Shown in pieces: positions 1-38,250 of a stretch of 38,250 nucleotides of DNA. The stretch is taken from positions 1 through 38,250 of the IMG/VR virus record IMGVR_UViG_3300020204_000162, one strand, 5' to 3'. The notes under the pieces were generated by a model. It worked only from the letters and a program-made list of their open reading frames with translations, searched no databases and had not been told where the DNA came from. The DNA is from a virus. The position numbers were made by a program, and so were the translations under genes. How positions within the stretch are numbered: position 1 is the stretch's first letter; every line of letters begins with the position of its first letter.

Positions 1-689
1 TGAAGTTGTTTAACGGTTGCATAAGCTTCTTCTAATTCTTCTTTCATTGCTTCTTTTTCAGAATCTTTAGCTTCCATTTTTTCTTCTTTTTCATCTTCAT
101 CTTCTTCATCTTCTTCACGAAGAATTGCTTCTAGAATCTCATCAATTGATTCCATTGGCATCATTTCATCTTCATCTTCTTCATACATTCCTTCAGATGC
201 TAAACCATCTTCGATGCTAGCATCTTCGCCTTCAGTAGCCATACCTTCGTGCTCTAAATCACCTTCTAATTCGCGAATAATTGATTCTAGATCTAAATCT
301 TTGTCATATCCTTCGTTGTATTCGTCGGTCATTTCTTCTGCATCCATTTCTGGCTCTTCTTCTGGCATTTCTTCGCCGTCTTGTGTATAAATGTCAAATT
401 CATCAAATTCTCCGTCATTATTAACATCAATTGATAAATCACCAACATCTACACCAGCTCCGGCTTCATCACCCATTTCTGCATCCATTTCTGGTTCTGC
501 ATCAATTGGTTCTTCTACTGACATTTCTTCTTCTTCACCCTCGATTTCATTAGTTAGTTTAGTTGCTAACATTCTTTCTAAACGAGGAGCAAAGGCTTCT
601 TGTAAAGCAATTTTAGCGTTTGCTAAAGCAGTTTCTTTAACAGCTTTTGCGTCAGCGATTGCTTCTTTTAGCAAGTCTGATTTTGCCAT
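1..689 (-). CDS. Prohead core scaffolding protein, gp22-like (3' end cut by window)
   Basis: The reading frame starts at an ATG at 689 and stays open to the window edge (229 codons seen). A strong AAGGAG ribosome site (695-700) supports the start. The N-terminus (MAKSDLLKEAIADAKAV) is helical and contains an LKE|A site of the (L/I)xE type cut by T4-type prohead proteases. The rest is extremely acidic (long Glu/Asp runs, little aromatic content), ending in a charged helix. Such composition, plus position just downstream of the prohead protease, fits the T4 gp22 scaffold, which forms the prohead core and is degraded during maturation. An unusual feature is a dockerin/EF-hand-like loop at residues 88-99 (DVNNDGEFDEFD). 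The assignment rests on composition and synteny, since scaffolds diverge quickly; an acidic structural protein of another type is possible. Confidence 0.72.
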   Translation of the reverse strand, partial: MAKSDLLKEAIADAKAVKETALANAKIALQEAFAPRLERMLATKLTNEIEGEEEEMSVEEPIDAEPEMDAEMGDEAGAGVDVGDLSIDVNNDGEFDEFDIYTQDGEEMPEEEPEMDAEEMTDEYNEGYDKDLDLESIIRELEGDLEHEGMATEGEDASIEDGLASEGMYEEDEDEMMPMESIDEILEAILREEDEEDEDEKEEKMEAKDSEKEAMKEELEEAYATVKQL

Positions 690-780
690 TGTTTCTCCTT
701 AAATTTGTTTTTTGGAAATAAGATTATTTGAAATCTTAATAGAAATATATTAAATACTAGACACTATATAGGATAGCGTA

Positions 781-795
781 TTTACAAATAAATAT
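781..795 (-). promoter_or_regulatory. Candidate late promoter, ATATTTAT motif (scaffold gene)
   Basis: The coding strand reads ATATTTATTTGTAAA, sharing the octamer ATATTTAT with ten other intergenic sites in this window. It lies just downstream of the intrinsic terminator and 91 nt before the scaffold start, so it could restart transcription for the scaffold. The long leader is atypical compared with 7-21 nt at the other sites. Confidence 0.4.
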
Positions 796-816
796 GAGCA
801 TGTTTTTAAAAACAGT

Positions 817-848
817 AAAAAAGCTCTAACTTTTTTATTAGAGCCTTA
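817..848 (-). terminator. Intrinsic (Rho-independent) terminator after bS21
   Basis: On the minus strand a 7-bp stem GCTCTAA/TTAGAGC (844-838 paired with 829-823, loop about 8 nt) is followed directly by six T residues (822-817). It sits about 20 nt past the bS21 stop codon and before the scaffold gene. This is the clearest terminator in the window and would end the head-gene transcript that begins upstream of 4239. Confidence 0.8.
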
Positions 849-868
849 AACTTTAATTAATTTTTTCG

Positions 869-1114
869 TTAAAAAGAATTTAAATCTTTAATTCGTTGAA
901 TAAATTGTGCTGCTTGTAATTGTTTTCTACGTGTTACACTAGGTTTTTCAAATTCTCTTCGTTCTTTAATTTTTTCCAATACTCCGGATGATTTTACTTT
1001 GCGTTTCCAAGATTTAAGAGCAAATGCTAAATCTTCTCGTTGTGTACCTACTACATTAACTGCTAAAGGATTGCCCGGAACAATTGTTTGATGTTGTTTT
1101 TGTTTTTTACTCAT
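869..1114 (-). CDS. rpsU-like: Phage-encoded ribosomal protein bS21
   Basis: This small basic protein (81 aa) matches the bS21 family pattern: after a short N-terminal extension comes LAFALKSWKRKVKSSGVL (about residues 29-46), then KERREFEKPSVTRRKQ and a basic helical tail. The ALxxxKRxxxxxGVLxxxxxRxxFEKPSxxRR arrangement is the family signature. bS21 sits on the 30S platform near the 3' end of 16S rRNA and helps mRNA binding; a phage copy could replace the host protein in ribosomes during infection. It is the last gene before an intrinsic terminator and is 9 nt from the preceding gene, so it is co-transcribed with the head genes. Phage bS21 homologues are known, including in marine T4-like phages. 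The call is from motif recognition only. Confidence 0.8.
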   Translation of the reverse strand: MSKKQKQHQTIVPGNPLAVNVVGTQREDLAFALKSWKRKVKSSGVLEKIKERREFEKPSVTRRKQLQAAQFIQRIKDLNSF

Positions 1115-1123
1115 ATATTAAAT

Positions 1124-1612
1124 TTAAATTTCTGGTTGCGGTTTTGGTTTTGATTGTCTAACGTTAAATCTAAAATGTTTTAATTCTGGCTTCTGTGCTA
1201 AGTAACCTTGTATTTTTTGTGATTCTAAGCCTGGATCTTGTCCTAATCTAAAATAAAAATATCCAATTTTACCTGATGGAGAAATTGTGTGTTTAACTAC
1301 TGTAAATCCTTTTCTTTCTGACCATTCTTTAATTTCTTGTGCGACTGCTTGTGCTTCTGCAGGATTTCTTAATACATATTCAATGCCGCCTCTATAATCA
1401 GTAATATTATTAACTAATTGTGCTTCTTCTAAGTCCGATTCAGTTTTTAATGCATTTAATACATCTTTCATTCCTAAGAATGCATCTCTCATATCTTTAG
1501 CATTTTGAACATCATCTTTTGTAAACTTAGGAATTCCTGTAGTAGATGTTGGTTCATTTTGTTCAGTTAACCCAAAAAATTCTTTATATAATTTTTTAAA
1601 TATACTCATCAT
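1124..1612 (-). CDS. Unknown head-region protein, 162 aa
   Basis: I do not recognise a family. The protein starts MMSIFKKLYKEFFGLTEQ, a short amphipathic basic segment ending in an LTE|Q site that fits the (L/I)xE rule of T4-type prohead proteases. The middle is helical and the second half (about 90-150) alternates strands and helices (FTVVKHTISPSGKIGYFYFRL), suggesting a small alpha/beta domain. The tail is Pro/Lys-rich. Two adjacent Met codons (1612 and 1609) could start it. It lies between a predicted coiled-coil protein and bS21 in the protease-scaffold cluster, so a head assembly or internal-protein role is plausible but unproven. Confidence 0.6.
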   Translation of the reverse strand: MMSIFKKLYKEFFGLTEQNEPTSTTGIPKFTKDDVQNAKDMRDAFLGMKDVLNALKTESDLEEAQLVNNITDYRGGIEYVLRNPAEAQAVAQEIKEWSERKGFTVVKHTISPSGKIGYFYFRLGQDPGLESQKIQGYLAQKPELKHFRFNVRQSKPKPQPEI

Positions 1613-1651
1613 TCTACCTATATTATAATAATTTTATATCAAATATCCAAA

Positions 1652-2029
1652 TTAACCAACATCATAATATTTACGAAGGCCTTCTGCAATATCTTCATAT
1701 GCAGCACTTAAACGTTGTTGAAGTTGACTCATTTCTTTTGCTGTTGCTTCGAATACTTTGTATGATTCATTAAGGCCTTTCATATGACGATTGATAGTCA
1801 TTTTATCAAACCAGCCTTCATCTTGTAAAGCAATGTTTTGTGCTTTTTCTACAATATCTCGTACTCGTTCGGTAAGTTCTTGCAAATTACCTTTTCCGTA
1901 AACTGATTCACCCATAGCTGAAAAATTCTTTACAGCTTCCATGAATTGTTGTTTTTCTTCGCGAGATAATTTTAATTGCTCTTCGCCACCGTTAAGTGTT
2001 TCTAAAATATATGCCAAATTGCTTTTCAT
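1652..2029 (-). CDS. Unknown helical head-region protein, 125 aa
   Basis: No family is recognised. The sequence is almost wholly helical with heptad-like spacing (for example about residues 85-120, KVFEATAKEMSQLQQRL), and has no Cys. The N-terminus MKSNLAYILE|T contains an ILE site compatible with prohead-protease cleavage. The start ATG overlaps the protease stop codon (TAATG, position 2029), so translation is probably coupled to that of the prohead protease. Position between gp21-like protease and the scaffold suggests a prohead core or assembly-factor role comparable to the small T4 core proteins (gp67/gp68). That is inference from position only. Confidence 0.62.
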   Translation of the reverse strand: MKSNLAYILETLNGGEEQLKLSREEKQQFMEAVKNFSAMGESVYGKGNLQELTERVRDIVEKAQNIALQDEGWFDKMTINRHMKGLNESYKVFEATAKEMSQLQQRLSAAYEDIAEGLRKYYDVG

Positions 2030-2661
2030 TATAGTATCCTACATTTCCCATCTTCACATAATATTGATGTGATGATATTATTTATTTTATCGTATTTACT
2101 TTGGTTTGATTGTTTGTTAACTGATTCATTCATACTAACAGGACGCATAAAAGCCCCATGAGTAGAAGGATTAGATACGAAATCCCAACATATTAATTCA
2201 AAATCTTCTTGAACTTCAACCGTGCCTTCACTTCGTAATTCTTTAACTGAGCCTAATCCTCGAGAAGAAATTCCTAATGTAATTCCTGCTTTAAATAATT
2301 CTTTTAAAATTTTACCCGAGGGTGTATCTAAAACTTGAACTGCACCCATTAAATTGTCACCGTTCCACCAAATTTTTAAAATATTGTGTGAAACATTGTT
2401 TAAGTTAACAATTGATGATTCTGGATGATCTAGTTCACCTAATGCTCTGTGTTGATCGATATATTCTTTTTGGTAACGTACACATTCTCTTTGTAGAATT
2501 TGTTTTGGATATACGCGGCCGTTTTGATTCTTGGCGCCTGCACGTTGCAAAACACCTTGAACTACAAAACCGCCCGGAACGCCATATGCGGCGCCTGATG
2601 ACTCTTTTAAAGAACCAATCGGTTTAAATGGCATATATTCTACAATTAATCCTTTTGACAT
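2029..2661 (-). CDS. 21: Prohead core protease, gp21-like (S77 family)
   Basis: This is the serine protease that matures T4-like proheads by cleaving scaffold, capsid and internal proteins after (L/I)xE. At 210 aa it is close to T4 gp21. Visible features are the N-terminal fold with GVLQRAGAKNQNGRVYP (about 37-52), the LGELDHPES segment with candidate catalytic His79, SHNI with a second His (92), and the GISSRG loop with candidate nucleophile Ser132/133, followed by the GLGSV stretch. The last 25 residues are Asn/Ser/Lys-rich and may be a self-cleaved tail. A GGAG ribosome site (about 2668-2671) lies just upstream. It is the first of a run of overlapping genes leading to bS21, consistent with head assembly. 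Confidence 0.93.
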   Translation of the reverse strand: MSKGLIVEYMPFKPIGSLKESSGAAYGVPGGFVVQGVLQRAGAKNQNGRVYPKQILQRECVRYQKEYIDQHRALGELDHPESSIVNLNNVSHNILKIWWNGDNLMGAVQVLDTPSGKILKELFKAGITLGISSRGLGSVKELRSEGTVEVQEDFELICWDFVSNPSTHGAFMRPVSMNESVNKQSNQSKYDKINNIITSILCEDGKCRIL

Positions 2662-2662
2662 T

Positions 2663-3355
2663 TTATTCTCCTAACGCTCTAACTCGCTCTGATATTTTAA
2701 TTAATCTGTTTGATATTTTATTTAATGCTGTTTCTACAGCGCTACCATATCCTGTTCGATTAACACCTGATTCTGTTTTTAATCTTGATGCATAGTTAAC
2801 TGTTTTTTCAATTTCTTGAAGTTGTTTTGCGACAGTTTTTATTGTTTCTTTAATTTTTTGTTCAGGCGTTTGTTTAGGATTGCCATTTGCAAAAGATCTA
2901 TATGATTCAATTAATTGTTCATATTTTGTTTCTATTACATCTTCTACAGTAAGTTTTGTATGATTTGCTAGATCTTTTATATTAGCAGTACCATATGGTT
3001 GATTTGTAAATTTAACTGGATATTCTTGATCTTTATTTGGCCATTTATTTACATCTCTAGCAAATGGAAATTTATCTTGCGCATTTTCTTCCGACGATTC
3101 TGGTGTTTGATCTAGAGTAGTTTTCCATTTAAATGTTGGTGGCGTATTCACTGATTCATATTGTGCTTTTTTGCCTTTCCATTTTCCTGGTTTAGCAAAT
3201 GCTGCAGGTGTATTATAACCAGCGATAGCACCAGTTACATTTTGTTCATCAATTTCATTATCACAAACACATTGATCGTTTAGTCGATCACATGAATCAC
3301 AATAATTATCTAGTTCTAGGAATTTTTCTTCCATTTCTCGTAAAAGTGATTTCAT
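2663..3355 (-). CDS. Unknown head-region protein with N-terminal Cys cluster, 230 aa
   Basis: Function is not recognised. It begins MKSLLRE|MEEKF, which fits a short leader ending in a prohead-protease (L/I)xE site. Residues 19-31 hold a CxxC...CxC cluster (YCDSCDRLNDQCVCDNE) that could bind zinc or form a redox pair. The middle is Pro/Lys/Asn-rich and probably extended; the C-terminal third is helical with regular Ile/Leu spacing. The start overlaps the stop of the preceding gene (TAATG at 3355) and has a strong AAAGGAG site (3364-3370). It lies between portal and protease genes, where T4 carries small head genes, so a head vertex or core role is plausible. Confidence 0.62.
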   Translation of the reverse strand: MKSLLREMEEKFLELDNYCDSCDRLNDQCVCDNEIDEQNVTGAIAGYNTPAAFAKPGKWKGKKAQYESVNTPPTFKWKTTLDQTPESSEENAQDKFPFARDVNKWPNKDQEYPVKFTNQPYGTANIKDLANHTKLTVEDVIETKYEQLIESYRSFANGNPKQTPEQKIKETIKTVAKQLQEIEKTVNYASRLKTESGVNRTGYGSAVETALNKISNRLIKISERVRALGE

Positions 3356-4206
3356 TAATGCATCTCCTTTAATTCACGAACTAAATCAAAATAACGTAAT
3401 AAAGATAATACGTGTGATTCTTTAATTGATTTCATATTTTCAACAGTACATAACATTTCTGAAAGTTTTTGTACTTTAATTTGTGTTGCTTTATCAGTTA
3501 TAACTTTTGCTTGTGTTGCTAAATCTTTTTTAATTTTTGGAATAACGGTTTGAATATATTCTTTTAATGCATTTGTATCATTAACATTAGTAATATACTT
3601 ATTCAAAAGTTGTTTTTGAGATTCATCTAAATTGTTTGAATATTTCTCATTAAATTTATCAATCATTAATTTATATGTTAATAATCGTACATCTTTTGGT
3701 TGAGATTGAAATGTTTCTAATGTTAAATCTTTTTCTTGTTGTTTTCTTTCAACAATCATTCCGTTAGATACAATTACATGTTTAGATTCCATCAATTGTT
3801 TTGGGTTATCTGTTTCTTGATACTCAAATATCATGTAAATTGATGCTAATGTTTTATAGTTATTGATATGAATTTTTGAAATATCATCAAAATTAAATCG
3901 TTCGGAAATTTCTTTAACTAAATTATAACGTTGTCTTTTAAGTAAACTTTGATTTAATTTATTATGAGTTGCTTTAACTGTACGAATATAATCTAATGCT
4001 TGAGCTTCGGTTCGATATTGTTCTTTCATTAATGAATTATATAGATACAATTCTTTAGCAAGTTCTGTATTTTTTCCAAAATATTTTTTAATTATATCGA
4101 TGGTAGTTGATTTATTAGATGATAATGTTTCTGATGTTAATTTTCTAACTAACATTTCGAAAAGTATTCCGGTATTTTTATATTTCGAATGTTTTAATTT
4201 TTTCAT
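3355..4206 (-). CDS. Unknown helical protein downstream of portal, 283 aa
   Basis: I choose ATG at 4206 (MKKLKHSKYKNTG); an in-frame TTG six bases upstream would add two residues and is less likely. The protein is Lys-rich and almost entirely alpha-helical, with no Trp and a single Cys. The opening KHSKYKNTGILFEMLVRKLT is a conserved-looking basic helix. It sits directly after the portal gene and has its own ATATTTAT motif 18 nt upstream, heading the block that runs to bS21. T4 has no gene of this size here, so it cannot be assigned by synteny. A portal-associated or prohead-core protein is possible. Confidence 0.65.
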   Translation of the reverse strand: MKKLKHSKYKNTGILFEMLVRKLTSETLSSNKSTTIDIIKKYFGKNTELAKELYLYNSLMKEQYRTEAQALDYIRTVKATHNKLNQSLLKRQRYNLVKEISERFNFDDISKIHINNYKTLASIYMIFEYQETDNPKQLMESKHVIVSNGMIVERKQQEKDLTLETFQSQPKDVRLLTYKLMIDKFNEKYSNNLDESQKQLLNKYITNVNDTNALKEYIQTVIPKIKKDLATQAKVITDKATQIKVQKLSEMLCTVENMKSIKESHVLSLLRYFDLVRELKEMH

Positions 4207-4224
4207 ATTCAATACAGTTCTTTT

Positions 4225-4239
4225 TTATTTAATAAATAT
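4225..4239 (-). promoter_or_regulatory. Candidate late promoter, ATATTTAT motif (head-protease block)
   Basis: The coding strand reads ATATTTATTAAATAA in the 40-nt gap after the portal gene, 18 nt before the next ATG. It would drive the block 4206-869 that ends at the intrinsic terminator. Confidence 0.5.
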
Positions 4240-4246
4240 GTTTGAT

Positions 4247-6079
4247 TTATAAAATGTTCTTTTCATCTAACATGGTACCTTGATCTAAATCTTGTTTTCT
4301 ACTTTTTAAAGTTTCGGTAATAATATTAGGTCCTTTTGATTTATTTAAATAACGAAGTATGTTGTTACTTTCCGTTGCTACCGGTCTAACTGTTTTGTCA
4401 AAACGTTTATCGGGAAAGAATGTTGATTTTTGATTATCTGGGTTAAATGCTTGATCAATTTCTTTTTTACCAGTCGGATCCCATCCAAATGCATTTTTAT
4501 GTTGTCCAAATTTAATTCCTTCGGGTGGACGACCTCCTTGATCTTTTTCTTCTACATCGTCAGATGACATATGCATTGATGCTAAATCGTGAGGCGTGCC
4601 AAATGAAACGCCGGTAACTGCAGGATCATTTCCTTCTTGTTCAATTTGATTTTGTCGGAATCGAAGTTTAAGATCTTCAACTACATCCGTACGTTGTTGT
4701 AACCATTCATCTTCTGACATATTGAATATAAATTCATAAATGTATTTATCAGAAACTAATTTGCTGTCTTTCATTGAAGTTGCCAATGTCATTTTTTCAG
4801 TCATTAATGCAACTTTTTGTTGATCATAAATAATTGATGGAGCGGTTAATTCTAATTCAAAACCAACTAAATCTTCGCCTTCATACCCTTGTGCATATAA
4901 ATGTACTATAGCAATTTTAGTTAGTTCTGACATTACAATTCTTTGAATACGTTCAATTGTTCTAGCAAAACGAATATCCATAGATGCTAATGTAGTTTTT
5001 CCTTCGACGGCTTCTGCATAACCTAAAAATGGCTTTGGAACTTTTAATGCAGCCATCATTTTGTCTTTGATATATTCTAAATCTTCTGTGCCTGTCCAGG
5101 TCATACCTGGTAGTGTATCAATTGACGTAGTAGAATTACCTCCGCGAACTGGCAAGTAATAATCTTCTAACATATTCATTAAATTGAATTTAAGATTATA
5201 ATTACCAGTTTGTTGATCAATATGTGGAATTTTTTTCATTTTATTGATGATCTGTTCCATGAATGAATCAACTTCATTTGGCGGAATGTTACCAATATCA
5301 ATTTTAAATACACGTTTTTCAGGAGCACGCATTATACGATGTATAAGCATTGCATCTTCCATCATCATTAATTTTTGAAATTCTTTACGTGCACCTTCTA
5401 ACATTGATCTACCATATGGTAAAAAGTTAGAATCCGATAACATACGGAAATGTGCTATTTCAAAAACTTCAAAATCTTTTCTAGAATCTGCTACGTGTTT
5501 AAATTTAATTTTATATTCACCAGTTGCTTCATCATATTCTTCCCAGCGCTCAATTTCATAACTAGAAAATGGACGCGCGTTAATAATTCCTAATTCATCA
5601 GCAATATCTAATTTTAAAAAGAAATCGCCATATTTTGTCATGTTGCGAATCCATGTCCATAAATTAAATTCAATATTTAAAATATCATAAAATAAATTAT
5701 AAAGAATTTTTTGTATCTTAGAATTATTTGTTTTAATAGTTAAGATATCACCAAATTGATTTGCTAATGTAGATTCATCAGAATATATATCAAGTGCTGA
5801 ACTAATAATAGGATCTCGATCCATCATTTCATAATCAGCATAAAGTTGCATACGATTTTGATGCATATAGTAGTTAGAATCATATCCTCCCATACCACCA
5901 ACCATGTGCTTGTTAGCACCATGCATTCTTGTATATCGATCTGCTACTTTAGTTTGATTTAAGTTGCCGACACTTTGTAAACGATTTGTATCGACTACAC
6001 GTAATTTATCTTTTCCATATGCTCGAACAATAACATTCGTAGCAAATAGATTCTGTAAACGTTTTCTTAGAGACGCCAT
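4247..6079 (-). CDS. 20: Portal vertex protein, gp20-like
   Basis: Twelve copies of the portal form the ring at one head vertex through which DNA is packaged and to which the neck attaches. At 610 aa this is somewhat longer than T4 gp20 (about 520). Recognisable parts are the MMDRDPIISSALDIYSDES helix (about 85-103), the FNLWTWIRNMTKYGDFFLKL wing segment (about 137-156), the EFQKLMMMEDAMLIHRIMRAPEKRVF stretch and the LPGMTWTGTEDLEYIKDKMM segment leading into the long crown/tunnel helices. The C-terminal 110 residues are polar and Gly/Asp-rich and probably disordered. It follows the terminase with a 33-nt gap holding an ATATTTAT motif. In T4 the sheath (18) and tube (19) genes lie between terminase and portal; here they do not. 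Confidence 0.92.
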   Translation of the reverse strand: MASLRKRLQNLFATNVIVRAYGKDKLRVVDTNRLQSVGNLNQTKVADRYTRMHGANKHMVGGMGGYDSNYYMHQNRMQLYADYEMMDRDPIISSALDIYSDESTLANQFGDILTIKTNNSKIQKILYNLFYDILNIEFNLWTWIRNMTKYGDFFLKLDIADELGIINARPFSSYEIERWEEYDEATGEYKIKFKHVADSRKDFEVFEIAHFRMLSDSNFLPYGRSMLEGARKEFQKLMMMEDAMLIHRIMRAPEKRVFKIDIGNIPPNEVDSFMEQIINKMKKIPHIDQQTGNYNLKFNLMNMLEDYYLPVRGGNSTTSIDTLPGMTWTGTEDLEYIKDKMMAALKVPKPFLGYAEAVEGKTTLASMDIRFARTIERIQRIVMSELTKIAIVHLYAQGYEGEDLVGFELELTAPSIIYDQQKVALMTEKMTLATSMKDSKLVSDKYIYEFIFNMSEDEWLQQRTDVVEDLKLRFRQNQIEQEGNDPAVTGVSFGTPHDLASMHMSSDDVEEKDQGGRPPEGIKFGQHKNAFGWDPTGKKEIDQAFNPDNQKSTFFPDKRFDKTVRPVATESNNILRYLNKSKGPNIITETLKSRKQDLDQGTMLDEKNIL

Positions 6080-6092
6080 AATATTATTTTAC

Positions 6093-6106
6093 TTTATTAT
6101 AAATAT
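6093..6106 (-). promoter_or_regulatory. Candidate late promoter, ATATTTAT motif (portal)
   Basis: The coding strand reads ATATTTATAATAAA, 13 nt before the portal ATG and in the gap after the terminase stop. No clear Shine-Dalgarno site follows; the leader is A/T only. Confidence 0.5.
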
Positions 6107-6112
6107 AACTTG

Positions 6113-7690
6113 TTACAGAAGCCAGGTCAAATTCTCATTGTAATGACCATTGTTCCATTCCCAGCCGTCAGTATTTCCTGCTGCTTTGCCGGTAAAAATA
6201 ACTTGTTGTGAAGATTTTTGAAATTGACCTAATGTCTTTTTATGTAGTTCAATTCCTTGTTGGCGTAATTTTAAAGATGTATCTCGCAGCCAAAGGCCAA
6301 TACAAAATGACATTACTAAGTCATCGTTATAGCCATTTTGTGCTTGAGCTTTTCCATTCAACCAAACAAATACAAATAATTCTTGAATCAAACGTTTGCT
6401 TCGTATTACTGGAGTTTTTTCTCGCATATACATTTCAAGAGCTGAAATCATTAATGGACGTGTTCTAGATGTTGTTGATACACCAGGAACCATTTGGCTC
6501 TTATCTTTCATATCATAACCTTTTTTAAGTTGAACATCTACATCAACATATCCGTCATCTTTATATGTATAGAATAAATTTTCATAACTTCGATCTAATG
6601 CAGGCTGAATTGCAGCCCAACCAATATTTGCATTTTCTATTGCTAGCAATGCATTATTCCACTCTGTTGCAACTGACACTAACATGTTTCCAAAATCTTT
6701 AGGAGGAAGTTTGCCTTTATATTCCGCAACTTGCGCAACGTCTTGTACATCAATAACATGAAATGTTGACCAGTCACCACCATCACCTCGTGCAACGTCA
6801 GCTACTACTATATAATCTTTTTCATAGTTAGGATATTCCCATATCCAATATGCATTATCAAAACCACGTTTTTCTACAGGATCAGAACATTTTAATTCAT
6901 AATCCATTAATATACCGCCATCTATTACAGTATGCCCGGAACTAATAAAGTCACAATCACATTCTTGTGCAGCACTTCGTTCACCCAATAAACGAGTTTG
7001 TTCATCTCGCCAATCTTGATCGCGGTCTGGATGTACTGTCCAATGTAGTTTGATTGTATGGAATCCATTAATTTCTTGTTCCGCTTCTGACCATACTGAG
7101 TGAAACCAATTACCAATCCCATTGGGTGTAGATAATACAATTGCACCACCACCTGTTGATAATGTTGCTTGTGATGCTACCCAAATTTCTTCAATATTAC
7201 GGATGAATGCAGCCTCATCTATAATAAGCAATGAAAGTGCTTCTGAACGCGCGCCGGTTGTTGCTGATGATACTGCTTTAATTTGAGAACCATTTTTAAA
7301 TTTGAGTGAAAGTTTGTTGTCAGCTTCAATATTACCTTTTAACCAACTAGGTAAATTGTCGTGCATGACACGTACTTTTGTTACTAAGTTTTTTGCTACT
7401 TCTTGTGTTGTTGCAATAACAAGAACGTTAAAATCTTCTTTGAATAGCATTGACCAAAGTGCAAAACCTGCTGATAATGTTGATATACCTAACTGACGAG
7501 ATTTTAATATTACATTGTAACGATTATCTCGCAATTCGGTTAACGAGTCTTCCTGAAATGGATAAAGGTTAAATTTAATTTTACCTTTTTTAGGATGTTG
7601 AATATAACAATATTGACGCATAAAGAAAACAGGATCTTTAGCACACATTGTGTACTGTTGTTGAATGATCTGTTTTATGTTTTGAGTCAT
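6113..7690 (-). CDS. 17: Terminase large subunit, gp17-like
   Basis: This is the DNA-packaging motor: an N-terminal ATPase pumps DNA into the prohead through the portal and a C-terminal RNase H-fold nuclease cuts the concatemer. Residues 61-71 carry the Walker A variant ILKSRQLGIST, as in gp17-type proteins (SRQxGxT). The Walker B/catalytic Glu is LLIIDEAAF (154-162) and the coupling motif VLSTPNG follows. The nuclease acidic cluster is visible in VADVARGDGGDWS, in IENANIGW, and in the late NGYNDDLVM. Length (525 aa) is slightly below T4 gp17. Its ATG is 1 nt past the preceding stop, so it is last in a block shared with the two small membrane proteins. No gp16 small subunit was recognised nearby. 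Confidence 0.96.
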   Translation of the reverse strand: MTQNIKQIIQQQYTMCAKDPVFFMRQYCYIQHPKKGKIKFNLYPFQEDSLTELRDNRYNVILKSRQLGISTLSAGFALWSMLFKEDFNVLVIATTQEVAKNLVTKVRVMHDNLPSWLKGNIEADNKLSLKFKNGSQIKAVSSATTGARSEALSLLIIDEAAFIRNIEEIWVASQATLSTGGGAIVLSTPNGIGNWFHSVWSEAEQEINGFHTIKLHWTVHPDRDQDWRDEQTRLLGERSAAQECDCDFISSGHTVIDGGILMDYELKCSDPVEKRGFDNAYWIWEYPNYEKDYIVVADVARGDGGDWSTFHVIDVQDVAQVAEYKGKLPPKDFGNMLVSVATEWNNALLAIENANIGWAAIQPALDRSYENLFYTYKDDGYVDVDVQLKKGYDMKDKSQMVPGVSTTSRTRPLMISALEMYMREKTPVIRSKRLIQELFVFVWLNGKAQAQNGYNDDLVMSFCIGLWLRDTSLKLRQQGIELHKKTLGQFQKSSQQVIFTGKAAGNTDGWEWNNGHYNENLTWLL

Positions 7691-7691
7691 A

Positions 7692-8090
7692 TTATTTTAT
7701 AAATGAATTAATCAATATACCAGAACCTAATGCTGAAAGAAATCCGAGTCCAAACCAAACTGATTTTTTATCATACCACTTTGGTTGCATTAATACAATC
7801 TTTTTTTCTAAATCTGCAACAATTCCTTTTTGATATAAAATAATACTATCTTGTTTTTCAATTTCAATTGAATCTAATACTATAAGTGAATCTTGTTTTT
7901 TAATTGTTTTTTGATATGCGCCTATAATTGAATTATTAAGATCATCTACCATCCATAATGAATCTAAAACAAACGAAATATCAGCTGCTTGTTGTTTAGT
8001 AAAACAAACGGTATCTGCATTTTGTTTTTTAGTTTTTTGCGCAAAACTTAAAGATGTAATTAATACAAATGTTAATAATATGCTTTTCAT
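7692..8090 (-). CDS. Exported/membrane coiled-coil protein, possible lysis factor, 132 aa
   Basis: It starts with a typical signal peptide (MKSILLTFVLITSLSFAQ), then a Lys/Asp-rich region with heptad-like helix (about 50-98, rich in QDSI repeats), then a C-terminal hydrophobic segment (about 109-130, WFGLGFLSALGSGILINSF) that may span the membrane. The ending SLSFAQ is of a kind frequent in Bacteroidota secreted proteins. Together with the neighbouring 112 aa membrane/coiled-coil protein (1 nt gap) this recalls spanin or holin-type lysis genes, which are small, adjacent and poorly conserved. No lipobox Cys is seen at the signal end, so it is not a standard outer-membrane spanin. Function is unproven. 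Confidence 0.6.
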   Translation of the reverse strand: MKSILLTFVLITSLSFAQKTKKQNADTVCFTKQQAADISFVLDSLWMVDDLNNSIIGAYQKTIKKQDSLIVLDSIEIEKQDSIILYQKGIVADLEKKIVLMQPKWYDKKSVWFGLGFLSALGSGILINSFIK

Positions 8091-8091
8091 A

Positions 8092-8430
8092 TTAAGCTTT
8101 CTTTGCAGGCCGGCCTCTGCGTGTTTGTTTTAAAATATTTTCTTTTACTTCTTCTTCAGGTTTTTCTTCTACTACTAAATTTTCTTTTTGCGTTTCCAAT
8201 TCAGTAATTTCTTGTTTTACTTCAACAATTTCTTGTTTTACAGCTTTACGTTTCTTTTTAATTTCTTTTACTTCAGTTTCAATGCGATCAACATGTTGCT
8301 TTTTTTCTGCAACTGCTTTATCAATTTTTTCAATTTGATTTGATTTCTTTTTACTAGTAAATAGAAAAAATGCAACAATAGCTCCAACTATTCCTGCGAT
8401 TGCTAATACAATGTTTTTAATTGTTTTCAT
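8092..8430 (-). CDS. Membrane-anchored coiled-coil protein, 112 aa
   Basis: One N-terminal transmembrane helix (about 7-26, IVLAIAGIVGAIVAFFLFTS) is followed by KKK and a long charged coiled coil (about 30-90, Lys/Glu heptads), ending in a basic RRGRPAKKA tail that contains an AT-hook-like GRP core. The topology is uncertain: an inner-membrane spanin would place the coil in the periplasm, but the KKK after the membrane helix suggests it faces the cytoplasm. The gene overlaps the previous one by 14 nt and is 1 nt from the signal-peptide gene. A lysis accessory or a membrane-tethered DNA or terminase contact are both possible. No family is recognised. Confidence 0.6.
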   Translation of the reverse strand: MKTIKNIVLAIAGIVGAIVAFFLFTSKKKSNQIEKIDKAVAEKKQHVDRIETEVKEIKKKRKAVKQEIVEVKQEITELETQKENLVVEEKPEEEVKENILKQTRRGRPAKKA

Positions 8431-9067
8431 TTGTTTGTGTTACTCCATTTAGTTTATTTAAAAAATTTTCTTTAAATTTATCAAATTCTTTTTGAATTGT
8501 TTCTTCAAATTCATCGATTGACATTTTTGCAGACCATGTTTCTGTATCTCCTTCGCCATTTGTTACAAATTGAGTTGCTTGTGTATATGCTTTCTTTAAC
8601 ATTTCAACATCGCGTTCTGCTTCTTGCAACCAAGCTAACGCATTTTCTCGTACTTTGTTTCGTGCATATTCATCAAATGTACCATCTTTGCGCATTTCGT
8701 GTTCCATTTCAATTACACAATCAAAACACATACCATGTATTCCGCGCATCTTTTGATCTAATGGATGTGCTCCAGAACATGTGCATATATCTTTTCTGCA
8801 ATTAGGAAATGAACGTATTTCATCTCGAACTGATTGTAAAATATTTGAATTTTTTGTTTTTCGAAGTCGGAAACCATCTCTTTGCTCTACAATATATGTA
8901 ACGCCAGATGTATCTGTTTCTTCCCAAGTATCGCCAATATTATGACGTTCAGATTTTTTTGCAGCATCGAGTGCATCTGAAAATCCTACTGTTGTTTTTG
9001 TTTGAAACTTATGGGTACCATCTAACATTTGATTGATGGCTTTAATGTTTTGTAACTTTTTTGACAT
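8417..9067 (-). CDS. Unknown protein with Cys/His cluster, 216 aa
   Basis: No named family is recognised. The first 80 residues are polar with a strand-rich patch (DTSGVTYIVEQRDGFRLRK). Residues about 88-116 contain CRKDICTCSGAHP and HGMCFDC, a set of five Cys plus His that resembles a zinc-binding knuckle. The second half is a long helix pair rich in Glu/Lys (EEFEETIQKE-type). It lies between the low-complexity 279 aa protein and the small membrane proteins in the terminase block. A zinc-dependent structural or nucleic-acid contact is possible, and so is a diverged packaging accessory such as a small terminase, for which there is no direct sequence support. Confidence 0.62.
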   Translation of the reverse strand: MSKKLQNIKAINQMLDGTHKFQTKTTVGFSDALDAAKKSERHNIGDTWEETDTSGVTYIVEQRDGFRLRKTKNSNILQSVRDEIRSFPNCRKDICTCSGAHPLDQKMRGIHGMCFDCVIEMEHEMRKDGTFDEYARNKVRENALAWLQEAERDVEMLKKAYTQATQFVTNGEGDTETWSAKMSIDEFEETIQKEFDKFKENFLNKLNGVTQTNENN

Positions 9068-9081
9068 ATAACTTTTCTTTA

Positions 9082-9921
9082 TTATTCTTCAGTTGATTGA
9101 CCTATTTTTTTATATTTTTTTGCTATAGTTCGTAACATCAATCTATAAAAATTTTTAGTATCAATTGGGTCTGCATCTTGAAATGTTTGATCAATAGCTC
9201 TAAACAATGTTTCAGTTCTGCTTAAATTTGAACGTTCTGAAGATAATACATCTTTAATTTTTGAAACATTTAATGTTTGGCGCTCTTCCGGGCCTGGCTC
9301 TTGTTCTGCAGAACTTGCATCAGGAGTAGGTGTTGTTGCAGAAGCAGGAGCTGCAGCATCTGGTGCTGGTTCTGTCGGTGCTGGTTCTGTCGGTGCTGGT
9401 TCTGCAGGCGTAGCTGTTGGATCTACTGCTGCATCGGCTGTTGGCGGTGTTTCTTCTGGGGCTTCAGCTGCAGGTGTTTCTTCTTCTGGAGTAGCTGGAT
9501 CGCCTTGTTCTTTTAAAATTTTTGTAATTTTTCTTCGAACATATTCTCTAACTAAACGTTCTTTTTGCTCGCGAGTTAGATTTTCAATTTTATCTTTTAA
9601 TACGTCTTTAACATCTTTTTCTTCAGCATCTTGGCGTTTCTTTAAACGTTTTGCTGCAGTTTTTGGATCATAATCGCCATCTTCAATATCTTTATAAAGA
9701 CGATCATCAGCATTATATGTTGGATATAATTTTCCATCATCTTGCATAGTTTTATCTGTTTTACGAAGTACGTTAAGTTGTTTATCTTTAGTAGACTTTG
9801 GATTCAAACCGCCGTCTTTATCGTCAGCAGTATAATCTTTTAAATCTTTTCTTGTATTTGGTTTTTGAGATTTTTCTAAATCTTTTGGTGCTTTGTACTT
9901 GCTTTTATGTTTTTCAGCCAT
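9082..9921 (-). CDS. Low-complexity acidic/proline-rich protein, 279 aa
   Basis: The N-terminal 150 residues are highly charged, with Lys/Asp-rich helices (for example LTREQKERLVREYVRRKITK at about 114-133). Residues about 145-210 are an Ala/Pro/Glu/Thr linker with tandem PAPTE units. The last 70 residues form a compact-looking helical domain (NVSKIKDVLSSERSNLSRTE onward). The linker suggests two tethered domains. It heads the terminase block behind an ATATTTAT motif. The KEQG and linker segments might be trimmed by the prohead protease, but no clear leader is present. Function is unknown; a structural or internal head protein is possible. Confidence 0.62.
   Translation of the reverse strand: MAEKHKSKYKAPKDLEKSQKPNTRKDLKDYTADDKDGGLNPKSTKDKQLNVLRKTDKTMQDDGKLYPTYNADDRLYKDIEDGDYDPKTAAKRLKKRQDAEEKDVKDVLKDKIENLTREQKERLVREYVRRKITKILKEQGDPATPEEETPAAEAPEETPPTADAAVDPTATPAEPAPTEPAPTEPAPDAAAPASATTPTPDASSAEQEPGPEERQTLNVSKIKDVLSSERSNLSRTETLFRAIDQTFQDADPIDTKNFYRLMLRTIAKKYKKIGQSTEE
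9362..9407. repeat. 15-bp tandem repeat (about 3 copies) in proline-rich linker
   Basis: The plus-strand unit GGTGCTGGTTCTGTC is repeated with about three copies, the last ending in GCAGG instead. It encodes the PAPTE repeats of the 279 aa protein. Copy changes would keep the reading frame and only alter linker length. Confidence 0.8.
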
Positions 9922-9934
9922 GATTATTATCCAA

Positions 9935-9949
9935 TTTTATTATAAATAT
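9935..9949 (-). promoter_or_regulatory. Candidate late promoter, ATATTTAT motif (terminase block)
   Basis: The coding strand reads ATATTTATAATAAAA, 13 nt before the ATG of the 279 aa protein; a GGAT element follows. It would serve the block 9921-6113 that ends with the terminase. Confidence 0.5.
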
Positions 9950-9950
9950 A

Positions 9951-11972
9951 TCAACGTGCGTATTTCAATACTCCTAGTATCTGATTGACTGGAGCGAATG
10001 CGCCGGTTAATTTATATGTATTGCCGCCGTATGTAAATACTATGCCCTCTGAAGGTACAATTGCGTCAAAACCTCCGATGCGTTCTATACGACGTAATTC
10101 TTGTTCTAATTTTGAAATAGTTTCAGGATTTGGATTATTTTGTAAATCTTTAACTAATTCTGCCATTTCTTGTTTAATTTCTTGTACTGATTTAGATGGA
10201 TTTGCAGCTAAGAAATTTGTAGCATTTTTTAATACTACTGCACCTAATCTTAAAAAGATAGTTTCAAATGGTTCCATGTTTTGTTTGTAATATTGTTTGA
10301 ATTCTTTTTTATCAAATTCTAACGCCCAATTTAAAAAATCTGCATTATCAATTTGTTTTTTAAGTGCCGTTAAATTTGCAGATTTATCAAAGAATCCCCA
10401 ACGATATACTAATGCATCTAATATTTGTTCTGGAATTTCATATTCAAATTGTTTCGCCTTAGATAATATTACATCTCTCCACCATGCTCTATGATATTCA
10501 GTTACGAGATCTGTTTCTCGCAATCCGTAACGTTTACGTAATTGATCTACTTCGTTAAAGAATGCAGCCTGTTGATCTTCAAAGTCACTTATCCGGCCCA
10601 TTTTGATTTGTTGTGGAGGAATAAATGAAAATGTTTTTTGAAGATGTGCGTTTGCATCTTGTATAATACGTTGTACGGTTGCTCCGCCCGTTAAATCAGT
10701 TTCAACAATGTTTGCATTTTCATCATATTCAACTAAATTATGAAATTGTAATACTGCAACTTCGTATGAAATAACATTTTTAGTTGCAGGATAAATAATT
10801 TCCATGTTAGCAAATACTCGTCCATTTTTGAAAATTTGATTTAAAGTTTCTGGATTAACTTTACTAAATGCGTTGGATAAATCTTCTGCTGCTCCCCCGA
10901 ATGCATCTGATATAGCCCCGCGATTATCAAATTTTGCTTGAATTTCTTGCACCGACATTGGATTAATTACATTACCTTTATTACGTGCAAAACCAATTTG
11001 GCCGTCTTTCCAAGTAACTTGAATATTTTGACCATCAGTTTTTTCAGTAACCGCTGCTTCGATGTCTAATCGTCCTTCTAATGCTCTAGAAATAATTTCT
11101 TTGATATCATTAAAAGTTAATCCATGATCATCATATGGATGTGCCATATGTCCTGCGGCGCCGCCTTCGGTAATAAGTGATTCAATTAATTCGGCACCCA
11201 TTACTGTTTTAGGAAATTGATCGAAATCATATACAAACGATTCATCATCTTGTCGATCTAAAAATTTATTTAGTTTGTTGATTTTCTTTTTATGACGTTG
11301 TGTTTCAGCTTTATTCATTGTGGCTGCAAATACTTCGTCAACTTCTTCTTGTAATTCGTTAGTCCACCAATCTTTAGTAAATAACGCTTCTTGCATACCT
11401 GTTAAAATTTGCCAAGCATTTTTAACTTCCGCTTCATCGTTATTTGGGTATGACGCACGAAATGTTTTATAATCTCGGTCTGCTAATGATTGCCGTACTA
11501 CAGTTGCAGAAATAGGTGTTGTGCTATTTTTATATGTTAATGGATCAACATCGATACTTAATTCAGTTGCATCAATACCAGCTGGCATTTTACGACTATT
11601 TTTATCTCCAATTGTAATATATTTATCTACATTTGGAACAAATTCTTTTGCACGTACATAATCATCTCCTTTTGTAGATGCAGCCATAGCATATCGGCCC
11701 GTTGCATCTTGTGGTAGTGCAAATAAATATTCATATGCAGCTGTAATAGGAGAATTAAATTCAGTTGGTTGAATTTCTACGTTAGGATTTGAATTTAAAA
11801 TATTGAATAATTTAATAGTTTTATCTCTGGTAATTCCTTGTCGTTCTTTTGGTCCAATTAAAAGAATTACGCGATCTACTTGAGGATGCTCAGCATAGCG
11901 TTGTGCTAATGCTAAATGTGCTCCTGTTAATGGCTTGAATCCGCCGGGAAATAAAACTGTTATTTTATTCAT
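9951..11972 (-). CDS. Nucleotidyltransferase fused to a ligase-like domain, 673 aa
   Basis: Two enzyme-like domains are joined. Residues 1 to about 170 are a HIGH-superfamily nucleotidyltransferase: FPGGFKPLTGAHLALAQRY gives the GxFxPxTxxH substrate loop (11-19) and ISATVVR (154-160) the ISxTxxR motif, as in NMN/pantetheine/glycerol-3-P nucleotidyltransferases. After a helical linker, residues about 270-673 resemble the ATP-grasp-like core of nucleic-acid ligases: EKTDGQN (310-316, candidate adenylated Lys311 of KxDG), FARNKGN (328-334), VFANMEIIYP (motif III-like), then SEGIVF and KLTG near the C-terminus (motif IV and V-like). A segment SLITEGGAAGHMAHP at the junction contains an ITE|G site. 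Substrates are unknown; RNA ligation, end repair or NAD/nucleotide metabolism are options. The ligase assignment is from motif order and is less certain than the transferase. Confidence 0.72.
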   Translation of the reverse strand: MNKITVLFPGGFKPLTGAHLALAQRYAEHPQVDRVILLIGPKERQGITRDKTIKLFNILNSNPNVEIQPTEFNSPITAAYEYLFALPQDATGRYAMAASTKGDDYVRAKEFVPNVDKYITIGDKNSRKMPAGIDATELSIDVDPLTYKNSTTPISATVVRQSLADRDYKTFRASYPNNDEAEVKNAWQILTGMQEALFTKDWWTNELQEEVDEVFAATMNKAETQRHKKKINKLNKFLDRQDDESFVYDFDQFPKTVMGAELIESLITEGGAAGHMAHPYDDHGLTFNDIKEIISRALEGRLDIEAAVTEKTDGQNIQVTWKDGQIGFARNKGNVINPMSVQEIQAKFDNRGAISDAFGGAAEDLSNAFSKVNPETLNQIFKNGRVFANMEIIYPATKNVISYEVAVLQFHNLVEYDENANIVETDLTGGATVQRIIQDANAHLQKTFSFIPPQQIKMGRISDFEDQQAAFFNEVDQLRKRYGLRETDLVTEYHRAWWRDVILSKAKQFEYEIPEQILDALVYRWGFFDKSANLTALKKQIDNADFLNWALEFDKKEFKQYYKQNMEPFETIFLRLGAVVLKNATNFLAANPSKSVQEIKQEMAELVKDLQNNPNPETISKLEQELRRIERIGGFDAIVPSEGIVFTYGGNTYKLTGAFAPVNQILGVLKYAR

Positions 11973-11982
11973 CGTGTTTCCG

Positions 11983-11996
11983 TTTTATATAAATAT
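11983..11996 (-). promoter_or_regulatory. Candidate late promoter, ATATTTAT motif (transferase-ligase gene)
   Basis: The coding strand reads ATATTTATATAAAA and fills most of the 27-nt gap between the fibre-like gene and the transferase-ligase ATG, 10 nt upstream of it. Confidence 0.5.
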
Positions 11997-11999
11997 CAA

Positions 12000-14693
12000 T
12001 TATGAAATTTGTCCGCCTGGGAGTTGTGTTATTGATGACCCAACTACTCTACTAGTACGATATACAAAGCCTTTGAGTGCTAATACATCATTAACGTTGC
12101 CAGTACTACTTCGATCAACTATCATATAAACTCTAACGTAACAACCTTGTGCAGCCGCGATAGCACCGGTAGACATATTAAATGATATAGAACCACCTTC
12201 GTAAGTACCAATTGAATTTATTTGAGATATATTAGCTGGTATGCTTAATAAATTATCCGGAGTACTCCATGAATCATATCCCGTACTTGTTCCTGCACTT
12301 CCAGTAACACTCGCAGATTGTATATACCATCGTCCTCGTAACGTTCCCGTTAAACTAGATGCTGCTTTAAAATTATACATAAATGATACTTGCATTCTAG
12401 TTTCGCCAGGTAAAATAAATGTTTCAAATATCGATGCAGTTTGTGGAGTAGCTGATAAACTGCCGGTGTAAATAAATTCAGATCTATCAAAATAAACAAC
12501 TCGACCTACGTTATAACCATCTGCATACTGATTATTGGTATCAAATAATACATTTCCTCCTTGTATCGCAATAAATGATGATGCTGTAACATTACCTTGT
12601 GGACTTAAATTAAAATTGCTAGATGAAATTTGTATATTTCCGTTAGCTCCACTGATGAATATAGAACCAGAATTACCAAAGAAAAATTTATTAGTTCTTA
12701 CATCAATTTCTGAATCAGTTGTTGAATATCTAAAATAGCTAGAAGTATTTGCATAAAGTTCTAATCCAACGCCGCTATATAGAACTCCACCTTTTGTATT
12801 TTGTCCTGGTAATGCAGAACCTGACCATAATAAGAATCCAGGAAATCCTGCATCAAATCCTTCATATCCTAACGATCTAACAAAACCTGAATTAGGATAC
12901 CCACTAATTGCTACTCCACTATTCAATGAATCAGCAACATAAAGTGAACCGGTAAGCATTGAATAATCGCCATCAATGTAACGATTTCCGCCTTCCCAAT
13001 CTTTATTATTTACATAAGATATCTGTTTGCTACGTTCTCCATTAACATTGTAATATTCAACTTTAAATGAAATCTGATTATCAATCTTATGAGTTGTATT
13101 AACAAATGATTTAATGCGAGTATAATTAGGAGAATATCCGGCGTCATTGTCTGATGTAACATGTATGTCCGATACCGTCCAATCTCCTGATTCTACTACT
13201 AATAATAAAGTACCAGTACCAGTATAATTTGATTCAAAACTAAATATTTGATCATCAAATCGTTGAGTAGTTCCATTTACAACAACTTCCCCAATGCGTT
13301 TTCCTAATTTTTTAGGAAATGTTTGATTGAAAAAATCAGTTGGATCTTGATAAAACGAGCTACCAGATAAATATATAGATAATTTTGCTGGTTCTGTGCT
13401 TACTTTAGTACCAATTGCATCTAATGAAACTTTATATGATGAACTTGCTAGAAATATACCGGCATAATTAGATTTAATTTGTGCTATTAAAATTTGATTT
13501 GCTGCATCTAAATTCAATGATGAAGATGTAATTCGCATTCCATTTTCAATCGATGCAGTAGTATGTGTTAATGTAGCAGGTGCTAATGTCTGTGCACCAT
13601 TAAATGAAACACCTTCCCAGTATGTATTGATAATACTTTGTGAAGTAAAAATACCAATTGATTTATCTGGATATAATGATGCAGTACTAGGAACAAATAT
13701 TTCCGTTTCTTCTAATTCAATATCATTGATCAATTCCCAAGTGCCTATAGTACCATTGTTATTAGTAAAAACTTTGATTCTAGAAACATCTCCAGTTGCA
13801 GGTTCTAATCCGTATATTTGCATATACGCAAATGATTGAGAATTTTCTGTTTCTACGTATGTAGGAGTTGCTTCATATGTTAATGAAAATGAAGAAGAAT
13901 CAAATGCAGTAAATGTATGTACCGCAATACTTTGGCTACTTAGTGCTGTATACTCTGTATCTAATAGTGCTACAGTTGGGTTTAATATCTTTTTAATCGT
14001 AGATACATAGGGTGTTGTAGATATAGCGTAATTAGGTTGTGGGGTAGGATTATTTGGTGCTGCAACTGTTATTGTACCAGTTGACATATCACTTGTAAAT
14101 GTTCCACCTTGCAATTCTACTGCAGGTTTACCGTTATATGAAAAATACTTAACAGTACCTGTTGAATACGTTGGAAATTGAACACTGCCTGAATATTGCC
14201 TATCTAATTGTACACCAATTAATTCGTCAACAGTAACTGTAGGTGTTTGTTCAAAAATAATTTCTGAAACATTTGAGATGTTTGGATTAACTGGTATAGA
14301 TCGCGTCCATTTTACATTTGCGCGCCCTTGCCATTCTTGTGGTGCTAATGCACCGTTTATTACAGCAGCTTCCGCTAAAATTGTAATAGTACAATCTCCA
14401 GGTGATGTATCCTCATAAATATAAATTGCAATTACACGACTTTTGTCTTCATCAATGTAATTTACAACTTCTGAATATATAGGAACACCGTTATAATCTA
14501 AAACTTCTAAATTTAAAACGCCGCCAACTTTTAAATTAGTTGGATGACCTCGAAGTTTAAATAAATTTTTTCCTGCTGTTAATTTATTCGGAAATTCAGT
14601 TATTTGAAAATAATCCGGCGAAGTAGCCGAAGTATCTATAAAATTTACATCAATAAATTCTAAACCTCTATATACAGCTTCTTTGCGTTTCAT
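12000..14693 (-). CDS. Large tail-fibre-like structural protein, 897 aa
   Basis: This is a long Ser/Thr/Gly/Asn-rich beta protein with almost no Cys. The N-terminal third reads like stacked beta-sandwich domains (GKNLFKLRGHPTNLKVGGVL at about 39-58). The C-terminal third holds motifs typical of trimeric phage fibres: FFGNSGSIFISGANGNIQIS and NFNLSPQGNVTASSFIAIQG (about residues 655-700). Such modules commonly form shaft sections, with the receptor-binding part at the C-terminus. It is therefore probably a host-recognition fibre or a tail appendage. It stands alone between the gp47-gp46 fusion and the transferase-ligase gene with motifs on both sides, so it appears to be its own transcription unit. 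No chaperone gene is recognised next to it. Confidence 0.7.
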   Translation of the reverse strand: MKRKEAVYRGLEFIDVNFIDTSATSPDYFQITEFPNKLTAGKNLFKLRGHPTNLKVGGVLNLEVLDYNGVPIYSEVVNYIDEDKSRVIAIYIYEDTSPGDCTITILAEAAVINGALAPQEWQGRANVKWTRSIPVNPNISNVSEIIFEQTPTVTVDELIGVQLDRQYSGSVQFPTYSTGTVKYFSYNGKPAVELQGGTFTSDMSTGTITVAAPNNPTPQPNYAISTTPYVSTIKKILNPTVALLDTEYTALSSQSIAVHTFTAFDSSSFSLTYEATPTYVETENSQSFAYMQIYGLEPATGDVSRIKVFTNNNGTIGTWELINDIELEETEIFVPSTASLYPDKSIGIFTSQSIINTYWEGVSFNGAQTLAPATLTHTTASIENGMRITSSSLNLDAANQILIAQIKSNYAGIFLASSSYKVSLDAIGTKVSTEPAKLSIYLSGSSFYQDPTDFFNQTFPKKLGKRIGEVVVNGTTQRFDDQIFSFESNYTGTGTLLLVVESGDWTVSDIHVTSDNDAGYSPNYTRIKSFVNTTHKIDNQISFKVEYYNVNGERSKQISYVNNKDWEGGNRYIDGDYSMLTGSLYVADSLNSGVAISGYPNSGFVRSLGYEGFDAGFPGFLLWSGSALPGQNTKGGVLYSGVGLELYANTSSYFRYSTTDSEIDVRTNKFFFGNSGSIFISGANGNIQISSSNFNLSPQGNVTASSFIAIQGGNVLFDTNNQYADGYNVGRVVYFDRSEFIYTGSLSATPQTASIFETFILPGETRMQVSFMYNFKAASSLTGTLRGRWYIQSASVTGSAGTSTGYDSWSTPDNLLSIPANISQINSIGTYEGGSISFNMSTGAIAAAQGCYVRVYMIVDRSSTGNVNDVLALKGFVYRTSRVVGSSITQLPGGQIS

Positions 14694-14706
14694 GCACGAT
14701 ACATTC

Positions 14707-14720
14707 TTTTATATAAATAT
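14707..14720 (-). promoter_or_regulatory. Candidate late promoter, ATATTTAT motif (fibre-like gene)
   Basis: The coding strand reads ATATTTATATAAAA, overlaps the last base of the preceding stop codon and lies 13 nt before the fibre-like ATG. No good Shine-Dalgarno site follows. Confidence 0.5.
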
Positions 14721-17700
14721 TAGGAATGATTGATCTGGCTGAATCCGTTTGTTTTATTTACTTCAATTAAATTATCAACCATATCTCGCATTGAATCAAC
14801 GTGTGAAATGATAATAGAAAAATCAAATTTAATTCTAAAATAATCAAATAAATTTACTACAGAAGAAATATGTTCTGAATCTAATGAACCCCAACCTTCA
14901 TCGATTGCAATAAAGTTAGGACGTGGCAACGCAGATACATTGATAAGTGCGATTCTAATAGCTAATGATGATATAAAACGTTCCATGCCAGATGTTAATT
15001 CCAATGGCCAATAATTATCTTCATCATAAATAATATATCCGTTGATATTTTTACCATCAGTATTTAGAACCATATTAAATTCAACAATTTGATTAAGTAC
15101 ATTGTTTATTTCAGATTCAATTTTAGGAAGAGCTTTTGCAACTAATTCATATGGAATGCCGTTGCGTTGAACTGCTGTTAAATAATATTCATATGCTTTA
15201 TATTCTATTTCTAGTTGTTGATATGCTTCTAAATTTTTAAGTGCAGTGCCTCGATTTGTTTTTGCAACTTCAATTGCACCAAAGAGTGATTTAATTTGCG
15301 ATTGGATTTCTTTTATCTCTTCAGTATAAAATTCAATGTCATCTTTACATATAGCAATCTTTGCATCAATTTTGCGATTATGTTTAATTGCAGTTTCATT
15401 TTTTGTAAATGATTCTTGTCGTTCTAAACATGTTTCTAATTCAGATTCGCGTGTTTGTAATTCTGATTCTAATAATTGAAGTTGAAGTTCTTTACGTTCG
15501 ATATTAGTTGTAGTTGTACGAATAACTTGCGAATGATGAGTTAATTCATCATATTGTACTTGATAAATAGATACTGCTTCAATATCTGTTTCTAAATTAT
15601 CAAAACGATGTTCTAATTCTGTTAATATTGCTCGATCTTGATCAATCGTATCTTGGGCTTCGATTGCATCTTGTACAAAAATGTTAGATGTACAGTATTT
15701 GCAGTTTGGATCATATTCGTGAGCATCGAGATGTTCAATTTTTTGTTGCTTTGCATCAATTACTCCTTGTTGCTCTTTTAGTTGTAAACTAAGAGTTTTA
15801 TGTTTTTCTAATAGTTTTTTATGTATTTCAATATTTTCTTGAATTTCTTGTGGGTTGTAACGAGATTGTATGATAGATTTTTGTTCTGCATTTTGTTGTT
15901 TTAATTCAAAAATTCTTTGTTCCGCAACTTCAATATCAGATTGTAATGTTTCAATTTTATTAGTTAAATCTGTTTCTTGTGCAGTTAAAATATCAATGTC
16001 TGGTCCTTCATATGTTGTAGGCAATTTAGATTCAATAAGATTAACAATATGATTTTGAACATCATTTCTAGCTTCTTGTTGTTTATCTTCTTGCGCTTCT
16101 AAAGAATGAATGGTATCTTGATTGGCTGAAATAATTTCATCTGCCTGTAACATGATTTCAGCAAAATCTGTTTTCTTGTATTCTTTTAAACGCCCGGCTG
16201 TTTCTTTGATTTCATCTGCAGCAAGTTGATAAAGTTGTTCAAATACTGTAATGTCTAAAAATTGTGATAAAAGCTCTTTACGTTCTTTTTGAGACTTTTC
16301 AATGAAGTTATTGTTATCGGCTTGTAAAGAAAATGCCGTTAAAATAAAATCATCATATGTGCCTAAGAAGCGACGAATATTTTTATTTGTTTCACTACGC
16401 TCCTCGCCGTTTAAATTTTCTGAATCAGTATAAAAATCTACATCTACTTTAACGTGAGTTTCTTTCTTTTTATTTTGCGTGCCTAGTCGTTCAATTGTAT
16501 AAATCGTACCATTCATCTCAAAACGAAATACACCTCGGAACCACGCCTTTTTATTATTTAATACTTCATTTGCTTTACCTGTTTTACTACATTTATCAAA
16601 TATAGTATAAGTAATTGCATCAAGTAAAGAAGATTTGCCAGATGTATTTGCAGCAAATAAACCACATACATCTTGTAGATTTTCAAAGTTTAAAATATTG
16701 CCTTCGCCATAACTAAACATGTTATCGAATTCAAAAGATATCGGATGCCATGTTGTATGACGCACTGATTCAACTGCTGGTAGTTTTGAATTAATTGTGC
16801 GATTAATATGTCTAATTGCATCTTGTTCTTGTACAGTTGCTTGTGGAAAGTTGTTGTCAATATATTCCGTTAATAATACGTTTTGATATTCAACATCTCG
16901 AACATTACCTATAGCAATACTAGATGATGCTGAAGTTTCTGTTGAGCCAATTGTTCTTTGTATTGTTATATCTTCTACTGCATATTTCTTGCGAATTGAT
17001 GCAATAAGTTTTTTCATATCTGCTGCACTAGTTCCGTTAAATTTAATACGAATTCTAGGACGTTTCGGCATTTTTGCAGGAGCATTAATAATTGTAGCTC
17101 CTTGTGTTTCAATTGTTACATAACCATATTCATTTTCAATTTCATGAAAGTCTGCAGTTCGTTGATCTAAGTCCCAAACTAGTACGCCATGAATAAGAGC
17201 TTCACCATGATTTTGTTGAATTAACGAGCCTGGGTATGCAATAGTTTTTGCATCATCTAAGAATTGTGCCGGCTTATGAATATCTCCTAACAATGTAATA
17301 TCATGTCCTGCAAATAAATCAACGCCTACATGTTCATTTGAAATTTGATACCCAATATCCGTTTTTGCAGTATTAACAGCACCATGGTGCAATGCAATTT
17401 TATATGCAGCATCAAATTCATTTGCACGAATATATTCTGCAGGTGTTTTATCAACAGCCATATGATTCCACGTAACACCTCCTAATTCAAATAAACCATT
17501 TTCTTTGATAAAATGAATATTAGGATTCTTAATTACATCTAATACCGGGCTTATTGCATCAACACGATGCATATTGTTTAGATTCATATCATGATTACCT
17601 AAAATAACAATTGTAGGAATCGTAAATCCGTTAAAGAAATCAACAAGCATTTGAACTAGTTCCGGAGACATATCTAATTTGCTATGTACAATATCTCCGG

Positions 17701-17869
17701 TAACTACCGCAATACTATTTCTAGTAGAATGAGTTGCAATAAAATCAAACATACGTTGAAATACCTGACGATATTCTCGATGTCGTTTTAATGTACGAAT
17801 ATGTACATCTGAAATATGAAAGATTTTATCTATTTTTTCAACGTGTGTATCTATTTTTCTTATGTCCAT
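14720..17869 (-). CDS. 47-46: SbcD-SbcC (gp47-gp46, Mre11-Rad50-like) fusion, 1049 aa
   Basis: One open frame joins the nuclease and ATPase of the recombination/end-processing complex that T4 encodes as separate genes 47 and 46. The N-terminal calcineurin-like nuclease has HISDVH (18-23), VTGDIVHS (57-63), LGNHD (90-94), ALHHG (159-163) and LGDIHKP (194-200) with the expected metal ligands. Residues about 370-1049 are the SMC-like ATPase: Walker A GLFAANTSGKSS (403-414), long coiled coils on both sides of a zinc hook C723-K-Y-C726, a signature region LTSGMERFISSLAIR, and Walker B FIAIDEGWG with D990/E991. The fused complex would resect DNA ends for recombination-dependent replication. Its start overlaps the primase 3' end by 10 nt, so the two are co-translated. 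Both active sites look intact. Confidence 0.94.
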   Translation of the reverse strand: MDIRKIDTHVEKIDKIFHISDVHIRTLKRHREYRQVFQRMFDFIATHSTRNSIAVVTGDIVHSKLDMSPELVQMLVDFFNGFTIPTIVILGNHDMNLNNMHRVDAISPVLDVIKNPNIHFIKENGLFELGGVTWNHMAVDKTPAEYIRANEFDAAYKIALHHGAVNTAKTDIGYQISNEHVGVDLFAGHDITLLGDIHKPAQFLDDAKTIAYPGSLIQQNHGEALIHGVLVWDLDQRTADFHEIENEYGYVTIETQGATIINAPAKMPKRPRIRIKFNGTSAADMKKLIASIRKKYAVEDITIQRTIGSTETSASSSIAIGNVRDVEYQNVLLTEYIDNNFPQATVQEQDAIRHINRTINSKLPAVESVRHTTWHPISFEFDNMFSYGEGNILNFENLQDVCGLFAANTSGKSSLLDAITYTIFDKCSKTGKANEVLNNKKAWFRGVFRFEMNGTIYTIERLGTQNKKKETHVKVDVDFYTDSENLNGEERSETNKNIRRFLGTYDDFILTAFSLQADNNNFIEKSQKERKELLSQFLDITVFEQLYQLAADEIKETAGRLKEYKKTDFAEIMLQADEIISANQDTIHSLEAQEDKQQEARNDVQNHIVNLIESKLPTTYEGPDIDILTAQETDLTNKIETLQSDIEVAEQRIFELKQQNAEQKSIIQSRYNPQEIQENIEIHKKLLEKHKTLSLQLKEQQGVIDAKQQKIEHLDAHEYDPNCKYCTSNIFVQDAIEAQDTIDQDRAILTELEHRFDNLETDIEAVSIYQVQYDELTHHSQVIRTTTTNIERKELQLQLLESELQTRESELETCLERQESFTKNETAIKHNRKIDAKIAICKDDIEFYTEEIKEIQSQIKSLFGAIEVAKTNRGTALKNLEAYQQLEIEYKAYEYYLTAVQRNGIPYELVAKALPKIESEINNVLNQIVEFNMVLNTDGKNINGYIIYDEDNYWPLELTSGMERFISSLAIRIALINVSALPRPNFIAIDEGWGSLDSEHISSVVNLFDYFRIKFDFSIIISHVDSMRDMVDNLIEVNKTNGFSQINHS

Positions 17870-18804
17870 AACATGCCCATTTTGAGATGCATGATGCCCT
17901 CAAACGTTAATATATCAGTTTCATTTAATATTTCTCGTATACGTTCAAATCCTAATTCAGATGCATCAGCATCTTGCAATTCAACAAAGTATACATTAAG
18001 TCCTTCTGCCATAAATCTTTCTGCAATCTGAATGGCGTTCTTTAAAGCGTCAGCATCAAGACAAATATAAATGTCTCGTACTCGTTTTTCAATAATTTTC
18101 TTTTGCAGTGCAGGTTGAATTATTTTACCAAATAATGGAATTGCATTGCGTTTTATTGCAATTGCATCAAATGCTCCTTCACAAAGAATAATTGGCTCAT
18201 TCCAATTTACAGTTAAATCAAAACCAATAATATCTTTAGAAATTTTAGGATTCTTATGTTTTTGTTTATCTGCTTTATAAAAAGCTCTACTAACAAAATA
18301 ATTTAATTGGCCGGCGTCATCATAACTTGGAATAATAATTTTACCATAATATTCACCAGCTTCACAATAACCAATTCGATATTTTAAAATATCAAACATA
18401 GTAACTCCGCGATTTTTAAGATATGCAATTGCATTGCGATAATCAGGAGTCTTTTTTGTTTTCCATAATGGAATATAATCTTGTGGTAATTGTATGCTAG
18501 CATTTTCTCGTTTAGTTTCTGTTTGAGTTTTATAACGAGATGATTGAATGATTTTTGCAAGTTGCTCATGATACTGCTTAGGCAGATTCATTTGTTTAAA
18601 CAAACTAGAAATAGAACGGCCTTTTTTGTCTGATATCCAACAATGCCATGCATTTTCACCATCATGAGTGGTATTGATATCAATTTCTAACTTCGGCTTG
18701 TAATGTGATGTAAATGGGGAAAAGAACGCAATATTATTACCGGAAGTAGATTTACCTTTACCTAATACTGATTCAAGTAATTGCAATAACTTAAGATTCT
18801 TCAT
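17860..18804 (-). CDS. 61: DNA primase with TOPRIM domain, gp61-like
   Basis: This protein would make RNA primers for lagging-strand synthesis, working with the replicative helicase (not in this window). The N-terminus (about 1-75) resembles a primase zinc-binding-type module, with HCWISDKKGRSISSLFKQM, but only a single Cys is retained there, so zinc binding is doubtful. The centre has AIAYLKNRGVT and GKIIIPSYDDAGQLNYFVSR, the DnaG-type core. The TOPRIM motifs are ILCEGAFDAIAI (catalytic Glu, about residues 206-217) and ICLDADAL (the DxD pair), followed by a VELQDADASELG segment. Length is 314 aa against about 340 in T4 gp61. It is preceded by a 181-nt gap with hairpins and overlaps the gp47-gp46 fusion. 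Confidence 0.88.
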   Translation of the reverse strand: MKNLKLLQLLESVLGKGKSTSGNNIAFFSPFTSHYKPKLEIDINTTHDGENAWHCWISDKKGRSISSLFKQMNLPKQYHEQLAKIIQSSRYKTQTETKRENASIQLPQDYIPLWKTKKTPDYRNAIAYLKNRGVTMFDILKYRIGYCEAGEYYGKIIIPSYDDAGQLNYFVSRAFYKADKQKHKNPKISKDIIGFDLTVNWNEPIILCEGAFDAIAIKRNAIPLFGKIIQPALQKKIIEKRVRDIYICLDADALKNAIQIAERFMAEGLNVYFVELQDADASELGFERIREILNETDILTFEGIMHLKMGMLWT

Positions 18805-18985
18805 TATTTAAATAATAATAAAATTCTGTAAGGAATCCAATTAAATTATTAATATAATAATATATTATTAGTTAAGCACATACATTTCATTCCTGGCTTA
18901 ACGATTGAATCAATAGATTCTTCAATCTATTAATTAAATAAATTTCATTAATTACATGAACAATATATTAAAAATATTTCGTAAA
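18805..18985 (-). promoter_or_regulatory. Structured leader before primase, competing hairpins
   Basis: This 181-nt gap has no gene. It holds an 8-bp hairpin with a 4-nt loop (AATAGATT at 18912-18919 with AATCTATT at 18924-18931), an alternative 7-bp pairing that reuses part of it (GATTGAA 18903-18909 with TTCAATC 18921-18927), and a third 7-bp stem (GTTAAGC 18871-18877 with GCTTAAC 18896-18902). No T-run follows, so it is not a simple terminator. It is the largest gap inside the central block and lacks a full ATATTTAT-type motif, and could be an early/middle promoter region or a leader that controls the replication genes. Confidence 0.4.
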
Positions 18986-19465
18986 TCAAAAGAATTTCTT
19001 AACTATTTTTGGTTCTTCGCCTTTTTTCAAACATTCTTCGAGCCATTCTGCAGGAATATCCCGTTTAGCAACATGTTTTATTCCTAGTTTAAGAGCATAT
19101 GCTTCGTATGTAGTAGGAGAACCTTTTGTAATTTTTTGTCCTGGATTTTGAAATACTATTCGGATATCAATTCCTGGATTTGATGTTAATACATGTTTCA
19201 TTTTAGTACGATCGGCGGTAGTCCATCGACCTTTTGTTTCAACATACATTGTTTCGCCATTACGTTTTGTAAATACGAAATCAGGAGTATATTTTGCTTT
19301 GCGTTCTGGTACTACGTATTTTAATGTTTCTGTTTCATAATTCAAAGGATATTCCGTTTGATTTATTTGCATTGAAACTGATAATTCTAATCCAGATTTA
19401 TAACCATGCTTTAAAGCATTTGCTCGTTTGCTATTTCCCAAGCTATGAAAATGATTTTTTGCCAT
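18986..19465 (-). CDS. Endonuclease I, T7 gp3-like Holliday junction resolvase
   Basis: The protein aligns by eye over its whole length with T7 endonuclease I (149 aa): SGLE near the N-terminus, YTPDF, YVETKGRW, then DIRIVFQNP, KGSPTTYEAYALKLGIK and IPAEWLEE. The catalytic set is complete: Glu27, Asp62, Glu76 and Lys78. The enzyme resolves branched DNA, which in T4 is done by the unrelated endonuclease VII (gp49), and packaging needs branch-free DNA. Its start is 12 nt past the M15-like gene and it is followed by the hairpin-rich gap before the primase. It is the third gene in a block headed by the MORN protein, so it may be expressed late, in time for packaging. Confidence 0.93.
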   Translation of the reverse strand: MAKNHFHSLGNSKRANALKHGYKSGLELSVSMQINQTEYPLNYETETLKYVVPERKAKYTPDFVFTKRNGETMYVETKGRWTTADRTKMKHVLTSNPGIDIRIVFQNPGQKITKGSPTTYEAYALKLGIKHVAKRDIPAEWLEECLKKGEEPKIVKKFF

Positions 19466-19477
19466 AACTTAATTTAA

Positions 19478-20284
19478 TTATATGTAATTCCATTCAAATG
19501 ATTTTGTTTTAGTAACATATGAATTCGTAGTTACATCGTATTTATAATAAACAAGCTCAAATGAAACGCTTTTTCCATTTAATATAGCGTTAGATAATGT
19601 AGTAACAATTTGTCGTATATATTGTATATTTTTTTTATCTTGTTCAGATGTTGTTGAATCGTTTTGTAGTCTAGTTAATTCTGGTTCATAAAGTTGTTCA
19701 AATCTAGACGTAAGCTTATCTGCGGCACCTTCTTCATCATCTCCTATTCCTGGAGCGAATGGATTCCATGATCTAAATTTTCCAAAGTAATCTTCTGAAC
19801 CTGCTTTTGTTGAAGAAATGTTATAATATGCTGAAATTAAATTTACTAAATATGAATTATTCTTTTTATTAATATATGATTCTTTTTTTTGATCTTCTAC
19901 TGAAATAAAATCTACATGTACATGATCAGTATGTGGACTTTTTCCATTATATGGTTTTCCGGCAAAATTTGTTGATGAATTATAAATTTTTCGATACCAT
20001 ATTAAATTTTTTATATCTAAATCTTCTTTATGTTTTAGTAAAAAACTATTAACAGTATCGCCTAATTTTTTATCTTCAAAAACCATAAAATCTAATGCAT
20101 TTCCATACATATGTTGTGATACTACATCAGTATCTGCAATATTTCTTGCATTTTTACCCCAAATATTTTTAAATTTATTTTGTCCAAATTTATTTAATAC
20201 TTTAGATAAACAACGACGAGCAGCAGGGGATAAAGAAGAAGGATCTGGAATAAAATTTTCAAATAATAAATCTTTTAATTTCAT
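19478..20284 (-). CDS. M15/VanY-like peptidase with possible capsid-targeting leader, 268 aa
   Basis: Residues 56-66 read SQHMYGNALDF and residues 118-125 HTDHVHVD, the SxHxxGxAxD plus HxH zinc-site pattern of M15 (D-Ala-D-Ala carboxypeptidase/endolysin-type) enzymes and related VanY-fold domains. His58, Asp65 and His121/His123 are the likely metal ligands. Such enzymes cut peptidoglycan stem peptides. The C-terminal half (about 130-268) is Asn/Ser/Lys-rich with no family recognised. No signal peptide is seen. The N-terminus MKLKDLLFE|N resembles the leader of the neighbouring kinase-like protein and ends in an (L/I)xE prohead-protease site, which suggests packaging in the head rather than a classical endolysin role. 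It is 4 nt from the MORN-repeat gene. Endolysin remains a real alternative. Confidence 0.75.
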   Translation of the reverse strand: MKLKDLLFENFIPDPSSLSPAARRCLSKVLNKFGQNKFKNIWGKNARNIADTDVVSQHMYGNALDFMVFEDKKLGDTVNSFLLKHKEDLDIKNLIWYRKIYNSSTNFAGKPYNGKSPHTDHVHVDFISVEDQKKESYINKKNNSYLVNLISAYYNISSTKAGSEDYFGKFRSWNPFAPGIGDDEEGAADKLTSRFEQLYEPELTRLQNDSTTSEQDKKNIQYIRQIVTTLSNAILNGKSVSFELVYYKYDVTTNSYVTKTKSFEWNYI

Positions 20285-20288
20285 TGCA

Positions 20289-22049
20289 TTATCTTTCTAC
20301 TATTTTAACAAATCGTTCAGGTACGTAAACTAATTGCTTACTTATTTCAGCTTTATACATTTTATATTGAGTTGATGAACCACCTTTGATTTTAGCAGTT
20401 TTTGTACCTAATAACGGATAACCCGTAGTTCTACATTTCAGTGTCGTTGGCTGTTTCGGCCAAGTTAAAACAAATTGAGAACCTTCTAATTCATATATAT
20501 TAGCAGTATTTGATGTAAATACTACGTATTTTTTCTTAGCAGGTGGGTTGGGAGCTGGCTCTGGTGCAGGCGGTTCTTCTGGTCCAGGAATTAAATTATC
20601 ATCAGCGTTTGGTATAAACTTATTGTTAAGTTTTTTTATCGTTGCCGCATCAGTTACTGAAACGATATTATCAAATATAGATACATCTAAATTATAAAGA
20701 TCTTCATTTTCAAATTTAGATACATCTACAACTTTACCCCAATATTTCCCTACAATATCATATACATATAAATTATCATTTAATTTATATACTTTAAGTT
20801 TTTTATTATTTCCATCTATATCATCAACATCAATTTCTAAATCTTTTGGATAAAGTATACCACGTTTATATTCTCCATCTATAAATTGTCCAATTTGTTG
20901 TTTATTTTTATTAAAAACAGTTCCGTTCCAGAGAACATTATCTTTAAATTCTCCATCAAAAATCATACCATTTCCATATGTGCCCCGGCCTGTGATTTTC
21001 TTGAATTCGAAACCTTGTTGACCTGATGATCTAGTATAAACTGTACTTTCAACTTCGCCTTCAAACGTTTTAAATTGATCATCTGTTGCCGAATAATACT
21101 CAACCTCACCTTTATATGGCGCGCCGTTTTTAAATTCTCCATAAAATGCTCCTTCGCGCTTTGTTCTAACCTCACGAATGTTTTTTGTTCCAAATATTGG
21201 CTGAAACGTTAAAGATTCTCCATCTGTAGAAACTGACATTTTTGCTTCGCCTTCAAACCCATTACTATTAACATCACTATGTAATAAGTTATTATTTGTA
21301 TCATATACATCATATTTTCCGGTATCTACGTTAATAGTATTACCATCATCATCAGTAACAGGTACCCCATCATCATCAATAGCAGGTTCCATACGATTTT
21401 TTATTATAACCTCTTTAGAAGCTAAATCTGCCTGTACATCATCTCCTACTACATCTATTTTAATTTTATCAAGTTTTGGTAAATTTAATGTAGTAGATAA
21501 ATTAAATTTTTTACCAGAATCTTGTAGATAAGTAAACCATTTATTTGCTTGATCTAAGTTCATTAATGTAACTGACTGAATCTTATCTATTTGTTGTTCT
21601 GATTGCGCAAAATATGTTGTTTTTTGTAATGCTTGTTTTATTTCTTTAGATAATTGATTAATACCCGTTTTATCTTTATCAATAGCCCAAACATTCCAAA
21701 CTTTTTTATTAGTTTTATCTAAAGCTTGAAAATAAATAAACAACCTTGTTTTAGGATTATATTTTACTGGAAAATATTGTTCTGCTGCTTTTGCAAAAAC
21801 TTGTTTAACAAGTTCATCTAATTCAGAATCTGAATAAGTACCTTTTTTTGTTCTTTTAAAAATAATAGGTAATCCTGTGATAGCTCCGGCAGCTCGAGCT
21901 GCAGAATCTACTTTCGCACCTATTCTCGTATTATATGCTAGTATATATGGAGCTTCCCATTTTTTATCAGCCTCTGACAGTAAAGATGATTCAGTTAATT
22001 GTACTGCGTAATTTTTAATATATTTTCTAATAAGCTGATTTATCATCAT
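20289..22049 (-). CDS. MORN-repeat protein, 586 aa
   Basis: The central part (about residues 295-400) contains MORN-like repeats of the YxGxFxxGxxxGxG type: FYGEFKNGAPYKGEVEY, FEGEVEST, GRGTYGNGMIFDGEF, LWNGTVF and QFIDGEYKRGILYP. MORN modules are short beta-hairpin repeats linked to lipid or protein binding. The N-terminus (MMINQLIRKYIKNYAVQLTE|S...LLSE|A) has (L/I)xE sites that could be prohead-protease cuts, then a domain starting KWEAPYILAYNTRIG that is not recognised. An Asp-rich segment (about 210-240) includes DDDGVPVTDDDGN, possibly calcium binding. The C-terminal 80 residues look like an SH3-type beta barrel after a Pro-rich linker. It is the first of a three-gene block with the M15-like peptidase and endonuclease I. 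Function unknown. Confidence 0.68.
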   Translation of the reverse strand: MMINQLIRKYIKNYAVQLTESSLLSEADKKWEAPYILAYNTRIGAKVDSAARAAGAITGLPIIFKRTKKGTYSDSELDELVKQVFAKAAEQYFPVKYNPKTRLFIYFQALDKTNKKVWNVWAIDKDKTGINQLSKEIKQALQKTTYFAQSEQQIDKIQSVTLMNLDQANKWFTYLQDSGKKFNLSTTLNLPKLDKIKIDVVGDDVQADLASKEVIIKNRMEPAIDDDGVPVTDDDGNTINVDTGKYDVYDTNNNLLHSDVNSNGFEGEAKMSVSTDGESLTFQPIFGTKNIREVRTKREGAFYGEFKNGAPYKGEVEYYSATDDQFKTFEGEVESTVYTRSSGQQGFEFKKITGRGTYGNGMIFDGEFKDNVLWNGTVFNKNKQQIGQFIDGEYKRGILYPKDLEIDVDDIDGNNKKLKVYKLNDNLYVYDIVGKYWGKVVDVSKFENEDLYNLDVSIFDNIVSVTDAATIKKLNNKFIPNADDNLIPGPEEPPAPEPAPNPPAKKKYVVFTSNTANIYELEGSQFVLTWPKQPTTLKCRTTGYPLLGTKTAKIKGGSSTQYKMYKAEISKQLVYVPERFVKIVER

Positions 22050-22056
22050 AATCCAA

Positions 22057-22070
22057 TTTTATATAAATAT
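22057..22070 (-). promoter_or_regulatory. Candidate late promoter, ATATTTAT motif (MORN block)
   Basis: The coding strand reads ATATTTATATAAAA, 7 nt before the first ATG (22049) and 10 nt before the second (22046). A GGAT element between motif and start suggests that the second ATG may be used. Confidence 0.5.
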
Positions 22071-22073
22071 GTA

Positions 22074-22610
22074 TCACCAATCAACCATTACCATTTTACC
22101 ATTCCACATCATAACGTTATCAGATCTAAAATCTAAATCTAAATCAAATTCCGGAATATTTAATTTTTGAACATCTGATTGCAATGCATTTAAAAAATTA
22201 TCCAACATTGGATCTAAATTATCAGTTTCTTGAGTAAAATCAAAAATAGAAACTTCACCTCCTTCATCTCTAGCAAATGAAGCAAAGTCTTGCATAAACA
22301 TATCAATTGATTTTTTAATACGAACAGGTAATTCAGATGCATTTGCCATTATATACATATTTTTACCATCAACATAATATACCGGAATAAATGTAGTAAA
22401 TTCATTGTATCGATTTACAATAATATCAGCAACTTCATATTCATCTTGTTCTTTTGTAATTTTAAATGTTTTATCTTCACCATCAATTTCATAAACACGA
22501 CCGTTATCTCCAGCTCCAATAAGACGAAACTGGTTGTTACGTATTTTATCCAAACAACGATTTAAATCTTGTTCAGACATTTCTCGAAGAAGTTGTTTTA
22601 ATCGTATCAT
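22074..22610 (-). CDS. Small protein-kinase-like protein with possible capsid-targeting leader, 178 aa
   Basis: Key residues of the kinase/phosphotransferase fold are in order in a very small protein. IGAGDNGRVYEI (31-42) is a Gly-rich loop, TFKITKE (48-54) supplies a candidate ATP-binding Lys50 and nearby Glu residues, MYIMANASE (85-93) looks like a hinge, and LDFRSDNVMM (159-168) is a catalytic loop in which Asp160 and Asn165 have the five-residue spacing of HRDxxxxN. The protein ends at MVDW (175-178), matching the metal-binding Asp of DFG/IDW, so nearly all the C-lobe after it is missing. The His of HRD is replaced by Leu. The leader MIRLKQLLRE|M resembles that of the M15-like protein. 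An AAAGGA site precedes the ATG, 1 nt from the upstream gene. Could be an active minimal kinase or a pseudokinase. Confidence 0.7.
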   Translation of the reverse strand: MIRLKQLLREMSEQDLNRCLDKIRNNQFRLIGAGDNGRVYEIDGEDKTFKITKEQDEYEVADIIVNRYNEFTTFIPVYYVDGKNMYIMANASELPVRIKKSIDMFMQDFASFARDEGGEVSIFDFTQETDNLDPMLDNFLNALQSDVQKLNIPEFDLDLDFRSDNVMMWNGKMVMVDW

Positions 22611-22611
22611 A

Positions 22612-24192
22612 TTATCCTTTGAATACTATGTTATTATCTAAATCTAAACGTATTAGGAAATTCATATCAACATCATTACGTTTTTTAATTGGCTGTGCTA
22701 ATTTTGCAATTGCCAATAATTGCCCGGCGTCATTATATAAACCAATTGTAGTTATATACGGCGCAAACGCACTTCCAGAGACAAATGAATAATATGTAGA
22801 ATCATCATCTTTTGTTAGTGTTAGATTAGTAGACATATTAAAATCGCCAGCATCTAATTTTGCAATTACAGACATTTCATAAATTGAAACTGTACTTTTA
22901 TATGATGCAGTAAACGGCGTATTAATTAAATTTTGAAAACGATAATCCGGACTAGAAAATACAATAAGACCTTGTTTTTCAAAAACATTTCCAACTTGAT
23001 TTGTTTGTAAAAATGTCCCGCCCTCCGTTCTATCACCTAAATACCCAATTTCTGTACTTGTTAATGACTTATCGTAAATTCGTATTTCATCTAATAAACC
23101 ATTTAAATTTAAAGATGTAGAATCATAGCCTCCAATTTTTAATAAATCTTTATTATCAATACGAGCAGATGCGGTATATGGAGAATCATAAACACCTAAC
23201 AATGTATTAAATGTAGATGACTGCAACGTGCCGTTAACATACATTTGTAAATTACTACCAGATTTTTGACAAACAACGTGTGTCCATGAACTAGAAACAA
23301 CTGCAGAAGAAGTTATTTGTGCAACAAAATTCGTAGCACCTGCTGCCGAAAATACAATTTGTTTACTTCCACTTAATTCTATTTTAAATGGATAAACTGG
23401 AACTGCTGAACTAGATGCTTTTGCTAATATCAATTGCTTTGCAGTTCCACTATTTGATGAACTAATAAAAAATGAAATAGCATAATCATGATCTCGATCA
23501 TAATAACCATCTAATTGAGTTTCAATATAAGACGATCCGGTAAAATATGCTGATAAACCTATACTACGTTGTTGACCCGTTGTAGAAGGAACACCAGGTT
23601 TAAATATTACATTTGATATATTATAACGTATTCTGCTACTATCAAAATATTCGTTAAATCCTTCATAAAATTTATAATCAGAAACAATTGATGCCGTATT
23701 AAATGCAGTGTCTAAAATATTACCATATCTATCACTTGAAAATGAACCAGAAACAGATGATGTAAAACTAAATGATGCTGGTTTAATTCCTTGTCCAATT
23801 TTATTTAATGGAATAGAAAATATTGATGCAGACTCATATAAAAACTTTTTAGTTCTATTTAAGTTTGTTGCACCAAATGTATTATATGGTTGATCTTTAT
23901 ATTTGTAAAATAAATGATTGATTGAAAAATATGTTACAGATTGCAAACTACCATCAATATTTGATGCATCATTAAATGTTAATGTAGTACCCAAAGCTGG
24001 CAAATTATTAATATCAGTATACACTCCATTCAACGGTAATATACTAGATGTTAAACTGCTAGAATATACAGTCCATGATTTAAATGATTGAAATGGATTG
24101 ATTTGTACATCGGTTGTATCAATTTTTTTAAAAACTGATGGATATGATCCTTGATATGGATTATCTGTATTTTGTAATTTTGATTGTGCCAT
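22612..24192 (-). CDS. Tail/fibre-type structural protein with LamG-like domain, 526 aa
   Basis: The N-terminal 200 residues are Ser/Thr/Asn-rich beta structure. Residues about 205-385 fit a LamG/concanavalin A-like sandwich: YAISFFISSSNSG, SSWTHVVCQKSGSNLQMYVN and LNGLLDEIRIYDKSLTSTEI give the typical WtHvv, myvNG and DEvriyn sequence. Such domains often bind sugars. The last 45 residues (from TTIGLYNDAGQLLAIAKLAQ) match the C-terminus of the neighbouring 432 aa protein, so the two share an attachment or assembly module. It is preceded by a GC-rich hairpin that encloses a candidate promoter. A tail-surface or baseplate-periphery protein contacting host glycans is likely. Confidence 0.72.
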   Translation of the reverse strand: MAQSKLQNTDNPYQGSYPSVFKKIDTTDVQINPFQSFKSWTVYSSSLTSSILPLNGVYTDINNLPALGTTLTFNDASNIDGSLQSVTYFSINHLFYKYKDQPYNTFGATNLNRTKKFLYESASIFSIPLNKIGQGIKPASFSFTSSVSGSFSSDRYGNILDTAFNTASIVSDYKFYEGFNEYFDSSRIRYNISNVIFKPGVPSTTGQQRSIGLSAYFTGSSYIETQLDGYYDRDHDYAISFFISSSNSGTAKQLILAKASSSAVPVYPFKIELSGSKQIVFSAAGATNFVAQITSSAVVSSSWTHVVCQKSGSNLQMYVNGTLQSSTFNTLLGVYDSPYTASARIDNKDLLKIGGYDSTSLNLNGLLDEIRIYDKSLTSTEIGYLGDRTEGGTFLQTNQVGNVFEKQGLIVFSSPDYRFQNLINTPFTASYKSTVSIYEMSVIAKLDAGDFNMSTNLTLTKDDDSTYYSFVSGSAFAPYITTIGLYNDAGQLLAIAKLAQPIKKRNDVDMNFLIRLDLDNNIVFKG

Positions 24193-24200
24193 ATAGTTAA

Positions 24201-24237
24201 AAGCCCCGATACATTTTATATAAATATAACGGGGCTT
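24201..24237 (-). other. GC-rich inverted repeat enclosing a candidate promoter
   Basis: AAGCCCCG (24201-24208) and CGGGGCTT (24230-24237) form a perfect 8-bp stem with a 21-nt A/T-only loop. On the minus strand the right arm is followed by TTTT-poor sequence (CGGGGCTTTTAAC), giving a weak terminator-like look. The loop contains ATATTTATATAAAA. The stem is strikingly GC-rich for this AT-rich window and ends 8 nt before the ATG of the 526 aa protein. Confidence 0.65.
24214..24227 (-). promoter_or_regulatory. Candidate late promoter, ATATTTAT motif inside hairpin loop
   Basis: The coding strand reads ATATTTATATAAAA, 21 nt before the ATG at 24192 and wholly inside the loop of the GC-rich inverted repeat. 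It would serve the 526 aa protein and the kinase-like gene. Confidence 0.5.
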
Positions 24238-24251
24238 AAATCTATGTTATT

Positions 24252-25550
24252 TTAGAAATCTAATTTAACTCTTATAAGAGCTTCTCGTTGGAATGATTTT
24301 AATAATGGTTGAGAAAGTTTAGCAATTGCTAACAATTCATGACTGTCATTATATAAACCAACCGTCGTAATATATGTTTTAGGATCTCCAACAAATGTTG
24401 TCTGAGAAATTTGTCCTACTGAACCAGTTACATAAGAAGGATTATTTGAGAAATTATATTCAGCATTTTTAATTCGTACAAAGTAGTGCGTGCTTGTTAC
24501 TTTTTCAGAATTACGAGCTTGAAAACCATAAGGATCACTAGTTTGTGGATCTGTAAAGAATGAAGAACCTGAAATAGAATGGAATAGTACGAAGTGATTA
24601 TTTGCTTCAACACTTGATCCGGTATTAGTTGCAAAGCCTAATTGCTGATCTAACATTTTTCCATCTAATACTAATACACCATGGTCTGGATATGCTAATC
24701 CATAATATATCGGAGCATTTGTATTATGAATACCACTTGAAATTGAACCTGACACAATGTTATATATTTTACCCGAGTCACCTAATGTTCCTGTTGAAAC
24801 TGACGAATCATCAATTAATTTGATAACACCACTACCAGTAACAACAGATCCAGTTGCATTAGTAGCTCTAGAAGAAATTGCAACTAACGGCAATTCCCAA
24901 TTACCTGCATCTAAACGTTCTTTTATTCTATCACGTTTAAAATTAACTACATAAACATAATCCGTAGAACCAGATCCGGCTGTTGTAAATCTTGTATCAT
25001 TTGGGTTTAAAAGTAACTGACGATATTGAGAATAAATTGCTTTGCTAGCAGCATCATTCAATTGACCTTGTGAATCAGAACCACTACCTAATGCGTGACC
25101 AAATGCTAATGAAAATTGTACCGCTGATCCTGTTGCTGCAGGTGTTTTTTGAGATACATCAACATAATATGTTCTTTGAGTATTTGTTTGAGTTGATGAT
25201 GTAAAAAACGTCGTTAAACTTGCAATACCATCACTCCAAACACCAGCAGTAACAACTTCAATTTGATTGCTAACAATATCATTAACGGTATCAAATTTAG
25301 TAAACACTCTACCATTACGAGCTAAAATTTGTGATTGTTGCATTTCCGCAACCATTTGATTTGCAAGTTGTTGAGCTAATTGTTGTACTTGTTGAGTTAT
25401 TGCTGCAGTTCCTACTGACGCACCCGCAGCGCCAGGTGGCGGTGTAGGCGGTGGAGACGGTGGAGACGGTGGAATTCTAGAATCATTTCTAGGAAGTACC
25501 CCTTGACGCGGTTGTTGTTTTAATTTTTTAATGAAATTATTCATTTTCAT
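24252..25550 (-). CDS. Tail/baseplate-type structural protein with polyproline N-terminus, 432 aa
   Basis: The N-terminus is basic, followed by a Pro-rich stretch (about 26-41, IPPSPPSPPPTPPPG) and a Gln-rich helix (about 50-75, QQVQQLAQQLANQM). The remaining 350 residues are Ser/Thr/Gly-rich beta structure (SLAFGHALGSGSDSQGQ at about 150). The C-terminus VGLYNDSHELLAIAKLSQP plus a short tail is shared with the 526 aa protein encoded just downstream, pointing to a shared docking module; I have seen this type of end in baseplate/tail proteins of marine T4-like phages. An AAAAGGT site precedes the ATG. Probably a virion protein of the tail or baseplate edge; exact T4 equivalent unknown. Confidence 0.68.
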   Translation of the reverse strand: MKMNNFIKKLKQQPRQGVLPRNDSRIPPSPPSPPPTPPPGAAGASVGTAAITQQVQQLAQQLANQMVAEMQQSQILARNGRVFTKFDTVNDIVSNQIEVVTAGVWSDGIASLTTFFTSSTQTNTQRTYYVDVSQKTPAATGSAVQFSLAFGHALGSGSDSQGQLNDAASKAIYSQYRQLLLNPNDTRFTTAGSGSTDYVYVVNFKRDRIKERLDAGNWELPLVAISSRATNATGSVVTGSGVIKLIDDSSVSTGTLGDSGKIYNIVSGSISSGIHNTNAPIYYGLAYPDHGVLVLDGKMLDQQLGFATNTGSSVEANNHFVLFHSISGSSFFTDPQTSDPYGFQARNSEKVTSTHYFVRIKNAEYNFSNNPSYVTGSVGQISQTTFVGDPKTYITTVGLYNDSHELLAIAKLSQPLLKSFQREALIRVKLDF

Positions 25551-25561
25551 ATTATACCTTT

Positions 25562-26218
25562 TTATACATTAGCAGTAGCAGTTGTTACTTTTTTAACTGT
25601 TAAATTAATAGTAACACTTCCACCTGTTTCATTACCAATGATTGAAATAGTTGCAGTTTTATCTGCTAACATTTGTGTTTTTGCAACAATTCGGAATTCA
25701 AATCCTGCAACTGCTACACTTTGTGCATCTTGATTATCACCGATAAATCTAGGTGTTGTAGGAAGTACTGAATTTTGTAAAGCTCTTGTTACTTGTATAT
25801 CTGCAACCGTTGAATCAGAAAGAATTGCAGTATAGCCTAAATTTGAATTTCCGCCTTGGAAATTGCTTGTATTAGGAGCAATTACTGCACTATTACCTGG
25901 AGCATTTAATATAATGCTAGTATTTCCAACATTAACAACTGGAATATTTGTTGTTTGTTTAGGTAATGTTACTAGTTTATAACGCAATGCCTGAGTTTCA
26001 TCCGGAATTGCTTCTGTAATTGGCATATTTTCAATAACAATGCCATAATAATCAGTTCCTAGTGGATGATCTGGATTCCAAAGTGAATAATCAATTTCAT
26101 CATCGCCGACGGCAAATTGTGTAATATTAAATGCATTACCACCTTGAGCTAATAATTCTCGGCCCTTTAAAGTTAAAATTGCGTCGACCGTTACGCTCGA
26201 ATTATCTAGATAACCCAT
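25562..26218 (-). CDS. Tail-fibre/baseplate attachment-type protein, 218 aa
   Basis: The N-terminus VDAILTLKGRELLAQGGNAF followed by ITQFAVGDDEIDY (about residues 10-45) resembles the attachment domain at the start of many tail-collar and fibre proteins, where LTxxGxxxLA and a later AxGD motif occur. The rest is beta-rich, with VVNVGNTSIILNA and a C-terminal Ig-like stretch (TISIIGNETGGSVTINLTV). It has no Cys and no signal peptide. It starts a two-gene block behind an ATATTTAT motif and an AAAGGA ribosome site, with the 432 aa protein following after 11 nt. It is probably a virion protein that connects fibres to the baseplate; function is inferred. Confidence 0.66.
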   Translation of the reverse strand: MGYLDNSSVTVDAILTLKGRELLAQGGNAFNITQFAVGDDEIDYSLWNPDHPLGTDYYGIVIENMPITEAIPDETQALRYKLVTLPKQTTNIPVVNVGNTSIILNAPGNSAVIAPNTSNFQGGNSNLGYTAILSDSTVADIQVTRALQNSVLPTTPRFIGDNQDAQSVAVAGFEFRIVAKTQMLADKTATISIIGNETGGSVTINLTVKKVTTATANV

Positions 26219-26233
26219 ATGTTTCCTTTTACG

Positions 26234-26247
26234 TTTTTAATAAATAT
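26234..26247 (-). promoter_or_regulatory. Candidate late promoter, ATATTTAT motif (218/432 aa block)
   Basis: The coding strand reads ATATTTATTAAAAA, 15 nt before the ATG at 26218, with an AAAGGA ribosome site in between. Confidence 0.5.
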
Positions 26248-26261
26248 CGTTATTTTAAAAA

Positions 26262-29200
26262 TTATGCTAATACAAAACTACCATTAACATTATCTACATT
26301 TTGATATATCAATTGATTTGGATTTGCTGATCTAAATTCTACTACAGGTTTTCCATCAATTGTTTCTCTCGAATTAATATTAAAGCCCGGAGATGTTAAT
26401 TTACATCCTGCATATCTTTGATTTCGTATGCCGGCCGGCAAATAATCTTGCACTTGTGCTAATTCACCAGTCCAGCCAGGACCTTGTGCATCTAAGAAAT
26501 ATACACTAGTTCCATATATACCCGTACCATAAATTCCGGTGCTTATTCCAGAGCCGCCACTACCCGTATTAAATTCAGCTGTACCAGATACAAATCTTGT
26601 TATAGAAGATATTGCATCTAAATATATTGGCTGCAATGCATTACTTAACCAATATGGACTAGATGCAGTTATCCAAGTACTACCTGATCGTAACAAGTAT
26701 TCATATGAATACGGAACACTATCATATTTTTCAGAATTAGATGCAGTTAAATATCCTTGCCATTGATCATCATCGATACCAGATAATTCCATAATTCTTT
26801 CAGATACAGAACCATTGTATAACGGATATAATCCTTCTGCAGTTGGAGAAATAGAATCTAATACAACTGTATATGATGGTAAGAAATTTTGTACATTTGG
26901 TAATATTGTATCTTTACTACGTTCTAATAAGTTTGGCTGTATTAATAATCCAGTTAATTTATTTACACGTGCAGGTAGTAATTGATCTAATTGTTTAAAG
27001 AATGATAAATCAAACAGCGTAAACATTTTGATATACGCGTTTATATCATTTCGATCTTGATATTTTTTCCAATATGTTTGTGCTGCTTGAATTAAGTTTG
27101 GATATGATTTAGAATCTAAATCTCCCGGGTCGCCAATATAATCATCTAAAGACGTAAAACCTAACTGAGCAATTATATCTTCATCAATCATAGTTTGTGG
27201 AGAAAAATATACTCCTAATTTTTTACTATCTAAAGGAGCTGTATCAAATTGACTACGTTCAGCTCTAGTTTTAACATCCAACATTCCGATTAATTCATTT
27301 GATTCTAAACGAATTTTGTTATCATCATATGTCCCGGCGCCTAATGATACCGCATCATAATAATACGTTTCTTCAATTGAATCATATGGCGTTGCTAATG
27401 TCCAACTAGAAAATGATGCAGATATTGTAGATATAGCAGGTTGCACACCTTGCAAACTAGATGTTAAACTATGATTTATATTTTGATTTAATGGTAATCT
27501 AAAAATTAACTCAGAATATGTATCAACATTTCCGTCATATGCTCCGGGCGCTTTAGTATGATTATCTAAAGCAGAATCTTGTAAACTCGACGACCAAAAT
27601 CTTAATTCTTGAACTTGTCCTATTAATCGACTTGCCCCTGTAGATGTTCCGCCTATTGTCAATGTTGCTGAATTCGGTAAAGATGCAGTTGCAGATGCCG
27701 AAACTGTACTTACAATTTTTCCATATTTAGATTTTTTTGCAACTAAATCTAAATTAGTTCCGCGTGTTCTTAATATAGTAGTAATCCAATCGCCATTAAA
27801 TAATTCAAAATCAGCTGATCCCGTTCCGTTAATTTGTATACTACCTTTAGTACCACTACTAAAATCAATAGTAACTGCATTTGATCCTATTGTATACAAA
27901 TTCATTGTATTAGGTAGTGTCGGATACTTTAAAACATCAGCTGTACGAAAACGTAATTCTACACTTTGTAATGATTGTGAATAATTAACTGTGACAGTGC
28001 CGGCGGAACTTCCACTCAAATCCAATGCATAGTCAAAATTTAGTTTTTCATAAATTGGAGCTCTATCTAATCTAGGGCCTCCATATTCATTAATACTAAT
28101 TATTGATTGCGGTATGCCATAACAAGATAATAATGCTTGAATACTACGTTTAGTTCCTTTACTTTTTAAAAGTAATGGTAAATTGTTAACTATTCTTCGC
28201 CAAATTGTATATGTAATATTTTGACCTGGTACCGAGGGATCACCTACCGTATTTGATCCAGTTAATGGTATGCCAAATTCATTTGTTCCTAAAACATATT
28301 GCCATAAATCTTGATTTTGATTGCCATTTGTTAAAGTCCAACCAAATTGTTTTGCTACTGAATATAATAATTCATTTGGCATTCCTAATTTAGGATTTTC
28401 TTCTCGTTTATTAATTTTAGTCATATGATTGATATATGTATAGAATATATCATAATGATGACCTAACATGTTTATAAACGTATTTAGATTTGCGTTTGAT
28501 TGATCTAATCGAAGATATTCGGGAACTGAATAATATAGTGCATTATAATTTAATTGATCATATAATGATGCCGATGCATATAATGAATCATACCAATTTG
28601 CAAATTGCGAACTAGTTACTGAATATAATGTATAGGGTATTGTAGAATTTAATTTGGGAACTGGAGATATATAACTGCCAGTAAGTTCTGCAACTGTAGC
28701 TGATTCTTTAGGAATATCATATGTTGTTAATTTAGAAGATGATTCATAATACATCCATTGTTCAAAATTATCAAAGCCGCCAATTAATGCACTTTTTAAA
28801 TTTAAAAATTCTTGTTGATTTGCTGTAGCAACACTCCCTGATAATTGAGCTACTGCTAAACTTTGTGATGTATATGTTTCTAATAGTAATAATTTGTATT
28901 TAAAATTTTCTAAACGTTCTGTTGCTGAACTATAAAAAATAAAATTATTAAAATCAGAATAATCAATATTCAATTTCATTCCAGAAAGACTTCCGGAAAA
29001 ATATGCATCAATGATTTGTTGAGATGTTTGTGTTGATGAACCTAATAATTCAGTCCAAGTTTTTAAACCAGTATCAGTTGATGTATTAAATGTAGCAGTT
29101 GCTTGCCAATTTGGATTTGCTAATTTATTAAATGTAATTTTTGTTGATTCTGGTTGTACAAAAACATTATCAACATATGGCAATTTTAATTCTTCAACAA

Positions 29201-29933
29201 CCCAACATTTAAAATTAACTTGAAATTCATTAGGTAACGGATTAGCAAGTTTTACATAAACATATTCTCCAACAACTACGCTATTAACAAATTGAAATGT
29301 TTGATTTCTACTAAAATTTAATAAATACGTTTTGAATTTTTTTGGAATTTCTATTGTATTTATAATTGATTGTTGATTTCGTATACTAGAAACAATTTCG
29401 GTTCTAATATCAACAGTAGATGTTTGATTTACATCTTCTATATAATTAGTTAACTGTTTTAAAAATGTAGCATTTTTTATATCAATCGCACGAAGACGTA
29501 TTTCTGTACGATCTGGAGATATTTCGTCAATTCGCAAATATTGTTGCTCATAACTACCTATAAGATTTTTAAAGAAATTTACAACAACTCGAAGCGATCC
29601 AGCATTTATTTTTAATGCATCAAATTCTTTTCTTAAATCAATTGCAATTGGATTATATAAATCAATTGATTGATTAGTAACTAAATCAGTATACTGAGGT
29701 ATTTTTGTTACTTGTTGTATTTTATGATTTCCAGTTAGCCAAGAATTTGTAGAATAAACATGTAATTCAATTCTATTATCTTGAGAATTTTCTTTTATTT
29801 GATTTACTGGAATATATTTTCGTTCTAGAGGAGTATATGATATTAAGTCTAATTGTAGATCAGTTAAACGCTGAGCAACTACTGCATTTTTTGTGGAAGC
29901 AATTTGTTCGATATTTTTATATTGCGTTAACAT
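26262..29933 (-). CDS. Large baseplate wedge protein, gp7-like candidate, 1223 aa
   Basis: This is the largest protein in the window. The N-terminal 450 residues are beta/helical without an obvious family. Residues about 490-620 contain a conserved-looking helical section (FINMLGHHYDIFYTYINHM, then WRRIVNNLPLLLKSKGTKRS and IQALLSCYGIP) that recurs in large baseplate proteins of T4-like and tail-protein-I type phages. Residues about 630-800 form a LamG-like sandwich (VELRFRTADV, GQVQELRFWSSSL). The C-terminus is Gly/Ser-rich. It follows gp25, gp6 and two other wedge-region genes in the order expected for gp7 (about 1030 aa in T4), so a gp7-like wedge role is the best guess. The LamG insert would be an addition relative to T4. 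Spacing to the previous gene is 3 nt. Confidence 0.7.
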   Translation of the reverse strand: MLTQYKNIEQIASTKNAVVAQRLTDLQLDLISYTPLERKYIPVNQIKENSQDNRIELHVYSTNSWLTGNHKIQQVTKIPQYTDLVTNQSIDLYNPIAIDLRKEFDALKINAGSLRVVVNFFKNLIGSYEQQYLRIDEISPDRTEIRLRAIDIKNATFLKQLTNYIEDVNQTSTVDIRTEIVSSIRNQQSIINTIEIPKKFKTYLLNFSRNQTFQFVNSVVVGEYVYVKLANPLPNEFQVNFKCWVVEELKLPYVDNVFVQPESTKITFNKLANPNWQATATFNTSTDTGLKTWTELLGSSTQTSQQIIDAYFSGSLSGMKLNIDYSDFNNFIFYSSATERLENFKYKLLLLETYTSQSLAVAQLSGSVATANQQEFLNLKSALIGGFDNFEQWMYYESSSKLTTYDIPKESATVAELTGSYISPVPKLNSTIPYTLYSVTSSQFANWYDSLYASASLYDQLNYNALYYSVPEYLRLDQSNANLNTFINMLGHHYDIFYTYINHMTKINKREENPKLGMPNELLYSVAKQFGWTLTNGNQNQDLWQYVLGTNEFGIPLTGSNTVGDPSVPGQNITYTIWRRIVNNLPLLLKSKGTKRSIQALLSCYGIPQSIISINEYGGPRLDRAPIYEKLNFDYALDLSGSSAGTVTVNYSQSLQSVELRFRTADVLKYPTLPNTMNLYTIGSNAVTIDFSSGTKGSIQINGTGSADFELFNGDWITTILRTRGTNLDLVAKKSKYGKIVSTVSASATASLPNSATLTIGGTSTGASRLIGQVQELRFWSSSLQDSALDNHTKAPGAYDGNVDTYSELIFRLPLNQNINHSLTSSLQGVQPAISTISASFSSWTLATPYDSIEETYYYDAVSLGAGTYDDNKIRLESNELIGMLDVKTRAERSQFDTAPLDSKKLGVYFSPQTMIDEDIIAQLGFTSLDDYIGDPGDLDSKSYPNLIQAAQTYWKKYQDRNDINAYIKMFTLFDLSFFKQLDQLLPARVNKLTGLLIQPNLLERSKDTILPNVQNFLPSYTVVLDSISPTAEGLYPLYNGSVSERIMELSGIDDDQWQGYLTASNSEKYDSVPYSYEYLLRSGSTWITASSPYWLSNALQPIYLDAISSITRFVSGTAEFNTGSGGSGISTGIYGTGIYGTSVYFLDAQGPGWTGELAQVQDYLPAGIRNQRYAGCKLTSPGFNINSRETIDGKPVVEFRSANPNQLIYQNVDNVNGSFVLA

Positions 29934-29936
29934 TTT

Positions 29937-30968
29937 TTAAACTACAGTTAATTGTTGGTTAGTTCCTTGAGTACGTTTTGCAATAATGCCGTTATTGGAG
30001 TTATTTGGGGCTTCATTAAACGAGCTACTAGATAATAGTATAGTATCAAAATTTAAATTATAAACACCCGCCGTTCCTTGTGTATTTGTAGGCGACCATC
30101 CAAATATTCCTGGTTCAGACGGTATATCAATTGGTTCAACGGTCCAATAAGAATTTTCAGGCAATATCCAGCTATTCCTACTGGCCATGGCTTCTACATA
30201 ATATGTATCATCAATTTGTATATCAGTGTAATCTACAACATATTCTAACAATAATATTGGATAATCAGTTGAAGTAAGTCCATTCGGATTAGTACCCGAA
30301 CCAGCATCACCCGATGTTTTTGCTTCTGTATAAATACCAATTTCTTCAAATTCTCTATAAATTTTTGGATTTTTTCTATTTAATTTTAACCATATACCCA
30401 CCGGGCCAGTTACACCTTCATTAGGAACAAATTGTGTATTTATAACAAATCTCAATGTCTGATTTTTATCTTTTAAAGTTTTTATTATATCTTTAGTTAA
30501 AGTATAACCATTAACTACTGGTTGTGCGCCACCTGTAAATTGTAATTGTTTATATCCTTTAGAAATTTGCCTAGCATCTAGTCCATAATACCAGTAAGAT
30601 TGAAACGATGTATTTATTTTTGTAACATTAATAGGTTGACCTTGAGAATCAGTTTCAACTGGTATTTTTAATTCTGTAGTAATATTATCTAAATCTAAAT
30701 CTAAATCTAAATCTAAATCTACATCAGTATCAATTGTAGTAGTAGTAACCGGAAATCTAAAATAATTAAATTGTGTATTTAATAAAGGTAATACTGATTC
30801 AGCTAGTATATTTGTTGTTATTGCTTCAATAACTAATAATGAAGATGTTGGTTGTATTAAAACATTGCCTCCTTGATCGCGAGAAACTACTGCGTTATTA
30901 TTTGATATCGCAGTTATTCCTTTTTCATCATAAAATGAATCTTGTACTAATGAAACGCTATCACTCAT
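29937..30968 (-). CDS. Baseplate-region structural protein (gp8-like candidate), 343 aa
   Basis: A beta-rich virion-type protein of 343 aa, near the size of T4 gp8 (334 aa) and in the gp6-gp7-gp8 neighbourhood; the direct sequence support for gp8 is weak. Recognisable parts are the VSRDQGGNVLIQPTSSLLVI opening, a run of alternating Asp-Leu (about residues 82-95) encoded by a hexamer repeat, and a core with FINTQF-type and LLLEYVVDYTDIQIDD strands. The ATG overlaps the preceding stop (ATGA at 30968). It has no Cys. A wedge or wedge-periphery role fits the context. Confidence 0.6.
   Translation of the reverse strand: MSDSVSLVQDSFYDEKGITAISNNNAVVSRDQGGNVLIQPTSSLLVIEAITTNILAESVLPLLNTQFNYFRFPVTTTTIDTDVDLDLDLDLDLDNITTELKIPVETDSQGQPINVTKINTSFQSYWYYGLDARQISKGYKQLQFTGGAQPVVNGYTLTKDIIKTLKDKNQTLRFVINTQFVPNEGVTGPVGIWLKLNRKNPKIYREFEEIGIYTEAKTSGDAGSGTNPNGLTSTDYPILLLEYVVDYTDIQIDDTYYVEAMASRNSWILPENSYWTVEPIDIPSEPGIFGWSPTNTQGTAGVYNLNFDTILLSSSSFNEAPNNSNNGIIAKRTQGTNQQLTVV
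30691..30720. repeat. Perfect hexamer repeat (AAATCT)x5 in coding sequence
   Basis: Five exact AAATCT units on the plus strand, preceded by a partial ATCT, encode an alternating Asp-Leu stretch in the 343 aa protein. Copy changes keep the frame, so this could vary linker length without knocking out the gene. Confidence 0.95.
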
Positions 30969-32080
30969 CTAACTACTTTAAAATAAATTTGATCATCAAT
31001 ATATTGTTCCGTAAAGCCATCTACAATTTTTAGTTGCAAACGATAATAGCGCTCAGGCATAAAACCGTTCATATCAACGTAAATATAATTGCTTGTACTA
31101 TCACAACTTAATTTAGTATAAATATTATCGTACGGAATTATGACTTCATCTGTAGCTGCATCTAATACTGAATAATATGATGCTGATGATAAATATTTAA
31201 CGGTTTCTATAGGAAATAAATTAGTTGGCGATTTTTGTGGATATTTATCGCGAGCATATATCCTAATTTTGCTAATTTCAGTGTCTTTATAAGACGGTTT
31301 AACATTGGTATAAATTATATATGAATCTAGATTAGCCGCTGTCAATGATCCTGTTGTAAAAGCACTATTATCCCAATACATAGTTATTCTAGGAACATAT
31401 ATAGTATGTGTTTCTCTACTAAAATAACGAACATAACCAGATACTGCGACATTAGATTCATCAGCATCTGAATATTGTATTAAGAAACCATAATTAGGTA
31501 TTGTATTATTATTGCTACCACTTAACCATATTTTTATTTGATCAGTAACATCTATATTTAAATCAGTTGTTCTATATGAAAATGATTCCGATGTAATTAA
31601 TACAGGAGCAGTACCTGAACCCGAATAATAAAGATAATTACCACCTTTACCTGAACCAGATATATATAAATCACTTGTACCGATTTCAATTTGTTGACTA
31701 CCTGATATCCAAGATGAACCAGATGTAGGAGTATTCCAACAAACACCATCAGTTGTAGCTTCATTAAGATAACCAGTACCATTAACCCAATCTTGTCCTA
31801 ACATTTTTACTGCAATTGTATAATCTGCCGGCAAGTTTTTTGCTTGATCAGTGTATAATTGTAATACGAATTTACAATCATTAACAGTTTTAGAATATTT
31901 AGATAATGATGCTGAAATTTCAGTCATATCAAATTTAACAACTGCACGAGATTTTAATAAAGTAGAGCCATCAGTACCTAAACGTTTGCCAACTTCTAGT
32001 ATTTCATCTAATCCAGTATTGTATGTTGGATATGCTTCATACAACGTTGCATCTTTATTTGCATAAAATATTCTAAACAT
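30965..32080 (-). CDS. Baseplate-region structural protein with DNRLRE-like domain, 371 aa
   Basis: The start MFRIFYANKDATLYEAYP and following VKFDMTEI resemble the DNRLRE-type beta domain seen in surface and tail proteins, in which a xDxxLY motif opens the domain and a conserved FD strand follows. The middle (DWVNGTGYLNEATTDGVCWN) and the LNIDVTDQIKIWLSG strand fit the same fold (about 40-230). The C-terminal part is a second beta domain (SKIRIYARDKYPQK). An AAGGA ribosome site precedes the ATG. It lies between gp6 and the gp8-like gene and overlaps the latter, so it is probably a baseplate component not present in T4. Function inferred. Confidence 0.68.
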   Translation of the reverse strand: MFRIFYANKDATLYEAYPTYNTGLDEILEVGKRLGTDGSTLLKSRAVVKFDMTEISASLSKYSKTVNDCKFVLQLYTDQAKNLPADYTIAVKMLGQDWVNGTGYLNEATTDGVCWNTPTSGSSWISGSQQIEIGTSDLYISGSGKGGNYLYYSGSGTAPVLITSESFSYRTTDLNIDVTDQIKIWLSGSNNNTIPNYGFLIQYSDADESNVAVSGYVRYFSRETHTIYVPRITMYWDNSAFTTGSLTAANLDSYIIYTNVKPSYKDTEISKIRIYARDKYPQKSPTNLFPIETVKYLSSASYYSVLDAATDEVIIPYDNIYTKLSCDSTSNYIYVDMNGFMPERYYRLQLKIVDGFTEQYIDDQIYFKVVR

Positions 32081-32088
32081 TATGTTCC

Positions 32089-33969
32089 TTAATAGTTAAC
32101 TACGCGACCTTTAATATCTTGATTTGGAAATTTAACTTCAAATATACTAGGATCTAATGAAGGATATACAATTCCATTTTTTGTAGCAGATGCTAAATCA
32201 TAAACATTGCCAGAATATCCTAATGTAGTGTCAAATAAATTATTAAATGTAATATTAACTAAGTTTTGTACACCGTTTACATTTGAAATAATATTCATTA
32301 CCTCAGTTTTAATAACTGGTTGATTTATTTGCCAACGATCAACATCAAAATATGTTTTTAAAGCATTTATACAATTTAATAATACTTCATTACTATTATA
32401 ATTTGATAATACAGAAATTTCAAATTGAACACCTATATTAATTATAAAAGCATCTTTAATATTAATTGCGTCTGTTAATATTCTATAATGATTTAAGTAT
32501 GTTTTTAAATTTTCTTTGATTGAATTATTCAACGCAACTAATTGTTTGTTTTCATTGAATCCTAAAACATACATATTAAGTGCTAATGGATTTGGCAAAC
32601 GATTCTGTGTATAATCTTCTTGTATTATTTGATCGTCTGGTACAATATATGCTTTTGAAATGCTACCATATTTTGCTGGCATCGAATATGCTCGTATAAT
32701 ATAATCGTCGCGAGTCACTGTACGATTTTGTGTTGCAAAATTTGCTAAAGCATTGTTTTTAACATCCTGCAATGTATCAGAATTTTTTGCACCTGTTGCA
32801 GGTATTGGATTGGTTACTGCTACTGTATTTTTAACAAAATTAAATACTGGAACAGATGCTGTTGAATTTACATCTTCATCATAATTAATTTGTTGTATAT
32901 TTGTAAGAACATTTGCTACAACATTATCTGCAATTCCGTTTCCAATTGTATAAGTAACAGTTAATGTAGTATTTGCAGGTGCTTGTCCATATGTTCTTGT
33001 ATATAAAAAGTTTGATGGATCAATATCAACATCAACATCAACTCTAATACCCGCTAAACCATTACCAACATTTGTAGGATTTGGAATAATTTCTTCATCG
33101 TTATTATCTGATACTCCGGCACCAAATTGTATTTCTAAAAGATTGTCACTTCGCAATCTAGTAACAAAACGTTTTGCGGTACGTTTCATTTTTAATAAAC
33201 TTGGAGATGATGAACGATATTGATATAAGTCCGGATCATTTTCTGCCAAATTCGGAATCGATTCAAAAATAGTATCTTGTGCTAAATATGGAACTTCATA
33301 CCAATTATCACCATCAGATTCAGTCATTGAAATTATATCAATAATGTTTGATTCTGGTAAAACTATTTTATCATATGCAATTGGAGATCCAAATGTAAAT
33401 GATCTAGTAATGATTTCGCCAGAAACTGCTCTAACTTGTTTTTTTAATAAATAATAAGTAGGCTGTTTAGTAACATCATCACTTTCATAAATTGAAACTT
33501 CTGTTGTATCAAATGAAGAAGAAAATGCAAAATCTACAGAATCTAATGTGCGAAATACAGCTGAACCATTATTAGCAGAAACTTGCATTCCTGGTTTGAT
33601 TGAAAGTGCATAGTTATAATCAGGAGCAACATTACTGCCTGATCCAATTGATGGAACTAGTTGAAATACATCTAAAGTTACATATGCTGGAATAGAATTT
33701 TTAGGTTGATATCCTAACATCTTTGCAATATCATATACATTGCCTCTTTCAGTTGCTTGTTCTAATAATGATTCTTTTAAATTATTATCTGCATAATATG
33801 ATAATACATCGCCAACATATGCAGCTAATTCTAACATGATCATTCCAGATGATGCTTCACTAAAATCAGTATACGTTGTAGGAAAATACTGTTTAGTAAA
33901 TTCAATTAAATTTCTTCGAATTTGACTAAAATCTTTACCTAAATAAGAAACATCTTTTTTAGTTACCAT
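32089..33969 (-). CDS. 6: Baseplate wedge protein gp6-like (baseplate J family)
   Basis: The N-terminus is the hallmark: LGKDFSQIRRNLIEFTKQYF, then TDFSEASSGMIMLELAAYVG and DVLSYYADNNLKESLLEQAT (about residues 10-70), as in T4 gp6 and P2 gpJ-like proteins. The central part is beta-rich and holds VTRDDYIIRAYSMP (about 425), part of the conserved core in this family. The C-terminal 130 residues (INIGVQFEISVLSNYNSNEV and VQNLVNITFNNL) also match the family pattern. gp6 dimers form the ring of the baseplate wedge and control sheath contraction. Length is 626 aa against 660 in T4. It follows gp25 directly, an order shared by many contractile systems. Confidence 0.94.
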   Translation of the reverse strand: MVTKKDVSYLGKDFSQIRRNLIEFTKQYFPTTYTDFSEASSGMIMLELAAYVGDVLSYYADNNLKESLLEQATERGNVYDIAKMLGYQPKNSIPAYVTLDVFQLVPSIGSGSNVAPDYNYALSIKPGMQVSANNGSAVFRTLDSVDFAFSSSFDTTEVSIYESDDVTKQPTYYLLKKQVRAVSGEIITRSFTFGSPIAYDKIVLPESNIIDIISMTESDGDNWYEVPYLAQDTIFESIPNLAENDPDLYQYRSSSPSLLKMKRTAKRFVTRLRSDNLLEIQFGAGVSDNNDEEIIPNPTNVGNGLAGIRVDVDVDIDPSNFLYTRTYGQAPANTTLTVTYTIGNGIADNVVANVLTNIQQINYDEDVNSTASVPVFNFVKNTVAVTNPIPATGAKNSDTLQDVKNNALANFATQNRTVTRDDYIIRAYSMPAKYGSISKAYIVPDDQIIQEDYTQNRLPNPLALNMYVLGFNENKQLVALNNSIKENLKTYLNHYRILTDAINIKDAFIINIGVQFEISVLSNYNSNEVLLNCINALKTYFDVDRWQINQPVIKTEVMNIISNVNGVQNLVNITFNNLFDTTLGYSGNVYDLASATKNGIVYPSLDPSIFEVKFPNQDIKGRVVNY

Positions 33970-33973
33970 GTTA

Positions 33974-34411
33974 TTATCCTTGTACTATCTGTATTATTCC
34001 ATTATCATCAAAAGCTAATGTAAGTGTGTTTAAATTTATTCCATTAGATGAATATTCAATTGTAATTTCTAATGTATGTATCATTGTTGGATCATCTTCA
34101 ATTGTTTTTACATTAATTGTAGAACTATTTATTTCAGGTATCCAAAATGATATTGCAGGTAAAATATATTCTTCAATTTGTTGTTGCAAATCGCGAGAAT
34201 TAATTTCAAATAAAATTTTAAATAAATCAGTGCCGAAGTTAGGTTGTAATGGACGTTCTCCTCTTTTAGTCAATAAAAGATTTTTAAGTTTATTAAAAAC
34301 AACTTGTTCTGTATCGTATATTGTAGAAAGTGGTGTTGCTGAACCTAAATCAACATCTAATCCAAATGCATTTGCTGCAGATTGATTTATTTCTACAATA
34401 ACATATGGCAC
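33974..34411 (-). CDS. 25: Baseplate wedge protein gp25-like (GPW/gp25 family)
   Basis: The family motif is clear: KRGERPLQPNFGTDLFKILFE (about residues 49-69), in which the RGER...PxFG...LFE pattern is conserved from T4 gp25 to contractile injection systems. The protein nucleates sheath assembly on the wedge. It starts at GTG (34411), overlapping the stop of the 163 aa gene (TAGTG), with an AAAGG site upstream; the first ATG downstream would remove the conserved N-terminus. Length (145 aa) is near that of T4 gp25 (132 aa). It is followed by gp6 after 4 nt. Confidence 0.95.
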   Translation of the reverse strand: MPYVIVEINQSAANAFGLDVDLGSATPLSTIYDTEQVVFNKLKNLLLTKRGERPLQPNFGTDLFKILFEINSRDLQQQIEEYILPAISFWIPEINSSTINVKTIEDDPTMIHTLEITIEYSSNGINLNTLTLAFDDNGIIQIVQG

Positions 34412-34902
34412 TATTTACCTTTCTTTTTATTTATAGCATTCATTAAACCAGAATAATCTCTAGTTAACACTTGTTGTATTTCTTTCGGGACTTCAAACGT
34501 TTTACCTGTTTCCGGATCTTCCATTATTTTAGGAGCAACTGGTTGACCGGTGATTGCAGCTTTCATATTTTCTCGCATAGCACCAAAATTCTTTGCATCT
34601 GCAGAAGTCATTCGTATTTCTTCCATACCTTCATTCATCATATCAGCAAAACTATTCATAGCCGTTGGTGTTTGTTCTACCAATGCATCTGTTTCATTGA
34701 GAATTGAAGCCCATTTATTTTCAGAAAATTGAACTGTCTTGCGCTTTGGCATAGGCGATGGTGGAGCTTGTTTTTTTGTCTGCGGCTGTTTCATCTCTGT
34801 AATAGTAGATTGTAAACCTTCGCGAAGAATTTCAGTTAATTCTTCTTTTACAACCTCACGTACGGCCGTTTTAAGTGCTTTTACTAATGTTTTTGTATCC
34901 AT
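34411..34902 (-). CDS. Unknown helical protein upstream of gp25, 163 aa
   Basis: No family is recognised. The first 40 residues form a charged amphipathic helix (LVKALKTAVREVVKEELTEIL). A Gln/Pro/Lys-rich linker follows, then a short segment KRKTVQFSENKWASILNETD that looks like a structured motif, and a Met-rich helical end. It heads the baseplate block, with an ATATTTAT motif 8 nt before the ATG, and its stop overlaps the gp25 start, so its expression is coupled to baseplate genes. It may be an assembly factor or a minor virion protein. Confidence 0.62.
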   Translation of the reverse strand: MDTKTLVKALKTAVREVVKEELTEILREGLQSTITEMKQPQTKKQAPPSPMPKRKTVQFSENKWASILNETDALVEQTPTAMNSFADMMNEGMEEIRMTSADAKNFGAMRENMKAAITGQPVAPKIMEDPETGKTFEVPKEIQQVLTRDYSGLMNAINKKKGK

Positions 34903-34910
34903 GATAATAC

Positions 34911-34925
34911 TTTAATAATAAATAT
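34911..34925 (-). promoter_or_regulatory. Candidate late promoter, ATATTTAT motif (baseplate block)
   Basis: The coding strand reads ATATTTATTATTAAA, 8 nt before the ATG at 34902. It would drive the longest block, 34902-26262, coding for gp25, gp6 and the other wedge proteins. Confidence 0.5.
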
Positions 34926-34930
34926 GTAGA

Positions 34931-35776
34931 TTAGTATTTTATGCCTGGGGGCCATTCTGTATCTGATAATTTTGGCCCGTAGAATATTAAGTTTTGCGTA
35001 TCAATATAATAATCGCCTAATTTACCGATATCTGAAGTTGGTATTCCTTCTTGCTGAAATACTGCACTGGGAGCTTCTTGTAAATTAGATAACACATCTA
35101 ATTGACGCGAAATTAAAGTTTGAATTGTAGTAGCCCTATCAAGTAAATCTTGTTCTGATACATTGATGTCTCGATAAAATTCTGATGAGTATAAATCATT
35201 ATATGTATTTATGTTATTGACTTCTGTGTCTGTTGTTGATAACATTTTAATATCAGGCACATCGCCGTTACATGAACTACTTAATTTTTGTAATGCTTCT
35301 TGAATCGGTGGCATAATCACCGGTGGTAATTTATTAATTAATGTCGCAGGATATTCTGCCAATTGATTGATACATGTCAATGCATTAGTAATAGTTGCAT
35401 CTTGAATAGCTTGCAATTGTTGTGCAATAAACAATGGTGCAGTTATTGGATTTGATAACTGTGCAACTGTAATTGCAGTCTTTATACTATTAGCGATATT
35501 AACTACACCTTTTGTTACATTAACTACTTGTTGTACTTTTGGTATAGTTTGTTGTACTCTTCCAATCAATCGTTGAATTTCTTCTAGATCTTGTTTAAGT
35601 TTTTTAATTCTAGGATCATTGCAATTACAATTTTCTGGAAGTTGAATTGTATCTTGTACTGTCTGTAATGATTTATCAATTAACTTGTCAGTTTCCTTTA
35701 AACCTAATTCAACTAGTTGATTAGTTAATTTACCAGCTAATTTAGGTATTTCATCTAATGGTGGTATTATTGCCAT
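34931..35776 (-). CDS. Structural protein near hub/spike, 281 aa
   Basis: Mostly helical: residues about 10-45 and 60-150 are amphipathic helices (IPKVQQVVNVTKGVVNIANS) with a short Cys-containing spacer CNCND (about 50-54). The C-terminal 35 residues are different: DIGKLGDYYIDTQNLIFYGP followed by a WPPGIKY end, a pattern of tail-fibre modules in which a GxxGDxYxDxxxxxxYGP unit often ends a fibre or marks a collagen-like knob. The combination suggests a helical shaft capped by a small fibre-like end. It lies between the gp5-like hub (9 nt gap) and the ATATTTAT motif of the baseplate block, so a central-spike or tail-tip partner is plausible. Function unproven. Confidence 0.62.
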   Translation of the reverse strand: MAIIPPLDEIPKLAGKLTNQLVELGLKETDKLIDKSLQTVQDTIQLPENCNCNDPRIKKLKQDLEEIQRLIGRVQQTIPKVQQVVNVTKGVVNIANSIKTAITVAQLSNPITAPLFIAQQLQAIQDATITNALTCINQLAEYPATLINKLPPVIMPPIQEALQKLSSSCNGDVPDIKMLSTTDTEVNNINTYNDLYSSEFYRDINVSEQDLLDRATTIQTLISRQLDVLSNLQEAPSAVFQQEGIPTSDIGKLGDYYIDTQNLIFYGPKLSDTEWPPGIKY

Positions 35777-35785
35777 GGTTTACTT

Positions 35786-36811
35786 TTATTTTCTAGGATT
35801 GAATTCCATCCGATATTTTGAACTTACTAAATCATTTAATTTTTGTCGAGCAGATTTTAATTGAGTTTTTGATAGAAATCCGCCGGTTAATTCTCCACAT
35901 TGTATGGGAACAAATTGTAATTGATCTAATATTTTACTCAATATATCTACCAATACATCTCCATGAACTAATGGTTGACTTGCTTTTTCACCACCAATCA
36001 AGATATTATTAGGAGTATTTAATATGATACCTTTTTCAGAATCGATAACAGCTAAATCACGTTTAGCTCGAAGTATGATTCGGTCTGCTATTCCTGCAAA
36101 TTGCGAACCATTAAATGAATTATGTATTGTTAATGGCTTTGTAAGTTGTAGATCATTCAATTCTTGTGTACTAGTTAAATATAATGATGATGCATCTTGT
36201 TCTGCACTTTCTACAACAAATTCTTTTTTATTTTTATTGATAGTTCGATTCGATAATATAATAATCGGATCGCCAATATTGTTATCTGAACCGGTCCACG
36301 ATGGAAATCTATAATAGTAAGTACTTGGATAATTTATATTTAATGTACTACTAAATCGTATACTGTTTCCATTTCGCCCTTCAATTAAAATATCACCCTC
36401 ATATGGTTGAATTGGAGAAATAGATTTTCTTGAAAAAGTATTTCCTGGTTTTATTGCATTTATTTCTTCTGCTGTACGCTGGCCAGAAATACCTGGAATC
36501 ATATTTTCATTGATAGATGATTGTATATCAATAGTTGAATGATAATACCACGTTTCTCTCCAAATTTTATCAGTCGTTTGTTGATTAAATGATTTATAAA
36601 TTAAAACAAATTCACCAACCAATGGTATTTTTTTTATGCTAATATTACCAGGCTTAACAATATAAATTTTTTGATTGTATAATTGACTACAAGATCTTAC
36701 TCGAATTGCAAATAATTCTGATAAATTAGAATTTTCAGTAGGAGTTGTAACATATTGATATGTTCTTTCATAATCTAATACTTCAGCAACATCCCATTCA
36801 ATTTGATTCAT
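35786..36811 (-). CDS. 5: Baseplate hub/spike OB-fold protein, gp5-like, 341 aa
   Basis: The N-terminal part contains a gp5-type OB-fold segment: VKPGNISIKKIPLVGEFVLI (about residues 53-72), where the PLVGExV core is typical of hub-spike proteins, followed by WRETWYYHSTIDIQ. PYEGDILIEGRNGNSIRFSS (about 135-154) is another family hallmark. The C-terminal part has strands like those of a short spike helix (IDSEKGIILNTPNNILIGG). There is no lysozyme domain; T4 gp5 (575 aa) has one in the middle, and 341 aa leaves no room. I prefer ATG 36811, which has an AAAGGA site at suitable spacing, over ATG 36817. The protein would form the trimeric spike that pierces the outer membrane. Confidence 0.82.
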   Translation of the reverse strand: MNQIEWDVAEVLDYERTYQYVTTPTENSNLSELFAIRVRSCSQLYNQKIYIVKPGNISIKKIPLVGEFVLIYKSFNQQTTDKIWRETWYYHSTIDIQSSINENMIPGISGQRTAEEINAIKPGNTFSRKSISPIQPYEGDILIEGRNGNSIRFSSTLNINYPSTYYYRFPSWTGSDNNIGDPIIILSNRTINKNKKEFVVESAEQDASSLYLTSTQELNDLQLTKPLTIHNSFNGSQFAGIADRIILRAKRDLAVIDSEKGIILNTPNNILIGGEKASQPLVHGDVLVDILSKILDQLQFVPIQCGELTGGFLSKTQLKSARQKLNDLVSSKYRMEFNPRK

Positions 36812-37238
36812 TAACATCCTTTTCCAACTTTCGTTTTGCTGTTTCGATGCGTTGATTTAGCATATCACTTTCATATGTAATGATATCTAATTCATCCGTC
36901 AATTCTGCAGACAATGTTTGTTCAGCAACTCGTAATAATTGTTGCTTTTCTTCATCACTTAATAAACTATCAACGCCAGAAATTGTTTGTTTGGTTGAAA
37001 TATATCTTTGTACAATTGCAGTTAATTTAACTAGATGATCATCATTTTTAACTGCAACATCTAGATATTCTTTAATTAAAGGTACAATGATTGTTGCATC
37101 AGACGCATTTTTTATCAATGGCTGCAATTGTGCAATCAATTGATTTATTTGTCTGTCTTTCTTTTTTGAATTGTGATATACATCAGACATTAAGTCTGAA
37201 AAGGTTGTTCCTTTAAATAATTCATCAGATTTGTCCAT
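36798..37238 (-). CDS. Unknown helical protein between late sigma factor and spike, 146 aa
   Basis: Not assigned to a family. The sequence is all-helical and Lys/Asp/Glu-rich with no Cys or Trp: LIAQLQPLIKNASDATIIVP (about 37-56), then EYLDVAVKNDDHLVKL and a long C-terminal helix with leucine repeats. It overlaps the spike gene start and has an AAAGGA site before the ATG, directly behind an ATATTTAT motif. Position next to gp55 suggests either a transcription accessory (T4 gp33 is of similar size, 112 aa) or a baseplate assembly factor. There is no sequence support for gp33. Confidence 0.62.
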   Translation of the reverse strand: MDKSDELFKGTTFSDLMSDVYHNSKKKDRQINQLIAQLQPLIKNASDATIIVPLIKEYLDVAVKNDDHLVKLTAIVQRYISTKQTISGVDSLLSDEEKQQLLRVAEQTLSAELTDELDIITYESDMLNQRIETAKRKLEKDVNESN

Positions 37239-37249
37239 AACGTAAATCC

Positions 37250-37264
37250 TTTAATAATAAATAT
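37250..37264 (-). promoter_or_regulatory. Candidate late promoter, ATATTTAT motif (spike block)
   Basis: The coding strand reads ATATTTATTATTAAA, overlaps the sigma-factor stop by one base and lies 11 nt before the ATG at 37238. The AAAGG ribosome site abuts the motif, so a start site a few bases downstream would still keep it in the mRNA. Confidence 0.5.
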
Positions 37265-37977
37265 TAAAACGGCAATTTTATGAATTCTGTTTGTTCGTAC
37301 TCCAAGAATTTTTCTTCATAGATTTGTTTTAATACCTTGATAACCTTAGTTATGTTAGTAGTTTCTAAACCAGTACGTTCTCTAATAAAAATATAAAGAG
37401 CTTTTTTATTAAAATTTTCAATGTTTTGTCTAGTTTCAAAAATATGAAGTATTGAGTCGGCTACATGAATATCCGTTGGACTTGTAAAAATATAATTTAA
37501 ATTATCATAACAATAATCAATATACGCATCCATAAAATAACGCAATGTTTCTAACATATCCTCGTTATGCATTTCAGTAATAATATTGCGTTGTTCGTCA
37601 ACATCAATTTCTAAAGCATCTGATTTTACTTTAGCATATCCTTTTTGATTTTCTGCAATTAAATAATTAAATGATGTTCTAGTATAATAAGAATATGCTT
37701 TGCCAGCTGCAGCATTAAATTTATCTAAACGAGCTGTTAGATATGTAACTAAATCAGTTTGTAAGTCTTGAAATGAAGAATCAATATAATCTGGTTTGAC
37801 TTTATTTATGATATTTTCAGCAAGTTTCATGAATGCTGGATAGATAAATCGTCTATATATTTTTTCACGCAGTGCTAGATTATCTTCTGATTTATTATAT
37901 GCAGATATTGCTATATCTGTAATCTTTGTAAAATAAACGTTACTTTTTTTCTTGCGCGCCATTTTCAAATTCTTCAT
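37264..37977 (-). CDS. 55: Late-transcription sigma factor, gp55-like
   Basis: The middle resembles the conserved core of T4 gp55 and other sigma factors of late phage transcription: FQDLQTDLVTYLTARLDKFN (about 73-92) then AAGKAYSYYTRTSFNYLIAE (about 93-112), the region where sigma-2-type helices contact RNA polymerase and melt the promoter, followed by a charged EIDVDEQ segment. The remainder is helical. At 237 aa it is longer than T4 gp55 (185 aa). The C-terminus EQTEFIKLPF is hydrophobic/acidic; in T4 gp55 the C-terminus contacts the sliding clamp, so this could be an equivalent. The start may be 37977 or, judging by the KKK-rich MARKKK start, 37962. It overlaps the preceding gene by 38 nt. 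It would be a partner for the ATATTTAT motifs. Confidence 0.82.
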   Translation of the reverse strand: MKNLKMARKKKSNVYFTKITDIAISAYNKSEDNLALREKIYRRFIYPAFMKLAENIINKVKPDYIDSSFQDLQTDLVTYLTARLDKFNAAAGKAYSYYTRTSFNYLIAENQKGYAKVKSDALEIDVDEQRNIITEMHNEDMLETLRYFMDAYIDYCYDNLNYIFTSPTDIHVADSILHIFETRQNIENFNKKALYIFIRERTGLETTNITKVIKVLKQIYEEKFLEYEQTEFIKLPF

Positions 37978-38233
37978 TTAATTCTTCAACTACTTGCTTT
38001 AAGAGTTGAAATGTAGTCCCTGCTTCATCTTCTGACGCAAATGCTCCTAATCTATCAATTTGTTGCATTGCTTCATGAGACTGTGCAATGCGTTCAAACA
38101 TGTATTGATTAGTTGATTCTAAATCTTCAATATATTCTTGTGCATCAGCTAATGCTCCAGCTAAATACCAAACTCGAAATATAAGATACGTTGTTGATAA
38201 TAACAATATTACTATTAATAAACCAGCTATCAT
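37940..38233 (-). CDS. Small membrane/coiled-coil protein, 97 aa
   Basis: One N-terminal membrane helix (about 1-22, IAGLLIVILLLSTTYLIF) is followed by an Arg/Trp patch (RVWYL) and a coiled coil of about 60 residues rich in Glu/Gln. No family is recognised. The 3' end overlaps the gp55-like gene by 38 nt in another frame, an unusually long overlap that would couple translation. The ATG at 38233 overlaps a TGA in another frame (ATGA) that probably ends a gene lying beyond the window edge, of which only about six codons are visible. Could be a small virion, holin-like or assembly protein. Confidence 0.62.
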   Translation of the reverse strand: MIAGLLIVILLLSTTYLIFRVWYLAGALADAQEYIEDLESTNQYMFERIAQSHEAMQQIDRLGAFASEDEAGTTFQLLKQVVEELNEEFENGAQEKK

Positions 38234-38250
38234 ATTAATCCTGATTGAAT

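Follow-up and report, generated by a model that had tools for sequence, protein, structure and literature searches.

We describe a fusion gene in a 38-kb viral window (the whole stretch of DNA analysed, 38,250 nt of an IMG/VR virus record), the product of which joins a HIGH-superfamily adenylyltransferase module to an RNA-ligase-type module across a predicted disordered junction. The strongest new result, in our view, is that two different separation devices appear to operate at one and the same junction residue in this family: a putative cleavage site of the prohead-protease type and, in sister phages, the signature of an internal ribosome start. Either device would yield a free ligase beginning GGA; what the family makes seems to be a precursor built of modules, not a single bifunctional enzyme. 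The fusion is carried beside the terminase gene in hundreds of uncultured T4-like phages and, given these hundreds of IMG/VR relatives, it is not a product of chance.

The fusion gene and its two folds

The window holds some of the clustered late genes of a T4-like phage. An earlier note on this DNA, made from the letters alone, had placed the fusion at 9951–11972; these coordinates are right and the strand is minus, the plus strand of the interval being full of stops. The gene sits between that of a fibre-like protein and h279, which is followed by h216 and terminase. Almost every relative that has sequence on its flanks shows the same order: fusion, h216, terminase, portal, two genes at the place of T4 gp67/68 and protease. 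Portal and baseplate-like genes were read from the window sequence, which also encodes a toprim protein, endonuclease I and a fused Mre11/Rad50-type protein, the latter being a single 1049-aa ORF (14720–17869, minus) with an Mre11-type phosphoesterase and a Rad50-type ATPase (T4 gp47/gp46). A phage-encoded ribosomal protein bS21 (869–1114, minus; PF01165, E 2e-12) is annotated beside the prohead protease in Microcystis phage Mel-JY01, too. The features of the gene and its neighbourhood are the following:

2029..2661, minus: prohead protease of the T4 gp21 family, candidate processing enzyme (PF03420 Peptidase_S77, E 3.5e-32)
6113..7690, minus: large terminase, as context (PF03237; synteny)
8417..9067, minus: h216, conserved gene constantly present downstream of the fusion (synteny in almost all relatives whose flanks are available)
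9951..11972, minus: fusion ORF P0001, 673 aa (open reading frame; 100% match in its own record; relatives in IMG/VR)
11388..11972, minus: predicted HIGH-superfamily adenylyltransferase domain, residues 1–195, CoaD/NadD/NadM fold (AlphaFold2, fold match, profile)
11916..11945, minus: GGFKPLTGAH, residues 10–19, (H/T)xxH motif with T16 and H19 (alignments)
11493..11513, minus: ISATVVR, residues 154–160, second HIGH-family motif (SxTxxR), S155 and R160 invariant (alignments)
11187..11387, minus: helical linker, residues 196–262, of low confidence and clade-specific (pLDDT 29–70; missing in distant relatives)
11160..11189, minus: disordered junction LIE|SLITE|GG, residues 262–271, with predicted prohead-protease site(s) (pLDDT about 27; motif)
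9954..11150, minus: predicted RNA-ligase-type nucleotidyltransferase domain, residues 275–673 (AlphaFold2; leading folds all RNA ligases)
11031..11042, minus: motif I, KTDG, residues 311–314, with the predicted adenylylated Lys311 (K, D and G invariant, n = 55)
10974..10991, minus: FARNKG, residues 328–333, motif Ia-like, R330 invariant (alignments)
10794..10808, minus: motif III, NMEII, E391 invariant (alignments)
10083..10592, minus: mostly helical insertion, about residues 461–630, after motif III and before motif IV (model secondary structure)
10035..10052, minus: motif IV, SEGIVF, residues 641–646, with E642 and G643 (alignments)
10002..10016, minus: motif V, YKLTG, residues 653–657, K654 invariant, the second Lys replaced by an invariant T656 (alignments)

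The two folds are predicted with high confidence. Residues 1–262 were modelled with AlphaFold2, using alignments of relatives, at pLDDT 80.6, the model being weak past residue 195. The best structural match was to CoaD (5h16; VIA Z 13.4), with NadD and NadM at about 12, and a profile match to CoaD was obtained at E 9e-6. With a Rossmann-like adenylyltransferase fold and both signature motifs present, in common with CoaD, NadD and NadM, the N-terminal module is identified in sequence and model as a HIGH-superfamily adenylyltransferase; it differs from these enzymes in being joined to a ligase-type module, not to Nudix or a kinase. The fold scores of the three lie within about 1 Z of one another, a tie among the candidate substrates NMN, NaMN and phosphopantetheine; a HIGH transferase of this kind would point to chemistry of the NAD or CoA type. 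In many marine members, Gly takes the place of the first His/Thr in the HIGH motif.

Residues 262–673, modelled in the same way, reached pLDDT 87.8 and pTM 0.85. The leading fold matches are all RNA ligases: Naegleria NgrRnl (Z 9.2), the fungal tRNA ligase Trl1 (8.6) and T4 Rnl1 (8.0), with T4 Rnl2 in the same group; these Z values are middling, yet the motifs agree with them. Across 26 aligned homologues, K311, D313, G314, R330, E391, E642, G643 and K654 do not vary, and the K/D/G of motif I, the Glu of motif III, the EG of motif IV and the first Lys of motif V are invariant in 55 sequences, down to 38% identity. Model and motifs thus identify an RNA-ligase-type covalent nucleotidyltransferase, predicted to adenylylate Lys311. 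The earlier note had claimed a HIGH-superfamily nucleotidyltransferase and a ligase-like domain in one chain and had made this depend on a ligase fold in the C-terminal half and on a conserved Lys311: both folds look complete in the models, the second being an RNA-ligase fold, K311 does not vary in either homologue set, and every HIGH and ligase motif it named was found at the residue assigned to it.

Plain Pfam, PHROG, NCBIfam and PDB sequence searches with the window protein returned nothing significant for the ligase half, hence the need for alignments and models. The window protein has no Pfam RNA_ligase (PF09414) match at gathering score; 26 of 55 relatives match this family at E up to 0.1, the best at 8e-4. 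When the ligase profile was compared with the single T4 Rnl2 sequence (hhalign), KTDG was aligned with Rnl2 KIHG, at a score that is not significant. The fold and motifs I, Ia-like, III and IV are common to the window ligase and to Rnl1, Rnl2, NgrRnl and Trl1 (PF09414), whereas the helical insertion of about 170 residues, the missing second lysine of motif V and the missing OB or C-terminal domain set it apart. Where RNA ligases have KxK in motif V, the family has KLT, with Thr invariant at the second position (n = 55). Given this Thr, the insertion and the missing OB or C-terminal domain, strand sealing by the window ligase is not assured and should not be assumed.

The junction between the modules

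The T4 gp21 prohead protease cuts after L/I-x-E (PMC9026906), and a gp21-family protease gene is present in the window (PF03420). The ligase module starts with GGxxGHMxHP, and the residue preceding it is E in 182 out of 236 sequences, 181 of which have L or I two residues before that E. In a first sequence set, E|GG occurred in 135 out of 159, all 135 with L or I at P3. All 35 distinct junctions of the window clade have [LI]xE|GG ahead of the ligase half, where the background would be about 1% per position; P3 is always L/I, P1 always E and P1′ always G, and the neighbouring residues vary. The density of [LI]xE in the rest of the chain is three times that within the two enzyme domains. By inspection, the same signature, [IL]xE|[AGSV], was found at an independent junction, DDGP(P/A), that stands before a different module, in all those listed except L107. 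The capsid propeptides of the same phages end in LI(S/D)E|A or in LVKE|(A/S), and a VRRIF..VQPM segment follows directly, and T4 gp23 has LTE|A at the corresponding capsid site.

In 47 sequences (43 distinct), M replaces the junction E. The Lys-Glu codons preceding it are AAG GAG in 40 of the 43; other Lys-Glu pairs in the same ORFs, serving as control, use AAGGAG in 1 out of 244 instances. One further M-type sequence, in which Lys-Glu became Arg-Ser, has retained AGGAG. Such a codon bias (AAGGAG...ATG) is what a ribosome-binding site followed by a start in the same frame would leave, and the M-type state implies at least four switches on the ligase tree. The exceptions are six sequences with LxC|GG (Cys for E/M before GG within RQLL(T/V)CGG, as in L088, L092, L095 and L100) and the jumbo-phage protein LR756508, which lacks the motif.

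As a sequence pattern, then, the two modules are joined by a disordered stretch that closes with [LI]xE|GG; in sister phages, an internal ribosome start appears to decouple them instead. The modules are predicted, with moderate confidence, to be separated after synthesis. E|GG could be kept for another reason. Intein, bacteriocin-leader and end-capping readings of the GG junction were dropped as unsupported; an end-capping reaction, envisaged in the earlier note, has found no evidence in its favour.

That note had also raised the idea that the halves could act as one coupled enzyme. In such a bifunctional enzyme, the product or substrate of the HIGH transferase would be passed to the ligase domain, coupling NAD or adenylate chemistry to RNA ends, and the linker would be a tether. 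Linkage is indeed the rule, for the HIGH domain is in the same chain in 147 out of 155 complete ligase-bearing ORFs (it is a separate gene nearby in two), and an analogous pair is fused, in the opposite order, in the cyanophage metaG-MbCM1. We consider a single coupled enzyme improbable nonetheless: physical linkage appears dispensable, since ligase and HIGH transferase are split into adjacent genes in LR756500 and are distant, separate genes in L219, since internal starts would free the ligase, and since other modules or, in L067, a zinc-ribbon-like insert placed exactly at the junction come between the two. The split gene pair, the [LI]xE|GG junction and the internal ribosome start together argue for two separately released enzymes.

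Relatives, partner modules and the cyanophage pair

Close relatives of the fusion were found at 80 or more IMG/VR loci. Among 50,697 phage records, the ligase half is matched by three only (Mel-JY01, LR756508 and LR756500), and Lak phages match the N-terminal half only. Scanning 84,980 genomes for cellular homologues returned seven MAG contigs; the hosts named for these mutually disagree, so no host was deduced. The Mel-JY01 protein WWT39297.1, a “cytidylyltransferase like protein”, has the same two domains in the same order and genomic slot and an II-A-E|GG junction; it differs from the window fusion in its sequence (33% identity), in a Gly for the first Thr of the HIGH motif and in an N-terminal tag-like peptide. 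Between its bS21 and capsid genes, Mel-JY01 carries a gene (L081:22429-23595) whose product has no Pfam match and resembles, by eye, an ADP-ribosyltransferase (YRAV...YVSTTL...ESEIILP).

The distant relatives are 640–1907 aa long, and the RNA ligase module is always last in the ORFs examined. Upstream of it, they carry a HIGH transferase, with a significant CTP_transf_like match in 28 of 46 regions, and a P-loop kinase in 12; CCA-adding (E 4e-51), Nudix, HD, Zn-protease-like and ParB modules occur once or twice each (Nudix once), and there are PNK-like PHROG matches. With LR756508 as query, no further ParB-type fusions were found. At L154:1450-5061, a PF05618 pepsin/zinc-protease-like domain and, by eye, a Pol-beta-like nucleotidyltransferase (phrog_36119) lie between the HIGH and ligase modules. 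L056:5001-6874 is a frame-broken copy of the fusion in which a deletion splits the N-terminal transferase and the ligase half is open; L135:8936-14010 is a rearranged locus or a mis-assembly, with the ligase start (motif I) and its remainder in different ORFs.

The pairing itself, which had seemed without precedent from the letters of the window, turned out to have a widespread analogue in T4-like aquatic phages: a KxDG protein and a HIGH transferase occur in one place in 287 phage records. In cyanophages, the DUF6267 protein (PF19782, phrog_455, T4-GC_71) adjoins a cytidyltransferase (T4-GC_190), and the two are fused in metaG-MbCM1 (L261:3495-5681, where the label of ribonucleotide reductase subunit is apparently an annotation error). 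In Pelagibacter phage HTVC008M, the homologous modules are encoded by separate genes next to one another: a DUF6267 KxDG protein, a KOW-like protein, the kinase and a HIGH transferase. Like the window fusion, the cyanophage pair combines a KxDG / EG / K protein with a HIGH transferase, either as neighbours or in one chain; it differs from the fusion in the reversed order when fused and in a relationship to the ligase that is only suggestive. PF19782 has no match in the window protein and a whole-profile comparison of DUF6267 with the ligase (hhalign) was not significant; in the N-terminal part, the profile–profile score was reached by 1 in 200 column shuffles, suggestive of homology over that part. 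Our literature search found no paper on DUF6267 or on its pairing with the cytidyltransferase.

Possible head packaging and function

As in T4-type internal head proteins, an L/I-x-E site of the gp21 type and a gp21-family protease are both present in the window phage, and LxE sites and N-terminal tags like those of T4 internal head proteins with a capsid targeting sequence (PMC9026906) occur in relatives of the fusion. Tags similar to the capsid targeting sequence of T4 are present on L084 and L219, both standalone ligases, and on L070, a relative from the window clade (MGFYNYSQFVSE in L219, MKSILQEFKQHLTE in L070), and MNKLTEWLVKPFLTE stands ahead of varied modules in relatives. A short N-terminal tag ending in [LI]xE was found at 31 of 40 distinct N-termini of distant members. 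The same kind of N-terminus occurs in control proteins at 0/15 (portal), 5/52 (h216), 8/40 (h132) and 2/7 (fibre), and is also frequent in terminase (16/34) and in the genes at the gp67/68 position (21/22); few other proteins of the same loci were found to share the tag. In purified S-SM1 virions, others have detected the cyanophage cytidyltransferase T4-GC190 (PMC3037559), the syn9 homologue of which starts MKKFSAFLSE|A. The window protein starts MNKITVLFPGG, with no N-terminal capsid targeting tag; we regard its own packaging in the head as a weakly supported possibility.

We propose that the product of the fusion gene is a late enzyme precursor with two modules, made by a T4-like aquatic phage, and that the phage's own gp21-type protease would cut it at E269|G270 in the prohead. 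Adenylyltransferase and ligase would then work as two distinct chains, which may be packaged and injected along with the genome. More tentatively, the ligase module might seal RNA ends, for instance those of tRNAs cut by host defence nucleases, the kinase, CCA-adding and other modules of related phages might work together with it, and the adenylyltransferase might make or restore an NAD-type cofactor. That kinase, CCA-adding and RNA-ligase modules occur in one family suggests a role in repairing RNA or tRNA, which we put forward with low confidence. The earlier note had linked nucleotide or NAD chemistry to end joining: RNA end repair is plausible, and a single coupled enzyme is unsupported. 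Against the preferred reading count the missing tag, the LxC|GG and LR756508 exceptions and the terminase control, as well as the rarity of CCA-adding and Nudix modules, the lost second lysine of motif V and the Gly in the HIGH motif of many marine members. Taken whole (separately released enzymes, possibly head-packaged and probably serving RNA repair), it seems to us about evenly balanced between right and wrong. A bolder form, in which a polyprotein-like RNA-repair kit (kinase, HIGH adenylyltransferase, CCA-adding enzyme and RNA ligase), widespread in aquatic T4-like phages, is cut into its parts within the head by the protease of capsid maturation, or else decoupled through an internal ribosome start, is delivered with the genome and acts from the first minutes of infection, is tentative and rather unlikely in full.

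The NMNAT/NadD-type fold of the HIGH domain would also suit a counter-defence module that rebuilds NAD after attack by a host NADase, the ligase-like domain being a non-sealing adenylyltransferase acting on a small molecule or protein. The Lys-to-Thr change in motif V and the Nudix module of one relative fit this idea, and phages do carry NAD salvage enzymes (PMC9503650); RNA ligases, though, lead the fold matches for the second module, and its kinase and CCA-adding partners point to RNA, for which reason we give the idea little credence. That these are structural or morphogenetic head proteins merely recalling enzymes, their motifs conserved relics, we regard as very improbable: their constant place beside terminase, portal and protease genes and the listing of the cyanophage counterpart as a virion structural protein (PMC3037559) would fit, but the active-site residues are invariant across very divergent members.

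Both folds, and multi-module injected phage proteins, are already known. The nearest published concepts are polyvalent phage proteins (PMC5512222) and NAD/ADP-ribose systems (PMC9503650), in the accessible text of which the RNA-ligase/HIGH combination is not described. Like the polyvalent proteins as presented there, the fusion family has several enzymatic modules in one chain (two in the window protein; more, including kinase, ParB and others, in relatives), but it is apparently separated by prohead-protease-type sites or internal starts, not by a zincin domain. New as far as searched are the wide RNA-ligase-type and HIGH-transferase family in aquatic T4-like phages, its two apparent means of separating the modules and the similarity of DUF6267 to nucleotidyltransferases.

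A function is thereby proposed for an unannotated protein type that T4-like phages of sea and fresh water carry by the hundreds, and also, given the resemblance, for the DUF6267–cytidyltransferase pair of cyanophages. The results suggest that capsid-maturation proteases can serve as polyprotein processors of delivered enzymes, and they make it testable whether phages arrive with ready-made RNA-repair or NAD-restoring enzymes, which, if true, would bear on phage survival of RNA-cutting and NAD-depleting host defences.

Two further proteins of the window may be mentioned. The small protein encoded at 22074–22610 (minus) reads like a kinase/aminoglycoside-phosphotransferase fold (GAGDNGRVYEI...DFRSDNVMMW), its sole Pfam match being a weak one to PrlF_antitoxin. 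The 586-aa protein encoded at 20289–22049 (minus) has MORN-like repeats; its tag-like N-terminus, which ends in QLTE|SSLLSE|AD, recalls a head-targeting peptide.

Follow-up and report, generated by a model that had tools for sequence, protein, structure and literature searches.

The window analysed here, a stretch of 38,250 nucleotides spanning positions 1 to 38,250 of IMG/VR record IMGVR_UViG_3300020204_000162, is a contig from a T4-like virus. Along its minus strand, baseplate and tail genes precede a trio encoding a kinase-like, a MORN-like and an M15-like protein, followed by an endonuclease, a primase, a gp46/47-like recombination nuclease, a nucleotidyltransferase-ligase fusion, terminase, portal, gp21 and the start of the scaffold gene. 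Terminase, portal and protease were assigned through PHROG families (2, 213 and 207, respectively); the recombination nuclease and the fusion were named from sequence only. The genes with candidate leaders are as follows (^ denotes the predicted cleavage position):

22074..22610, minus strand: mini protein-kinase-like protein, 178 aa; leader MIRLKQLLRE^M (leader codons 22581-22610)
20289..22049, minus strand: 586-aa protein with MORN-like repeats; sites LTE20^S and LSE26^A (leader codons 21972-22049)
19478..20284, minus strand: M15-like peptidase; leader MKLKDLLFE^N (leader codons 20258-20284)
2663..3355, minus strand: 230-aa prohead-core protein in gp67/gp68 position, adjoining gp21; start MKSLLRE^M
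2029..2661, minus strand: gp21-type prohead protease (Peptidase_S77; PF03420, E=3.5e-32 to 5e-34; PHROG 207, E=1.4e-55)
1652..2029, minus strand: 125-aa prohead-module protein between gp21 and scaffold; start MKSNLAYILE^T
1..689, minus strand: scaffold (gp22-like), 5′ part only, its C-terminal tail lying past the contig end; start MAKSDLLKE^A

The preliminary description of this DNA had picked out MIRLKQLLRE^M, MKLKDLLFE^N, MKSLLRE^M and the paired QLTE^S and LLSE^A as N-terminal protease sites, and had placed gp21 in the same window; all are present as listed, with PF03420 marking gp21 at 2029-2661 (minus strand). Two of its assignments hold in part. The 230-aa protein, counted among the leader proteins, does start with MKSLLRE^M, but E7 is in place in only 26/36 homologues, i.e. 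without strict conservation, and by position this is a prohead-core gene rather than an effector. The repeats of the 586-aa protein do look MORN-like, but a Pfam search gave no MORN match above threshold. The protease itself starts with LIVE8^Y and [LI]xE is found in 45/46 of its homologues, as it is in 40/42 homologues of the 125-aa protein; E9 of the window scaffold is not strictly conserved among homologues.

A T7 endonuclease I-like resolvase gene (18986-19465, minus strand; PF05367, E=1e-31) lies directly downstream of the M15-like gene. Within the head module, a ribosomal protein S21-like gene (869-1114, minus strand) occupies the same place as in sister lineages and in Mel-JY01.

Conservation and enrichment of the leaders

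Across 55 distinct kinase homologues, L4, L8 and E10 of the leader are invariant and position 7 is L or I in 55/55, while variability at positions 6 and 9 ranks with the highest in the whole protein. Position 9 (P2) ranks about 164th of 178 residues in conservation; together with the fixed L8 and E10, this is as expected for an (L/I)xE site, and LxE is found in 52/52 kinase homologues. Among M15 homologues, 13/15 retain [LI]xE in the first 14 residues with the rest of the leader swapped (MKLKDLLIE, MIKLNQILSE, MKINLSE, MRHNLTE), and homologues of the MORN-like protein carry [LI]xE within their first 24 residues in 7/7 cases. Because 25% of all genes have [LI]xE within their 14 N-terminal residues, lone lax matches such as MKSLLRE mean little.

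The counts that follow use a strict leader pattern, M(0-3)[LIM]xx[LI][LIF]xE. Two of the 35 window genes carry it, against 0.11 expected. Using the kinase and gp21 as queries in two viral scans, we gathered 160 related loci. In three relatives of ~160 kb (G001-G003), strict leaders start 14, 10 and 15 genes against 0.44, 0.51 and 0.39 expected from internal positions, with a maximum of 3 across 300 shuffles: a 20-40 fold enrichment spread over about 25 unrelated families. An unsupervised comparison of N-termini in these three genomes and the cultured Flavobacterium phage immuto gave 11-24 shared pairs, compared with 0-2 for mid-protein and 0-5 for C-terminal segments, and recovered the same leader classes. 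In T4, it returned true homologues and one non-homologous group, IPII/IPIII. Homologues of known tail and baseplate genes are without the leader. Relaxed matches on ribonucleotide reductase (MEISNKILSEI) and tail proteins (MAVYRIFPE) were treated as chance.

The leader genes of G001-G003 also share an upstream element. TATTTAT lies within 40 bases upstream of 23/41 leader genes and 20/49 structural homologues, compared with 2/30 non-leader enzyme homologues (per-genome Fisher tests, 8e-4 to 2e-5). Its presence at both leader and structural genes fits a shared late promoter, which we regard as the likely function of this element in the three genomes. TATTTAT also occurs upstream of their GroEL-like genes and often stands very close to the start codon, where a short or absent 5′ UTR is possible. 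At the DNA level, codon identity among leaders (0.59-0.68) is above expectation (0.43-0.55), so some DNA-level copying is possible; upstream of leader genes, identity is only 0.30-0.38.

Leader classes and their relation to the scaffold and prohead module

These T4-like phages have three main leader classes:

Class A, M(I/K)xLKx(L/I)LxE: common to a prohead-module protein beside gp21
Class B, LxE-NMRRFGTKN-LxE
Class C, LxE-(F)xRMQKLAGII-xE: a copy of the scaffold C-terminal tail

We searched for all three in 2.9 million viral contigs; the counts that follow are samples, taken among the matches listed. MIRLKxLLxE stands at ORF starts in 97/101 cases, distributed over 27 families. The class B core ENMRRFGTKN is N-terminal in 87/87 and spans 43 families, with (L/I)xE after it in 82/87 and hydrophobic-x-E before it in 86/87. 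ENMRRFGTKNL was also sought inside head proteins, with nothing found among the matches listed. The RMQKLAGII scan reached at least 111 distinct ORFs. Among the matches listed, RMQKLAGI is at the extreme C-terminus in 92, N-terminal in 19 and elsewhere in 0; each N-terminal copy belongs to a different, unrelated protein and lies within its first 20 residues, and a protease-type site follows the tag in 19/19. A search of cultured phages for the leader peptide ILAENMRRFGTKNL gave none.

The C-terminal copies tie class C to the scaffold. Clade scaffolds end in ...LSEGFELANRWKKLAGLL, and of the C-terminal RMQKLAGI cases that we checked, 62/66 immediately precede the major capsid gene, and a further one is a scaffold. 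The remaining 3/66 (L221, L223 and L266) are different proteins, which start with MELRKYIREMVEAELDE or similar and carry an RMQKLAGIIK tag at the C-terminus. Among the matches listed, [LIV]xE lies at most 14 residues before the tail in 89/92 C-terminal copies (L211-L330). With sites both after the leader tags and before the C-terminal tails, release of the tail by the protease is possible in either arrangement. The site before the KLAGI tail is reminiscent of the maturation site of herpesvirus scaffolds.

Scaffold tail and leaders can be found together in one genome. In immuto, two unrelated proteins start with MKKQILSEQF(R/K)RMQ(K/F)LAGIITES, and the scaffold, encoded directly upstream of the capsid gene, ends in SEQVSRWQKLAGIIK. 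Leader and scaffold tail agree at 11/14 residues, with a score of 48 against 26 for the next immuto protein. Likewise, G014, a 159 kb contig, has three RMQKLAGI-type leaders and a scaffold ending in VIARMKKLAGL. Two other leaders recur in immuto (L162, L180): MENFDLKKFLVENKLTxNSxLLxE on 4 unrelated proteins and MKKSxLxxxI(K/R)xE on 3.

Class A is tied to the prohead by a different gene. In a sister lineage, the orthologue of the 125-aa prohead gene (window 1652-2029) starts with MIRLK(D/N)LLxE in 11 contigs and belongs to the prohead module, between gp21 and the scaffold. The relation of leaders to the prohead is in both instances one of sequence identity, with the scaffold tail and with the leader of the prohead-module gene. 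Our literature searches, mostly outside subscription journals, found no report of shared leaders copying a scaffold tail.

Predicted cargo and proposed head targeting

The proteins behind these leaders include several enzymes. The window kinase is modelled by AlphaFold at a pLDDT of 88.8, with leader residues 1-7 at low confidence, and its best Foldseek matches are APH kinases, protein kinases (APH/kinases E about 1e-4) and the small effector kinase OspG, which it resembles in size. GxGxxGxV, K50, E57, D158/D160, N165 and D177 are conserved in the homologue alignment, giving the Gly-rich loop, beta-3 Lys, catalytic Asp/Asn and DFG-like Asp of a kinase-like fold. The chain stops right after the DFG-like Asp, and the C-lobe beyond is missing. 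A tblastn search with the kinase in cultured phages found none; a syntenic divergent kinase with the leader MISIYNILKE^V is encoded in immuto (L162:13366-13806). In the M15-like protein, SxHxxGxAxD and HxH motifs can be recognised by eye, and the protein matches the endolysin family phrog_16241 (E=1e-8). In relatives, the leader families include an SGNH-like + Phage_lysozyme2 + M15-like fusion, a lysozyme of the GH24+LysM type, an HEIEH protein and a DUF5872 protein. Leader proteins differ from phage to phage, unlike core genes. A leader-bearing 124-aa protein in L565, for which Pfam gave no match, appears by eye to have an ADP-ribosyltransferase-like fold (ILYHATYKPLLKKIQTDGL), recalling T4 Alt.

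In T4, gp21 is reported to cleave after L/I-X-E, with residues 4 and 7 of IPIII serving targeting and residues 8 and 10 serving processing (PMC9026906, review). The clade leaders have the same traits: a short shared N-terminal leader with hydrophobic residues at 4, 7 and 8 and E10, as in the 10-residue capsid-targeting sequence of IPI, IPII, IPIII and Alt; an (L/I)xE site with a free P2; unrelated cargo; and an encoded gp21-type protease. As a control, a lax pattern gave 19 matches in 251 T4 genes, including gp24 (MAKINELLRE^S), IPII, IPIII, Alt, gp22, gp21 and gp68. The systems differ in that several leader classes occur here, with 10-15 class A leaders per genome compared with about four leaders in T4. 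The sequences are also different from MKTYQEFIAE, one class is identical to the scaffold tail, and some tags are C-terminal. A literature search found no virion proteome, mass spectrometry or packaging assay for clade phages. Cyanophage Syn9, which has gp21, gave no strict leaders; not every T4-like phage therefore has the system. The sole possible case in Syn9 is MKKFSAFLSE^A on a cytidyltransferase. The T4 DNA-end protector gp2 (gene 2, L205:31061-31885) starts with MAIFQIINE^S, matching the strict motif, and may be either an unrecognised leader or a chance match.

Other phages load heads in partly similar ways. P1 DarB likewise uses an N-terminal capsid-targeting signal to load defence-related cargo (PMC9024508), but P1 has no separate scaffold protein, and the signal, in residues 6-10, is not reported to be common to many proteins. 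Engineered P22 cargo enters the procapsid when fused to the scaffold, which needs its C-terminal helix-turn-helix for assembly (PMC9962691); here, the arrangement is apparently natural, and the tail sits at the N-terminus instead, ahead of a protease site. Phages of the SPN3US/phiKZ type likewise have many ejection proteins in the inner head that a gp21-like protease cleaves (PMC5694885), but these have long propeptides and no short shared tag.

That the leader is a capsid-targeting peptide with a gp21-type (L/I)xE site, as the preliminary description proposed, is strongly supported by position-specific conservation, enrichment and the T4 control, and further by the prohead-module leader beside gp21, the scaffold-tail copy and the late-promoter-like sites. 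During prohead assembly, the leader would bind whatever partner the scaffold or core proteins bind, so that otherwise unrelated proteins expressed late are taken into the prohead. Cleavage after (L/I)xE by the gp21-type protease would then free a mature protein that stays in the head with the DNA. The window kinase, M15-like peptidase and MORN-like protein are predicted to be such cargo and, by analogy with T4, would probably be ejected into the host. We consider this reading as a whole, from targeting through cleavage and retention to probable ejection, highly probable. Because the tag ends at a site for the phage's own protease, and in some relatives copies the scaffold tail, these phages probably load varied cargo into their heads.

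Several alternatives bear on parts of this reading. Leader proteins might act within the prohead, in the core, in size control or in DNA arrangement, or leave it again, rather than being ejected. T4 gp22, gp67 and gp68 are core proteins of this kind, cut by gp21 and mostly removed (PMC9026906), and the class A leader of the sister-lineage prohead gene could be read in the same way. We regard a purely prohead role as unlikely, however, since many leader proteins are enzymes without an obvious assembly role (kinase, GH24+LysM lysozyme, PF18013 lysozyme, M15) and vary between phages as core genes do not. Several of the cargo domains (PF18013, M15, GH24, LysM) are ones that tails or endolysins typically have, and the leader could instead address the tail or baseplate, or delay lysis-enzyme activity. 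This is improbable given that one class is the scaffold tail, another sits on a prohead gene and the leader is missing from homologues of known tail and baseplate genes.

The shared 5′ ends could also be mobile DNA cassettes without a function at the protein level, each comprising a promoter, a ribosome site and a few codons, in keeping with the raised codon identity and the TATTTAT shared by many leader genes. Yet upstream identity is just 0.30-0.38, codons differ, variability concentrates at positions 6 and 9 with residues 4, 8 and 10 fixed, and the scaffold copy stands at the C-terminus, making cassettes very improbable. Chance similarity of amphipathic M-K-L-L starts, which the 25% frequency of [LI]xE in N-termini might suggest, is already refuted for strict motifs by their 20-40 fold enrichment and near-exclusive N-terminal position among the collection matches listed, and its likelihood is negligible.

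The capsid-targeting interpretation was thus right in its main part but understated, in that the leaders form a multi-class modular code. The T4 capsid-targeting sequence had been known in only a few proteins of a single model phage; its logic recurs here as a widespread multi-class tag system, and the identity of one class with the scaffold tail offers a concrete loading mechanism. It is probable that environmental T4-like phages use a general code of removable N-terminal, sometimes C-terminal, tags on many fast-changing effector genes, one of them a copy of the scaffold tail that binds coat or core, with flanking protease sites for removal once loading is done, and that each phage delivers its own dozen or more effectors from its head, which could be listed from sequence. 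Among proteins now annotated as hypothetical, one could then predict which are packaged in the head and probably injected as effectors, including kinases, peptidases, lysozymes and possibly an ADP-ribosyltransferase-like protein. Immuto, being cultured, permits direct testing, and the tags could double as ready-made encapsulation signals.

A site of the same type also occurs inside a window protein. The nucleotidyltransferase-RNA-ligase-like fusion (9951-11972, minus strand) contains LITE^GGAAGHM just ahead of its ligase part, and a ligase-like protein on the L504 contig starts with MIRLKKLLSEVLLNE^GGAYGHM. As judged from these motifs, the fusion might be cut into two enzymes within the head.
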